This document shows, piece by piece, positions 1 through 64,000 of a DNA stretch of 64,000 bases. Location of the stretch: positions 1 to 64,000 of the forward strand of contig CANJYB010000020.1 in the NCBI GenBank assembly GCA_947479085.1. The letters run 5' to 3'. The translations under genes were made by a program, and so were the position numbers. This stretch comes from Bacteroidota bacterium. Lineage in GTDB: Bacteria; Bacteroidota; Bacteroidia; 2-12-FULL-35-15. Below the pieces are notes generated by a model that did not search any database, was not told the origin of the DNA, and saw only the letters and a program-made list of their open reading frames with translations. How positions within the stretch are numbered: the stretch's first letter is position 1; every line of letters begins with the position of its first letter.

Positions 1-148
1 ATTTTTTTAATAAATTTTTTTTTTTTTTTGTGTGGTGGGGGGGTGGGTGAGCCCCCCCCCCCCCCTCTCTCTCCTCCACCTTGTAAAAATATTTCATTCC
101 GAACGAAGTGAGGAATCTAAATTTGTACAGTCATTTTTGATAAGAACA

Positions 149-717
149 TTATTGCTGTTTCAATTTATCCAGTTTTACATATAATTTCTCTATCAAATCC
201 ATCTGAACCTTTTGAACTTCCAACAGGTTTTTCATTTGTTCTTTCATTAGCAGGTCCAGCTTTTATTAATGTTCCTTACTTCTATTTCTGCTTTCAGGTT
301 TATCAGGTATTGATTTTCGTTCCGTGTTCTTTCCTTGGCTGCCGACCTGTTTTGTGTCATCATAATCAATGGAGCCTGTATGGATGCAATTAAAGACAAG
401 GTGATTTTCATAATGTCAAAAGGAAAACGATCAAAATGAACTTTAAAAAAATCGCCAAACGAATTAAGCACTATCCACGACCCGAATACTACACTGAACG
501 AAATTACAAATCCCCAGCTGCCTACAAACCGGGCCACATGATAGGATATCCGGTCGCCTATAGGCATTTTTTCTTCGTCCGTGTCCGACAATAAATGTTC
601 TGTTAATAGTTCTTCTTCACGAATTGCTTCGGCAACAATACTGTGCAACTTATTGAGACGTTCCTCTTCGTTCGCAAAAAGTTCTTCTAAATACTTTTGG
701 TGCTGTTTTAGTTTCAT
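149..717 (-). pseudogene. DUF1003-family membrane protein, apparently frameshifted near 261-264
   Basis: Minus-strand protein MKLKQHQKYLEELFANEEERL...VGSWGFVI...SLIASIQAPLIMMTQNRSAAKERTRNENQYLINLKAEIEVRN. After the T4 run at 261-264 the reading continues in another frame as KLDLLMKEQMKNLLEVQKVQMDLIEKLYVKLDKLKQQ* (stop at 149-151). Confidence 0.7.
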
Positions 718-886
718 AATGTTAAGATTAGATGAACACTTCCCAATTTCCTTTCGTTTTGACCCTGCTAATTTATAACAATGTATTTTTAAATACAAAT
801 AAAATAGTTGATTTTGATTGTAAAGTACATAATGAGGTGCATTACTTTTTTCTAACTTTGGAAAAATCATTTTACATAAACAGCGT

Positions 887-2785
887 ATGGCAAGAATAAC
901 TTCCTTCGAACAATACCAGGAACAATATAAAAAGAGTGTGGATAATCCCGAAGCATTTTGGGCAGAGCAGGCAGAGCAGTTTACCTGGAGCAAAAAATGG
1001 GATAAAATATTAAACTGGAATTTCACAGAACCAAAAATAGAATGGTTTGCAGGCGGGAAACTGAACATCACCGAGAATTGCCTGGACAGGCACCTGCCTG
1101 AAAAAGCGGACCAAGTAGCCTATTACTGGGAACCAAATGAGCCGACCGAAAAAGCCGTACAACTTACCTATAAACAATTGCATGAAGAGGTATGCAAATT
1201 TGCAAACGTTCTTAAAAAGAACGGCACAAAGAAAGGAGACCGTGTATGTATTTATATGCCTATGGTTCCGGAACTGGCAATTGCTTTACTTGCCTGTGCA
1301 CGAATAGGAGCAGTACATTCTGTAGTATTTGGTGGGTTCTCGGCCTCTGCACTTTCAGGAAGAATCCAGGATTGCGATTGTAAAATTGTTGTTACTTCTG
1401 ATGGAGCCTACCGGGGAGCAAAGGCCATTCCTATTAAAGCTGTAGCTGACGAAGCTTTGGAAATTTGCCCGGGAGTAGAAAAAGTAATTGTTCTTAATCG
1501 TACAGGCTCGGAAATAAATATGGTTGCAGGCAGGGATGTTTTATGGGAAGATGAAATAAAGATGGTAAATGCCGATTGCCCTGCTGAACAGATGGATGCA
1601 GAAGACATGTTGTTTATATTATATACCTCTGGTTCTACCGGAAAACCAAAAGGTGTGGTGCATACCTGCGGAGGTTATATGGTTTATACACATTACACTT
1701 TTGAAAATGTTTTTCAGTACCCCTCCTCCGGTGGGGTGTACTGGTGCACTGCAGATATTGGTTGGGTAACCGGCCATTCTTATATTGTTTATGCTCCGTT
1801 ATTGGCAGGTGCTACTTCTGTCATGTTTGAGGGAGTACCCACTTATCCTGATGCAGGAAGATTCTGGCAGGTGATTGATAAATATAAAGTAAATATATTT
1901 TATACCGCTCCTACTGCTATACGCGCATTGGAAGCTTCCGGACTTGGTTTTGTAACTCCTTATAAACTGGATTCTTTGAAAGTATTGGGAAGTGTGGGTG
2001 AACCTATTAATGAAGAAGCCTGGACCTGGTATCACGAAAATATAGGAAAAGGAAAATGTCCGATAGTAGATACCTGGTGGCAAACAGAAACAGGTGGAAT
2101 ATTAATTTCTCCATTGGCAGGAATTACCAAAACAAAACCAAGTTTTGCAACATTGCCTTTACCGGGAGTTCAACCTATTTTGGTGGATGAAAAAGGGAAT
2201 GAAATAACGGGGAACGGAGTGGAAGGAAACTTATGTATTAAATTTCCATGGCCTTCCATTATCCGCACCACCTATGGTGACCACGAACGATGCAGGCAAA
2301 ATTATTTTGCCACCTATCCCAATTTATATTTCACCGGAGATGGGTGCAAAAGAGATGAAGACGGTTATTACCGGATTACAGGAAGGGTGGACGATGTGAT
2401 GAATGTAAGCGGCCATAGAATAGGGACTGCGGAAGTGGAAAGTGCTATTAATATGCATATTGATATTGTGGAATCAGCTGTTGTTGGCTATCCGCACGAT
2501 ATTAAAGGGCAGGGAATTTACGCTTATGTAATTTGTACCAATAGCAAAAAAGATGCGGAAACTTTGCGAAAGGAAATTCTGGCAGAGGTAACCAAAATGA
2601 TTGGCCCTATTGCCAAACCGGATAAAATTCAAATAGTTACAGGATTGCCAAAAACCAGGAGCGGAAAGATAATGCGTAGAATTTTGAGAAAAGTAGCGGA
2701 AGGTGAACTCAATAACTTAGGCGATACTTCCACTCTTCTCGATCCGATGGTGGTGGAAGAAATAAAAGCAGGAGCGATTAAATAA
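887..2785 (+). CDS. acs: acetyl-CoA synthetase
   Basis: 632 aa, AMP-binding motif LYTSGSTGKPKGVVH, C-terminal GKIMRRILRKVA. Confidence 0.96.
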   Translation: MARITSFEQYQEQYKKSVDNPEAFWAEQAEQFTWSKKWDKILNWNFTEPKIEWFAGGKLNITENCLDRHLPEKADQVAYYWEPNEPTEKAVQLTYKQLHEEVCKFANVLKKNGTKKGDRVCIYMPMVPELAIALLACARIGAVHSVVFGGFSASALSGRIQDCDCKIVVTSDGAYRGAKAIPIKAVADEALEICPGVEKVIVLNRTGSEINMVAGRDVLWEDEIKMVNADCPAEQMDAEDMLFILYTSGSTGKPKGVVHTCGGYMVYTHYTFENVFQYPSSGGVYWCTADIGWVTGHSYIVYAPLLAGATSVMFEGVPTYPDAGRFWQVIDKYKVNIFYTAPTAIRALEASGLGFVTPYKLDSLKVLGSVGEPINEEAWTWYHENIGKGKCPIVDTWWQTETGGILISPLAGITKTKPSFATLPLPGVQPILVDEKGNEITGNGVEGNLCIKFPWPSIIRTTYGDHERCRQNYFATYPNLYFTGDGCKRDEDGYYRITGRVDDVMNVSGHRIGTAEVESAINMHIDIVESAVVGYPHDIKGQGIYAYVICTNSKKDAETLRKEILAEVTKMIGPIAKPDKIQIVTGLPKTRSGKIMRRILRKVAEGELNNLGDTSTLLDPMVVEEIKAGAIK

Positions 2786-2955
2786 GTAAAAGTTTATTCC
2801 CTCTTTAAGTGCTTATGTTAAAGGCTAGCTGGTTTGCAATGGCCTTGGCTTTAATCATTTTGATAAGTTGTGCTTTCGATTTAGTACAAAAAAGAACACT
2901 AACTCATACATTAAAGACAATTACAAAACGCTGATTATGTGCAATATGCAGTTAG

Positions 2956-3207
2956 GAAGTAAGCAAAAAGGATTCTTTTCGCATCCTTATCAACAGGGAA
3001 GTGAGCAAAAGGGATTCATTTCGCTTACTTGGTAACTGGGAAGTAAGCAAAAGAGATTCATTTCGCTTACTTGGTAACTGGGAAGTGAGCAAAAGAGATT
3101 CATTTTGCTTACTTGGTAACTGGGAAGTGAGCAAAAGAGATTCATTTTGCTAACTTGGTAACTGGGAAGTAAGCAAAAAGAGTTCTTTTTGCTTACTTGC
3201 CTGTTGG
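2956..3207. repeat. Array A: six tandem 42-bp units with an internal 12-bp-arm hairpin
   Basis: Units start at 2956, 2998, 3040, 3082, 3124, 3166 with no indels. Consensus GAAGTRAGCAAAAGAGATTCATTTYGCTTACTTGGTAACTGG; AAGTAAGCAAAA/TTTTGCTTACTT inverted repeat. Outer IR CCTTATCAACAGG (2985-2997) vs CCTGTTGgacATAAGG (3200-3215). Confidence 0.95.
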
Positions 3208-3351
3208 ACATAAGGCCAAATGGAAAAAAGTAGCTCATCTTTAAAACCATAGATAAATAACTCCAATCAATATATAATGAAATCCCGAATGAAAGATGCG
3301 GAATGACAGATATGGGATTTTTTCATTAAAAATTTTGTTAAAACTTTATTA

Positions 3352-4107
3352 GTGCATGAATTTCCTTTATCTTCGTTTTTCAAAAAAATTGATGTGTCTG
3401 ATAGTTTAGTTATTATACCTACTTACAACGAAAAGGAAAATGTAGAACGAATGATTCGTAAGGTGTTTTCTTTGACACATCCTTTTCATCTCCTCATCAT
3501 TGACGATGGTTCCCCTGATGGCACAGCCGCGATTGTAAAAAAACTAATGCTCGAATTTCCTGAAAGATTGTTTATTGAAGAAAGAACAGGTAAATTAGGT
3601 TTAGGAACAGCTTATATTCATGGTTTTACCTGGGCATTGAAACGTACTTATGAATATATTTTTGAAATGGATTGCGATTTTTCACATAATCCTGATGATT
3701 TGATTCGCCTGCGCGAAGCTTGTGTAAATGGTGCGGACATGGCGATAGGTTCTCGTTATGTTAAAGACGGAAAGATAGAAAACTGGCCAAGAGGTAGGGT
3801 ATTGATGTCGTATTATGCTTCTGTATATGTGCGAATTGTTCTTGGTGTTAACATTAGAGATACTACTGCGGGTTTTAAATGTTATACCAGAAAGGTACTG
3901 GAAAAAATAAAATTCAACGAGATTAAATTTGTTGGCTATGCATTTCAGATTGAAATGAAATATACTGCCTATAAACTTGGATTTAAGATTGCAGAAGTGC
4001 CAATAACCTTTACAGACAGGGTAGAAGGGGCTTCAAAAATGAGTAAAGGAATATTTAAGGAGGCCTTTTGGGGGGTACTTCAAATGCGATTTAAAAAAGT
4101 TGCATAA
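3352..4107 (+). CDS. polyprenol monophosphomannose synthase-like GT2 glycosyltransferase
   Basis: VIIPTYNEKENVERMI, DDGSPDGT, DCDFSHNPDD motifs. Confidence 0.9.
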   Translation: MHEFPLSSFFKKIDVSDSLVIIPTYNEKENVERMIRKVFSLTHPFHLLIIDDGSPDGTAAIVKKLMLEFPERLFIEERTGKLGLGTAYIHGFTWALKRTYEYIFEMDCDFSHNPDDLIRLREACVNGADMAIGSRYVKDGKIENWPRGRVLMSYYASVYVRIVLGVNIRDTTAGFKCYTRKVLEKIKFNEIKFVGYAFQIEMKYTAYKLGFKIAEVPITFTDRVEGASKMSKGIFKEAFWGVLQMRFKKVA

Positions 4108-4121
4108 ACATTTAATTAGTT

Positions 4122-5345
4122 ATGAAAAAAATTTCTCTACTGCTTTTAATTCTTGGCAACTCACTGCTTTTTGCTCAGAATATTAAAATAGAACAAATAA
4201 AAAAACACATTCAATTTCTTGCTGATGATAAGCTGAAGGGACGCGGGACTTCTTCTCCCGAGGAACTGGTGGCAGCAAAGTACATTGCAGATAATTTTAA
4301 GACTTACGGTTTACAACCCAAAGGTAATGGTGATAATTATTTCTATACTTTCAAGTTCAAAAAACCAAAAGATAAAAACGATACCGTTGGAGGAGAAACA
4401 ATTTCGGCAATGGATGTAGTTGGGTATTTGGATAATGGTGCAGAAAATACTGTCATCATTGGAGGACATTATGACCACCTAGGTACTGGGATGGATCATA
4501 ATTCGCTGGATGCAAATCCCGAAGGGAAAATTCACAATGGAGCTGATGATAACGCATCCGGAACTGCCGGGGTTATAGAACTTGCCCGTTATTTTTCTCA
4601 AAACAAAACGAAAGAAAAATTCAATTTCCTTTTCATTTGTTTCTCTGGCGAAGAGCTTGGATTATATGGTTCGAAAAGGTTTTGTGAAAATCCGACAATT
4701 GATTTCAAAAAAGTTAATTACATGATTAATATGGATATGATTGGCCGGTTGAATGATTCCACTAAAAAATTAATTGTTTATGGAGTTGGTACATCTCCTG
4801 ATTGGGTTCCATTGATTGACAAAATGCCAACCACCTTCTCTATAAAAAAAGACAGCGCGGGAATCGGCCCATCTGACCAGACTTCTTTTTATTTAAAGGA
4901 CATTCCTGTTTTGCATTTCTTTACCGGTCAGCATTCAGATTATCACAAACCAAGTGATGATATTGACAAAGTGAATTTTGAAGGAGAGAAAGCTGTTCTG
5001 GAATACATTGTAAAAATAATTGAAGAAACTGAAAAGCTTCCAAAGATGACTTTCCTGAAAACAAGGAATACTGAATCCGGAACGCGCAAGTATAAAGTAA
5101 CCATGGGTGTAATGCCTGACTATGCTTTTGATGGAAAAGGAATGCGCATAGATGGAGTTACAGCCGGAAAACCTGCTGAAAAAGCAGGATTGCTGAGAGG
5201 GGACATAGTTGTAAAAATTGGTGAAATAAAGGTAGAAAGCACTATGGATTATATGAAAGGGCTTTCTAGCTTTAACAAAGGCGATACAGCAGAAATTACA
5301 GTAATAAGAGAAGGAAAAGAAATCAAACTATCAGTTACTTTTTAA
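4122..5345 (+). CDS. M28-family peptidase with C-terminal PDZ domain
   Basis: GGHYDHLG, NGADDNASGTAG, signal peptide, PDZ-like GVTAGKPAEKAGLLRGDIVVKI. Confidence 0.9.
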   Translation: MKKISLLLLILGNSLLFAQNIKIEQIKKHIQFLADDKLKGRGTSSPEELVAAKYIADNFKTYGLQPKGNGDNYFYTFKFKKPKDKNDTVGGETISAMDVVGYLDNGAENTVIIGGHYDHLGTGMDHNSLDANPEGKIHNGADDNASGTAGVIELARYFSQNKTKEKFNFLFICFSGEELGLYGSKRFCENPTIDFKKVNYMINMDMIGRLNDSTKKLIVYGVGTSPDWVPLIDKMPTTFSIKKDSAGIGPSDQTSFYLKDIPVLHFFTGQHSDYHKPSDDIDKVNFEGEKAVLEYIVKIIEETEKLPKMTFLKTRNTESGTRKYKVTMGVMPDYAFDGKGMRIDGVTAGKPAEKAGLLRGDIVVKIGEIKVESTMDYMKGLSSFNKGDTAEITVIREGKEIKLSVTF

Positions 5346-6680
5346 ATGAAAACCTTAATCAGAAATGCAAACATTGTAAATGAAGGAAAAGTCTTTCAGG
5401 GACATGTATTGATTGATAATAACATCATCTCCAAAATTTCCGAATACGAAATAAATGTAAAAGCGGATAAAGTAATAGATGCCAAGGACAATTATTTATT
5501 TCCGGGCTGCATTGATGATCAGGTACATTTTCGTGAACCGGGACTTACCCATAAAGGAGAAATATATACGGAAGCAAAGGCAGCTGTGGCGGGAGGAATA
5601 ACCTCTTATATGGAAATGCCGAATACCATTCCTAACGTTTTTACACAACAATTACTCGAAGACAAATATAAAATCGCAGCTAAAAATTCCCTTGCCAATT
5701 ATTCTTTTTTCATGGGAGCTTCCAATGACAACCTGGAAGAAGTATTAAAAACAAATCCTAAAACAGTTTGTGGTGTAAAAATATTTATGGGTTCTTCCAC
5801 TGGTAATATGCTGGTGGATAAAAGAGAAACACTTGAAGGTCTTTTTAAAGATTGCAAAATGTTAATCGCAGTTCACTGTGAGGATGAAGAAACAATAAAA
5901 AGAAACCTGGAGACTTATGTGAGAAGCTATGCTGAAAATATACCACCACAGTTGCATCCTGTTATAAGAAGTGCAGAGGCCTGTTATAAGTCATCTTCAT
6001 TAGCGGTGGAGCTTGCAAAAAAATACAATACCCGTTTACATGTATTGCATATTTCTACAGCACAGGAATTACAATTGTTTGACAGCACGATACCATTGAA
6101 GGAAAAAAGAATTACTGCTGAAGTATGTATTCATCATCTTTGGTTTTCGGATGCCGATTACCCAAGACTGGGGAATTTAATTAAATGGAACCCTGCAATA
6201 AAAACAGCCCAGGATAAGGCAGCTTTATTAAAAGGACTGCTGGATAATAAACTGGACGTTATTGCCACAGACCACGCACCGCATACACTGGAGGAAAAAA
6301 TGCAACCTTACCTGAAAGCGCCTTCCGGTGGTCCATTGGTGCAGCATTCATTGGTTACCATGCTGGAGTTTTTTCATAACAAACAAATTACATTGGAAAA
6401 AATTGCTGAAAAAATGTCTCATGCAGTGGCGGATTGTTTTCAAATTTCCAAGCGGGGATACATTCGTGAGGGGTATTATGCTGACCTGGCTTTGGTTGAT
6501 ATTAACTATCATTGGACAGTAACCAAACGTAATCTTTTATATAAATGCGCATGGTCACCGTTTGAATGGCAACTGTTTCGTTCCAAAGTAATTCAAACAT
6601 TTGTAAACGGAAATTTAGTTTACGATAATGGGAAATGGGACGAAAGCACAAAAGGTCAACGATTGAAATTTGAAAGATAG
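5346..6680 (+). CDS. pyrC: dihydroorotase
   Basis: Amidohydrolase fold, DDQVHFREPGLTHKG, ATDHAPHT. Confidence 0.92.
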   Translation: MKTLIRNANIVNEGKVFQGHVLIDNNIISKISEYEINVKADKVIDAKDNYLFPGCIDDQVHFREPGLTHKGEIYTEAKAAVAGGITSYMEMPNTIPNVFTQQLLEDKYKIAAKNSLANYSFFMGASNDNLEEVLKTNPKTVCGVKIFMGSSTGNMLVDKRETLEGLFKDCKMLIAVHCEDEETIKRNLETYVRSYAENIPPQLHPVIRSAEACYKSSSLAVELAKKYNTRLHVLHISTAQELQLFDSTIPLKEKRITAEVCIHHLWFSDADYPRLGNLIKWNPAIKTAQDKAALLKGLLDNKLDVIATDHAPHTLEEKMQPYLKAPSGGPLVQHSLVTMLEFFHNKQITLEKIAEKMSHAVADCFQISKRGYIREGYYADLALVDINYHWTVTKRNLLYKCAWSPFEWQLFRSKVIQTFVNGNLVYDNGKWDESTKGQRLKFER

Positions 6681-6696
6681 ACAAGCTCCCGTGCAC

Positions 6697-6735
6697 TCAA
6701 TACTCAATACTCAGTACTTAATACTTAATACTTCA
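6697..6735. repeat. short heptamer-scale tandem repeat (AATACTC/AATACTT)
   Basis: CTCAATACTCAATACTCAGTACTTAATACTTAATACTTC. Confidence 0.7.
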
Positions 6736-6737
6736 TT

Positions 6738-8093
6738 GTGCTTTACTGGATTATAAAACCGTTCGTATATATTTTTTACAGAGTTTTTTATAGGTTCTCT
6801 TATAAAGGAGTTGAAAATATCCCCGCAAACAAAGCGGTGGTATTTGCACCTAATCATGTCAATGCGTTTATTGACCCTGTTGCTTTAGGATTATTGACAA
6901 GACGCAAAGTAAGATTTTTTGCCCGTGGCGATGTATTCAAAGGGAAATTCTTAAAAATGATATTGAGCAGTATTGGCATCAGCCCCATGTACCGTATGCA
7001 GGAAGGCTATGCTGAGATTAAGAAGAATGATAAAACATTTGAAGAATGCAGGCAACGGCTTACTGACAACCAGGTAATTTTAATTTTCCCTGAAGGAATT
7101 TGTATCCAGGATAAAAGGTTAGTTCCCTTAAAAAAAGGATTGACCCGCATTGTTTTTCAAACCGAGGAAACATTGGATTTCAAGAAAGAACTTCTGATAA
7201 TTCCCGTGGGGTTAAACTATACAGCGGCATGGAAATTCAGAAGCAAACTATTCATCGACATTGGAAAACCGCTTACCATAACTGAATACGAAGAACGTTA
7301 TAAGCAAGATAAGGTTCGCACCATTAATGATTTTACAAAGGTCCTGGAGAATAAAATGAAGGAGCATCTTCTTATCATAAACAATAAAGATTATGATGAG
7401 GCGATGGATGCAATTGCTGAAATTTACCTGGAAGAATGGATTAAAGATGATGGTGCTAACCCAAGAAATTTACATAATCAATATCATGCCTTACGCAAAA
7501 TTGCGCAAATGGTTAATTTCCTGGAAGTAAATCACAAACAATTGTTAGATGAAATTAATGTAAAAACAACAACCTACTTAAAACAACTTACCGAAGCCGA
7601 TTTACGCGATCATCTTCTTCGTCCCGAAAAAATAAGTAAAATGAATTTCGGAACTTTTGTATTAGAAAGCCAGGTAATATTATGGGGCAACATTATTTAT
7701 CTTTTTGGGTTAATCACTAATTACCCTCCGTATTTTTCAGGGAAATATTTCAGCGATAAAAAAATAAAACAAAAAGAATTTTATGCATCTGCCTATTTAC
7801 ATATTGCCATGATACTATGGGGAATCTATTTCGGAATACAAATTCTTACTGTTGCTCTTTTGTTTCGGAACTGGAGTTTAATTGGCATTTATGCTGTTTC
7901 TGTTATTGCATTGGGGTTGTATAATTTATTCTTTTATCCTGTCAGGAAAAAAATATTCGGTCGCTGGAGGCTATTGCGAATGGTCAGAAAACAAAGAGAT
8001 GTTGTAGAAAACTTAGTAAGCGAACGGGCTGAAATAATTTTATTAATGAAAGAAGCAAGGGATTATTTCAAAGAATATGAGCGTAAATCCTAA
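6738..8093 (+). CDS. lysophospholipid acyltransferase family protein (PlsC domain)
   Basis: NHVNAFIDPV and FPEGICIQDKR motifs, C-terminal TM helices. Confidence 0.85.
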   Translation: MLYWIIKPFVYIFYRVFYRFSYKGVENIPANKAVVFAPNHVNAFIDPVALGLLTRRKVRFFARGDVFKGKFLKMILSSIGISPMYRMQEGYAEIKKNDKTFEECRQRLTDNQVILIFPEGICIQDKRLVPLKKGLTRIVFQTEETLDFKKELLIIPVGLNYTAAWKFRSKLFIDIGKPLTITEYEERYKQDKVRTINDFTKVLENKMKEHLLIINNKDYDEAMDAIAEIYLEEWIKDDGANPRNLHNQYHALRKIAQMVNFLEVNHKQLLDEINVKTTTYLKQLTEADLRDHLLRPEKISKMNFGTFVLESQVILWGNIIYLFGLITNYPPYFSGKYFSDKKIKQKEFYASAYLHIAMILWGIYFGIQILTVALLFRNWSLIGIYAVSVIALGLYNLFFYPVRKKIFGRWRLLRMVRKQRDVVENLVSERAEIILLMKEARDYFKEYERKS

Positions 8094-8145
8094 TTGCTTT
8101 TTATATCTATTTTTGTAAAAAAAACTATAACTAACACTTATCACT

Positions 8146-9333
8146 ATGTACGGAAATTTAAAAAATGATTTACAGAAAGAATTGGCTAACATTGAAGAAG
8201 CGGGCTTGTTCAAACGCGAACGAATAATAACTACCGAACAAGGTGCTATGGTAAATGTTAGCACAGGAGAAGAAGTAATTATCTTTTGTGCCAATAATTA
8301 TCTTGGCTTATCATCTCACCCAAAAGTAATAGAAGCTGCTCATAAAACCCTGGATACACATGGTTACGGAATGAGCAGTGTTCGATTTATTTGTGGTACA
8401 CAGGATATACATAAAGAACTGGAGCAGAAAATATCAACCTTTCTCGGGCAGGAAGACACTATATTATATGCTGCCTGCTTTGATGCAAACGGTGGGGTAT
8501 TCGAGCCATTGCTTGGGGAAGAGGATGCGATTATTTCGGACGAATTAAACCATGCATCAATTATTGATGGGGTTAGGTTATGTAAAGCACAAAGGTATCG
8601 TTACAAAAATTCCAATATGGAAGATTTGGAGGAACAATTAAAACAGGCGCAGGCTCAGCGTTACCGACTGATTGTAACAGATGGTGTGTTTTCAATGGAC
8701 GGCTTTGTTGCTCCTTTGGATAAAATCTGCGACCTAGCAGATAAATACAATGCAATGGTAATGGTTGACGAAAGTCATGCTACCGGGTTTATTGGCAAAA
8801 CAGGCAGAGGAACAGTGGAGTTGAAAAATGTTATGAATCGTGTGGATATTATTACCGGTACCTTAGGTAAAGCCCTTGGAGGTGCCATGGGTGGGTTTAC
8901 TTCCGGTAAAAAAGAAATCATCAGTATGCTTCGCCAGCGTTCCCGTCCCTATTTGTTTTCCAATTCTCTTGCTCCGCATATTGTTGGGGCTTCCATCGCT
9001 GTGCTTGATATGCTTAGCGAAGCCACTACACTTAGGGATAAATTGGAATGGAACGTAAATTATTTTAAGCAGGAAATAAAAAAAGTGGGGCTGGAAATTA
9101 AAGATGGCGACTCGGCCATTGTCCCTGTTATGTTATACGATGCAAAACTTGCACAGGAATTTGCCTCAAGGTTATTAAAAGAAGGAATTTATGTTATCGG
9201 GTTCTTTTATCCTGTAGTACCCAAAGGACAGGCCCGTATTCGTGTTCAGCTTTCAGCAGCTCACGAAAAAGAACACATTGACAAAGCCATTAAAGCGTTT
9301 GAAAAAGTAGGGAAAGAGTTAAATGTAATTTAA
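8146..9333 (+). CDS. kbl: glycine C-acetyltransferase
   Basis: PLP-dependent alpha-oxoamine synthase, [27 protein letters not shown]. Confidence 0.93.
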
Positions 9334-9399
9334 GATTTGAGATTGCGGATCGCGGATTTGTTAAACTCGGAGAATCCGAAATCCGAAATCCAAAATCTT
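9332..9399. terminator. bidirectional terminator-like long inverted repeat between convergent genes
   Basis: AAGATTTGAGATTGCGGATCGCGGATTT ... AATCCGAAATCCGAAATCCAAAATCTT. Confidence 0.65.
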
Positions 9400-9400
9400 G

Positions 9401-10357
9401 TTATTCTTCCACACCAATATGCATTAATGCATCTCCCTGGTTAATTACCGGTTGATTATTAATTCCGATAATATATCCGTCATGCGGGGCAACTAATTTT
9501 TCCTGGTGTTCTCCGTATGGATCGCAAATCATTCCTACAATATCTCCTTTCAGAATGTGCGCCCCGTTTGTTTTGGAGGTATGAAACATTCCGGAAGATT
9601 TAGCTCTTACCCATGAAGATTTGGTAAGATAAACAGTAGGATTGTTAGGTAAATCCAAATCAATCATTTTAAAATGTTTCATCAACCTCAAGCATCCGTT
9701 CATCCCTTCATTAATAGAATGGTAGTCGAATCGGGAAGACTCGCCTCCCTCAAAAACCAAAATGGATTTCCCCTTTTTGGATGCTTCCTTACGCAAGGTA
9801 TTATCTCTGAATGCTGAATTAATAATAAGAGGAGGAGAGAATTTTTTTCCTAAATCCAGATTGGTTTCATTATTAAACACACAGCGTATTTGAGGGTAGT
9901 TGTTAATCTTTGCGCCTCCTGTATGAAAATCAATTCCGAAATCAATTTGAGGAATAATTTCATTCATCAAATCGTAAGCAATTCTGCTTCCTAACGAACC
10001 ACTTTTTGTTCCCGGGAAACAACGATTCAAATCTCTGCCATCAGGCAAATCGCGGGTCCCATATAAAAAGGAAACGGTATTAATGATTGGAATAGCAATG
10101 ATACTTCCGCATAAAGGATGCTGCACATCCTCACGAGTAATCAATCGCCTTACTATTTCAATCCCGTTAATTTCATCTCCGTGCATTCCCGCCTGGATGA
10201 GTAATGTTGGACCGGGATGAGAAGAACGATAAATATAAACAGGAATTTCAATAATGGTTTTGGTTGGAAGCTGGTACCAGTTTAAGCTTACCTGGGCTGA
10301 GTTTCCTGGCTTGATCTCTAATCCGTTTATAAAAAGGTCTTTGTTCTTATAATGCAT
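9401..10357 (-). CDS. succinylglutamate desuccinylase/aspartoacylase family protein
   Basis: AGMHGDEINGIEIV zinc-binding motif, DFHTGG. Confidence 0.9.
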   Translation of the reverse strand: MHYKNKDLFINGLEIKPGNSAQVSLNWYQLPTKTIIEIPVYIYRSSHPGPTLLIQAGMHGDEINGIEIVRRLITREDVQHPLCGSIIAIPIINTVSFLYGTRDLPDGRDLNRCFPGTKSGSLGSRIAYDLMNEIIPQIDFGIDFHTGGAKINNYPQIRCVFNNETNLDLGKKFSPPLIINSAFRDNTLRKEASKKGKSILVFEGGESSRFDYHSINEGMNGCLRLMKHFKMIDLDLPNNPTVYLTKSSWVRAKSSGMFHTSKTNGAHILKGDIVGMICDPYGEHQEKLVAPHDGYIIGINNQPVINQGDALMHIGVEE

Positions 10358-10365
10358 ACTAAAAC

Positions 10366-11253
10366 CTAAGCTTCATGATTAAACTCATTTCTCTCAATGT
10401 ATTCAATTATTTTTCCGGCAATATCCACACCTGTTGCTCCTTCAATGCCTTCCAAGCCGGGGGAAGAATTTACCTCCATTACCAATGGGCCGCGGGATGA
10501 CTGAAGCATATCCACACCTGCTATGGCCAATCCTAATTTTTTTGCTGATTTAATGGCCGTCTCTCTTTCTTCCTTGGTTAATTCTAATACCGAAGCACTT
10601 CCGCCACGATGCAAATTGCTTCTGAATTCTCCAGGGAGTCCTTGCCGTTTCATTGCGCCCACTATTTTTCCGTCTACCACAAAGGCACGAATATCAGCAC
10701 CTCCCGCTTCTTTAATAAATTCCTGAACAAGGATATTTGCTTTTAAGGCAAGAAAAGATTCGATAACCGACTTTGCGGATTTATGAGTTTCGGCTAATAT
10801 CACCCCTATACCTTGCGTGCCTTCCAATAATTTAATTACCACCGGTGCGCCACCCACAATCTCAATTACATTATCAATGTTTTTTGGCAAGGATGCAAAA
10901 GCCGTTTTAGGCATTCCGATTCCTGCTTTAGCAAGTAATTGCAAACTTCTTAATTTATCGCGTGAGCGAACCAATGCCTGCGATTCCACAGATGAAAAAA
11001 CTTTCATTTGCTCAAACTGCCGAACAACAGCAGCACCATAAAACGTTACTGAAGTACCAATGCGGGGTATAATGGCATCAATTCCGGTAACCTCTTTTCC
11101 TCCATAAAATATATGCGGGTTGCCCTTTTCAATTGCCAATACACATTTTAAATGGTCAAGCACAATTACTTCATGCCCTCTTTGTTCAGCTGCTTCTACC
11201 AATCTTCGGGTAGAATAAAGTTTTGGTCCTCGTGATAAAATTGCAATTTTCAT
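10366..11253 (-). CDS. rimK: RimK-family ATP-grasp alpha-L-glutamate ligase
   Basis: [25 protein letters not shown]-grasp [24 protein letters not shown]. Confidence 0.93.
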
Positions 11254-11267
11254 TTTATAAAGTTTAA

Positions 11268-11699
11268 TTATTTTTCGATGGCTAAATTGTTTAATAAACT
11301 CACATCCACAATAAATTTATTTTTCAAAAGCTTCCGGCCGATTAAAACAGGATACCTCATTGTGCCTCTGTCGGTCAACGAAATTACAGATTTAATTCTT
11401 TTGGGTCCTATTTTAATTACTGTTTTTATGATGTATCTTTTTTCTGTTTCACCAAAAGAATTTTTTATTTCTTTCTGCGAATATTCTGTAAACTTTTGTT
11501 CCACGTTGTTGTATTCAGGATGAGACGGGTCGAGAAAATAAAAATACAAGACCCCCGATTCCTCACGTATAGTGTGGCAATGCAAGACAGAAGTATACGC
11601 ACCGGTATCTATCTTTGCCTCTATTCCAAACAAATTCAATTCAGGAAAATCAATTATTTCTCTTCGCCCTATTACTAATTTTTCACTTTCTGAAGTCAT
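11268..11699 (-). CDS. RimK/LysX-type retropepsin-like (ATP-dependent zinc protease family) protein
   Basis: [33 protein letters not shown]. Confidence 0.85.
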
Positions 11700-11794
11700 T
11701 GCTTATAAAATTCATCCGCAAGATAAAAACTTTTAGTCAAAGATATAGTGGTAATTTTGCTTTGCTCGATATTTGAGAAGAGGAGCTATATAAT

Positions 11795-12880
11795 ATGAAA
11801 CAAATAAATTACATAATTGTCGGGCAGGGACTTGCCGGAACTATCCTTGCTCAAACTTTATTAAAACAAAACAAATCCATACTTGTAATTGATGAGCCTG
11901 CTCTTTCGAATGCATCGCGCATTGCAGCCGGACTATATAACCCTGTGGTATTTAAAAGGCTTGTAAAAAGCTGGATGGCTGATGAGTTGATTCCTTGCAT
12001 GGATGAGTTTTATGCAGGTGCCGAAAAGTTATTGAATCAAAAATTCTATTTCAAAAAAAGAATTGTAAAACCTTTTGCTGAAGAACAGGAAAGGACATTA
12101 TGGGAGAAAAAAGTAAACGAAGAAGTGGGTAGGTATTTAAGTGCCATTATTTTTGACCATTTTCAGAATGAAAGTATCCACAACCCACTTGGAGTTTCTG
12201 AAATACTTGAGGGTGGAAATTTGAATACTGCTTTGTTCTTAAATTGCTTTCGAAATTATTTTTCTCAAAATGATTGTTTATTGGAAGAAACTTTTGATTA
12301 CAACCGGGTTTCATTTTCTGAAAATAAAGTTGTTTACAAAGACATTGAAGCTGATAAAATTATTTTTTGTGAAGGATATAAAACCATTGACAACCCTTAC
12401 TTTTCATGGCTTCCGTTTAAATTAACCAAGGGAGAAATACTGACTGTAAAGATTCCCGATTTTAAAATAGACGATGAGTTTGTTTTGAACAAAGGAGTTT
12501 TTATTTTACCCCTGGGAAATAATATTTATAAAGTAGGTGCTACTTATGAATGGAATGATTTGACTGAAAAAACTACTGAAAAAGGAAAACTGGAACTGGA
12601 AGACAAACTGAAAAAAGTAATTAAACTTCCATTTGAAATTATTGACCAACAGGCCGGAATAAGACCTACTGTGCTGGACAGGCGCCCCCTGATTGGCATT
12701 CACTCGGAAAATAATAAGTTGGCTGTATTTAATGGAATGGGAACTAAAGGAGTGATGCTGGTTCCTCATTTTGCAAACCAGTTTGCTGATTTTTTGATTA
12801 ATAATATCCCTTTAAATAAGGAAGTGGATATTGATAGATTTAATAAAAGTGGAGTAAAATTGGAACGCAGATTATCATGA
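11795..12880 (+). CDS. FAD-dependent oxidoreductase (DAO family)
   Basis: IIVGQGLAGTILAQ dinucleotide-binding motif; RPTVLDRRPLIG, FNGMGTKGVMLVP. Confidence 0.88.
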   Translation: MKQINYIIVGQGLAGTILAQTLLKQNKSILVIDEPALSNASRIAAGLYNPVVFKRLVKSWMADELIPCMDEFYAGAEKLLNQKFYFKKRIVKPFAEEQERTLWEKKVNEEVGRYLSAIIFDHFQNESIHNPLGVSEILEGGNLNTALFLNCFRNYFSQNDCLLEETFDYNRVSFSENKVVYKDIEADKIIFCEGYKTIDNPYFSWLPFKLTKGEILTVKIPDFKIDDEFVLNKGVFILPLGNNIYKVGATYEWNDLTEKTTEKGKLELEDKLKKVIKLPFEIIDQQAGIRPTVLDRRPLIGIHSENNKLAVFNGMGTKGVMLVPHFANQFADFLINNIPLNKEVDIDRFNKSGVKLERRLS

Positions 12881-13025
12881 TTCTTCAGAATAAAAAATGA
12901 TTTCTTCTTTGGGGAGAGTTTATGATTTGATTTATGATTTCTGTCTTCGACAGTTATGATTGGGTAATTGAAAGAATGACTTTAAAATCAGAAACTCATT
13001 TTTTGTTTTTAATTCTTTTAATTTC

Positions 13026-13595
13026 TTACTGGCTCAATTCCACATCCACCGAAAAATTCTCTGGATGTTTTCCTTTAATGTTTTTATAAAAATCCATGAT
13101 TTCCTTCATGTCTTTTTTAAAATCTCCGGTGGGATAAATCACCTTAAATATACCGCACTCGCGCTTTTCATAATCCATAAATCCTAAGCCGATAGGAACA
13201 TTGGCTTTAAGTGCCACATAATAAAATCCTGTTTTCCATTTCTCTCTTCTGCTTCGGGTTCCTTCGGGGGTAATTACCAGTCTTAAAATTTCATGATGGT
13301 TAAATAATTCGGCCATCGACTCCACTGCTCCTTTTTGCTCCCCGGCAATATTTTTGGCATCCCTGTCTATGGCAAGCGCACCACATTTTATCATCAATCG
13401 TTTGAACGGAAACCGAAGCCACTCTTTTTTTATGGCAAAACGGGGATGAAGTTTCATAAACCTTACCGCTCCCATGCCGTAAACAAAATCCCAATTACTT
13501 GTATGAGGTGCTACCACTACCACACATTTATTCACCTCATCGGATATATTGTGGGTTACTTTCCACCCCCCAAGTCTGAATACTATTTTAAACAT
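13026..13595 (-). CDS. 1-acyl-sn-glycerol-3-phosphate acyltransferase family protein
   Basis: APHTSNWDFVYG, TPEGTRSRREKWKTGFYYVA. Confidence 0.88.
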   Translation of the reverse strand: MFKIVFRLGGWKVTHNISDEVNKCVVVVAPHTSNWDFVYGMGAVRFMKLHPRFAIKKEWLRFPFKRLMIKCGALAIDRDAKNIAGEQKGAVESMAELFNHHEILRLVITPEGTRSRREKWKTGFYYVALKANVPIGLGFMDYEKRECGIFKVIYPTGDFKKDMKEIMDFYKNIKGKHPENFSVDVELSQ

Positions 13596-13721
13596 TTTTC
13601 AAAATAAAATGCGAAAGTATAGTTTTTAGATTAAACACAGACAAAAGGTTTTTACAATAAAAATCCTTTGAAAATATTAATGGGTTCTCCATTAATTTTT
13701 AATCCGGAATACCCAAATTTC

Positions 13722-13931
13722 AAACTATGTCACTGAAACGCCAAACTATGTCACTGAAGGAGCAAACTGTGTCACTGAAACGATAAACTGTGTCACTGAA
13801 GGACTAAACTGTGTCACTGAAACAGTAAACTGTGTCACTGGAGGAGCAAACTGTGTCACTGAAACCATAAACTGTGTCACTGAAGGACTAAACTGTGTCA
13901 CTGAAACGGTAAACTGTGTCACTGATGAAAT
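13722..13931. repeat. Array B: ten 21-bp units in alternating (42-bp) register
   Basis: Starts 13722, 13743, ..., 13911, all exactly 21 bp apart. Core AAACTRTGTCACTG; odd units 1-9 continue GAAAC, even units 2-8 continue with a GAAGGA-like sequence (unit 10 diverges). Central GTG-T-CAC dyad. Outer IR AAATTTCA (13715-13722) / TGAAATTT (13926-13933). Confidence 0.95.
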
Positions 13932-14282
13932 TTAAGGCTTTAAGAAACAAGAAGCTGATAAGTAACTGATAAAAAACAAGTTGCTTTTCGTTTGAAAATG
14001 TCTTTCCATCCTATTTGCTTAAAACAACACCTTGTTTTTCTTAAAATTATGTAAAGTTAACCCTCCCGGAATCCGCAATCAGGTGGCTGGCTTTTCAAAA
14101 ATAAAAAAAACAGATGCAACCTTTTTGCTAAAAAATGACTCTATAACATTAGAAACAACTGCCATTTTAAGGAACAGAGTGTTTTTAAAGGAGGAAATCA
14201 GTTTAATAAACCTGAAAACTCTTTGTCTTTGGCAATAGATTTTGATACTTTTGCAGGTAAATTACAATGAACCACTATTTTA

Positions 14283-16436
14283 ATGAACTTTTTAAGAAAT
14301 AAAAAAACGCTTTTTGCCTGTTTACTGTTTTCTGTTTCCATCATTTCAAAAGCACAATTAACAACCAGCAATGCAATGACACCGGCTCAGTTAGTTCAAA
14401 ATGTATTATTGGGAACAGGAATTACTGCAACTAATATTACCTATACGGGGGCTCCGCTGGCCCGGGGAACATTTAATGGCTCCACTTCCAATCTTGGTTT
14501 GGCAACCGGTGTACTTCTTTGTACCGGTCATATAAATAACGCTTGTGGACCTAACAATAACTCCAGCATTACTAATGTAAATGGATTACCCGGTGATGCA
14601 GATTTAAATATCATAACCGCTCCGGCAGTTAGCCATGATGCCTGCATTCTTGAGTTTGATTTTATTCCAAGGTCCGATACCGTTAAGTTTCGCTATATTT
14701 TTGGTTCGGAAGAATATATGGAATATGTAAATTCTCCACCATTACCAGCTACTGTGAATGATGGTTTTGGATTTTTTATCAGCGGACCTGGTATTACAGG
14801 GCCATTCAGCAACAATGCTAAAAATATTGCACTGGTTCCGGGAACTGCATTGCCTGTTACCATGTATAATCTGAGTTTAAATAATAATGGTCAATACTAT
14901 TTTGATAATGGAGACGGTGCCGGAACAGGCACTGCACCTGATGGATTGACTATTCAATATGATGGATTTACCGTTCCATTAACAGCTATCTCTGCTGTGC
15001 AATGCGGGCAAACTTACCATATTAAAATAGCAATCGGAGATGCATTTGATTCGTCCATCGATTCAGGAGTGTTTTTAGAGGCAGGAAGTTTTTCCAGCCC
15101 CGAACAAATTGTGGTTACTTCCAATGCATTTATGGCCGGACAACCAACTATAAATGACACTTTGCTTTACGAGGGTTGCGGAAAAGCAAGAATTCATTTT
15201 CAACGATTGGGTACCGCCTGCAATTTAATTTATCCTGATACTGTTTATTATACCATCAGTGGAACAGCCACTAACGGAGTTGATTATACTGCCATTGGTG
15301 ACAGCGTTCTGTATGCTTCCAATATTGATACTGCATCCATTCTTTTAAATATAAATCCGGATGCATTAACAGAAGGCAATGAAACCGTTACTCTGAATGT
15401 GGTTAATTCAACACCACCGGCTTCCATCACTTTTACCATTATCGACTCTCCACCGTTAACGGTAAACCTAGACCCGGATGCAACGTTTTCCTGTCCTCCA
15501 GCGAGTATGCAGATTACTGCAGCTACTGCTGGAGGAACTCCTCCTTACCAATACAGTTGGGTAAATGCAACAAGTTCGATTTTTACTGCCACCATAAATC
15601 CGCAACAAACCTCCACCTATTATGTAACAGTGTCTGATGGATGTGGTAATACAGCAACCGACAGCATGCACATTATTGTAACAGCTTATGTACCCATGCA
15701 GTTGACCGTATCGAACGACACTGCTATTTGTTACGGAGATGTGGTTACCCTGAAAACACAGTTAACAGGAGGAAGATCAAACTTTACTTATAACTGGACT
15801 CCCGGTGGTTCTTCTTCCGATTCATTAAGGGTGAGTCCATCCAATACTACGCTTTACACCGTCACAGTTACCGACCAATGCAATCAATCCGTTACCGGCA
15901 CAGTTACAGTAAGCACTCAACCTATTCAGGCATTGTTTTATTTTAACCAGGTAACTAATCAGAATGTGCAGTTTAATAATGCATCAACCGGAGCGACCAA
16001 TTATCATTGGAATTTTGGTGATGGTTCTGCCGATTCGGTTTCCTATGAATTGAATCCTACCCATTATTTTTCACATGATGGAACTTTTATTGTTTCTCTC
16101 GTGGTGACCAATGCGCAGGGTTGCAAAGATTCTGCTTTTCAGACACTGGTAATTCTGCCCGATTTTTATTTTTATTTCCCAAATTCTTTTTCTCCAAATG
16201 ATGATGGAAAAAATGATACATTTACAGGCTATGGCATTGGTATTAAGTCTTTTCAAATGACAATTTATAACAGGTGGGGAGAATTAATATATATTACAAA
16301 TGATATTACAAAAGGTTGGGACGGCACTTATTTAGGGGCAGAAGCAGAGGCAGGAGTATATGTTTGTATTTTCGATTTAGAAACATTTAATAAAAAAGAA
16401 GTCAAAAAAATAGGAAACGTTAACTTAGTGAGATAA
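14283..16436 (+). CDS. choice-of-anchor L domain / PKD protein with gliding-motility (T9SS type B) C-terminal domain
   Basis: Signal peptide, FRYIFGSEEYMEYVN, FNFGDGS-type PKD, C-terminal PNSFSPNDDGKNDTF...YNRWGELIY. Confidence 0.88.
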   Translation: MNFLRNKKTLFACLLFSVSIISKAQLTTSNAMTPAQLVQNVLLGTGITATNITYTGAPLARGTFNGSTSNLGLATGVLLCTGHINNACGPNNNSSITNVNGLPGDADLNIITAPAVSHDACILEFDFIPRSDTVKFRYIFGSEEYMEYVNSPPLPATVNDGFGFFISGPGITGPFSNNAKNIALVPGTALPVTMYNLSLNNNGQYYFDNGDGAGTGTAPDGLTIQYDGFTVPLTAISAVQCGQTYHIKIAIGDAFDSSIDSGVFLEAGSFSSPEQIVVTSNAFMAGQPTINDTLLYEGCGKARIHFQRLGTACNLIYPDTVYYTISGTATNGVDYTAIGDSVLYASNIDTASILLNINPDALTEGNETVTLNVVNSTPPASITFTIIDSPPLTVNLDPDATFSCPPASMQITAATAGGTPPYQYSWVNATSSIFTATINPQQTSTYYVTVSDGCGNTATDSMHIIVTAYVPMQLTVSNDTAICYGDVVTLKTQLTGGRSNFTYNWTPGGSSSDSLRVSPSNTTLYTVTVTDQCNQSVTGTVTVSTQPIQALFYFNQVTNQNVQFNNASTGATNYHWNFGDGSADSVSYELNPTHYFSHDGTFIVSLVVTNAQGCKDSAFQTLVILPDFYFYFPNSFSPNDDGKNDTFTGYGIGIKSFQMTIYNRWGELIYITNDITKGWDGTYLGAEAEAGVYVCIFDLETFNKKEVKKIGNVNLVR

Positions 16437-16454
16437 TTAAAAAACAATAAAAAA

Positions 16455-18404
16455 ATGAAATCAAAAATTACATTTCTAAAAAAAATGGGATTGGTTGTAC
16501 TTACGGTATTGTCAGTTTCAGCAAAAGCACAATTAACGGTTAATGGCACTCTCACACCACTTCAATGGGTACAAAATTATCTTGTCGGAACAGGGATAAC
16601 TGTAAGCAATGTGACTTATACCGGTCTTGCTGCTGCAAGTGGTACTTTTAATGGTTCAGCCTCTAATGTTGGTTTTGCTTCCGGGGTTCTATTAACGTCC
16701 GGTACTATTCAGGATGCCGTTGGTCCAAACAATCTGCAATTCGTGTCTTCTGACAATGCTTTGCCTGGTGATCCTGATTTGGATGCAATTATGAATCCAA
16801 CATCAAGTAATGATGCCTCTGTTCTGGAATTTGATTTTATTCCGGTATCCGATACGGTTAAATTCCGATATGTGTTTGGCTCTGACGAATACATGGTTTT
16901 TGCAAATACCGGTATTAGTGATGGATTTGGCTTTTTTATCAGTGGACCGGGAATAACTGGGCCGTATTCAAATAACTCCAAAAACATTGCGCTTATTCCC
17001 GGAACATCTACACCGGTTACTATTGATAATGTAAATTTGAATTTTAATCCCCAGTATTACATTGACAATGGAAATGGTATTGGATCAGGAACCGCTCCTG
17101 ACGGAGCATCTGTTCAATACAATGGTTTTACTGTTCCGCTTACAGCTATTTCGGCCGTTCAATGTGGCCAAACATACCATATTAAAATTGCTATCGGAGA
17201 TGGTTCTGATGGAATTTATGATTCAGGTGTATTTCTGGAAGCCGGGAGTTTTTCCAGTACCGGAGTTCAGATTATTCCTGAGATTAGTTACGGAGGCCCT
17301 AATGATTCTACATTATACGAGGGTTGCGGTTTAGCTTGTATTTATTTTGTAAGAACATCCGGACTGGTCAATGCAGATACAATTACTGTAAATATTAGTG
17401 GAAGTGCGGTAAATGGTGTGGACTATAATACAGGAGTTGTGGGTGTGCCACTCCCAACTCAATTAATTTTTGCTGCCGGACAGGATTCTATCCAGTATTG
17501 CATAAATGCAGTTGCAGATGGAGTTACCGAAGGGCTAGATACTATTCACTTATCCATTATTCAGACAGGACCTTGTCAACAAACAACTACCGATGCCAAC
17601 ATTTATCTGAATGAACATCCTCCCCTTACCATGCTAACTTCCGGAGATACTACTTTATGTAATTTTGGTGGAATGGTTCAGTTGAATTCTATAGTTACAG
17701 GTGGAGTAGAACCTTATACCTATGTATGGACAGGTGGAGCATCCCCGATTTCTAATCCTACATTAAACGTAACATCCTCGACCACATTTACAGTTACAGT
17801 GAACGATGCCTGCAACGGCAACCCTGATCCAACACCCTCAATTTCTGATACTGTGAGAGTCGATGTAATTCTGATTAATGATATGACTGTAAGTGTAGGA
17901 AGTGATGTAACTGTTTGCCCCGACACACCAATAAATTTTTATGCTATTGCAACAGGGGGAGCCACTTCTGAACCATATAATTATTTTTGGGGAAGTAGTA
18001 TCGGTGCTGATTCTTTGTCAAATTATTATCTTTTGAATACCGTTTCACCCGGGCAATCTTCCGGTACTTATTATGTAACAGTCACTGACTATTGTTTTAA
18101 CACCCGTAGCGATACCGTTTCTGTAACAGTGGAGCAAAGCTGTGGTCTTGCATTCCCTAACATAGTTACTCCTGATGGAGCAGGAACCATATTAAATGAT
18201 TTGTTTTATATTGACGGCCTCGATAAGTTTCCTGGAAGCGCATTGGTAATTTATAATCGCTGGGGAAGTAAACTTTACGATAACAGCAATTATTCGAACG
18301 ATTGGAGTGGAAGTAAATATTCTGATGGTACATATTATTATGTTCTTACCGTTTCTGATGGAAGGTCTATTCCCGGATTTTTTCAGATAGTGAGAAGTAA
18401 ATAA
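16455..18404 (+). CDS. choice-of-anchor L domain protein with gliding-type C-terminal domain (paralogue of the preceding gene)
   Basis: Shares FGFFISGPGITGP, NIALIPGTSTPVTI, FTVPLTAISAVQCGQTYHIKIAIGD with 14283..16436. Confidence 0.88.
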   Translation: MKSKITFLKKMGLVVLTVLSVSAKAQLTVNGTLTPLQWVQNYLVGTGITVSNVTYTGLAAASGTFNGSASNVGFASGVLLTSGTIQDAVGPNNLQFVSSDNALPGDPDLDAIMNPTSSNDASVLEFDFIPVSDTVKFRYVFGSDEYMVFANTGISDGFGFFISGPGITGPYSNNSKNIALIPGTSTPVTIDNVNLNFNPQYYIDNGNGIGSGTAPDGASVQYNGFTVPLTAISAVQCGQTYHIKIAIGDGSDGIYDSGVFLEAGSFSSTGVQIIPEISYGGPNDSTLYEGCGLACIYFVRTSGLVNADTITVNISGSAVNGVDYNTGVVGVPLPTQLIFAAGQDSIQYCINAVADGVTEGLDTIHLSIIQTGPCQQTTTDANIYLNEHPPLTMLTSGDTTLCNFGGMVQLNSIVTGGVEPYTYVWTGGASPISNPTLNVTSSTTFTVTVNDACNGNPDPTPSISDTVRVDVILINDMTVSVGSDVTVCPDTPINFYAIATGGATSEPYNYFWGSSIGADSLSNYYLLNTVSPGQSSGTYYVTVTDYCFNTRSDTVSVTVEQSCGLAFPNIVTPDGAGTILNDLFYIDGLDKFPGSALVIYNRWGSKLYDNSNYSNDWSGSKYSDGTYYYVLTVSDGRSIPGFFQIVRSK

Positions 18405-18440
18405 ACCGTTTACTTATTATAAGTAAAAACAACAACCTCA

Positions 18441-20588
18441 ATGAGAATAAAGCAGTATCTCATATTAATTATGTTCGCTGCTTTTTCAATAAAAAGTTTC
18501 GCCACCCATATTGTGGGTGGCGAAATTTATTATGATTGTTTGGGAAACAACAATTATAAAATCACACTCAAAATTTACAGGGATTGTTGTCCCACTTGCG
18601 CTCCCTTTGATAGCCCTGTTCCCTATTTAGGATTATTTAATAGTGCAGGAGGACTTATTGATACTATTAATATGGGAATTCCTGTTATCACTCCGCTTCA
18701 GAATACAATCGTAAATCCATGTTATTCTTTTCCTAATAATGTTTGTGTGGAAGAAGGGATGTATACCAAGACTATTAACCTGCCTCCCATTCCCGGAGGA
18801 TACGTAATGTCTTATCAAAGGTGTTGCAGAAATTCTTCGATTCTTAATATAGCGAATGCTTCAAATGTTGGCTCAACTTATCAAATCCCGATTTTAGATA
18901 ATTCTATAGTTAACTGTAACAGTTCACCCCGTTTTACCTACTTTCCTCCACTTTTTGTATGTGTGGGGATGCCTTTGGTATTTGATAATTCTGCTACTGA
19001 CCCAAATGGAGATTCTTTATATTATGATATGTGCGAACCATTTGAAGGTGCAGACCCTAATGCTCCTCAACCTGTGCCACCTGCCGCTCCTCCTTATAAT
19101 TTTGTAACCTATAGTCCTCCTTACTCAGGTTCTTATCCGATGAGTTCTTCGCCTGCTTTTACCATTAATCATTTTACGGGTCTCCTAACAGGAACCCCTA
19201 ATATGATTGGCCGATGGGTGGTAGGGATTTGCGTTAAAGAATACCGTAACGGAGTTTTGCTTACTACCAACAAAAGAGATTTTCAGTTTAATGTAACCAA
19301 CTGTCCCATTATTTCAGCATCCACAATTCCTAAACAAACCACTTTTTGTTTTGGTTATACTGTTAATTTTTCAAATTCGAGCATCAATGCCTTCAGTTAC
19401 CACTGGGATTTTGGCGACCCTACCTCCACTGCTGATACTTCCAATATTTCCAATCCTTCCTGGACCTATGCGGATTCAGGTGTTTACGTGGTAACTTTAA
19501 CTATTAATATGGGTACCCCTTGCTCTGATACTGGGCAAACTACCTTTTATATTTATCCTCATCTTGCACCTGTCTTTACTCCACCGCCCGGACAATGTGT
19601 TTACGACAATCATTATAATTTTACTGTAGGTGGCGATTACATGGGCAACGGAACTTTTACCTGGAATTTTGGTCCTCATGCTACACCATCTAGCAGTACG
19701 CTCGAGAATCCAACCAATATAGTTTTTGATTCTGTTGGCTCGTTTCCCGTCACCATTACTGTTGCAGAAAATGGTTGTTCGGCCAATTATACTGCTAATG
19801 TGATAGTCTATCCTAAACCGGATGCTGATTTCGATATGGTTTCAACGGTAGCCTGTGCGCTGCATCCTGTTTATTTTGCTGATAGTTCTCATGCTGACAC
19901 CCCTCTTTCTTACGCATGGAACTTTGGTAACAATACTTCTTCCAACCAGCAAAATCCAAGTGCTATATACCAACTGCCCGGAAATTATAACGTTTCGCTG
20001 ATAGTAACCACCATGCATGGCTGCAAAGACACAGTTAATAAGGTCAATCCTTTGCAGGTATTTCCTTTACCGACTGCTGCCTTTGTGGTAACGCCTACTG
20101 ATACTTCCATTTTTTATCCTGATGTGGCCATGACCGACCATAGTGTCTCTGCGGTAAGTTGCGAAGTTTTCTGGGGCGATGGCACCACAGGAACCAATTG
20201 TAATGGTCTTCATTCTTATACCAAACCTGGCATCTATCCCATTACACAGGTGGTCACCAATATTTACGGTTGTACCGACACGGCAAGGTCGCAGGTTATC
20301 ATCCGTCCCGAATTCCGCTTTTGGGTGCCCAATGCTTTTACCCCGGGAGGCGATGGTTTGAACGAGGTATTTAAGCCTGTACTCATTGGTGTTCACGACT
20401 ACCAGTTTTCCATTTTCAACCGCTGGGGAGAAAAACTATTTGAAACCACCGACCTGAATGAAGGTTGGAATGGAACTTATAAAGAAAATGAAGCCGCTTC
20501 GGATGTATTTGTTTACAAAATAACTTTTAGAGATGATGTAGAAAACCTGTTTCATCAATATATAGGAAGTGCAACATTGATAAGATAA
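18441..20588 (+). CDS. PKD-domain protein with gliding-motility-associated C-terminal domain
   Basis: THIVGGEIYYDCLG N-terminus, PKD repeats, PNAFTPGGDGLNEVF...FNRWGEKLF. Confidence 0.88.
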   Translation: MRIKQYLILIMFAAFSIKSFATHIVGGEIYYDCLGNNNYKITLKIYRDCCPTCAPFDSPVPYLGLFNSAGGLIDTINMGIPVITPLQNTIVNPCYSFPNNVCVEEGMYTKTINLPPIPGGYVMSYQRCCRNSSILNIANASNVGSTYQIPILDNSIVNCNSSPRFTYFPPLFVCVGMPLVFDNSATDPNGDSLYYDMCEPFEGADPNAPQPVPPAAPPYNFVTYSPPYSGSYPMSSSPAFTINHFTGLLTGTPNMIGRWVVGICVKEYRNGVLLTTNKRDFQFNVTNCPIISASTIPKQTTFCFGYTVNFSNSSINAFSYHWDFGDPTSTADTSNISNPSWTYADSGVYVVTLTINMGTPCSDTGQTTFYIYPHLAPVFTPPPGQCVYDNHYNFTVGGDYMGNGTFTWNFGPHATPSSSTLENPTNIVFDSVGSFPVTITVAENGCSANYTANVIVYPKPDADFDMVSTVACALHPVYFADSSHADTPLSYAWNFGNNTSSNQQNPSAIYQLPGNYNVSLIVTTMHGCKDTVNKVNPLQVFPLPTAAFVVTPTDTSIFYPDVAMTDHSVSAVSCEVFWGDGTTGTNCNGLHSYTKPGIYPITQVVTNIYGCTDTARSQVIIRPEFRFWVPNAFTPGGDGLNEVFKPVLIGVHDYQFSIFNRWGEKLFETTDLNEGWNGTYKENEAASDVFVYKITFRDDVENLFHQYIGSATLIR

Positions 20589-20739
20589 AGCGTTATTTCA
20601 GGTGATTTTTCTTTGTCTTTTTACTTTTTTAAGCTTCCGGTATATTATAATCAGCTGATTTTAACCAGCGAAAGAATGAAAATCCAGGTTCTTTGAGATA
20701 ATTACTTTAGAAATAAAAGTGCAAAAAATAGTGGAGCCT

Positions 20740-21009
20740 CCTGTGTTCGAGCGCAGGGCGTCCCACTGTTTAGTGGATAGGCCTGCACACATGAGCAGGA
20801 CATGCTACTATTTAGTAGATAAGCCTGCACACATGCTCAGGACGTCCCCCTGTTTAGTAGATAGGCCTGCACACATGAGCAGGATGTTCCACGGTTTAGT
20901 GGATAAGCCTGCGCTCAAGCGCAGGACATGCCACTATTTAGTAGATGAGCCTGCACTCGAACACAGGACGTTCCACTGTTTAGTGGAATATCCTGCACAC
21001 ATGCGCAGG
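20740..21009. repeat. Array C: 42-bp units each carrying two hairpins
   Basis: Hairpin CCTGC...GCAGG starts at 20740, 20782, 20824, 20866, 20908, 20950, 20992 (exact 42-bp period). Second hairpin CCACTGTTTAGTGG lies between them. Dyad centres are 21.0 bp apart within the unit. Confidence 0.95.
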
Positions 21010-21215
21010 CGGTATTTGAATTCTAAAACCTTTTAAATCTCACAAACGAATATCTTTCACCACGAAAAGAATCTTAGTTTTTCTTTGAATTCAGAAGAGA
21101 TTTCTGCGATAAATCCTCCTGCAAATCATACTTTGGTAATACTTTGTTAATTATTAATTAACACATGCTGTTCAACTAATTCGGATATTTACATCGTTTT
21201 TAAAACAAAAACCAA

Positions 21216-21899
21216 ATGAGTACAGCAGCAAAAATTTTATTAGTGGATGATGAAACAGATATACTGGAATTTCTTTCCTATAATCTGAAAAAGGAAGGAT
21301 ACGATGTATATACCGCCACTAATGGCAATGAAGCCATTGCCATTGCAAAAAAAGTGAGCCCCCAGCTTATTATTCTTGATGTGATGATGCCGGATATGGA
21401 TGGAATAGAAACCTGCAGGGAGATACGTGCTTTACCCGGTTTAAAAGATGTAATGGTGGCATTCCTTACTGCCCGCAACGAAGATTACTCGCAGATAGCA
21501 GGTTTTGAGGTAGGTGCAGATGATTATATTAATAAACCCATTAAGCCCCGCGTATTAAGCAGCCGGATAAAAGCCCTCCTTAGAAGAGGAACCACAGAAG
21601 TTGCAACTGGTGATAAAACAACAGACCTGGGTGGAATAAAAATTGACAGAGAACGATTTGTAGTGATAAAAGATGGAAAGGAGTTCAACCTGCCTAAAAA
21701 AGAATTCGAATTAATGGAACTACTGGCTTCCAAGCCCGGAAAAGTGTTCACCCGCGATGTTATTCTTGATAAAGTTTGGGGAGGAGATGTGGTGGTAGGC
21801 GACAGAACCATTGATGTTCACGTTCGCAAACTCCGCGAAAAACTCGGTGACGATTACATCAAAACAGTAAAAGGAATCGGTTACAAATTTGAGTTTTAA
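21216..21899 (+). CDS. OmpR/PhoB-family response regulator
   Basis: Receiver LLVDDETDILEFL, LDVMMPDMDG, winged-helix VGDRTIDVHVRKLREKLG. Confidence 0.93.
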   Translation: MSTAAKILLVDDETDILEFLSYNLKKEGYDVYTATNGNEAIAIAKKVSPQLIILDVMMPDMDGIETCREIRALPGLKDVMVAFLTARNEDYSQIAGFEVGADDYINKPIKPRVLSSRIKALLRRGTTEVATGDKTTDLGGIKIDRERFVVIKDGKEFNLPKKEFELMELLASKPGKVFTRDVILDKVWGGDVVVGDRTIDVHVRKLREKLGDDYIKTVKGIGYKFEF

Positions 21900-21979
21900 T
21901 AGTTCCCTGTTAAAATTTAGAGATTAGAATTTTCAGCTTCCAACCTATTCTTTTTGTTTCTTTGTAAAAATCTTTTACA

Positions 21980-23281
21980 ATGAATATTTTAATACTTGGT
22001 TCAGGAGGCAGAGAACATGCCTTTGCCTGGAAATTATCCCAAAGCCCTAAATGTACTAATCTTTATATTGCACCCGGAAATGCAGGCACCTCTGCATTCG
22101 GAACAAATATCGCGGTTTCTCCTACAGATTTTAATGCAGTAAAAAAAATTGTTTTATTGCACCAGGTAACCATGGTGGTGGTGGGACCGGAAGACCCGCT
22201 TGTAAAAGGCATTCATAATTTTTTTATTAACGATGAAGAACTGAAACAAGTTGCAGTGATTGGGCCACAGGCCGATGGAGCACAACTCGAAGGAAGCAAG
22301 GATTTTTCCAAACAGTTTATGTTCCGGCACAAGATACCAACCGCGCAATACCAGACATTTACTAAAGAAACATTAAATGAAGGATTAGCATTCCTTGAAA
22401 CACTTTCTCCTCCCTATGTTTTAAAGGCAGATGGTTTAGCTGCAGGGAAAGGCGTAATAATTCCAACTACTTTGGCAGAAGCAAAAAAAGAGCTTTCGGA
22501 AATGCTCGCCAATGCTAAGTTTGGTAATGCTTCATCAAAAGTGGTAATAGAAGAGTTTTTAAAAGGAATTGAACTGTCAGTATTTGTTTTAACAGATGGG
22601 AACTCCTATAAAATACTTCCGGCAGCAAAGGATTATAAGCGAATTGGTGAAGAAGATACCGGCTTAAATACCGGGGGAATGGGCGCTATCTCCCCTGTGC
22701 CTTTTGCAGATGAAGCATTTATTAAAAAGGTGGAAGACCGTGTAATTATCCCCACCATCAATGGCTTGAAGCAAGAAGGTATTACTTACAAAGGTTTTAT
22801 TTTTATCGGTTTGATGAATGTAAATGGAAATCCACAAGTGATAGAATACAATGTACGTATGGGCGACCCCGAAACAGAAGTAGTGATTCCAAGAATAAAA
22901 TCGGATTTGCTGGATTTATTCTCCGGGGTTGCTTGCGGTAACTTAAATGAAAAAACCTTTGAAGTAGACAACCGGTTTGCTTGCACGGTTATGTTAGTTT
23001 CCGGTGGTTATCCGGAAGATTATGAAAAAGGAAAAGTAATCACAGGATTGGAAACTACTAGGGAAAGCTTAGTATTTCATGCCGGAACCAGTGAAACCAA
23101 GGATTCCAAATCAGAAATTGTTACTAACGGAGGCCGTGTGATAGCCATCACTTCCTATGGTGACACCATGGATGAAGCTTTAGTAAAATCTTTTGCCAAT
23201 GCCGAACGCATTAATTATGAAGGGAAATACTACAGGAAGGATATTGGGAAAGATTTGAAAAAATATTTTGAAAAGGAATAA
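21980..23281 (+). CDS. purD: phosphoribosylamine--glycine ligase
   Basis: [22 protein letters not shown]-grasp, [12 protein letters not shown]. Confidence 0.95.
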
Positions 23282-23321
23282 AAATCAGAACAATATTATC
23301 ACCTGTTCTGGTAAATAAAAA

Positions 23322-23356
23322 CGCCTTGCATTAACTAAAATGCAGGGCGCTTTTTT
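23322..23356. terminator. hairpin terminator
   Basis: CGCCTTGCATTaactaaAATGCAGGGCG followed by T-run. Confidence 0.7.
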
Positions 23357-23372
23357 ATAAAAAAGGAAAAAG

Positions 23373-23564
23373 TTAAGCCAGTTTATTATTTACTTTGGCT
23401 TCCTTGTTATATTTAGCTTGCATACCTAACCAGGTAATAACCAAGGAAACAATTACCAGCCAGAAAAATAGATTGGCAGCAAAACCTACATGTTTCATAA
23501 TTTGAAAAGTCCATTGAAAAAAACTTCCAATTCCGTAAAATACATCTGTCATATTCATAATCAA
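23373..23564 (-). CDS. small conserved membrane protein
   Basis: 63 aa with one TM segment in a sensible intergenic location; coding-like but short. Confidence 0.6.
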   Translation of the reverse strand: MIMNMTDVFYGIGSFFQWTFQIMKHVGFAANLFFWLVIVSLVITWLGMQAKYNKEAKVNNKLA

Positions 23565-23725
23565 TAAATTTTAGTGGCTCAAAAATACTAATATTATTTA
23601 TACGAGCTCTACTTTTTTTAACCTAATTTTAACCACGAAATACTTAGTAAAAAAATCCTTTTCTGTGAGATTGATTCTGAGGTATTTCCTTTGGTAAAAG
23701 AAAAAGCAAATAATAATCTGTTCGA

Positions 23726-24709
23726 ATGTTCATAAGGTTTTTTAAAAACAATAACCCATCCTATTTTTTCATTTTACCTGTTTTTGCTTTGGTTTTCTGG
23801 ATAGTTGCATTTTTACATCCACCTGTTTTAGTTAGTTCGCATTCCACCATATTGTTTGATGCTTTGGCGAAATACATCAATCTTATTCCATTGGTTGGAA
23901 CTTCTGTTTCTTTTTTGCTCGTTATTGCCGGTTCCTTTCTCATCAATTTTGTAGTAAATGAAAACGAGATTACCGACAGAAAAACATTTCTTCCTGCATT
24001 GTTTTACATTGTTATCATGAGCAATAATGAAGCAATGCTAGTGTTTCATCCTGCTATGCTGGCAAACCTATTTATTATTTTTGCCTTGCACAAAATGATG
24101 AATGCTTACCGTAAAAACAGTGCATTTTCAGAGGTATTTGATGCTGGTTTTCTACTTTCAATGGCTTCTGTTTTTTATTTCCCTTCTGTTATTCTTTTTC
24201 CGGTACTTGGTTTTGGATTATTCATTTTCAGAACTTTTAACTGGCGAGAATTGTTCGTTTCCTTTTTGGGTGTTTGTGTTCCTTATTGCTTTGTGGTTAC
24301 TTATTACTTCTGGAATGATAGCCTTATGGATTACTGGAATGATAAACTTGCTTACTTTATTTACCACGAAAGGCCCTCTTTCGATTTCTCTTCTTCTTTT
24401 TATTTTCTTCTTTTTACCGGTGGTGTTATTGCACTGTTATCGTTCAGCAAACTGTCTGCTACCGTATTATTGGGGTCACAAAAAACAAAAAAAAATGTAT
24501 TGTTCTTTATCTGGTTTTTTGTAATTTGCATAGGCTCCTTGTTTCCTGCACCCGAACTGTCATCTCCCTATTTTGCAGTACTCGCCATTCCGTTTTCGGT
24601 ATTTGCTACAAACTATTTTTTTAATATGAAAAAGGAAATATGGGGCGAATTTTTTTTTCTTTTATTTATTGCTTCCATTTTAATCAACGATTTCGCAAAG
24701 TATTTTTAA
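23726..24709 (+). CDS. multi-pass membrane protein (DUF6427-like)
   Basis: 327 aa, about eight hydrophobic segments; family name from memory. Confidence 0.65.
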   Translation: MFIRFFKNNNPSYFFILPVFALVFWIVAFLHPPVLVSSHSTILFDALAKYINLIPLVGTSVSFLLVIAGSFLINFVVNENEITDRKTFLPALFYIVIMSNNEAMLVFHPAMLANLFIIFALHKMMNAYRKNSAFSEVFDAGFLLSMASVFYFPSVILFPVLGFGLFIFRTFNWRELFVSFLGVCVPYCFVVTYYFWNDSLMDYWNDKLAYFIYHERPSFDFSSSFYFLLFTGGVIALLSFSKLSATVLLGSQKTKKNVLFFIWFFVICIGSLFPAPELSSPYFAVLAIPFSVFATNYFFNMKKEIWGEFFFLLFIASILINDFAKYF

Positions 24710-24752
24710 CTTTGTAATCATTAAAAGATTTGACATTTAATTTATATATAAT

Positions 24753-25448
24753 ATGAAATTTGGAGTAGTTATTTTCCCGGGGTCTAATTGCGACCAGGAC
24801 ATGATTTATGCATTAAAAAATATAATGAAGCAGGAAGTGGTGGAATTATGGCATAAAGATACCGATTTGAAAGGGTGCGATTTTATAGTACTTCCGGGAG
24901 GTTTTTCTTACGGAGATTATTTACGTTCAGGTGCCATTGCCCGTTTTTCTCCCATCATGGAAAAGGTGATTGAGTTCGCGAATAATGGCGGATATGTATT
25001 GGGAGTATGCAATGGTTTTCAGATTCTTTGCGAAGCAGGGTTAGTTCCGGGGGCATTGATGCACAACGATGAACGAAAATTTATCTGTAAAAATGTTTTT
25101 ATCAAACCACAAACTTCCACGGCTTTGATAACTGCTTCCATTCCTGAAAAAAGCGTACTTAAAATTCCGATTGCGCATGGTGAGGGAAAATACTATGCCG
25201 ACACAGAAACATTAAAGAAAATGAATGAGAACGGACAAATCATTTTCCGTTACTGTGATGAAAATGGCAAGATAACCGAGGGCGCTAATCCTAACGGTGC
25301 AACAGATAATATTGCAGGGGTATGTAATGCAGGCAAAAATGTTTTTGGAATGATGCCTCATCCGGAGCGTGCGGTTGATGAAGAGTTGAGTAATACTGAC
25401 GGGCGATTAATTTTAGAATCTATTCTTTCATTGGTTACCATCAACTAA
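24753..25448 (+). CDS. purQ: phosphoribosylformylglycinamidine synthase subunit PurQ
   Basis: VVIFPGSNCDQDM, GVCNGFQILCEAGLVPGAL. Confidence 0.94.
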   Translation: MKFGVVIFPGSNCDQDMIYALKNIMKQEVVELWHKDTDLKGCDFIVLPGGFSYGDYLRSGAIARFSPIMEKVIEFANNGGYVLGVCNGFQILCEAGLVPGALMHNDERKFICKNVFIKPQTSTALITASIPEKSVLKIPIAHGEGKYYADTETLKKMNENGQIIFRYCDENGKITEGANPNGATDNIAGVCNAGKNVFGMMPHPERAVDEELSNTDGRLILESILSLVTIN

Positions 25449-25466
25449 ACAATAAATCTATTTAAT

Positions 25467-25509
25467 AAAAAAAGTCCTGCTTTGATAATTCAAAGCAGGA
25501 CTTTTTTTT
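25467..25509. terminator. bidirectional hairpin terminator
   Basis: AAAAAAAGTCCTGCTTTGataattCAAAGCAGGACTTTTTTT. Confidence 0.85.
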
Positions 25510-25526
25510 ATACACTTTCAATTAAA

Positions 25527-28337
25527 CTATTCGACTACAATTTGTTTAACTGTTTGATTTTTATCATCAGATAAGATAAACATATATATTCCTTTTCCGT
25601 AACCACTTACATCAATGGTTTGTGAAAAATTACCTGATACATTGGCAATGGCTTTTTCGTAAACCAATTGGCCAATAGCATTGAATAATTTCAGTTTATA
25701 GTTTTTCTTGCTAGCGGCAAAAAATGAAATACCAAATACCCCCTGATTAGGATTTGGGTAAATAACCAAAGAACCACTTTCAGTCATTTCATTTATACCT
25801 AGATTAGTAACATTCAAACCGGAAGAAACAACAGAAGGACAATTACTAAGTGTTACTATAACTGTATATGTTCCATTCTGAAGCATGGTATAGGTTTGTC
25901 CGGTAGCTCCCGGAATTAGTGTTCCATTGAGATACCATTGATTTCCGGTAGCTGCACTGGAAGTAAGGATAGAAAAATTTTGAGTAATCGTTGGTGTCGG
26001 AGGAACCGGATTTATCACTACCACTTTTGTCCCTAAAGCAGAAACACAACCTAAAGATGAAGTTGTGGTAACGGAATATGTCCCTGCCATTGCAGCAGTT
26101 ACTCCTGGTATTGATTGATTTTGAGTAGATGATGTAAACGAGTTGGGACCTGTCCAGCTATAGGTTGCTCCTGTAACTGCAGGTATTGTCATTGTAAGTG
26201 TGTTACCTGCACAAACCGGGGTATTAGCGGTAACAACCGGAGTAGTTGGAGTTGCATTTATTACCACTACAGTAGTATCTGGCTGAGAGGTACATCCTGC
26301 AACAGTAACGGTTAAAATGTAATTTCCTGCAAAAGCCAGTGTTGCCGGAGTTCTGATTGGATTCTGCAATGCGGAAACATAAGCAACAGGTCCTGTCCAA
26401 TGATAAGTTGCACCTGTTACTGTCGGGGTGCTAAAATTGATGGGCTGACCGGAGCATACCGGAGAATTGCTACTGGCAACCGGAGTGCCGGGAGCAGGAT
26501 TAACCGTAATGTAATTTGTTTGGGTACTCGAACCACTTCCAATTGTATTTGTTGCTGTTAATGATACGCTATATGTTCCGGGAGTATTATATATCACTGT
26601 CGGGTTTTGCGAATTAGAAGTAGCGGGACTTGCACCTGTTAATGTCCACGACCAGGAAGTAGGAAAGTTAGAGCTTAAATCATTAAAAGTAACAGGTACT
26701 CCTGCACATACTGTAGTTGATGAAGTTGTAAAGTTGGCCACCGGTGGATTTGTAATTGCGCAAGGGGTTATCTGAAAAGAATAAATTTGAGTTTTTTGAG
26801 CACCACCGGCACCCATGTACATACCGGTATGCCAAAACGTAACTCCATCCGGATCAAGGTAGGTTTGTGAATAGTCTCCATCCCTGTTTACTCCTATTTG
26901 AGAAGCCGTTCCCGTATGTGCAACTGATTCTGTAACAGGTAATGTTCCAAGGGGGTCGCAAACCCTTCTTCCGGTATAATATAATCCCGGATAAGTATTA
27001 GTTGCATTCGATTTCATGTAACATAACCCTATTGAACCATAATCATCCATTGCAATACTTCCCATCCAACGGGTATCAGCATCAGGTGTATAAATTCCTT
27101 CCTGAAACATACTCCATACTCCTGTGGTTTGGTCCTGACGTAATTCACACCATTTAATGCTTCTTTGAGAACCACTTATCAGAACACCCCAGTTTAAAAC
27201 TACCGAGTTGTATCCACTCCAGGATTTCCATTGTGCTCTGAACATTAATGTCCCACCAATTCCATCTAACTTTGTGGTAGTCCCTGGTTGTACAATATCA
27301 TTCCAACCGGAATTATAAGCCGCATTAAAAGCAGTACATGCTACACTTCCACCTGAAGGTATTGTCATTGTTGGAGTTGTTGGCACCCAGTTTACAGTTG
27401 CTTTATATATATTCACAGCGTCACTAAATGTTCCTCCCCAACCATTGTCAGAATAAGAAAAAATAGGACAAGGAGTACCCGCAGGAGCTAAAGTTCCATC
27501 TCCGGAATCACCGGGTAAGGGTACAAAAAATGAAGAAGAAATATGTGGTGGATTAAATGTTTGGTATACCGAACGAGCTGTCAGACCCAGTAACATTTTT
27601 GATCTTTCAAAGGCAAATACTTTTTGCGCCTGATTAGAACACATGTAATAACCATCCTGCCAAACCGAGAATTTTAAATAATCAGGAAAAGCGGGAGATG
27701 TAAAAGTATAAGTATACCAAGCACCTGTTGGATCGGGTGTCTGTGAAATTGCAATGTATATTTTATTACCTGTCTGACCGAACTGACTCATGAACCAACG
27801 ATCAGCAGCTTTATCATACAAGCAGATTGGATCTCCATCATTGCTTGACAAAACCGTGCTCCATAAGTTACCAAGAGTTCCAGTTAGCAATGTGGTACCT
27901 GTTTTAGAGTAAACTTTAAAAGTAGTGGAATTAATCATTTGTATATAATGATTTGGTCCTACAGCCCCGGAAGGATCTAAAGGATAAAAGTTACCGTTTG
28001 ATTGCCCTGCAAAATTCTGAATGGGTGCTTTACCAGGTATTGTCCCCATTTCCTTTTGCATTGTTGCTTCATCATTTCCATAAGCCGCCCCATCTTTTTC
28101 GGGAGTTTTAGGAAATTTTTGAGGAATATTATAGTCCCTGTCTTCCATCTCGACTCCTCTCCATTTCTTTTTGGGTTCAGGTGTATTTACAGGAAACATT
28201 TCGCGCAAAGGCTTGGTTACGCCCACCTGCGAACAGGTAACGAACCCCGACTCCGGGATGTTCTTGTTTTTTGATTCCTGCGCAAACAATGCCCCCATCG
28301 AAAACAAACAGGTAATAATAAGTGTAGCTTTTTTCAT
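25527..28337 (-). CDS. secreted PKD-domain protein with T9SS type A sorting domain
   Basis: Signal peptide, PKD module, C-terminal YPNPNQGVFGISF...GKGIYMFILSDDKNQTVKQIVVE. Confidence 0.87.
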   Translation of the reverse strand: MKKATLIITCLFSMGALFAQESKNKNIPESGFVTCSQVGVTKPLREMFPVNTPEPKKKWRGVEMEDRDYNIPQKFPKTPEKDGAAYGNDEATMQKEMGTIPGKAPIQNFAGQSNGNFYPLDPSGAVGPNHYIQMINSTTFKVYSKTGTTLLTGTLGNLWSTVLSSNDGDPICLYDKAADRWFMSQFGQTGNKIYIAISQTPDPTGAWYTYTFTSPAFPDYLKFSVWQDGYYMCSNQAQKVFAFERSKMLLGLTARSVYQTFNPPHISSSFFVPLPGDSGDGTLAPAGTPCPIFSYSDNGWGGTFSDAVNIYKATVNWVPTTPTMTIPSGGSVACTAFNAAYNSGWNDIVQPGTTTKLDGIGGTLMFRAQWKSWSGYNSVVLNWGVLISGSQRSIKWCELRQDQTTGVWSMFQEGIYTPDADTRWMGSIAMDDYGSIGLCYMKSNATNTYPGLYYTGRRVCDPLGTLPVTESVAHTGTASQIGVNRDGDYSQTYLDPDGVTFWHTGMYMGAGGAQKTQIYSFQITPCAITNPPVANFTTSSTTVCAGVPVTFNDLSSNFPTSWSWTLTGASPATSNSQNPTVIYNTPGTYSVSLTATNTIGSGSSTQTNYITVNPAPGTPVASSNSPVCSGQPINFSTPTVTGATYHWTGPVAYVSALQNPIRTPATLAFAGNYILTVTVAGCTSQPDTTVVVINATPTTPVVTANTPVCAGNTLTMTIPAVTGATYSWTGPNSFTSSTQNQSIPGVTAAMAGTYSVTTTSSLGCVSALGTKVVVINPVPPTPTITQNFSILTSSAATGNQWYLNGTLIPGATGQTYTMLQNGTYTVIVTLSNCPSVVSSGLNVTNLGINEMTESGSLVIYPNPNQGVFGISFFAASKKNYKLKLFNAIGQLVYEKAIANVSGNFSQTIDVSGYGKGIYMFILSDDKNQTVKQIVVE

Positions 28338-28688
28338 AGATTAGAATTTATAAATTTTTGAATTGCGAATGTATGACTTAATTTTTAAAAAAGTGAAGTG
28401 AAAACCAGTAAATTAGATGAAAGCCATCATTTTGTAGACAATGGTATTATTCATTTAAGCGGGAGGTTTTTTAGAAAAAAGAAATCTGTTTGAATTATAC
28501 ATTTTGATTTTTTTTAAAAACTTTCATTTTATTTATGGAATTTTGACAAATCTTGCATCTACCTATTAGTTTAACCTTAGAAGTTGAACATTTCGTCATA
28601 CTAATAGTAAACTAAAAATACTCACAGCTACTTGCATCTGCAATTTTATTAGCAGACGAAACATGCATGAGAGTTAAAAAGAAAAATT

Positions 28689-31600
28689 ATGAAAAGAAAA
28701 AAAACGTTTCTCATCGCCATCTTTGCTTTAGCAAGCATAATAGGCGCTATCACTGTAATGGGGTTTAAAGGAAATTTAAAACAAACCCTCCTTATTTTCC
28801 CGAAAGGAAGTACATACACAAAAGAATGGAAAAAAGTGGATTCACTTGTTTCGAGAGGCTTGAATAAAAGCGCGCTGGAAGTGGTGAATGGAATCTATGC
28901 GAAAGCCAAATCCGAAAACAATGCTCCCCAGTTTGTAAAAGCTATTATCCACCGCATGAAGCTGGAACAATACATGGAAGAATATTCGCTTGAAAATGCA
29001 TTAAACAAATTGGAGAGCGAAGTAAAAGAGGCCCGCTATCCGGTTAAGCCCGTTCTTCAATCGATGCTTGCCGAAAGCTATTGGCAATATTATGAGAACA
29101 ACCGATGGAAATTTTATAACCGTACCGAAACGGTTAATTTTAAAAACGATGACATCACCACTTGGGACTTAAAAACCATTTTTTCTCAGGTGCTCAAAAA
29201 TTACAATGCTTCTCTTGAAAATGCAGATAGTTTAAAACGCACCCCTCTTAATATATATGACGATATTATTTTAAAGCAAAAGGAATCCAGAAAGTTCAGA
29301 CCTACCTTATTTGATTTTCTTGCCCATCGTGCTATTGATTTTTATTCGAACGAAGAGCCTGATATCGAAAGACCTGCCTATAAGTTCGAACTCAGTTCCG
29401 AAAGTTATTTCTGGAAAGATGAAGATTTTGTAAGGCTTAGGATAGAAACAAAAGACACGTTTTCATCAAAATATTTTGCCATAAAAACGATTCAGGAACT
29501 CATTGCATTTCATCTGAAAGATGAAAATCCCCAGGCTTTAACTGATGCAGATTTAAAACGTTTGAAATTTGTAAGAAACAAATCTGTTTCTGAAATTAAG
29601 GACAGTTTGTATTTATCCGCTTTGCAAAACCTGGCAAAAAAAGTGGAACCTTTTGATTTACAAAACCAGTTGAAAAAGCCGGATGCTGTATATTGCAGTT
29701 CAGCAGATGTAAATTATGAAATTGCAAAATTTTATAATGAAAAAGGAAGCAAATATAATCCGCAGCAATCGGAAGAAAACAAATGGTGGAAGAAACAGTC
29801 TGTTGAAATATGTAACAATGTCATCAAAACATTTCCGGCAAGTGATGGAGCAAAAAACTGTGAAGCACTGAAAGCTGATATTACTGCCCGCAATGTAGAT
29901 TTTATTACGGAAAAAGTGAACCTTCCTAATCAACCATTCCGTGCATTGTTAACTTATAGCAATATAAAAACAGCTTATGTACGCATAGCGGAAATGGACA
30001 TTGACAAATACAACAAGGTGATTTCAAAAGATTATGGTGAACCAATGATGAAGGAGTTTTTAAAACTCACAGCAATTAAAGAATGGTCAGTGGAACTTCC
30101 GGATGACGGAGATTACCAATCTCATTCTACAGAAATAAAAATTCCGGAACTTCCACTTGGGCATTATATACTGCTTATCGGGAGCGATAAATCATTTTCC
30201 TATAAAAGCAACGGGATAGCTTATGCTCATCTCTGGGCTTCAAACATCAGTTACATTAGCCGAAGAATGACCAATGGGAGTTACGACTTCTATGTTCAAC
30301 ACCGTTCAACGGGTGTTCCATTGGCGGGGGCAAAGGCTCAAATCTACTATCAGAAATACAATTATCTGACAAGGCAATACGATTATGTAAAAGATGAAAA
30401 ATACACAGCAGATGAAAACGGGTATTTTAATGTACCGCCTACAGCAGAATACCGAAATTTTACAGTTGACTTTACTTACAAAGCAGTTTCTCCTTTCACT
30501 GATGCTCTCGACCATTTACAGACGGAGAACGCGATATATCAATACAAGAATGGAACATACAATGTGGAATACCCTAAAACCTTTTTCTTTTTAGACAGGG
30601 GCATTTATCGTCCGGGGCAGACCGTTTACTTTAAAGGCATAATGCTTTCGATACATGGAGAAGAAAACAAAATTATGCCCAATACTAAAACAACAGTAAC
30701 ATTTTATGATGTAAATTATCAGAAAGTTTCTTCGCTTGATTTAACTACCAATGAATATGGTACGTTCAGCGGCACCTTCACAACTCCACAGGGAGTAATG
30801 AACGGACAAATGAGTTTGAATAACGGAAGTGGAAATATTTATTTTTCGGTAGAAGAATATAAGCGACCAAAATTTGAAGTGAGTTTTAATCCGGTGAAAG
30901 GGAGCTACAGGCTGGATGATAGTGTGAAAGTAAACGGAAATGCAAAAGCCTATTCAGGAGCAAGAATAGACGGGGCAGAGGTAAAGTACCGGGTAGTTAG
31001 AAATGCTTCTTTCCCTTATTGGTGGTATTGGTGGAGAGGATATTATCCCACTTCAGCAGAAATGGAAATCACAAATGGGGTAACTAGCACCAACGATACA
31101 GGAGCTTTCTTTGTAAATTTCAAAGCTATTCCGGATTTATCAATTCCTAAATCCTATCAGCCTACCTATAGTTATACTGTTTATTCGGACATTACAGATA
31201 TTAACGGAGAAACGCATAGCGGGCAGACCAACGTAAGTGTCGCTTATACCGCTTTAAATTTATCCGTTGGTGTTCCATCTTTGCTTGAAAAAGAAAGCAA
31301 GGATGCTTTTGCTATTTCCACTACAAATATGAGTGGTGAGTTTCAGGGGACACAGGGGAAAGTAGAAATTTATAAATTAAAACAGCCGGATAAAACTTAC
31401 CGTTCGAGGGCATTTGCAAAACCTGATAAGTATATAATCAGCAGGGAAGACTTTGAAAAATCTTTCCCGAATGACGAGTACAAAGACGAAAACAATATGT
31501 ATAAATGGCAGAGAGGTGAAAAGGTATTGGAAAAAACATTTACCAATACTTCTTCTGCAACCGTTAATGATAAAGGAGTTTCAATAGAAAAAAATGTGTA

Positions 31601-34600
31601 CGACAGTTTACGGATTACCAATCTGAAAGCATGGAAACAGGGAACGTATGTTATGGAAACGCATACAAAGGATAAATATGGTGAAGATGTAAAAGCAATT
31701 AATTATTTCACGGTATATTCCAATTCAGGCACGGAAGTTCCTGGAAATGAAATCAACTGGTTTAATCAACTTACCACCAAAGCTATTGAACCGGGTGGGA
31801 AAGCGCAGTTTATAATCGGAACAAAAGAGGAAAATGTGAAAGTACTTTATGAGATAGAACATAAGGGAGAGATTGTGAAAAAGGAAATCATTACTCTAAA
31901 TAAAGAGCAAAAACTAATTGAAATCCCTGCAGAAGAAAAGCACCGCGGTAATTTTTGTTTTCATTTATCCTTTGTAAAAAACAATCGTTCGTATTCTCAG
32001 ACTGGAACTGTTATAGTACCTTATACCAACAAAGAGCTGGATATGGAATTTGAAACCTTCCGCGATAAATTGCTGCCCGGACAACAGGAGGAATGGAAAA
32101 TAAAAATTAAAGATAAGAAAGGAGATAAGGTAATGGCTGAAATGATGACGGCCTTATACGATGCTTCACTGGATGCTTTCAAGCCAAACAACTGGTATTT
32201 TAGTCTTTATAATAGTTATTATTCTTCTTTGTATTGGGATGGCAATGCGGGCTTTGGTACCGTAAATGCACAATTATTTGCTGTGGATTGGAACAAATAC
32301 CCGGTGGGAGCATTTAGATATTATGATAAATTAAACTGGTTCGGATACATCAATGGATATTATAGTCGAAATGATTATGACATGGATGGAGATGGTTATA
32401 ATTACAGGGGAGCATTGGGTGGTGTTATGGCTAACGCTCCCCGGGCTCAAAACATGATGGCTTTGGAAGAAAAAGTTTCTGAACAGGATGAAGGCGGAAG
32501 CAAAGACAAGGAAAGAAATTATAAAAAGACCAGGAAGATTTCTGCCAAAGGAGATACGGGAGCATCTTTAGAAGATGTCACCACTGCCACCACAGAAGTA
32601 ACAATACCTAACGCCACTGCTGCTTATAGCTGGAGTGCAGGTGACAAAGAAGGGAAAGAAAGTGGAAGAGAGGACTTATCAAAAGTAAATGCACGCAGTA
32701 ATTTTGCTGAAACAGCTTTCTTTTATCCTCAAATGGAAACAGATAAGGACGGAAATGTAATTGTAAAATTCACCATTCCTGAATCGCTGACCAAATGGAA
32801 GATGATGGGTTTTGCACATACCAAAGATTTAAAATATGGTATGATTGAAAAAACACTTTTTACCCAGAAAGATTTAATGGTAGTGCCAAATGCTCCAAGG
32901 TTTTTCAGGGAAAACGACAAGATGGAATTCAGTACTAAAATTTCAAATCTCTCTGATGCAGACATGACGGGAAGTGTGCAGGTATTCTTTTATGATGCTA
33001 CTTCTATGAAAGACATTTCTAAACTTGTAATGGCTCCCATTTCCTATGAAGGGGCTCAAGGCATAAAGTCTTTTTCTGCAAAAAAAGGATTGAGTACCAC
33101 AGCAAACTGGAACATTACTATTCCTGAAGGTATTGGTGCCATTACTTATAAAGTAGTGGCTAAGGCTGGTAATTTTAGCGATGGCGAGGAAATGGCATTG
33201 CCGGTTTTAACCAACAGGATGCTGGTAACAGAAACATTGCCATTACCAATAAGAAGTACAGAAACAAAAACATTCAGGTTTGATAAGCTGATTTCTCAAA
33301 GCAATGGTTCTTCAACTTTACGAAATCACAAACTTACTTTGGAGTTCACTGCCAACCCTGCATGGTATGCGGTGCAGGCGTTACCTTATTTAATTGAATA
33401 TCCTTATGAATGTGCGGAACAAACCTTCTCTCGCTTTTATGCAAACAGCATTGCTTCACATATTGCTAATTCGTCACCTAAAATAAAAGCAGTATTCGAT
33501 TCCTGGAAAAACACTCCCGATTCGAAAGCACTATTATCTAACCTGGAAAAGAACCAGGAATTAAAATCATTGATGCTGGAAGAAACACCATGGGTGGTGG
33601 ATGCAAAGGATGAAACGGAACGTAAGAAGCGCGTTGCTCTTTTATTCGACTTAAATAAAATGAGCAATGAAATGGCAAAAGCAATGAAGAAGTTGCAAAA
33701 GATGCAAACACCGAATGGAGGTTTTCCATGGTGGGAGGGAATGCCTGATGACCGTTATATTACTCAGCACATCATTACCGGAATGGGACACTTAGATCAT
33801 CTTGGCGTAAAAAACATTCGTGCGGATGTTCCAACATGGAACATGGTGAATGCCGGTGTGAAGTATTTAGACAATAGAATTCGTGAAGATTACGAATGGG
33901 TTTTGAAATACGATGCCAAACACATTGATGATAATCATTTGAGTTATTTGCAGATTCAATATTTGTATGCACGCAGTTATTTTAAAGATATTCCTGTTGA
34001 CGGTCGCAACCAGAAAGCCTTTGATTATTATAAAGGACAGGAGAAAAAGTACTGGCTCCAAAACAGTTTCTATATGCAAGGCATGATAGCATTGGCATTG
34101 AGCCGTTATGATGATAAAATAACTGCCACAGGTATTATGAAATCATTGAAAGAAAATTCATTGAACAACGAAGAGATGGGAATGTACTGGAAGGAAAACT
34201 ATGGTGGATATTATTGGTACCAGGCACCAATAGAAGCACAGGCATTGTTGATTGAAGCGTTTGATGAAGTGAGCAATGATAAAAAATCAGTAGATGATTT
34301 GAAAGTATGGCTCTTAAAATCAAAACAAACACAGGACTGGAAGACCACTAAAGCCACAACCGAAGCCTGTTATGCTTTGCTGTTAAGAGGAACAGATTGG
34401 CTGGCAACTGAAAGTAACATCGAGATTTCGTTAGGGGATATTAAAGTGGACCCAAAGAAAATGCCTGATGTGAAGCAGGAAGCAGGAACAGGATATTTCA
34501 AAACTTCGTGGAGTGGTAGCGATATAAAACCAAATATGGGAAATGTTACCATCACTAAAAAAGATGAAGGAGTAAGTTGGGGCGCTTTGTATTGGCAGTA

Positions 34601-35060
34601 TTTTGAACAATTGGATAAAATAACACCAAGCAAAACACCATTGAATTTAAAGAAACAATTGTTCTTACAAAAGAATTCAGATGCTGGTCCTGTGATAGAA
34701 CCAATAACAGAAAACACTTTGTTGAAAGTTGGAGATAAAATAAAAGTAAGAATAGAATTACGTGTGGATAGAGACATGGAATATGTGCAGATGAAAGATA
34801 TGCGTGCGTCTGGTTTTGAACCTACCAATGTGATTTCTCAATATAAATACCAGGATGGTTTAGGGTATTATGAAAGTACAAGAGATGCGGCCACCAATTT
34901 CTTTTTCTCTTCTTTACCAAAAGGAACTTACGTTTTTGAGTATCCGATGGTGGTAACACATAATGGTGATTTCTCAAATGGAATTACTTCCATTCAATGT
35001 ATGTACGCTCCCGAGTTTGCAAGTAATTCTGAAGGGATTAGAGTGAAGGTTGGGAAGTAG
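28689..35060 (+). CDS. alpha-2-macroglobulin family protein
   Basis: 2123 aa; MG2-type FFLDRGIYRPGQTVYFKGI; thioester-type motif CAEQ at 33411-33422; helical TED region. Confidence 0.92.
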   Translation: MKRKKTFLIAIFALASIIGAITVMGFKGNLKQTLLIFPKGSTYTKEWKKVDSLVSRGLNKSALEVVNGIYAKAKSENNAPQFVKAIIHRMKLEQYMEEYSLENALNKLESEVKEARYPVKPVLQSMLAESYWQYYENNRWKFYNRTETVNFKNDDITTWDLKTIFSQVLKNYNASLENADSLKRTPLNIYDDIILKQKESRKFRPTLFDFLAHRAIDFYSNEEPDIERPAYKFELSSESYFWKDEDFVRLRIETKDTFSSKYFAIKTIQELIAFHLKDENPQALTDADLKRLKFVRNKSVSEIKDSLYLSALQNLAKKVEPFDLQNQLKKPDAVYCSSADVNYEIAKFYNEKGSKYNPQQSEENKWWKKQSVEICNNVIKTFPASDGAKNCEALKADITARNVDFITEKVNLPNQPFRALLTYSNIKTAYVRIAEMDIDKYNKVISKDYGEPMMKEFLKLTAIKEWSVELPDDGDYQSHSTEIKIPELPLGHYILLIGSDKSFSYKSNGIAYAHLWASNISYISRRMTNGSYDFYVQHRSTGVPLAGAKAQIYYQKYNYLTRQYDYVKDEKYTADENGYFNVPPTAEYRNFTVDFTYKAVSPFTDALDHLQTENAIYQYKNGTYNVEYPKTFFFLDRGIYRPGQTVYFKGIMLSIHGEENKIMPNTKTTVTFYDVNYQKVSSLDLTTNEYGTFSGTFTTPQGVMNGQMSLNNGSGNIYFSVEEYKRPKFEVSFNPVKGSYRLDDSVKVNGNAKAYSGARIDGAEVKYRVVRNASFPYWWYWWRGYYPTSAEMEITNGVTSTNDTGAFFVNFKAIPDLSIPKSYQPTYSYTVYSDITDINGETHSGQTNVSVAYTALNLSVGVPSLLEKESKDAFAISTTNMSGEFQGTQGKVEIYKLKQPDKTYRSRAFAKPDKYIISREDFEKSFPNDEYKDENNMYKWQRGEKVLEKTFTNTSSATVNDKGVSIEKNVYDSLRITNLKAWKQGTYVMETHTKDKYGEDVKAINYFTVYSNSGTEVPGNEINWFNQLTTKAIEPGGKAQFIIGTKEENVKVLYEIEHKGEIVKKEIITLNKEQKLIEIPAEEKHRGNFCFHLSFVKNNRSYSQTGTVIVPYTNKELDMEFETFRDKLLPGQQEEWKIKIKDKKGDKVMAEMMTALYDASLDAFKPNNWYFSLYNSYYSSLYWDGNAGFGTVNAQLFAVDWNKYPVGAFRYYDKLNWFGYINGYYSRNDYDMDGDGYNYRGALGGVMANAPRAQNMMALEEKVSEQDEGGSKDKERNYKKTRKISAKGDTGASLEDVTTATTEVTIPNATAAYSWSAGDKEGKESGREDLSKVNARSNFAETAFFYPQMETDKDGNVIVKFTIPESLTKWKMMGFAHTKDLKYGMIEKTLFTQKDLMVVPNAPRFFRENDKMEFSTKISNLSDADMTGSVQVFFYDATSMKDISKLVMAPISYEGAQGIKSFSAKKGLSTTANWNITIPEGIGAITYKVVAKAGNFSDGEEMALPVLTNRMLVTETLPLPIRSTETKTFRFDKLISQSNGSSTLRNHKLTLEFTANPAWYAVQALPYLIEYPYECAEQTFSRFYANSIASHIANSSPKIKAVFDSWKNTPDSKALLSNLEKNQELKSLMLEETPWVVDAKDETERKKRVALLFDLNKMSNEMAKAMKKLQKMQTPNGGFPWWEGMPDDRYITQHIITGMGHLDHLGVKNIRADVPTWNMVNAGVKYLDNRIREDYEWVLKYDAKHIDDNHLSYLQIQYLYARSYFKDIPVDGRNQKAFDYYKGQEKKYWLQNSFYMQGMIALALSRYDDKITATGIMKSLKENSLNNEEMGMYWKENYGGYYWYQAPIEAQALLIEAFDEVSNDKKSVDDLKVWLLKSKQTQDWKTTKATTEACYALLLRGTDWLATESNIEISLGDIKVDPKKMPDVKQEAGTGYFKTSWSGSDIKPNMGNVTITKKDEGVSWGALYWQYFEQLDKITPSKTPLNLKKQLFLQKNSDAGPVIEPITENTLLKVGDKIKVRIELRVDRDMEYVQMKDMRASGFEPTNVISQYKYQDGLGYYESTRDAATNFFFSSLPKGTYVFEYPMVVTHNGDFSNGITSIQCMYAPEFASNSEGIRVKVGK

Positions 35061-35088
35061 TTCACTATTCACTGATTCATTAGTAAGG

Positions 35089-35118
35089 AAGGATAAGGGA
35101 TTTAATTCTCTTATCCTT
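35089..35118. terminator. terminator hairpin between convergent genes
   Basis: AAGGATAAGggatttaattctCTTATCCTT. Confidence 0.6.
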
Positions 35119-35695
35119 TTACCAACTTGCTAATGTATTTCCCAACAATATCAAACTCAAGATTTACTACTGTACCTTTTTGAAAGGAATTAAAATTAGT
35201 ATGTTGGTAGGTATAAGGAATGATACAAACAGAAAAGGAATTCTGCTGAGAATTGACAACTGTTAAACTTACCCCGTTAACACAAATACTTCCTTTTTCA
35301 ACAGTAATATTATTTGAGGAAGCATCGTATTCAAAAGTAAACATCCAACTGCCGTTGGTTTCCTGCACATCTGTGCAGTTAGCTGTCTGGTCCACATGGC
35401 CCTGAACAATGTGCCCATCCAGCCGGTCGCCAAGTTTCATGCAGCGTTCCAGGTTTATTTTATCTCCAACGGAAAGTAAACCAAGGTTGGTTTTTTGCAG
35501 CGTTTCGTCAATAGCAGTAACTGTATATTCATTACCATTAATGGCTACTACAGTAAGACATACGCCATTATGAGCAATGCTCTGATCAATTTTTAATTCA
35601 GAAGTAAAGTTGGATTTAACGGTGATGTGAAGGTTAGTTTGTTCTTTTCTTAAACCGACAACTTCTCCTAATTCTTCTATTATACCGGAAAACAT
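35111..35695 (-). CDS. ribE: riboflavin synthase alpha subunit
   Basis: MFSGIIEELGEV, two lumazine-binding repeats with NGVCLTV / NGVSLTVV. Confidence 0.94.
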   Translation of the reverse strand: MFSGIIEELGEVVGLRKEQTNLHITVKSNFTSELKIDQSIAHNGVCLTVVAINGNEYTVTAIDETLQKTNLGLLSVGDKINLERCMKLGDRLDGHIVQGHVDQTANCTDVQETNGSWMFTFEYDASSNNITVEKGSICVNGVSLTVVNSQQNSFSVCIIPYTYQHTNFNSFQKGTVVNLEFDIVGKYISKLVKG

Positions 35696-35698
35696 AAA

Positions 35699-38443
35699 TT
35701 ATTTAGGAGCCGTGGTTGATTCATGAAAGAGTTGAATAAATCCTTTCAGCACCCTCGGGCGAATACCATCAACATGTATTTCGTTAACGGTACATATATA
35801 GAAATATACACCATCAGGGCACAACCCTTTGGTATCCTTGTTTTTTCCATCCCAAAGTATATCCTTATCTTCGGTTTGAAACATTATCAATCCCCAACGG
35901 TCGTATATTTTCATATCCACATCCTTCACGTAACGATAGCCAGGCAATGGAGTTACCAAATCATTAACATTATCTCCGTTAGGAGTAAACACATTTGGCA
36001 ATTCATACTCCGGACAATTGTCCACACAGGTTTTATTTACTATCGGGCTTTCGTTAGGTGTAGCAGCCGAATCCACTGCAGTTACGGCATAACATCCAGC
36101 TATGGACGGAATACCATCATACGTATAAATATGAGTAAAACTGGTTATGCTCATATCGGTGGTGCTGTAAATAAGCTGGAGGGGTGCATAGGAAGTATAT
36201 GCAAAATATACATTTATCTGCACCGCATCATCACTGCAATAAGTATTCGGATTGGTCCAGGAAATCACATTTTGATAAATGCCACAATCATCTTCTACCA
36301 TAAAATCCGGTTGACATGGAGGAATTAAATCTACCGGACTTTCACATCTTATCTGAGAAGTATTTACCAATGGTTTCTGAATTAAAGTATCTGTATATTC
36401 TCCAATGGTTTTTACTTTGTAACAATAGTTTTGTCCGTTTACTAAACCGGTATCGCTGTAAGAAGTAGTATGAGTACTGTCAAGGAAAATAAAGATACCA
36501 GAGTTCTGAGGTGTTTCCTTATAAACATCATACCTGTAATTAGCCCATGGAACATAGGTTTGCCAGGTTAAATTTACCTGTCCTCCGGCAGGAGTAGAGG
36601 AAAGGAAAACAGATGAAGCACTATTGGTAGAACCTTTTAAAGTAAGTACCCCATTAAAAGTATAATATAAATCCACCCGGTATGTGTAAGATGTATCTCT
36701 TGTATCAATGCCAGTGCTTACAAATCCGGTATCGGGCAATTCATGATAGGAGTTATAGATGTATTGTGTTGATGAAGAAATCTGGTAATAAGCTAAACTG
36801 CCAGTTGCCCCACCTGCTCTCATTAATCGGTATTGGTAGGGAGGAGGATTAGCAATGGTGTCAAGATTAGGCACTGTTGATAAAGGTTTTATCCAGTGCG
36901 TCCAAATGGAACCATTGGTTGGGTCAGTAGTTAATACTGATACATTGGTAATTACCGGTACATCTCTTGTCAGCATGGCACATACATTACCGGAAGCATA
37001 ACTTTGCGAGCCATCTGAATAATAGGCCACTACTATGTATGAATAATCTATTCCCGCTACCAGGCCATTACCATTATTGTTATCGGTAAATATCGTTGTA
37101 GTAGTTGTTGTTCCAATTAAAGTATAACCTGACGAAGCTGGTACCCCAGTTTCGCAGGGGTCGTGTACAAATGGGTCGCAGGAATTTTTGCGATATACCT
37201 TATAACCGCTCAATGGGTTATCTCCAATCAAACTATGGCAAAAAGCATCATTCCAATCCACAATTATACTTGCTCCGCTCGGGGTGGCCGATACAATAAC
37301 CGGAGCAGGCGCAATCACTCTGATAAATACGGAACGATAATCAACCAAAGCAGTACCCGGGTCGCTGTCGGTAGCTTTAAACGTTACCAGGTAAGGCAAT
37401 AACAATACTTCGGAACAGGAAGGCGTCCAACTGAACGTTCCGGTAACAGGGCTAACGGAAGGAGTTGAATTAAAGGAAGCTGTTGGTGTAATTTGAAATG
37501 GACCACCACTTGCTTCCAGTGTAATTAAACCTGACTGCACATCGGTGGCGCTAACATTAAAATTAAGATTAGTTCCTGCCACTATACAGGTATCATCAAT
37601 ATGCGCTATTTGCGGAGGATTGTTAACACATGACAAAACCTCAATTTGCATATCTCTTAATACCGAACCAACAAAATAACGTACCGGACTTGAAGGCAAC
37701 CTTCTGTACTCTTTAATCAAAATAGCAATATTATATTCTGCTATAGAAGTTGGAGAACACCATACCAAATCTCCTCTCAATGCATCAATGCTGCTGTAGG
37801 ACATATTAGGCGGAAACTGCCAGCTGGGAATGGGCGAACCATTGGCATAGCAGGTGGTTAAACTATACGATAAACTATCACCATCAGGGTCATACGCTCC
37901 CGGGTTATGATAAAAACAAACACCTACACAGGCATCATCCAGAGGCATGTTGAGCAAGACAGGGGAAGTATTAGGTCCTAAAAAAGGATTAATAATCAGA
38001 TGAGTAATCAATGAAAAGGAAGTGTTTACAGAGTTATTAATATTATTAACCCCTGCATTTCTGTTCTGGTCATCCATTGTTATTTCCCACCCTTGCCCCG
38101 GACTTGGACCCGGAAAGTCATGTGTAATTTCGTATATATTTAATTTGGTACAGGTTGGATGCAAAAGCATAACCCCATCAGCTGTGGAAGGACATAATGA
38201 ACTTATTCCATTAACCCGTGGAGCATTAGCGCTGTCATTGTCCCCAAAATTAATCATCAGCTCACAACGGTCCGCAGAGGTATTGCAGGTATTGGTATAA
38301 GTTGTTACTCTTATTTTGTATCGATATGGGTGAGTTGCATCTCCAACATATTCATAGGTAATTTCACCTGCCCGGTTATGAGTACCGTAAACATTGGTAA
38401 AACCAACAATAAGAAGACTAAATAAAATAAGAAATTTTTTCAT
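35699..38443 (-). CDS. gliding-motility-associated C-terminal domain protein with FN3/cadherin-like modules
   Basis: Signal peptide, THNRAGEITYEYVG, C-terminal PNVFTPNGDNVNDLV...YDRWGLIMF. Confidence 0.87.
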   Translation of the reverse strand: MKKFLILFSLLIVGFTNVYGTHNRAGEITYEYVGDATHPYRYKIRVTTYTNTCNTSADRCELMINFGDNDSANAPRVNGISSLCPSTADGVMLLHPTCTKLNIYEITHDFPGPSPGQGWEITMDDQNRNAGVNNINNSVNTSFSLITHLIINPFLGPNTSPVLLNMPLDDACVGVCFYHNPGAYDPDGDSLSYSLTTCYANGSPIPSWQFPPNMSYSSIDALRGDLVWCSPTSIAEYNIAILIKEYRRLPSSPVRYFVGSVLRDMQIEVLSCVNNPPQIAHIDDTCIVAGTNLNFNVSATDVQSGLITLEASGGPFQITPTASFNSTPSVSPVTGTFSWTPSCSEVLLLPYLVTFKATDSDPGTALVDYRSVFIRVIAPAPVIVSATPSGASIIVDWNDAFCHSLIGDNPLSGYKVYRKNSCDPFVHDPCETGVPASSGYTLIGTTTTTTIFTDNNNGNGLVAGIDYSYIVVAYYSDGSQSYASGNVCAMLTRDVPVITNVSVLTTDPTNGSIWTHWIKPLSTVPNLDTIANPPPYQYRLMRAGGATGSLAYYQISSSTQYIYNSYHELPDTGFVSTGIDTRDTSYTYRVDLYYTFNGVLTLKGSTNSASSVFLSSTPAGGQVNLTWQTYVPWANYRYDVYKETPQNSGIFIFLDSTHTTSYSDTGLVNGQNYCYKVKTIGEYTDTLIQKPLVNTSQIRCESPVDLIPPCQPDFMVEDDCGIYQNVISWTNPNTYCSDDAVQINVYFAYTSYAPLQLIYSTTDMSITSFTHIYTYDGIPSIAGCYAVTAVDSAATPNESPIVNKTCVDNCPEYELPNVFTPNGDNVNDLVTPLPGYRYVKDVDMKIYDRWGLIMFQTEDKDILWDGKNKDTKGLCPDGVYFYICTVNEIHVDGIRPRVLKGFIQLFHESTTAPK

Positions 38444-38584
38444 TTCTTTAAAAGATTTGCAGAAAAAGGAATGCTAAATTACTTAATTTTATTCAAAATA
38501 TAGTTATTTATTATTTTTTATGAAATGGAGACTTTTAAATTAATCCTATCTTTGAAACGTAAAAACAAAAAAGAGTAACCATTT

Positions 38585-39562
38585 ATGTCAAGAATACTTA
38601 CAGGGGTGCAGAGTACAAACATCCCTCATTTAGGAAATATTTTAGGAGCCATTATACCTGCCATCGAAATGTCAAGGCAGTCGGGAAACGATTCGCTTTT
38701 CTTTATAGCAGACCTTCATGCCCTAACTACCATTAAGGATGCAGATTTTAACAGGGAAAGCACTTATGCAGTGGCTGCTGCATGGTTAGCATTCGGTTTT
38801 GATATCGACAAAAATATATTTTATCGCCAGAGCGATGTGCCGGAAGTATGCGAACTTACCTGGTATTTGAATTGTTTTACCCCTTTCCCTATGCTTGCCA
38901 ATGCGCATTCTTTCAAGGATAAGTCAGAGCGATTGGCAGACGTGAACGCAGGATTGTTTACCTATCCTGTTTTGATGGCCGCTGATATTATTTTATACGA
39001 TGCGCATTATGTACCTGTTGGTAAGGACCAAATGCAACACCTGGAAATGACCCGCGACATTGCTGAGAAATTTAATAATCAGTATGGAGATGTATTTATA
39101 GTTCCCGAAGGAACGGTAAATGAAGAAACCAAGTTGGTTCCCGGCATTGATGGACGAAAAATGAGCAAGTCATTGAACAATTTTATAAATGTATTTCTTC
39201 CTGAAAAGGAATTAAAGAAAGTTATAATGAGCATTGTTACAGATGCCACTCCGTTGGAAGCGCCTAAAAATCCGGATACCTGTAATGTATTTGGCTTATA
39301 TAAATTACTTGCTTCGGAACAACAAGTTGCTGAAATGAGGGCTAATTATATTAAAGGTGGATATGGTTACGGACATGCCAAGACTGCTTTGCTTGAATTA
39401 ATTTTAGAAAATTTTAAAGCACCCCGTGAGACTTATTCTTATTACATGAATAATAAGAATGAACTGGATGCCAAACTTCAAATAGGTGCAGAAAAAGCAA
39501 GAGTAATTGCTAAGCAAACTTTGAAAAGAGTGAGAGAAAAGCTGGGGTTTAAGGTTTACTAA
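38585..39562 (+). CDS. trpS: tryptophanyl-tRNA synthetase
   Basis: TGVQSTNIPHLGNILGA, GIDGRKMSKSLNN. Confidence 0.95.
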   Translation: MSRILTGVQSTNIPHLGNILGAIIPAIEMSRQSGNDSLFFIADLHALTTIKDADFNRESTYAVAAAWLAFGFDIDKNIFYRQSDVPEVCELTWYLNCFTPFPMLANAHSFKDKSERLADVNAGLFTYPVLMAADIILYDAHYVPVGKDQMQHLEMTRDIAEKFNNQYGDVFIVPEGTVNEETKLVPGIDGRKMSKSLNNFINVFLPEKELKKVIMSIVTDATPLEAPKNPDTCNVFGLYKLLASEQQVAEMRANYIKGGYGYGHAKTALLELILENFKAPRETYSYYMNNKNELDAKLQIGAEKARVIAKQTLKRVREKLGFKVY

Positions 39563-39601
39563 TTACGTCCGCCCAGGCGGATACGAATCGGGATTGGTTC
39601 T

Positions 39602-39878
39602 TTTTTTACCCATTTTTCACCTTAACTACTTTTTGAAAGTCTGATTTTTTACCTTTTTCCTACCTAGCTGATTGCCTAAGTATATATTTCTTTAGAATTT
39701 TCTATCTAGCTATATGGTAAGGTACACTTTTCTTTAACTTTTCTTACCTAGCTGACTGGTAAGGTACAAAATCCTAAAGAAATATCGACCTTACCAGTTG
39801 CCTAAGTACAAATTTCTAAAGAAATATCGACCTAGGCAGTACACATTTTCAAGTAGTTAGCGTTTTAGGGGTAAAAAA
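39602..39878. repeat. Array D: 42-bp-period dyad array with terminal inverted repeats
   Basis: Units at 39661, 39703, 39745, 39787, 39829 share phase TAYCTAGCTGA.TGGTAAGGTAC / GACCT. Dyads TACCT..AGGTA and ATTTCTaaAGAAAT have centres 21 bp apart. Outer IR TTTTTTACCC..TAACTACTT (39602-39631) vs AAGTAGTTAG..GGGTAAAAAA (39851-39878). Confidence 0.88.
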
Positions 39879-39914
39879 GGAGGGTTTTTGGGCACGAAAT
39901 TCCAAACCTTAAAA

Positions 39915-41204
39915 TTACTTTAACCCGTACTTGTTTTTATACTTTAAATAAAGTGCTTTTTGCTCATTATCCAAGTCAATACTCTTCCCTTTAATAAATG
40001 CTTTTTCCACATTATTGGTTCTCATATCCAAAGCATCACCGTTGGAAATAAACAAAGTAGCATCTTTTCCCACTTCAATACTTCCTGTGGTTTTGTCAAT
40101 TCCCAACATTTTGGCAGTGCTTAATGTAATTGATTTTACTGCCTGCTCTTTGGTTAGCCCGTAAGCAGCAGCAGTACCCGCAAGAAAAGGAAGGTTTCGC
40201 GCACCGGCAGCTTCCATTCCTCCTTCATTATTCAAACAAAACTGAACACCTGCTTTTTGTAATAAATAAGGCAATTTGTAAGGCAAATCCACATCATCTT
40301 CGGGGTATTGCGGCAAATCGTGAGTGCGCGAAACCATCACTGCAATGTTATTTTGTTTCAGCAAATCTGTAACCAACCAACTGTCTTTTCCGCCCACAAG
40401 CACCACTCTTTTCAATTCATATTTCTTTACAAAATTTACTGCTTCCACTATTTCTTTTACATCATTACTATGGATATACAACGTTTGAGTTCCGTTAAAA
40501 ATCCCTTTCATGGATTCCATCCGAAGATTTTTTTCTTCCTTTATTTCTGTTTCACTGTAAGCTTTTGCATCATCAAACAATTTTTTCAATTCATTGGTTT
40601 GTTTGATGTACTCTTTGTTTTTTTCGTAAGGACCAAACGTTCCGTTATCTTCATCCAGCGCTTTTCTTCCCACCATATTGGGCCAATTAATATGAATGCC
40701 ATCATCAATTTTATAAGCAGCATCTTCCCAGTTCCAGCCATCTAAAACAACAATACTGGATGTGCCTGAAACCATTCCTCCTCTTGGAGTAATTTGCGCC
40801 ATCAAAATTCCATTGGTACGAACTGTCGGAATTATTTTCGAATCGGTATTGTAAGCAATAATCGAACGAATGTTTGGCAGCGTACTTCCAATTTCTCTAA
40901 AATCATTGGTGGCACGAACTGCTTCTATTTCAGTTAAACCTAAGGTGGAATTTGGAGCAATGAATCCCGGGTAAATGTTTTTTCCTGTTGCATCAATTAC
41001 TTCCTCATAGGCTGCTCTGTCAATTTTTGCAGTTGTCGCATCCGCTAACAGGGTTATCTTTCCATCCTTTATGCCGATTAATGAATTCTGAATAACACTG
41101 TCAGTGCCTAAGTGTGCAATACCATTCATTATCAAAACGCTTTTGTTTTGGGCAGTTGAAATGATGGTTGAGAAGATTGTTATAGTAAAAAATATTTTTT
41201 TCAT
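39915..41204 (-). CDS. secreted amidohydrolase family protein
   Basis: Signal peptide; IYPGFIAPNSTLGLTEIEAVRATND; C-terminal GSIEVGKDATLFISNGD. Confidence 0.88.
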   Translation of the reverse strand: MKKIFFTITIFSTIISTAQNKSVLIMNGIAHLGTDSVIQNSLIGIKDGKITLLADATTAKIDRAAYEEVIDATGKNIYPGFIAPNSTLGLTEIEAVRATNDFREIGSTLPNIRSIIAYNTDSKIIPTVRTNGILMAQITPRGGMVSGTSSIVVLDGWNWEDAAYKIDDGIHINWPNMVGRKALDEDNGTFGPYEKNKEYIKQTNELKKLFDDAKAYSETEIKEEKNLRMESMKGIFNGTQTLYIHSNDVKEIVEAVNFVKKYELKRVVLVGGKDSWLVTDLLKQNNIAVMVSRTHDLPQYPEDDVDLPYKLPYLLQKAGVQFCLNNEGGMEAAGARNLPFLAGTAAAYGLTKEQAVKSITLSTAKMLGIDKTTGSIEVGKDATLFISNGDALDMRTNNVEKAFIKGKSIDLDNEQKALYLKYKNKYGLK

Positions 41205-41216
41205 TTGTTTCTTGTT

Positions 41217-41352
41217 AGCCTCACCCCCTGCCCCTCTCCAAAGGAGAGGGGTGACGGAGCCTGAAGTATATTACTTAATTGATATTTGTTTTTATTTTTA
41301 GTTGCTCACCTATCGCCCCCTCTCCTTTGGAGAGGGGATTAAGGGGTGAGAC
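41217..41352. repeat. CCCCTCTCC-type long inverted repeat
   Basis: GCCTCACCCCCTGCCCCTCTCCAAAGGAGAGGGGTGA ... CCCCCTCTCCTTTGGAGAGGGGATTAAGGGGTGAGAC; related copy at 52579. Confidence 0.85.
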
Positions 41353-41354
41353 TT

Positions 41355-44300
41355 TTATTCATTCATATAATCCACTTCCATATCATCGCATCCATAAAGC
41401 TTTTGTTTCTTAGGCATTGGCTTTACAACAGGTGCTCCACCTTTTTTCTCATCCAGCATCTTTTGAATAATTCTTGCTCTTTCTTTTTGGATTTCAATTC
41501 GCATTTTTACATCTTCTTCATTGTCGAAATAAATAACACCATCCACAATGGTTTTTTCCACTTTCGCATAGACAGACAATGGATTGTCGGACCACAAGAC
41601 TACATCGGCATCTTTACCAACTTTAATACTTCCTACCTTTTTATCAATGTGCAATAATTTTGCAGGATTAAGTGTCACCATTTTTAATGCGTCTTCCTCA
41701 CTTGTTCCACCGTATTTAACTGATTTAGCAGCTTCCTGGTTCAATCGTCTTCCCATTTCAGCATCGTCTGAATTGATAGCAGTAACTATTCCCATCTGGT
41801 TCATTAAGGATGCATTGTAAGGAATTGCTTCTTTCACTTCCATCTTGTAAGCCCACCAGTCGCTAAAAGTAGAACCGCCAATATTTCTTGCTTTCATTTT
41901 ATCTGCCACTTTATATCCTTCCAGGATATGAGTGAATGTATTTACCTGGAACCCCATGGAGTCGCCCACATGCATCAGCATATTGATTTCAGATTGCACA
42001 TAAGAGTGGCAGGTAATAAAACGTTTTTTATTCAATATCTCTGCCAATGCTTCCAGTTCAAGGTCTCTGCGAAAAGGTGTTCCACTTGCTTTTTCCTTGT
42101 CGGACATAGCACCAAACGCTTTTTGCTTTGCATCATATTCTTTAGCCCTGGTAAAATAATCATAGTACACCTGCTCCACACCCATACGTGACTGCGGGAA
42201 ACGAACGGTATTAAAATCTCCCCAGTTACTTTGTTTCACATTTTCTCCCAACGCAAATTTGATATAACCATCTGCTTTTTCAAACTTCATTTCTTCCGGT
42301 GATTTTCCCCAACGAAGTTTTATAATTGCCGATTGCCCGCCAATAGGGTTTGCAGAACCATGTAGCAGTTGAGCAGAAGTAACTCCCCCGGATAACTGAC
42401 GATAAATGTTAATGTCTTCTGACGTAATAACATCGCCAATTCTTACTTCCGCACTCGATGCCTGTGTGCCTTCGTTTACTCCATTTGAAATAGCAATGTG
42501 TGAATGTTCATCAATAATTCCTGCTGTCAGGTGTTTTCCTGTTCCATCAATCACTTTTGCAAAAGCCGTTTTGGGAGCATTGATATCACCATCTATCCTC
42601 ACTATTCGCCCTTCAGTAATGTACACATCCTGGTTCTTTAACACCCCTTCCTGTTCATTGGTCCAAACGGTTACATGTTTTATTAATATGGCATCGTAGG
42701 GATTTTTGAATTCCTTTATCTTTTCTTTTATAAATCCAACTTCTTCTTCATGAGGTTTGCCATAGGCACAAAAGGGGTAAATCACTTTTCCGAATGAAGG
42801 TTGTTTTTTAGCGGAATCTTTTTTTACTGTAGTAGTGTTAGTCGATTTGAATACCGCACTCCAGTCTATCCAATCACCCTCTGGTGTTTGTCCTTTGCCG
42901 GACATTCTGATAGGGTCAGTACTAATGTTTCCACTCAAACGAATGGTTCCTGCAATATCTTTGGGAGTAAAACTTAAAGAAACATTATTTCCTGTAACAG
43001 TTATGTTTACAGGTGTTTTTGTGGTATCAATTAATACGGTTGCTTTTAGTTTTTCTATTTCTCCTTCAATTTTTAATTCATATAATCGTTTGTCCTGGTA
43101 TGAAAAGTTATATACTCCCCTTACGTCAATTGTATTGTAATCATTAATCTTATAAGGTATTCCCTGTATCCAGTTTTCGTAAATGATTGTTTTCTCATCA
43201 AATAAATTACCTGAAGTAATAATAAAACTGGCAATCATTCCTGTTTTCAGGCTCCCGATTTTATCTGATACATTCAGCATTTCGGCTGGTATGGTAGTTA
43301 ATGATTTTAATGCCTGCTGTTCGGATAAGCCATAAGTAATTGCTTTACGAAGGTTTTTCCAGAAATCTTTTTTGTCTTTCAAATCAGCGGTGGTAATGGC
43401 AAAGGGAATGTAATTTTTTTCCAATGCAAATGCATTTACTGGGGCCATTTCCCATTGCTTTAATTCAGTTAGCGAAATATTCGTTGCATCGTACGCATCT
43501 TCCACATCAAAGGCAGCAGGGAAATTAAGCGGAATAATAAATTTGCAATTAGTGGCTTTAATATCATCCAGCCTTTGGTATTCGTTACCGCAACCTTTGA
43601 TGATGTATTTCGTTTTAAACTCATCACCTATTTTGTCAGCACGCAAAGCGCTTAGTTTATCAGTGGTTTCGAAAATCTGGGGAAGTGTCTGTAAATTATT
43701 AAAAGCATCCAGGGAGATGTTGTATTCCTTTTTTGTTTTATCAGTTTTATACCAGTTGGCATCAAGGTATGTTTGGCGCAACAATGCAATGGCACCCATC
43801 AGAGAAGAAGGATAATCCTGTGAGGAAGTTCCTTTATCAAACGAAAGCATGGCGGCTGCTTTATCAGCAATAATTAAATTATTTTCTTTGCCATCGGCAA
43901 GCGAAACAACTACAGCGCTACCTCTTACTATACCATCCTTTTGAAAAGTAAGTACAGAACCAAATCCAAGTTTGCGCATTTCTTCTGCGGCAGATGAATT
44001 ATCATTAAACAACTTATAAGCGTCCACTTCTGCTTTTACTGCCTGGTTCCAGCCATAAGCTCCTTTTATATTACTTTCCATTTGTGGTCCGGGAGAAGTT
44101 TTTGGTATTCCTTTAGAGTCTGCTACTCCATAACTGGTATAGGCATCAATAAATGCAGGATAAATGGATTTGCCTTTCAAATCATATACTGCGCAGCCTT
44201 TCGGAATTGAAACTTTTGTGCCTGCACCGATAATGATTCCATCCTTTATTAAAAGCGTGGCATTGGCAATGGTTTCATCTGCACTGACCACAATGTTGGC

Positions 44301-44420
44301 ATTGGTAAATGCATAGGTAGTATGAATCTTATTGGTAGTGCCATTTACAGGAAATGTTTCCTGCCCAAAGGCGGCAATGGCAATTAAAAAGGTAAAGAGT
44401 ACCGAATATATTTTTTTCAT
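41355..44420 (-). CDS. large secreted amidohydrolase with two amidohydrolase-like halves
   Basis: 1021 aa; two GSxKxGxxA amidohydrolase C-terminal motifs; GIIDEHSHIAIS. Confidence 0.88.
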   Translation of the reverse strand: MKKIYSVLFTFLIAIAAFGQETFPVNGTTNKIHTTYAFTNANIVVSADETIANATLLIKDGIIIGAGTKVSIPKGCAVYDLKGKSIYPAFIDAYTSYGVADSKGIPKTSPGPQMESNIKGAYGWNQAVKAEVDAYKLFNDNSSAAEEMRKLGFGSVLTFQKDGIVRGSAVVVSLADGKENNLIIADKAAAMLSFDKGTSSQDYPSSLMGAIALLRQTYLDANWYKTDKTKKEYNISLDAFNNLQTLPQIFETTDKLSALRADKIGDEFKTKYIIKGCGNEYQRLDDIKATNCKFIIPLNFPAAFDVEDAYDATNISLTELKQWEMAPVNAFALEKNYIPFAITTADLKDKKDFWKNLRKAITYGLSEQQALKSLTTIPAEMLNVSDKIGSLKTGMIASFIITSGNLFDEKTIIYENWIQGIPYKINDYNTIDVRGVYNFSYQDKRLYELKIEGEIEKLKATVLIDTTKTPVNITVTGNNVSLSFTPKDIAGTIRLSGNISTDPIRMSGKGQTPEGDWIDWSAVFKSTNTTTVKKDSAKKQPSFGKVIYPFCAYGKPHEEEVGFIKEKIKEFKNPYDAILIKHVTVWTNEQEGVLKNQDVYITEGRIVRIDGDINAPKTAFAKVIDGTGKHLTAGIIDEHSHIAISNGVNEGTQASSAEVRIGDVITSEDINIYRQLSGGVTSAQLLHGSANPIGGQSAIIKLRWGKSPEEMKFEKADGYIKFALGENVKQSNWGDFNTVRFPQSRMGVEQVYYDYFTRAKEYDAKQKAFGAMSDKEKASGTPFRRDLELEALAEILNKKRFITCHSYVQSEINMLMHVGDSMGFQVNTFTHILEGYKVADKMKARNIGGSTFSDWWAYKMEVKEAIPYNASLMNQMGIVTAINSDDAEMGRRLNQEAAKSVKYGGTSEEDALKMVTLNPAKLLHIDKKVGSIKVGKDADVVLWSDNPLSVYAKVEKTIVDGVIYFDNEEDVKMRIEIQKERARIIQKMLDEKKGGAPVVKPMPKKQKLYGCDDMEVDYMNE

Positions 44421-44518
44421 AGCTGGTGGATTGTCTTTTTTAAAACGGAAACAAAAATAGTATTATTAAATGATGTATAGTTAATTTTATATGAACGGTA
44501 AAAACAAGGGAATTTTAG

Positions 44519-44526
44519 TACTTTTG
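44519..44526 (+). promoter_or_regulatory. TAnnTTTG -7 element
   Basis: TACTTTTG upstream of 44549. Confidence 0.6.
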
Positions 44527-44548
44527 AGCGGACAAAAAAATTAAAACT

Positions 44549-45184
44549 ATGGACTTCAACCTGATTAAACTTATACATGTAATTGTTGTAATTTTGTTTT
44601 TATTAATCTACCTGATAAAAACAATACTCCTGCTTGCCAACAACAATGACGGTTTGGCTAAGTTTACAAAAATAGTAAAGGTGCCTGAAATGATCATCAG
44701 CCTGTTGTTTCTAGTAACCGGTATTTATATGCTCACCCAGATTGGAGCAAATAAATTACTGATTATTAAAATCATCATTGTGTTATTGTCTATTCCGATT
44801 GCCATAGTTGGTTTCAAAAAGAAAAACAAAATACTGGCAGTGCTTTCCCTGTTGATGATAATTGCAGCTTATGGTCTGGCAGAGATGAACAAAAAGAATG
44901 TTGAAAAACAAACTGTGGACCCTACAGTGGGCAATCCGAACGACCCTAACTATGATATTAAAAAACATGGAGAGTTGGTTTATACCGCCTATTGCCAGAG
45001 CTGTCACGGAACTGAGGGAACAAATGGTGCCGGTGGTGCCGACCTTACACTCTCTAAAATGAATATGAAAGCAATGATGGAACAGGTTAAAAACGGTTCG
45101 AATACAATGGCAGGATTTAAAGATGTGCTGAACGAACAGGAAATAACTGCTGTGGTTGCTTATGTTGAAACTCTTAAAAAATAG
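44549..45184 (+). CDS. membrane protein (SirB2-like, 4 TM) fused to c-type cytochrome domain
   Basis: N-terminal four TM segments, then YCQSCHGTEGTNGAGGADL with CxxCH. Confidence 0.82.
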   Translation: MDFNLIKLIHVIVVILFLLIYLIKTILLLANNNDGLAKFTKIVKVPEMIISLLFLVTGIYMLTQIGANKLLIIKIIIVLLSIPIAIVGFKKKNKILAVLSLLMIIAAYGLAEMNKKNVEKQTVDPTVGNPNDPNYDIKKHGELVYTAYCQSCHGTEGTNGAGGADLTLSKMNMKAMMEQVKNGSNTMAGFKDVLNEQEITAVVAYVETLKK

Positions 45185-45186
45185 TT

Positions 45187-45255
45187 TTGAGTTATGAATT
45201 ATAAATTATGAACGGAAGTACAAATTCGTAATTTATAATTCATAATTCATAACTC
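45187..45255. repeat. AT-rich long inverted repeat between hflX and upstream gene
   Basis: GAGTTATGAATTATAAATTATGAA ... TTCGTAATTTATAATTCATAATTCATAACTC. Confidence 0.8.
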
Positions 45256-45261
45256 CTCTAA

Positions 45262-46464
45262 ATGCACGATACCTCGAAGAAAAAAGAAACTGCCGTACTT
45301 ATAGGTTTGATTAACAAAACCCAGGACGAAGAAACAATTACCGAATACTTAGATGAACTGGAGTTCCTGGCTGATACTGCCGGTGCGGAAATTAAAAAAC
45401 GATTTACGCAACGACTGGAGCATCCGGATACTCGAACGTTTATAGGTTCGGGCAAGTTAAATGATGTTCGGCATTTTGTAAATAAAAACCTGGTAGACAT
45501 TGTTATTATTGATGATGAGCTTAGTCCGGCCCAGCAGCGGAATATCGAAAAAGAAATAAATACCAACCCGAAACATAAAATAAAAGTGCTGGACCGCACT
45601 ACATTAATCCTGGATATATTTGCTTCCCGGGCGCGCACCGCTCATGCTAAGACACAGGTAGAACTTGCGCAATACCAGTATTTATTGCCGAGGCTTACTA
45701 AAATGTGGAGTCACCATGACAGGATAAAAGGAGGGATAGGGATGAAAGGAGCCGGAGAAAAAGAGATTGAAACAGACAGGCGAATAGTTAGAGATAGAAT
45801 ATCTTTATTGAAAGAAAAACTTTCAGTAATAGACCGGCAGATGGAAACACAACGCCAAAGCAGGGGAGAACTGATTAGGGTGGCATTGGTAGGTTATACC
45901 AACGTAGGCAAAAGCACCATCATGAACCTGCTTAGCAAGAGTGATGTGTTTGCAGAAAATAAATTATTTGCAACACTTGACACTACGGTGAGAAAAGTGG
46001 TGATTGAAAACCTTCCTTTCCTGCTTTCAGATACGGTTGGGTTTATTCGTAAACTTCCCACCACACTTGTGGAATCTTTTAAAAGTACATTGGATGAAGT
46101 AAGAGAAGCAGACATTCTGTTGCATGTAGTTGACATTTCTCACGCAGGTTTCGAAGACCAGATAAATGTGGTTAACCAAACACTTACTGATATTGGCGCA
46201 GGTGATAAACCGGTGATAATGGTGTTTAATAAAATAGATGCTTTTACTTTTGAAAAGAAAGACGAAGACGACCTGACCCCGATTACTAAAAGAAACATCA
46301 GCCTGCCTCAATTAAAAAAAACATGGATGAATAAGTTTGAAATGCCATGCTTGTTTATTTCGGCAATCAATAAAGATAATATAGAGGAATTTAAAAAAGA
46401 AGTGTACGAATCAGTAAAAGCATTGCACCTGAAACGTTATCCTTATAACAAGTTTTTGTATTAA
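45262..46464 (+). CDS. hflX: GTPase HflX
   Basis: RRGxG-like N-domain, GYTNVGKSTIMN, DTVGFIRKLP. Confidence 0.94.
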   Translation: MHDTSKKKETAVLIGLINKTQDEETITEYLDELEFLADTAGAEIKKRFTQRLEHPDTRTFIGSGKLNDVRHFVNKNLVDIVIIDDELSPAQQRNIEKEINTNPKHKIKVLDRTTLILDIFASRARTAHAKTQVELAQYQYLLPRLTKMWSHHDRIKGGIGMKGAGEKEIETDRRIVRDRISLLKEKLSVIDRQMETQRQSRGELIRVALVGYTNVGKSTIMNLLSKSDVFAENKLFATLDTTVRKVVIENLPFLLSDTVGFIRKLPTTLVESFKSTLDEVREADILLHVVDISHAGFEDQINVVNQTLTDIGAGDKPVIMVFNKIDAFTFEKKDEDDLTPITKRNISLPQLKKTWMNKFEMPCLFISAINKDNIEEFKKEVYESVKALHLKRYPYNKFLY

Positions 46465-46502
46465 TGTTATTATTCACATTAACCAGAGCAGATTATTTTA
46501 AA

Positions 46503-46542
46503 CAAAAAAAACTCCTTGCAATCAAAGCAAGGAGTTTTTTTT
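46503..46542. terminator. bidirectional hairpin terminator
   Basis: AAAAAAAACTCCTTGCaatcaaaGCAAGGAGTTTTTTT. Confidence 0.85.
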
Positions 46543-46555
46543 ACGCTATTGTCAA

Positions 46556-47176
46556 CTAAAAAAATGTAACATGACCAGTTGCGATATCATGAGAAGCGCC
46601 CACAATATCAAGTTCTTTGTTATTAATCATTTCTTTTAATATAGGACTACGTTCCATTACAGCTTTCACAGTATTATTAACATTAATTATTGCCACTTTC
46701 TCTACAAATTCTGAGTTAGAAGAGTTACGGTTTTCATGAATCGTTTTTTCTTCTTCCACCGCAGGCGTGATTTTAGAAAGGAGAGCGGTAAGATTTCCCA
46801 TTTCAACATGATCGCAGGCACCTTTTACAGCACCACACTTGGTGTGACCTAAAACCACAATTATTTTTGCACCCGCTACCTTACAGCCGAATTCCAGACT
46901 GCCAAGAATATCCTCGTTAATAATATTACCTGCGATTCTAATGCTAAACACATCTCCCAAACCCTGATCAAAAATTAATTCTGCTGAAGTTCTGCTATCG
47001 ATACAACTAAGAATAACAGCAAACGGATGCTGACCATCTGAAGTTTCATTAGCTTGTTGCAGTAAGTTTCGGTTCACTTTCAGATTATTTACAAATCTTT
47101 GGTTACCATCTTTTAATAGTTGCAATGCCATTTTAGGCGTTATTGCATTTTGCATTTCTCTTGTTAAAGTTTTCAT
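46556..47176 (-). CDS. beta-carbonic anhydrase
   Basis: LSCIDSRTSAELIFDQGLGDVFSIRIAGN, VLGHTKCGAVKGAC. Confidence 0.94.
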   Translation of the reverse strand: MKTLTREMQNAITPKMALQLLKDGNQRFVNNLKVNRNLLQQANETSDGQHPFAVILSCIDSRTSAELIFDQGLGDVFSIRIAGNIINEDILGSLEFGCKVAGAKIIVVLGHTKCGAVKGACDHVEMGNLTALLSKITPAVEEEKTIHENRNSSNSEFVEKVAIINVNNTVKAVMERSPILKEMINNKELDIVGASHDIATGHVTFF

Positions 47177-47233
47177 ATTTTTAATTATTTATATCTTGTT
47201 TTTAATTTTTATTTATTTGAATTTTTGTTTTTT

Positions 47234-48811
47234 TTAATCAGAGTAATACTCATGAAAATTAATTTTCTCCACTTTTATATTCTTTGTTTTTGCGTTGGTT
47301 TCATAGTCCTTTATCAAATCAATGACATCATAAGCTAAAGATTTAGTATTTGTACAATCAATTATTACTTTAGAATTTGGTGGAATAGTATCTAATACTT
47401 TCATCACAGAAGCTTTATTAAAAAAAGACACCTCTTCTGCCAACACCAGATGATGAACCTCACTCCCTTTTTCATTTGTTGTAGCATCTTTCATGTGGTG
47501 CGAATTTCGATAACTATGACGAAGAGTATAGAAAATACCAAACAGAATACCCACCGTTATGCCTTTTAATAAATCAGTTGCTACTATGGCTACAATAGTT
47601 GCCAGGAAAGGAATAAATTGTTCCCACCCCAAGCGATACATTTGCTTAAAAAGAGCCGGCTTTGCCAATTTGTAACCAACCATAAGCAAAATTGCAGCTA
47701 AACTAGCTAAAGGAATTTTATTTAAAACACTTGCCAATGTAATTGCACTTATTAATAAAAATAACCCATGCAGAATTGAAGACAATTTTGTTTTGCCCCC
47801 AAAATTTATGTTTGCTGAACTGCGAACAATAACCTGAGTGATGGGCAAGCCACCTATTAAACCGGAAATTATATTTCCCAACCCCTGTGCCTTTAACTCC
47901 CTGTTTGCAGGAGTAATTCTTTTGTCAGGGTCAAGCTTATCGGTAGCTTCCAAACAAAGCAATGTTTCCAGACTTGCCACAATAGCTATTATAATTGCAA
48001 TTTTCCAAACTTCAAAATTGGACAGTGCTGAGAAGTCCGGAAAAGAAAACTGACCAAAGAAATCACCCATTGTTTGAGGAACCGGAATATTTACCACCTG
48101 TTCTTTATTTAGTGTGAAGTTTAAAATACCATTCGCATAAAAGTAATTCATAGCTATTCCTAAAATTACAACAACGATAGGACCTTGAATCAGCTGAAAT
48201 ATCTTATGCCTTTTGGTTAACACCGTATCCCAAAGAATGAGGATACCTAATGAAAGAGAAGCAATTAGTAATGCCCCAGGAGTAATAAATTGAAAGGCAT
48301 TGGAAATTTCAGAGAACGTATTTTGTCCATCCAATTGAAAAAAGGCATCATCCCCCTCCGAATCCTTATCCCATCCAAGGGCATGAGGAAGTTGTTTAAG
48401 GATAATAAGAATACCGATACCCGATAACATTCCTTTGATAACCGAGGATGGAAAAAAATAGGCTATGAAACCCGCCTTGACAAAACCAAAAATGAGTTGA
48501 ATTACTCCGGCCAGAACTACGGCAGTTAAAAAAGCTTCCCATGAACCACCCAGAGTGGCTATTGAAGAAAGCACTATAACTGCCAGCCCTGCCGCAGGAC
48601 CACTAACACCAAGTGGGGAACCGCTGGCTAAGCCGACAACAACTCCTCCCACAATACCGGCTATAATGCCTGCAAACAAGGGAGCGCCAGATGCTAAAGC
48701 AATACCAAGACACAAAGGAAGCGCAACAAAGAAGACCACTATACTAGCGGGTAAATCACTTTTAATATGGCTAAAAGTTAAACCAAGATTATTTGTTTTT
48801 TTTTTGTTCAT
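47234..48811 (-). CDS. SulP-family inorganic anion transporter with STAS-like C-terminus
   Basis: LPLCLGIALASGAPLFAGIIAGI, GSPLGVSGPAAG; C-terminal VIIDCTNTKSLAYDVIDLI. Confidence 0.93.
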   Translation of the reverse strand: MNKKKTNNLGLTFSHIKSDLPASIVVFFVALPLCLGIALASGAPLFAGIIAGIVGGVVVGLASGSPLGVSGPAAGLAVIVLSSIATLGGSWEAFLTAVVLAGVIQLIFGFVKAGFIAYFFPSSVIKGMLSGIGILIILKQLPHALGWDKDSEGDDAFFQLDGQNTFSEISNAFQFITPGALLIASLSLGILILWDTVLTKRHKIFQLIQGPIVVVILGIAMNYFYANGILNFTLNKEQVVNIPVPQTMGDFFGQFSFPDFSALSNFEVWKIAIIIAIVASLETLLCLEATDKLDPDKRITPANRELKAQGLGNIISGLIGGLPITQVIVRSSANINFGGKTKLSSILHGLFLLISAITLASVLNKIPLASLAAILLMVGYKLAKPALFKQMYRLGWEQFIPFLATIVAIVATDLLKGITVGILFGIFYTLRHSYRNSHHMKDATTNEKGSEVHHLVLAEEVSFFNKASVMKVLDTIPPNSKVIIDCTNTKSLAYDVIDLIKDYETNAKTKNIKVEKINFHEYYSD

Positions 48812-48927
48812 AAAATAATAAATGATAAGTAACAGGGAAAATCCTGAACAGATTTGTCCCGTTAAATGAATTAATAATAATTTTAAATAGGAAATGTTAC
48901 AAGGCGGTATGCCTTGCTTTTATTGAG

Positions 48928-49281
48928 TTATAGTTGTTCGGGCGGTGAATAAACCACTTGACTATAATCGGCTGAAGAGTAATTAATATTATGCTCGGCA
49001 TTTAAACTGTTGCCATACGAAAGCAGAATAGTATTGTAGGAATAATGAAAGAAATCTTTTGCAAACTCGTTGGAATCTGTTTTCTCGTTTGATTTTTCTG
49101 ACTCTGAATTCTGTTCATCTGAATTCATATCCTCATTGTCAATAACGGAAGCATAGCTGTTTAGTTTCTTTAATAAGTTTAAAGACTGATGCGTAATGCT
49201 CACTGTAAACAGGAAGAGAAGAGAAATAATAATACTGCTTTTCAAAACTTTCATCGGGCACAAAAGTATATATAAATACAT
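48928..49281 (-). CDS. hypothetical protein with N-terminal TM segment
   Basis: 117 aa ORF, start TTTTTG-like upstream region, hydrophobic N-terminus; no recognised family. Confidence 0.5.
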   Translation of the reverse strand: MYLYILLCPMKVLKSSIIISLLFLFTVSITHQSLNLLKKLNSYASVIDNEDMNSDEQNSESEKSNEKTDSNEFAKDFFHYSYNTILLSYGNSLNAEHNINYSSADYSQVVYSPPEQL

Positions 49282-49399
49282 TGCAAACTATTTTTTAAAA
49301 TAATTTAACAAAATAATAATGCAAAGCTTTTTTGTAAGTACCCGAAAACGACTGATTTTTAAAGCAATTCAGGAGGGTAATTAATTTATCTTCATTAAT

Positions 49400-49822
49400 T
49401 CAAAACTTCCACCAGGGTTTTTTGTTTAGTTTATTTATTCGTTTTTGTTCCTCTTTTTTATATTCTTCTTCATCATATATTTCCATATCATCTCCCTGCA
49501 CCTTTGCATTCAATACTTTTGCGATGCTTAGCATTTTATTTATTATTTCATTATCCGGATTTTTTACTGTAATCATTCCATCATCAAAACTGAACCATGC
49601 CTGGTTTCCGTTCTTGCCGGCAAGTGAATAAGCTGTCCATACAGCTATTCCTTCTTCTTCCATCCGGATGGTTTTTCCGTTCACAGTTGCATCCACTTTA
49701 TTGTCCATTCGCATATCCGGGTCAGCGGATACTACCTGCTTCCATTCGTTCATTGAAATAAGCCCGTTAGTTTCCTCGTCTGTCCAATTGTCTTTTCTTG
49801 TGATGTATAAGTTGTAGCCCAT
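49400..49822 (-). CDS. hypothetical protein
   Basis: 140 aa, coding-like composition (MGYNLYITRKDNWTDEETNGLISMNEWKQVV...). Confidence 0.75.
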   Translation of the reverse strand: MGYNLYITRKDNWTDEETNGLISMNEWKQVVSADPDMRMDNKVDATVNGKTIRMEEEGIAVWTAYSLAGKNGNQAWFSFDDGMITVKNPDNEIINKMLSIAKVLNAKVQGDDMEIYDEEEYKKEEQKRINKLNKKPWWKF

Positions 49823-49931
49823 AAAATGAATTTTTATAAATAGAAAGGTTCAAAGATAAATATGGATAGTTACAGGTGGTGGTCCAAATTGAAAAAAAAT
49901 TATCTTTGTTTCTTAAAACATCAATAACAAC

Positions 49932-49967
49932 GATTTCGTAAACAATCCGAAGATTTCGTAAACAATC
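49932..49967. promoter_or_regulatory. 20-bp direct repeat GATTTCGTAAACAATC, operator-like
   Basis: Two identical 16-bp copies at 49932-49947 and 49952-49967; each has GATT-N8-AATC dyad; just downstream of TATCTTTG (49901-49908). Confidence 0.6.
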
Positions 49968-50023
49968 GGGGATAAAAGAAAAATATAATAAAAGATAAGT
50001 GTAAATTTGATTCATTTAATACT

Positions 50024-51175
50024 ATGAATTCACTAAATATAAGTCTTACCAAATCGAGCGTGCATTATTCCTTTGAAGCCATAATACTCCGGCTGGGGAT
50101 AATGATAGGTGATGAAACATTTTCAGCCGGAGATTTGAACATCACCTTTAAGGCCGAAAAGCTCTTTGCTCATGATGTACTGAGTATAAGGGATAAGATT
50201 AATGATATGGCTACCCGTATTAAAACCAGGGGCGAAGACCTGGGGGTGACACTGGAAGAACTCAACCAGATATACAATAGTTACAATGCTTTTAAGAATA
50301 TTAAATACAAATCTCCCGACCAGATAAAATATCTGAAAGCATTAGAAAACATGATAAACAATTCTTATAATAGTCTTATCAATGCTACTATAACGGGTTT
50401 AGAACAATCTGGTGTATTGCAATTGGGAAAACTGGTGGGCGAAAAACTAATAGTTAACCCTACCCTTACTGAGTTTCCGGAAACAATATCAGAGGACGAC
50501 AGTGAGCATTATTTAATGAGTGAAATATTACTAGACAGGTTTGATAAGGAAACCACGGATGATGTATTATTGGTTCCACAAACTTTCGGAGAATATATTG
50601 AAGAACAACAACTATTGATGGGCACCCTGGGAAAGGAAGTATATAAGCATATCAAAATTCTGAAGGCAGAAAATGTTTTTACACTTCCTTTCATTGTACA
50701 TTTAACAGCCGAAGAACTGCTGATGGTAAGGGAACACCTGCTGAGTACCAACCAGGAATTCAGAACAAATATGACTGAATGGACAACGGAACTGCTGAAC
50801 ATGCCTTTTGCGGCTGGTTCTCTAAAAACAATAAACGAACGTTACACTAATTCCATTGCTCCAACTTTAAAATCATTGCAGGCAGAAATGGATAAGAACG
50901 AACGCCTGCGATTATTAAAATCAAGAACAGGCGAAATATATGAATACAAGGTAAACCTGTATGTTACTTCCATCGGCATTTACTGGGATTACCTTGAAAG
51001 CAGGGGAATAATAAAAGAGGAGACGGTAGAAAAATTAAAAGAGTATCCCCGTTACGAAAGCCTGAAAAATAATTCCTGCATCATTTTTGAGGGAAGACTA
51101 ATAGACCTTAAAAATTCTGACGCAGAAGACGAAGAGGAAGAACCATTGCAAAAAAGAAAAACACTTGACTTATAA
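50024..51175 (+). CDS. hypothetical protein, helical
   Basis: 383 aa; no recognised family; 17 nt upstream of the NYN-domain gene. Confidence 0.8.
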   Translation: MNSLNISLTKSSVHYSFEAIILRLGIMIGDETFSAGDLNITFKAEKLFAHDVLSIRDKINDMATRIKTRGEDLGVTLEELNQIYNSYNAFKNIKYKSPDQIKYLKALENMINNSYNSLINATITGLEQSGVLQLGKLVGEKLIVNPTLTEFPETISEDDSEHYLMSEILLDRFDKETTDDVLLVPQTFGEYIEEQQLLMGTLGKEVYKHIKILKAENVFTLPFIVHLTAEELLMVREHLLSTNQEFRTNMTEWTTELLNMPFAAGSLKTINERYTNSIAPTLKSLQAEMDKNERLRLLKSRTGEIYEYKVNLYVTSIGIYWDYLESRGIIKEETVEKLKEYPRYESLKNNSCIIFEGRLIDLKNSDAEDEEEEPLQKRKTLDL

Positions 51176-51192
51176 TTAAAACTCCAATCACT

Positions 51193-52575
51193 ATGAAACC
51201 ATTAAACAAACAGTACGAGTATTACCGGGTAAAATCGCTGCAGTCGGATTTTACCATTGAATTTGAATCGTTAAAAGAGATGCTTCGCTTTGCGGAAAAG
51301 AATGTGATTAAAAGCGTTTTTATTTTGCCGGGCAAACATACTTCTTCCGAAAGTTTTGCCTTTACCAACAAAGGAGGCCTGCTGAAACACGAAACGGAAG
51401 GATACCAATCATTAGAGGAATATAAATATTCCAGCCAGAACGGCTTTCCGGATTCCAAGGTATTTTATGAAGCCTGTAAACTTGGCTTCGACAGGTATGA
51501 CGAATATAAAATGAGTACCGAAACCGGTATAACCGATGCCAAGGAATACGAAGAAATAAAAAAGGAAGGATTTATAGAAGCTTATTCCATGCTGGATAAC
51601 GGCAGAAAAGAAAACCCTGACAGCCCGCAGTTGGAAGAAATAAAAAATGCTTACCAACTGAGAGAATGGGTGGCCAATAAAAAGTTTGAAAGCGCTGAAG
51701 AATTTTCGCTGGCCTGGAAAGGTGGATTTGCAGAGCCATTGGAATACCGCGAAGCAACTACCAAGGAATATAAAACAAGGGCTGATTATAAAACCGGTTC
51801 GGCCAATGGTTTTACTCATGGCGAGAATTATTATTTTGCAAAAGAACGCGGCATAGAAAATTTTGAAGAACTGGTTTTGTACACCGACCTGGAAGCAGTG
51901 AAAATTCAGAATGCTACGTTCGACCAGAAAGTAATCTGCATACTGATTAGTAAAATGAGCGACAACAAAAAAACTTCGGTTAATAAACTGTACGAAGGAC
52001 TGCAGGAAACCAAGACCCATTACTTTATAGAGGGTAATATACCGGCCTGGTTTACTATGAGTATTAACAATGTGAAAGACCTTGTTCAGTTTTTGGCAGA
52101 GAATGAATACCTGAAAAAATACGGACATTACGATACCGAAGGAGAATATTTCCAGAATAAAAAACTACAGGAACGCACCGTAATACTTGACGGAAGCAAT
52201 GTGGCTTATGGCAAGCAGGGCGATAAATCGAGAAGGCCTACGTTTAAAAATATTCTGACGATGGTAAAATTTTTAACTGCCAAAGGATTTCCGGATATAC
52301 ATGTGTTTACCGATGCTGCTTCCAAACACCGGCTTACCGATATTGAACACCTGCCGGAGCTGCAGAAGCTAAGCAAGTTCAGCTATACCCCTGCCGAAAC
52401 CCCTGCCGACCTGTTCCTGATTACTTACGTAAAACAAAACCATTGCCTGCTGGTGAGTAACGATAAGTTCCGCGACTGGAAAATACAGGACCCCTGGGTA
52501 GCTACCAATATTGATTATTATAAAATGACGTTTATGATTGAAGATGATAAGGTGTTAATGCCGGATTTGGAATAG
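51193..52575 (+). CDS. NYN-domain (Zc3h12a-like) ribonuclease with N-terminal helical repeats
   Basis: C-terminal RTVILDGSNVAYGKQGDKSRRPTFKNIL...DIHVFTDAASKHRL...ETPADLFLITYVKQNHCLLVSNDKFRDW; N-terminal Y..A...GF..x.EY repeats. Confidence 0.8.
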   Translation: MKPLNKQYEYYRVKSLQSDFTIEFESLKEMLRFAEKNVIKSVFILPGKHTSSESFAFTNKGGLLKHETEGYQSLEEYKYSSQNGFPDSKVFYEACKLGFDRYDEYKMSTETGITDAKEYEEIKKEGFIEAYSMLDNGRKENPDSPQLEEIKNAYQLREWVANKKFESAEEFSLAWKGGFAEPLEYREATTKEYKTRADYKTGSANGFTHGENYYFAKERGIENFEELVLYTDLEAVKIQNATFDQKVICILISKMSDNKKTSVNKLYEGLQETKTHYFIEGNIPAWFTMSINNVKDLVQFLAENEYLKKYGHYDTEGEYFQNKKLQERTVILDGSNVAYGKQGDKSRRPTFKNILTMVKFLTAKGFPDIHVFTDAASKHRLTDIEHLPELQKLSKFSYTPAETPADLFLITYVKQNHCLLVSNDKFRDWKIQDPWVATNIDYYKMTFMIEDDKVLMPDLE

Positions 52576-52578
52576 GTA

Positions 52579-52615
52579 GCCTCACCCCATGCCCCTCTCC
52601 GAAGCAGGGGGTGAA
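52579..52615. repeat. second copy of CCTCACCCC.TGCCCCTCTCC repeat
   Basis: GCCTCACCCCATGCCCCTCTCCGAAGCAGGGGGTGAA compared with 41217-41253. Confidence 0.8.
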
Positions 52616-52640
52616 GCTTCCGGAAGTACTTTTACTGTTT

Positions 52641-52675
52641 AAAGGTACCACCTTTTAAAAAGGTGGTACCTTTTT
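52641..52675. terminator. perfect hairpin terminator between convergent genes
   Basis: AAAGGTACCACCTTTTaAAAAGGTGGTACCTTT. Confidence 0.85.
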
Positions 52676-52811
52676 GATTGTAAGTTGTTTTTTAAACTAA
52701 ATATTTCCGAAATCGCTTAGTTAATACAAGCTAAACCAATAATAAAATAACCAAAATATTTTCTAAGTTTCCGTATGTTAATTTTCATTCAAGCATTGTG
52801 TTCTTGGTTGT

Positions 52812-53300
52812 TTATCTTTTCAGTTCTTCTATTAAATCTGGAGTTAGATAAGCAAATGTCAGTTTCCACATTCCGTTACTTTTACTAAATTCTAAATCAC
52901 CAACTCTTGCCCAAACATTATTTATGTAAGTAGTGTCTGGCCGTTCTGTTTTCATAATGTCTTCTATTTCGGTTTCAAGGTTATAAGATTGTTTCAAGAA
53001 TGCACTAAAAACTTTAATAAATTCCTTTCTATTATATTTTATTGTCGGATCGCTATCCATAGGGCCTCTTGTTTTAAATGGAAATGTTGTTGATGCAATT
53101 ATTGTATTAGTATCGTTGTCCACAATTGCTTTTCTTAACGTCTGCCAAAACGATATAAAGCTTTTTGTTGTATCGGCTAAACTTTTTGTTTCTATTGTGT
53201 CAGGGATTTGTTGAGTCTTTTGTTTATCGTTTCCTCCACACGAAATTGTTAGTAGTGTCAATGTAAGTGCAAATATTTGAAAGAGTTGTTTCATTCTCAT
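52812..53300 (-). CDS. hypothetical lipoprotein
   Basis: LTLLTISCGGND lipobox. Confidence 0.75.
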   Translation of the reverse strand: MRMKQLFQIFALTLTLLTISCGGNDKQKTQQIPDTIETKSLADTTKSFISFWQTLRKAIVDNDTNTIIASTTFPFKTRGPMDSDPTIKYNRKEFIKVFSAFLKQSYNLETEIEDIMKTERPDTTYINNVWARVGDLEFSKSNGMWKLTFAYLTPDLIEELKR

Positions 53301-53430
53301 TTTCTGATTTCTGTATTATTTATCGCTGCAACAAAGCTAAACATAATTAGCACATTTTTAAAAGCATTTCACTAATTCCAGATTCTTATTGATGAGTATT
53401 TTGCATTAGAAAAAGTTCTCCTTTTTAAAG

Positions 53431-53916
53431 TTGAAACCTATAATTAAACACTTCTTTTTATTTTTAATAAACCAATTAAAAATAAAAAGAAATATGAAAT
53501 ACAAAAACACAACACCTAGCAGTTGCCCCTGGAAGATGGGCACAAAAATGAGCCGAGAAGAATACCTGAAGGCTAAGATTACAATATATAATGAAGGTAA
53601 AATAAAAATTGGCCTCGCTGATATTATGAGGATAGAAGGCTGTGGTAGTTATTCTCTGTTCCACATGTCGAACGGCAAAATCCTTAAGAGTTCGTATGGG
53701 CTTAGCCATTATATGCCGCTGTTGCCGGAGGGTATTTTCGGGCGGTATTGCGATAGTTTTATTATTAACCTGGAATATGTCTTGGATTTTACCAAGGGGC
53801 AAAACTGGTCGGCTGTAATGGAAGACCGCACGAAAACTCCTTACATAAAAGTATTTATTCCCATCTGCAGAGCCTGCAGGGCAAAGTTTGAACAGGATTA
53901 TAATAAGTACTGGTAA
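53431..53916 (+). CDS. stand-alone LytTR-like DNA-binding protein (start may be internal at 53494)
   Basis: IGLADIMRIEGCGSYSLFHMSNGKILKSSYGLSHYMPLL...FGRYCDSFIINLEYVLDF resembles LytTR domain. Confidence 0.7.
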   Translation: MKPIIKHFFLFLINQLKIKRNMKYKNTTPSSCPWKMGTKMSREEYLKAKITIYNEGKIKIGLADIMRIEGCGSYSLFHMSNGKILKSSYGLSHYMPLLPEGIFGRYCDSFIINLEYVLDFTKGQNWSAVMEDRTKTPYIKVFIPICRACRAKFEQDYNKYW

Positions 53917-54125
53917 TAAAAGCGGGAACTATTTGAAAAAACTTTCCTTTATTAACGGTACATTCCAAAGATAATTTGCATTATGTAAAAGAAATTTTAG
54001 GAGGACAGTCACTTATGGTACTTTTATCACCGAAAAAGAAACATTGATTACTTCTTTTTATCGTTCGTTGATAAGTTAAAAGGTCTTAAAAACAAGTTCC
54101 TGTTGGGAGTTGAAAAGGGTAGAAA

Positions 54126-54376
54126 CCTCCATTTCTACTTTTCCTTTAAGAAAAAGTATCTTTTATTACAGGAAGAATTGTTTTTCTTAAAGAGAGACAA
54201 GGTTTTCTTTAAGAAAAAATACTTTTCTTAAAGAATAAGTAGTTTTTCTTAAAGAATCTTTTCATTTTCTTAAAGCGAAAACAGGTTTTCTTATTAAGAA
54301 TCTAGTTTTTCTTAAAGAAAAAATACTTTTCTTAAAGAAAATCTACCTTTTCTTAAAGAAAAAGTAGAAATGGAGG
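54126..54376. repeat. Array E: 21-bp-period palindrome array bounded by 33-bp terminal inverted repeats
   Basis: CTTAAAG/CTTTAAG cores at 54144, 54186, 54207, 54227, 54248, 54269, 54290 (CTTATTAAG variant), 54311, 54331, 54352 (21 bp apart, two 1-bp slips, one degenerate at ~54165). TIR 54126-54158 vs 54344-54376, 31/33 matches. Confidence 0.93.
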
Positions 54377-54489
54377 AAAACAACGGGAACAAAAGAGGAA
54401 ATGGAAAAATAATGGATTAAAAAAATACAATTGCAAGTGCTAATTATCAATAAATTAATGTTAAAACTAACCAATAAAACCATAAAACA

Positions 54490-55164
54490 ATGACACAACT
54501 ATCTTACAAAATTATGAGGTATAACGTTTTTGTAAATTCGTTTATTCCTTTTGTTACCACACCTGCCGGTATAGCCCGGTATGGTTTATCTGCCACACAG
54601 GTGGCTTCGTTAACCGCTTTTTTAATTGAGTGGAATCTTAAGTATGCCGCTTATGTAGACCCGCTAACGCATGGGGCAATAACCGTAGATGCCATTAACG
54701 CAGCCTATAATGAAGGGTACGCGCTAACACAAGGCGTACGTTCAACTATTAAAAACGATAACACTATTACATTAACCAGTGAGGAAAGGGCCATTTGCAA
54801 TATCAAACGGCCGGACACCAACTACACAGCTGCAGGAGTTCCAAAATTTGCACCTGCACTTACCTGCATTTTGCAAACTTCGTTGATGATGAAACTGATT
54901 GCAGTAAGTACAGAAAATCCCTTTAAAAAAGGCAAAGAAAAAGGCATTGCTGCTATAGGATTAAAAATGGCCATAGTGGGTATTGGTTCGGCACCACCCA
55001 CTGCTGCAGATTATGTAAGGCAGGAAGACGAAACCACCACAGATTTTGAAATGCTGTTTACCGCTGCCCAGGCGGGCAAGGTGGTGTACATCATTGCGTT
55101 TTACCTTAACAGCCGAAACCAGGCCGGCCCGGATGGTATTCCTTGTGTTGTTACTATTATATAA
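54490..55164 (+). CDS. hypothetical protein
   Basis: 224 aa, coding-like; no recognised family. Confidence 0.8.
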   Translation: MTQLSYKIMRYNVFVNSFIPFVTTPAGIARYGLSATQVASLTAFLIEWNLKYAAYVDPLTHGAITVDAINAAYNEGYALTQGVRSTIKNDNTITLTSEERAICNIKRPDTNYTAAGVPKFAPALTCILQTSLMMKLIAVSTENPFKKGKEKGIAAIGLKMAIVGIGSAPPTAADYVRQEDETTTDFEMLFTAAQAGKVVYIIAFYLNSRNQAGPDGIPCVVTII

Positions 55165-55181
55165 GTAACAGTGTTTAAATT

Positions 55182-55224
55182 AAAAAAGTCCAAAGCGGGT
55201 GAATGCCTGCTTTGGGCTTTTTGT
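55182..55224. terminator. bidirectional hairpin terminator
   Basis: AAAAAAGTCCAAAGCGGG...CCTGCTTTGGGCTTTTT. Confidence 0.8.
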
Positions 55225-55276
55225 TTTTTGGGGAGGGGAAGTGGCTTAATTAAAGATAAGCGCTTTAATTAAAGAG

Positions 55277-56650
55277 TTAATTATTTTCTAAAAACTCCTT
55301 ATACCACCATCCGGATTGTTTTATTGTCCGCTGCTGAGTTTTAAAATCAACATGTATCAATCCAAAGCGTTGGTGGTATCCTTCGGCCCATTCAAAATTA
55401 TCGGTAAGCGACCATACAAAATAACCCTCAATTTTATAACCTTCCTGTTTTGCTTTTAATACCTGTTGCAGATAGGATTGCAAAAAATGTTTCCGGTCGC
55501 TGTCGTTTACTGTATTATTGGTAACTTCATCAGGAAAAGAGGCACCGTTTTCGGTTACTATTATCTTTTTTATTCCGGGATAATCATGGTACTTTTTTAC
55601 CATTTCATAAATCGCTTCCGGGTACACTTCCCAGTCCATCTGGGTATAATATACCTTTCGTTTATCAGCAGGAATAAGCTTTGCATTTAAAAACGGAATG
55701 TAATAACTATGAGCAACCACTTCGCGGGTGTAATTTTGAATGCCTATAAAATCAAAATCAACCTTCATCATCTCCTCGTCTCCTTTAAGAATATATTTTT
55801 TAATTCGCCTTAAAAACGGAATGGTTTCCATCGGGTAACCCAGACCCAGCGAAGGTTCTATGAAAGCTCTGTTCAGCAAGGCATCAATTTTATTTGCAGC
55901 CATCCTGTCTTTTGCCGAAGCAGAATAAGGAGTAACATACGAACAGGAAAAAGTAGTGCCTACCTGTAAATCCGGATTAATTTGTTTGATGGTATTGAAC
56001 CCGACAGCCTGGCAAAGCACTGCATGGTGCATGGCGGATAAAAAACTGGAAATTCCTTTACGGCCCGGGGCATGCACACCGAGAAAATATCCCGCACCGG
56101 TAAACACCATTGGTTCATTCAACACCATCCAATACTTTACTTTATGCTGAAAAGCACGGATACATATTTCTACATATTCACGAAACCAATCTAATATTTC
56201 CCTGTTGGTCCATCCGCCTTTCTTTTCCAGTTCCAGTGGCAGGTCCCAGTGGTAAAGCGTAATCCACGGTTGGATACCGAATTCCAAACAGGTATCAATT
56301 ACCTTATGATAATAATCTATCCCCGCCTGGTTAACTTTCCCCGTTCCGTTTGGCAGTATCCTGGCCCATGATATAGATAACCTGAAATTTGGTATTCCTA
56401 ATTGTTTGGCAAGCTCAATGTCTTTTCGGTAATTATTATAAAAATCGCAAGCTACAGCGGGAGATTCATTTTTATAAATTTTATTTTTTCGGGTAGCAAA
56501 TTGATCCCAGATAGAAAGTCCTTTTCCATCCTCGTTATAAGCTCCCTCTGTTTGTAAAGCAGAAGAAGATACCCCCCAGGCAAAATCTTCCCCGAAGTCT
56601 TTTTTGTTATAATCAATGGATGGGTGGTGATTACTTTTTTTGTGCGTCAT
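55277..56650 (-). CDS. GH1 family beta-glucosidase
   Basis: FAWGVSSSALQTEGA, VLNEPMVF, IIVTENGASFPDE. Confidence 0.95.
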   Translation of the reverse strand: MTHKKSNHHPSIDYNKKDFGEDFAWGVSSSALQTEGAYNEDGKGLSIWDQFATRKNKIYKNESPAVACDFYNNYRKDIELAKQLGIPNFRLSISWARILPNGTGKVNQAGIDYYHKVIDTCLEFGIQPWITLYHWDLPLELEKKGGWTNREILDWFREYVEICIRAFQHKVKYWMVLNEPMVFTGAGYFLGVHAPGRKGISSFLSAMHHAVLCQAVGFNTIKQINPDLQVGTTFSCSYVTPYSASAKDRMAANKIDALLNRAFIEPSLGLGYPMETIPFLRRIKKYILKGDEEMMKVDFDFIGIQNYTREVVAHSYYIPFLNAKLIPADKRKVYYTQMDWEVYPEAIYEMVKKYHDYPGIKKIIVTENGASFPDEVTNNTVNDSDRKHFLQSYLQQVLKAKQEGYKIEGYFVWSLTDNFEWAEGYHQRFGLIHVDFKTQQRTIKQSGWWYKEFLENN

Positions 56651-56658
56651 ACTTTAAT

Positions 56659-56691
56659 AAACCTTCAAGGTTTTGAAAACCTTGAAGGTTT
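56659..56691. repeat. perfect 16-bp-arm palindrome
   Basis: AAACCTTCAAGGTTTTgAAAACCTTGAAGGTTT between two co-directional genes. Confidence 0.9.
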
Positions 56692-56710
56692 CGCATTATG
56701 GTGAAGTAAT

Positions 56711-57751
56711 TTATTGAAACATATTATAATGATGCGATTCAAAGTCAGTTTCTATTATGTTTTTACCCGCATGATTTTCAACAATGGTATCAATAATTTT
56801 TTTTGTGACATCAGGATAATTAACATGTACAATTTTATTATCGCTTAACCAATCGCTTATCTTATCCCTGTTTTTTTTATTTAATTTCTTTATCACCGGA
56901 ACACCCATGCTTTTAAGCATTGTTGCATTGCACTGTTGTTCATATTGTGTTTTCATCGGAATTACCAAAAGTTTTTTCCTCATAAATAACGCCTCACTGG
57001 TAGTGCCAAACCCTGCATTACACAATACCCCGGCTGACGAAGCCATGCTTTCTAAAAACAGGTCTTTATCAATAGGCATCAGTGTTATGTTTTTTACTTT
57101 GTATTTTTTATCATTGTGTTTCGAAAACACTTCCCATCGTATGTACTTGAATTTTTTCAAATTTTTGATGATTCTTTCATCGTCATAAGACGGCAGGTAC
57201 ACCGTGTAATGCCCTTTATTAGTTGGCTTTATTTCCCTTACTTCTTTTCTTATTATTGGCGTATAAATATTTTTATCGAGGCTTTTAAAATGATAACCGT
57301 AATTATAATTAGTGGGTGCATAGTTTTTTAATACCAGTTTCCCCAGTAAATCTTTCTTTTTGGGTTGAGGTGCTAGCGGATGCAAAGTGGCTACCTGGTT
57401 GCTTAAACCAATACATGGTTTCTTGGCCCGAATTGCAGCCCAGCACGAAACAGGTTCGAAATCGCTTATTATCAAATCGTACTTTTTTACATCCAGCGAT
57501 TTTATTTCTTTAAACAGTTTCCTGGAATTCATTTTCCAGTAGGTCTTCCAGATATCTACCCCTCCCTGCTTACCAAAAATAAAAGAAAGACCATTGAATT
57601 TATATTTCACCTTAAAAGGCAATTCAATATCACTCTGTATTCCACTCACCAGGATATCTACTTCTCCCTTTTTCTGTAAATAAGGAATTATTTCAATGGC
57701 CCTGGTAATGTGTCCGTTGCCGGTTCCCTGCACTGCATATAGTATCTTCAT
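56711..57751 (-). CDS. glycosyltransferase family protein (UDP-glycosyltransferase-like)
   Basis: MKILYAVQGTGNGHITRAIEI, CNAGFGTTSEALFMRKKLLVIPMKTQYEQQCNA. Confidence 0.87.
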   Translation of the reverse strand: MKILYAVQGTGNGHITRAIEIIPYLQKKGEVDILVSGIQSDIELPFKVKYKFNGLSFIFGKQGGVDIWKTYWKMNSRKLFKEIKSLDVKKYDLIISDFEPVSCWAAIRAKKPCIGLSNQVATLHPLAPQPKKKDLLGKLVLKNYAPTNYNYGYHFKSLDKNIYTPIIRKEVREIKPTNKGHYTVYLPSYDDERIIKNLKKFKYIRWEVFSKHNDKKYKVKNITLMPIDKDLFLESMASSAGVLCNAGFGTTSEALFMRKKLLVIPMKTQYEQQCNATMLKSMGVPVIKKLNKKNRDKISDWLSDNKIVHVNYPDVTKKIIDTIVENHAGKNIIETDFESHHYNMFQ

Positions 57752-57764
57752 CTTCTTTATATTG

Positions 57765-58625
57765 TTACACTGCTATTTTAAAGTCGCCCAGCATCTGGTT
57801 AAATATTTCTTTATCGCTAAGCATCATTAACTTGTCTTCCTCTTCCGGTTCATCCTGTTCAAAATCTTTTTCGTTGTAATGAAACAGTTTCCATTCCCCA
57901 TCATTATATTCCAATGATGTCAGGTTCTCAATCCAATCTCCCGAGTTTAAATATTCCACCTGTCCTTTTTCAGTTTTTATTGTTTTCATTTCAGGATGAT
58001 GAATGTGCCCGCACAAAACGTAATCGTAACCATTGTTAATAGCAATATCAGCCGTAGTAGTTTCAAAATCGTTAAGGAATTTCACAGCAGACTTCACACT
58101 GTTTTTAATGGTTTTTGACAAAGAAATTTTTTCCCGTCCCATTTTTACAGAAAGCCAGTTACAAAATGTATTAATATGAATCAACAGGTCATAACCTTGC
58201 GAACCAAGTTTAGCAAGCCATTTGGAATGCTTCATAGTTACATCAAAAACATCCCCATGAAATATCCATGTTTTTTTTCCGTTCAGTTCAAGTAACAGTT
58301 TGTTATCAATTACTAACGAGCCCATTTTGAACCCCGCAAACTTTCGTAACATTTCGTCATGATTGCCCGTAATGTAATATACTTTTACGCCTTTGCTCAC
58401 CCATTTTATAAGCTTGTTTATTACTCTCATGTGCGATTCCGGCCAGTATCTTTTGCTGAATTGCCACATGTCAATGATATCCCCGTTTAACACCACCATC
58501 TTTGGTTTAACACTTTTCAAATATTTGAGCAGTTCTTTGGCATGGCAACCATATGTCCCCAAATGAACATCAGAAATTACAAGGATGTCCACCTTTCTTT
58601 TTTTTGTTTTAATTTTTGTTTCCAT
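57765..58625 (-). CDS. UDP-2,3-diacylglucosamine diphosphatase-like metallophosphoesterase
   Basis: ISDVHLGT, NGDIIDMWQ, YITGNHDEMLR, CGHIHHPE. Confidence 0.9.
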   Translation of the reverse strand: METKIKTKKRKVDILVISDVHLGTYGCHAKELLKYLKSVKPKMVVLNGDIIDMWQFSKRYWPESHMRVINKLIKWVSKGVKVYYITGNHDEMLRKFAGFKMGSLVIDNKLLLELNGKKTWIFHGDVFDVTMKHSKWLAKLGSQGYDLLIHINTFCNWLSVKMGREKISLSKTIKNSVKSAVKFLNDFETTTADIAINNGYDYVLCGHIHHPEMKTIKTEKGQVEYLNSGDWIENLTSLEYNDGEWKLFHYNEKDFEQDEPEEEDKLMMLSDKEIFNQMLGDFKIAV

Positions 58626-58962
58626 AACTATTTAATTTTCTCGATTTAAAAACAGAATATAATCCGGATTCGTTTATTAATAATATACCAACAATAGAAC
58701 TATTTATATATTGAACGAAGGAAAACAAACGAAGCTTGTTTAATAAAAACAAGGAAAATAGAAGGGTCAGTGAAATTTTGAAGAATTGTCTACGTGAAAT
58801 CGTATTTGGGTTATAATTCAATCAAAATTATTTGTTACAAAATTAGTCCCGCTATAAGAAGTAAAAATTAAGTTTAAATGAAGTTTAAGTTACCAAAAAT
58901 CAGTTATTAACAGGCAGGATAAGGAGTGAAGAGAATTTTTATGATGAATTTTCGTTTCGGTT

Positions 58963-59232
58963 TTATACTTTCAATCCCAACACACATACATCATCCACCT
59001 GCTCTAAATGCCCTTTCCAGTCAATAAATGTTTGTCTTATCTGCTGTTTTTGGTAATCAACAGGATGTTGAATTAACTTCAATAGCAAGTTTTTTAATTG
59101 CGGGTATTTATATTTCTTTCCTTTAGGCCCGCCAAACTGGTCAGCATATCCGTCAGAAAAAATATAAACCATATCTCCTGTTTGCAATTCAATAGAGTGA
59201 TTAGTAAATGATACCGAAAGTGTACCTCCATT
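58963..59232 (-). pseudogene. C-terminal fragment of SpoIIE-type PP2C phosphatase
   Basis: NGGTLSVSFTNHSIELQTGDMVYIFSDGYADQFGGPKGKKYKYPQLKNLL...DWKGHLEQVDDVCVLGLKV; catalytic N-terminal part absent. Confidence 0.8.
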
Positions 59233-59605
59233 TTTTATTAATGGCGAGGTAACAGATACAGTTTATCCAGTTTATTATGTTACAGCCCAATTAAAAACCA
59301 ATAAGGATTTTATTTGTCTTATTTATGAAATGCAATATAATATAGGTTCAGGCAATCCGAATGCAGAAAAATATGTATGCACGTTAACAAAGACAGGAAA
59401 ATTGATTGATAAACTATTGGTTGCTTCTGCCAACTATTCAGGCACCGGAATTTTGACCGAAAGTTTTCGGGTTCCCTGGTTTCCGGATGTACAAAGTAAA
59501 ATAAGTAAAGACCTCATTATTATTACCACCGAGAGTGGTGATGTAAAAGGCCATTATCAGCTGAATACAAAAGGGAATTTTATTAAAAAGAAATCTAATC
59601 AATAG
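59233..59605 (+). pseudogene. 3' fragment of an unidentified gene, 5' end missing
   Basis: In-frame GEVTDTVYPVYYVTAQLKTNKDFICLIYEMQYNIGSGNPNAEKYVCTLTKTGK... without plausible start; abuts the SpoIIE fragment head to head. Confidence 0.6.
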
Positions 59606-59662
59606 TATTAGCGGCTGCTTTGCTGTTTATTTCCTTATTGTTAATTCCATTCTCACATTCCC

Positions 59663-59729
59663 TTACCATTTTCTTTACATAATATTAATATACCCTTAAC
59701 ATTCTATTTCGGTGATGGAGATACTTTTG
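59663..59729 (+). promoter_or_regulatory. Pho-box-like 11-bp direct repeats plus -7 element upstream of porin
   Basis: TTACCA 59663, TTTACA 59674, TTAATA 59685, TTAACA 59696; TACTTTTG 59722-59729. Confidence 0.75.
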
Positions 59730-59767
59730 TCCCGAACAAAAAATTTATTAACTCAAAATTTACAGGA

Positions 59768-61081
59768 ATGAACAAAAAAAGAAACCTTATTTTAACCATT
59801 GCAGGAGCAATGTTAATTTTATGTGCCAACACCATGTCGCTGAAAGCACAGGAAACACAAGAGCAACCAATAGATACATTGGCCAAAACAGTTGCCAACA
59901 TTACTGACGAGTTGAGCAAAATGAAAAGACTTAAAATAACAGGTTATATTCAACCGCAGTGGCAATATATTGATTCTGCAGGAGCACCTTCGGCAGCCGG
60001 TGGAGATTTCAGTAATGGAACAAACAAATACTTCAGCCGTTTTATGATGAGAAGAGGTCGTTTTAAATTTACCTATACCTATAAAAATGCAGAGATGGTA
60101 ATTAACACCGATGCTACTGAAAAAGGTTTGTTCATGAGAGAAACCTTTGTAAGAGTTACCGATACCTGGTTAAATATGTTCAGCCTTACAGCAGGTTTGT
60201 TACAAGACCAGTTTGGTTTTGAGTTAACACAATCTTCCAGTGTGAGAGAAACACCGGAACGTGCACGCTTTAACGGAGCGTTGTTTCCAACGGAGCGTGA
60301 CCTTGGTGTATTTGGTACCATGCAGTTTCCAAAAACTTCTCCATTATATGGTTTAAAACTGGATGTGGCTGCCATGAATGGTTCGGCAGGTGTTACCCCG
60401 GAGTTCGACAGTCATAAAGATTTTACAGGCCGTTTGCAATATGCTAAAACAACAAAGAATGAAAAACTTCAATATGCATTTGCAGTATCTTACTATGACG
60501 GAGGTTACCGAGTAGGAAACGTAAAAGATTACAACTTTAAAACATTGTCAAACGGAGATGTTGGATTTGATTATGCTCCAGATACAGCTAACTATGACCG
60601 CAAAGCAAAAAGAAATTATATGGGAGCAGATTTTCAGGTTACACTTGATTGGCCTGCAGGTTTAACTACCATTCGCGGAGAATACATCCAGGGAGAACAA
60701 CCGGGAGTAGCAGGAAATTCCAACAGTCCTAAAGGAGTTGCTACTGCTGCACTTTACCACCGTAAATTTAACGGAGCTTATTTTTACCTGATTCAAAATA
60801 TCGGGAAATCAAAATTCCAGGTGGTAGCTAAGTACGATTGGTACGACCCTAACACCGAAATTTCGGGAAAACAAATAGGAAAAGCAGGAACCAATACCAC
60901 TAAAAACATCGGGGATATCCGTTTTGATACGTATGGTTTCGGTGTAAATTACCGCCTTCATCAGAATATTAAACTTACCGCATATTATGATTATGTAGTA
61001 AATGAAGGCACTCTTGTAAGCGGATATGCAAGTGATATTAAAGACAATGTGGTTACAGTTCGTATGCAATTCAAATTTTAA
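59768..61081 (+). CDS. OprO/OprP-like phosphate-selective porin
   Basis: Signal peptide, LKITGYIQPQWQYIDSAG, beta-barrel, terminal VTVRMQFKF; next to pst genes. Confidence 0.88.
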   Translation: MNKKRNLILTIAGAMLILCANTMSLKAQETQEQPIDTLAKTVANITDELSKMKRLKITGYIQPQWQYIDSAGAPSAAGGDFSNGTNKYFSRFMMRRGRFKFTYTYKNAEMVINTDATEKGLFMRETFVRVTDTWLNMFSLTAGLLQDQFGFELTQSSSVRETPERARFNGALFPTERDLGVFGTMQFPKTSPLYGLKLDVAAMNGSAGVTPEFDSHKDFTGRLQYAKTTKNEKLQYAFAVSYYDGGYRVGNVKDYNFKTLSNGDVGFDYAPDTANYDRKAKRNYMGADFQVTLDWPAGLTTIRGEYIQGEQPGVAGNSNSPKGVATAALYHRKFNGAYFYLIQNIGKSKFQVVAKYDWYDPNTEISGKQIGKAGTNTTKNIGDIRFDTYGFGVNYRLHQNIKLTAYYDYVVNEGTLVSGYASDIKDNVVTVRMQFKF

Positions 61082-61102
61082 GAATCGGTTGAGATAACAC
61101 AG

Positions 61103-61158
61103 ATAACTATATCACAACATTAATTTAACATTCAAAATTCAGGTTGGTACTACTTTTG
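61103..61158 (+). promoter_or_regulatory. Pho-box-like 11-bp direct repeats plus -7 element upstream of pstS
   Basis: ATAACT 61103, ACAACA 61114, TTAACA 61125; TACTTTTG 61151-61158. Confidence 0.75.
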
Positions 61159-61190
61159 CCAACGTAAAGAAAAACAAATAAAAAAATAAA

Positions 61191-62006
61191 ATGAAATCAA
61201 AAACAATTCTAATTGCATTAATGGTTTACACAAGTGTAAATTTTGCACAAAAGATTAAAGGAAGTGACACGGTATTGCCCCTTTCACAAAAGGAAGCAGA
61301 AACCTACATGAAAACTAACAAAGCCGCTAAAATAACAGTTACAGGTGGTGGTAGCGGTGTTGGATTAGCAGCATTGGTTGATAATACTACTGACATAGCA
61401 ATGTCATCCAGAAAAATAAAAATGGATGAGAAAATAAAATTGCAGGATGCAGGAAGACCTTACAAAGAAACTATTGTTGCTTACGATGCACTTTCGGTGA
61501 TTGTAAATAACAGTAACAAAGTATCTCAATTAACCCGCGAACAACTGGAAGGAATTTTTACAGGAAAAATAAAAAACTGGAAAGAAGTAGGTGGAGATGA
61601 TATGCAAATGGTGGTTTATTCCCGTGAGTCAAGTTCTGGAACGTTTGAGTTCTTTAAAGAACACGTAATGAACAAAAAGAACTATGCTGCATCTGTATTA
61701 AGTATGCCTGCAACAGGTGCTATTGTTCAGTCAGTAAGTCAAACAAAAGGTGCCATTGGTTACATTGGGTTAGCTTATACTGATAAATCGGTTAAGGATT
61801 TAAAAGTTTCTTACGATGCAGGTAAAACCTACATTGCACCATCCATGGAAACCGCTAAAAATAAAACTTACCCTATTGTACGTCCGTTGTATTACTATTA
61901 TGCAACAGCGGTAGAAAAAGCAGTAAAACCATTTGTTGATTATGTATTATCAGCTGAAGGACAAAAAATTGTGGAGCAGGTAGGTTACGTTCCATTATCC
62001 AAATAA
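61191..62006 (+). CDS. pstS: phosphate ABC transporter substrate-binding protein
   Basis: KGSDTVLPLSQKEAETYM, TGGGSGVGLAAL, SRESSSGTFEFFKE. Confidence 0.94.
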   Translation: MKSKTILIALMVYTSVNFAQKIKGSDTVLPLSQKEAETYMKTNKAAKITVTGGGSGVGLAALVDNTTDIAMSSRKIKMDEKIKLQDAGRPYKETIVAYDALSVIVNNSNKVSQLTREQLEGIFTGKIKNWKEVGGDDMQMVVYSRESSSGTFEFFKEHVMNKKNYAASVLSMPATGAIVQSVSQTKGAIGYIGLAYTDKSVKDLKVSYDAGKTYIAPSMETAKNKTYPIVRPLYYYYATAVEKAVKPFVDYVLSAEGQKIVEQVGYVPLSK

Positions 62007-62032
62007 GCTAGTTGTTTAGTTTAGTTTGAAAG

Positions 62033-62064
62033 AACGCCTCGCAGCAATGTGAGGCGTTTTTTTT
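62033..62064. terminator. hairpin terminator after pstS
   Basis: AACGCCTCgcagcaatgtGAGGCGTTTTTTT. Confidence 0.85.
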
Positions 62065-62092
62065 GTTAAAAGAGATTTCAGTACTTTTTCAA

Positions 62093-62159
62093 TTAACATT
62101 AAGTTAACACAACCATAACATAGAACCAACAGCCTCATCCTGCCCGAAAAGTAACTTTG
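62093..62159 (+). promoter_or_regulatory. Pho-box-like 11-bp direct repeats plus -7 element upstream of pstC
   Basis: TTAACA 62093, TTAACA 62104, ATAACA 62115, CCAACA 62126; TAACTTTG 62152-62159. Confidence 0.75.
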
Positions 62160-62189
62160 CGAAGCATTATAAATGATGACGTGTAGAGA

Positions 62190-63398
62190 TTGAAGACATT
62201 TTACAAAAAATTTTCGGAGCGGTTTATAGAGGGGCTATTAATGTTGAGCAGCAGTATTACCAGTTTAACCGTGGTACTTATTGTCGTTTTTCTTTTTAAA
62301 GAAGGAATAGGTTTATTTAATCAAAAGCCTGTAGAGCCGGGGTATGTTATCGCCATTAATAAAAACAATAAGGTTAAGGAATTATCATCCGTTCAGCTTA
62401 AAAACATTTACGACCAGAAAATTACCCACTGGAGTGAAGTAGGCGGCACCCACGACTCGATAGTTTTATTTCAACTCGAGGACATTTCCAATTATTATTC
62501 GGACGAACAGATAGGAGACAATATGCAAAACTTAGGTAGCTGCATGAGTCGCCTGGTAGATAGTTTGCCGAATATTATTGCTTTTTTTCCTGATAAATAT
62601 TTAGATAAAAAATTCCAGGGAACTTTATTGGAAGTGGACAAGGTAACGCTTCACGATTTTTTTGCCGGAAAAGAATGGATACCAACTGCCAAACCTTCCG
62701 CACAGCTTGGAGTATTGCCATTGATACTCGGAACTCTTTGGGTGAGTCTCGGAGCTATATTACTTGCCCTTCCTCTTGGTCTTGCCGCTGCAGTTTACAT
62801 GAGCGAAATAGCCAACGAACGCGTTAGAAGAATAATGAAACCTTTGATTGAGTTATTGGCCGGTATTCCATCAGTTGTATATGGTTTCTTCGGACTGGTA
62901 ATTATTGTTCCGCTGATTCAAAAAACATTTGACTTACCCGTAGGAGAAACCGGTCTGGCAGGTAGCATAGTACTTGGCATAATGGCACTACCAACTATTA
63001 TCACTATTTCGGAAGATGCCATGCGAAACACCCCAAGAGCAATGAAGGAAGCAAGTCTGGCGTTAGGGGCAAGCAGATGGCAAACCATTTATAAAGTAAT
63101 TATTCCTTATTCCATTTCGGGTATTTCAGCAGGTGCCATATTAGGAATAGGAAGGGCAATAGGAGAAACAATGGCAGTATTAATGGTTACTGGAAATGCT
63201 GCTGTTATTCCGCATTCTATACTTGCTCCTGTAAGAACCATACCTGCTACCATAGCAGCGGAATTGGGGGAAACATCAAATGGAGGATTGCATTATAAGG
63301 CATTGTTTGCATTGGGGTGCATTTTGTTCCTTATTACATTATTTATTAATCTGACGGTGGAATTTATTTCAAACAGGCAAAAACATAATAAACATTAA
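62190..63398 (+). CDS. pstC: phosphate ABC transporter permease PstC with PstS-like periplasmic insertion
   Basis: EIANERVRRIMKPLIELLAGIPSVVYGFFGLV, RAIGETMAVLMVTGNAAVIP. Confidence 0.93.
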   Translation: MKTFYKKFSERFIEGLLMLSSSITSLTVVLIVVFLFKEGIGLFNQKPVEPGYVIAINKNNKVKELSSVQLKNIYDQKITHWSEVGGTHDSIVLFQLEDISNYYSDEQIGDNMQNLGSCMSRLVDSLPNIIAFFPDKYLDKKFQGTLLEVDKVTLHDFFAGKEWIPTAKPSAQLGVLPLILGTLWVSLGAILLALPLGLAAAVYMSEIANERVRRIMKPLIELLAGIPSVVYGFFGLVIIVPLIQKTFDLPVGETGLAGSIVLGIMALPTIITISEDAMRNTPRAMKEASLALGASRWQTIYKVIIPYSISGISAGAILGIGRAIGETMAVLMVTGNAAVIPHSILAPVRTIPATIAAELGETSNGGLHYKALFALGCILFLITLFINLTVEFISNRQKHNKH

Positions 63399-63455
63399 TT
63401 CAAGAACAACCTCTATCAGGGTTTAGAACCATGACAGGGGTAAAACTGGAAATAT

Positions 63456-64000
63456 ATGATTAACGAAATAAAAATAACTAAGCGTAAAAAAAGAAACCAG
63501 GCCATCGCATTCTGGATTTTCAGATTGCTCAGTTATTCAATTGTGGCTATACTGTTTATTATACTTTCTTTTATAGTGTACAAAGGCGCTTCAGTAATCA
63601 ATTGGGGTTTTATTACTAAAATGCCCGAAGAGGGTATGACCAAGGGAGGTATTTATCCTGCAATTATCGGTACCTTATGCCTTGTGGCAGGCAGTATGGT
63701 ATTTGCGTTCCCTGTTGGAGTATTAGCAGCTATTTACATGAATGAGTATGTAAAAGATGGCATCATAAAAAAGATAATAAAACAAATGACAAACAACTTG
63801 GCAGGTATTCCTTCCATCGTTTTTGGTTTGTTCGGAATGTCCTTATTTGTAAATAAATTACATTTCGGAGATTCTATCTTGGCCGGTTCCCTTACTTTGG
63901 GATTACTTGCACTACCGGTAGTTATCCGCACTACAGAAGAAGCATTAAAAGCTGTGGACAATACCTTTCGCCAGGCAAGTTTAGGCTTAGGGGCCAGTAA
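63456..64000 (+). CDS. pstA: phosphate ABC transporter permease PstA (truncated by window end)
   Basis: MINEIKITKRKKRNQAIAFWIFRLLSYS...NNLAGIPSIVFGLFGMSLF...ALPVVIRTTEEALKAVDNTFRQASLGLGAS; open to the window edge. Confidence 0.9.
   Translation, partial: MINEIKITKRKKRNQAIAFWIFRLLSYSIVAILFIILSFIVYKGASVINWGFITKMPEEGMTKGGIYPAIIGTLCLVAGSMVFAFPVGVLAAIYMNEYVKDGIIKKIIKQMTNNLAGIPSIVFGLFGMSLFVNKLHFGDSILAGSLTLGLLALPVVIRTTEEALKAVDNTFRQASLGLGAS

Follow-up and report, generated by a model that had tools for sequence, protein, structure and literature searches.

The intergenic region upstream of an OmpR/PhoB-type response regulator gene carries a strictly regular series of short hairpins, which raises the question of whether they act as RNA, encode a repetitive protein, or reflect a process at the level of DNA. 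The window analyzed here, a 64-kb stretch of DNA, is contig C20 of a 4.28-Mb Bacteroidota genome (G000); its relevant features are collected in table 1.

Geometry and Genomic Setting of the Focal Array

The regularity described by the first-pass annotation is confirmed. The starts of seven CCTG..CAGG dyads are spaced by exactly 42 bp (20740, 20782, 20824, 20866, 20908, 20950, and 20992), and there are indeed two hairpins per 42-bp unit, with a CCACT..AGTGG dyad, or a variant of it, between successive CCTG..CAGG dyads. The centers of the alternating dyads are exactly 21.0 bp apart. The 42-bp unit is not composed of two similar 21-bp halves, and the 21-bp step is found only in the dyad centers. 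Self-match at lag 42 in the focal intergenic region reaches 0.465, versus a maximum of 0.342 at any lag in 500 shuffles, and the dyad score is 0.73 versus 0.55 in column-permuted arrays (P = 0.005). Longer periods, at 84 and 126 bp, are also present, and thus the units are not independent of each other. With tandem units in the range of roughly 10–100 bp, the array fits the definition of a minisatellite, and it is single-copy within its genome.

Table 1. Coordinates of the Focal Array, Its Neighbors, and the Other Arrays of the Window
Feature	Position	Strand	Description
Upstream PKD-domain protein with CHU_C type IX secretion signal	18441..20588	+	Pfam
105-aa ORF spanning the array	20719..21036	+	GTG start, frame open; artefact, 42 bp = 14 codons
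Left arm of inverted pair (AAATAGTGGAGCCTCCTGTGTTCGAGCGCAGG)	20726..20757	.	Holds unit-1 dyad; 28/32 versus reverse complement of right arm
Focal minisatellite	20740..21009	.	Six complete 42-bp units, each with two dyads, and a seventh CCTG..CAGG dyad
Right arm of inverted pair	20950..20981	.	Holds unit-6 dyad (CCTGCACTCGAACACAGG)
Conserved upstream block of the regulator	21130..21200	+	TTGTTAAT..TTAAT..TTTAACA-like repeats plus TATTTAC (-7-like) element
OmpR/PhoB-type response regulator	21216..21899	+	PF00072, PF00486
Array, 42-bp unit	2955..3199	.	One of at least four dispersed copies in genome
Array, 21-bp monomer, 42/84-bp higher-order repeat	13721..13925	.	Unrelated sequence
Short array, period 41–42	39687..39768	.	
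Array, 21-bp monomer	54136..54367	.	Inverted CCTCCATTTCTACTTTT on its flanks

The composition of the array offers a clue to how dyads may arise. Unit 1 (CCTGTGTTCGAGCGCAGG) is unlike the other units: 17 of its 18 bases agree with the reverse complement of unit 6, versus 15/18 for its best direct match. The RNA fold pairs the ends of units 1 and 6 as one long stem. This inverted pair and a 7-bp TTTAGAA/TTCTAAA pair are the only inverted repeats at the focal array, and similar mirror symmetry is found in a minority of other arrays. Since unit 1 approximates an inverted copy of unit 6, copying can yield both dyads and changes that look paired.

A distance of 206 bp separates the array end from the regulator ATG, in agreement with the value of about 200 bp given earlier. 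Most orthologs of the genus (L009–L027) have in common an upstream block of the form TTGTTAAT..TTAAT..TTTAACA..TTTAC, which from its sequence is the probable promoter and operator of the regulator. The block resembles direct-repeat (Pho-box-like) autoregulation sites. Because it lies between the array and the ATG, the regulator transcript probably starts downstream of the array, and the suggested location of the array in the 5′ UTR of the regulator is unlikely. In the relative G005, the PKD/CHU_C ortholog adjoins the regulator with an array-free spacer of 118 bp, versus 628 bp here.

Base Pairing and Coding Potential

A hairpin array in an untranslated region, controlling the response regulator or the upstream transcript, would be in line with the strong RNA folding of the focal region (z = -8.3), which combines short hairpins with the long inverted stem. 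Yet the region folds well with DNA parameters too (z = -6.4), as expected for any inverted repeat; no terminator-like site was found, and no Rfam match anywhere in the 64-kb window. The first-pass annotation further pointed to compensatory-looking changes in the hairpins. Unit 2 (CTACTATTTAGTAG) does show a C-G pair replaced by T-A, with both arms changed, but units 3 and 5 have a right-arm change (AGTAG) with an unchanged left arm, so that joint change of the two arms is not the whole story. Likewise, the extended pairing reported for unit 5 (CCTGCGCTCAAGCGCAGG) is real but is shared by unit 1. Paired changes are no more frequent than shuffling produces, either in the focal array (1 compensatory pair vs. 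0.9 expected, with 344 of 500 shuffles reaching 1) or in the dyad-bearing arrays genome-wide (31 compensatory cells vs. 31.8 expected), where array L032:14445 is the single one with compensatory cells above chance. The dyad arrays of the genome also show no G-U strand asymmetry (120 G-T cells vs. 103 A-C cells), and their dyad cores are not more conserved than the linkers (column entropy 0.66 vs. 0.67, P = 0.92). No array of the focal sequence was found at orthologous loci. With no covariation, no strand asymmetry, and equal core and linker entropy, selection on RNA pairing in these arrays is not supported; considering also the probable regulator promoter downstream of the array, RNA-based control seems very improbable. 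A model of a sequence-specific dyad core with a free linker was rejected as well, since conservation is equal in both and variability clusters only between adjacent columns.

The 105-aa ORF fares no better. Its frame is open and 42 is divisible by three, as a translated protein of 14-aa repeats would have it, but there is no Pfam match, its codon-position bias is not significant (P = 0.28), and arrays with 41- and 44-bp periods exist. Open frames over 44 arrays of the genome number 64, versus 63 expected, and codon-position bias is found in none of 40 arrays. The earlier judgment that the ORF is an artefact thus holds, and the probability that it is translated is negligible. Coding heptad repeats were rejected on the same grounds, the number of open frames and the codon-position bias both being at chance. 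The sequence of the focal array gives no support for a role as RNA hairpins or as protein-coding DNA.

The 21-bp Period in This Genome and in Relatives

The focal array is one of many. In 864 kb sampled from the 4.28-Mb genome, we found 51 intergenic arrays, 40 of which have a best period of 21, 42, or 63; other periods include 41 (three arrays) and 44 (one array). By extrapolation, the whole genome may hold very roughly 250 arrays. Over 106 kb of intergenic DNA, the lag spectrum shows peaks at 21, 42, 63, and 84, with few hits at other lags. Unit sequences are mostly unrelated between arrays, and the median length of 21-type arrays is about 210 bp. Dyads are enriched at P < 0.05 in 11 of 44 arrays of this genome and in 7 of 21 in relatives, while many arrays have no dyad at all. 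Indels are few, banded alignment giving 30–50 gap openings against about 1,650 mismatches; array detection is biased towards indel-poor arrays, and the indel deficit relative to non-21 arrays is not significant (50 gaps per 1,631 mismatches vs. 5 per 72, P = 0.09).

Individual loci illustrate the range of forms. L032:13879-14140 is a very regular array with 12.5 copies of AACCTCCCACTGAGTGGGAAC, and the same intergenic region holds two more 21-bp arrays of unrelated sequence. A clean 22/44-bp array at L044:14477-14767 is the chief exception to the 21-bp rule in the genome. Although most arrays are single-copy, the element at 2921-3246 of the window has dispersed copies at C13:57592, C5:127042, and C10:52537, next to unrelated genes, and C5:176541-176866 keeps both ends of this element with a different 42-bp core. 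A second dispersed family has two copies in the genome.

Several relatives carry arrays too: G024 has 1.9 per 100 kb, and the densities of G015, G004, and G021 lie between 3.5 and 3.8. Multiples of 21 account for 15 of 16 arrays in G015 and also dominate in the other three genomes, while other sampled members of the genus have few or no arrays. Outside the genus, 21-bp-period arrays occur in Flavobacterium soli and in a Bacteroidales MAG, that is, in other Bacteroidota families. A small sample of non-Bacteroidota loci gave array periods of 30, 37, 41, and 52. The Firmicute Mammaliicoccus fleurettii has a 41-bp intergenic array of similar geometry, with GGACCG..CGGTCC dyads (L208:8160-8461).

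The comparison between species, based on one genome per species, points to some persistence of array loci. Among eight testable loci (arrays of this genome for which the sampled DNA includes an orthologous flanking gene), three have an array in both species; with a chance background of about 0.08 to 0.09, this sharing is only modestly above chance. The units of L045 and L076 are unrelated, those of L060 and L141 agree in part at the boundary (GCAAGTCCGAAAA), and those of L066 and L223 have a palindromic core in common with different spacers. Within G015, L247:17860-18050 and L253:1152-1352 both consist of a AAATAGTACTATTT palindrome plus a 7-bp spacer and match unit for unit. We rejected these as a dispersed array pair, as they share more than 600 bp, which fits a segmental duplication.

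Origin and Possible Role of the Arrays

The nearest described cases come from Porphyromonas gingivalis. The BrickBuilt MITE is one sequence family with a 23-nt minisatellite core and leader and tail sequences, present at several loci per genome and with IS5-like terminal inverted repeats in 19 copies (PMC4596501). PgRS/MITE464 is one repeated element with 41-nt repeats and terminal inverted repeats (PMC4596501). The arrays described here are similar to BrickBuilt in their Bacteroidota host, an intergenic core of about two helical turns, predicted long stem-loops, and presence at several loci; with PgRS they share an intergenic position in a Bacteroidota genome and a unit of about 41–42 bp. A mobile MITE-like element with a minisatellite core would also account for the dispersed 2921-3246 family, including the locus with the same ends and another core, for the second two-copy family, for inverted repeats flanking some arrays, as in CGCAAGTCCGAAAA/TTTTCGGACTTGCG at the ends of G015 L141, and for the array-free G005 locus. 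The arrays, however, are mostly single-copy and unrelated in sequence, and the focal array, unique in its genome, has an intergenic tandem core but no defined ends and no dispersed copies sharing a leader and tail. Apart from the 7-bp pair and the inverted unit pair, it shows no terminal inverted repeats; these are not general in the arrays (3/43 at score ≥12), and even the dispersed family ends without a clear terminal inverted repeat or target duplication. By this analogy, the focal array would be at most of a similar DNA-level kind, not a member of either family, and a mobile origin is unlikely. Like REP/BIME elements, the arrays include intergenic palindromes, but their sequences are unrelated, whereas REPs form a single family of sequences associated with RAYT transposases. 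RAYT-type transposases were rejected as a source, the five Y1 matches being not unusual, as was reverse transcription, with no PF00078 match in the genome.

A constant 21-bp monomer across unrelated sequences could also reflect an array for in-phase protein binding, in which two-turn spacing would align sites, or bends, along the same face of the helix and a protein would coat or bend the spacer near promoters, serving as a regulator, insulator, or supercoil buffer upstream of them. In agreement with this, arrays are over-represented in divergent intergenic regions (13/37 vs. 69/390, P = 0.036) and never come closer to a gene start than 53 bp; the A-base signal at the 10.5-bp harmonic exceeds permutation (z = 4.7), and the palindromic core is retained between L066 and L223. 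Against such a role, units differ between arrays, so that no single sequence-specific protein fits, many arrays are dyad-free, dyad cores are conserved no better than linkers, and low harmonics are raised in general rather than the 10.5-bp one alone. We regard in-phase binding as a minority possibility.

The explanation we favor, with somewhat better than even confidence, is that the focal array represents a minisatellite at the DNA level, noncoding and with a monomer of 21 bp (two helical turns), which changes by block duplication and inverted copying. As in bacterial VNTRs and minisatellites, the arrays would grow and change through duplication of blocks of monomers, here of 42, 63, 84, and 126 bp. 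In some of them, inverted copying between units would give rise to dyads, making both hairpin arms seem to change together, and it is this copying, rather than selection on RNA, that may have made the dyads. A DNA-level constraint, either a fixed copying step or in-phase placement on the helix, would hold the monomer at 21 bp. Some array loci would pass by descent from species to species as their units are replaced, and other arrays would be gained or lost. Against this account, pure helical phasing would permit periods of 31–32 bp too, and none was seen among the arrays; the dyad enrichment could come from function instead of copying; and the lack of similar 21-bp halves in the focal unit, the nonsignificant indel deficit, and the modest locus sharing also weigh against it. 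Minisatellites in general are not known to keep a single exact unit length when their sequences within a genome are unrelated, and our literature search, mainly of openly available papers, returned no description of 21-bp-phased intergenic arrays in Bacteroidota. More tentatively, we put forward that Bacteroidia may possess a sequence-independent, DNA-level system that builds or maintains 21-bp intergenic arrays, keeping period and locus while replacing the unit.

For the reading of such loci, inverted copying can generate both hairpins and paired changes within a tandem array, and an RNA-structure interpretation therefore needs a shuffle test. Should the pattern be borne out, a period constraint independent of sequence would be common to many intergenic spacers in a bacterial class; such a constraint, if true, would point to a new copying process or to an in-phase nucleoprotein structure.
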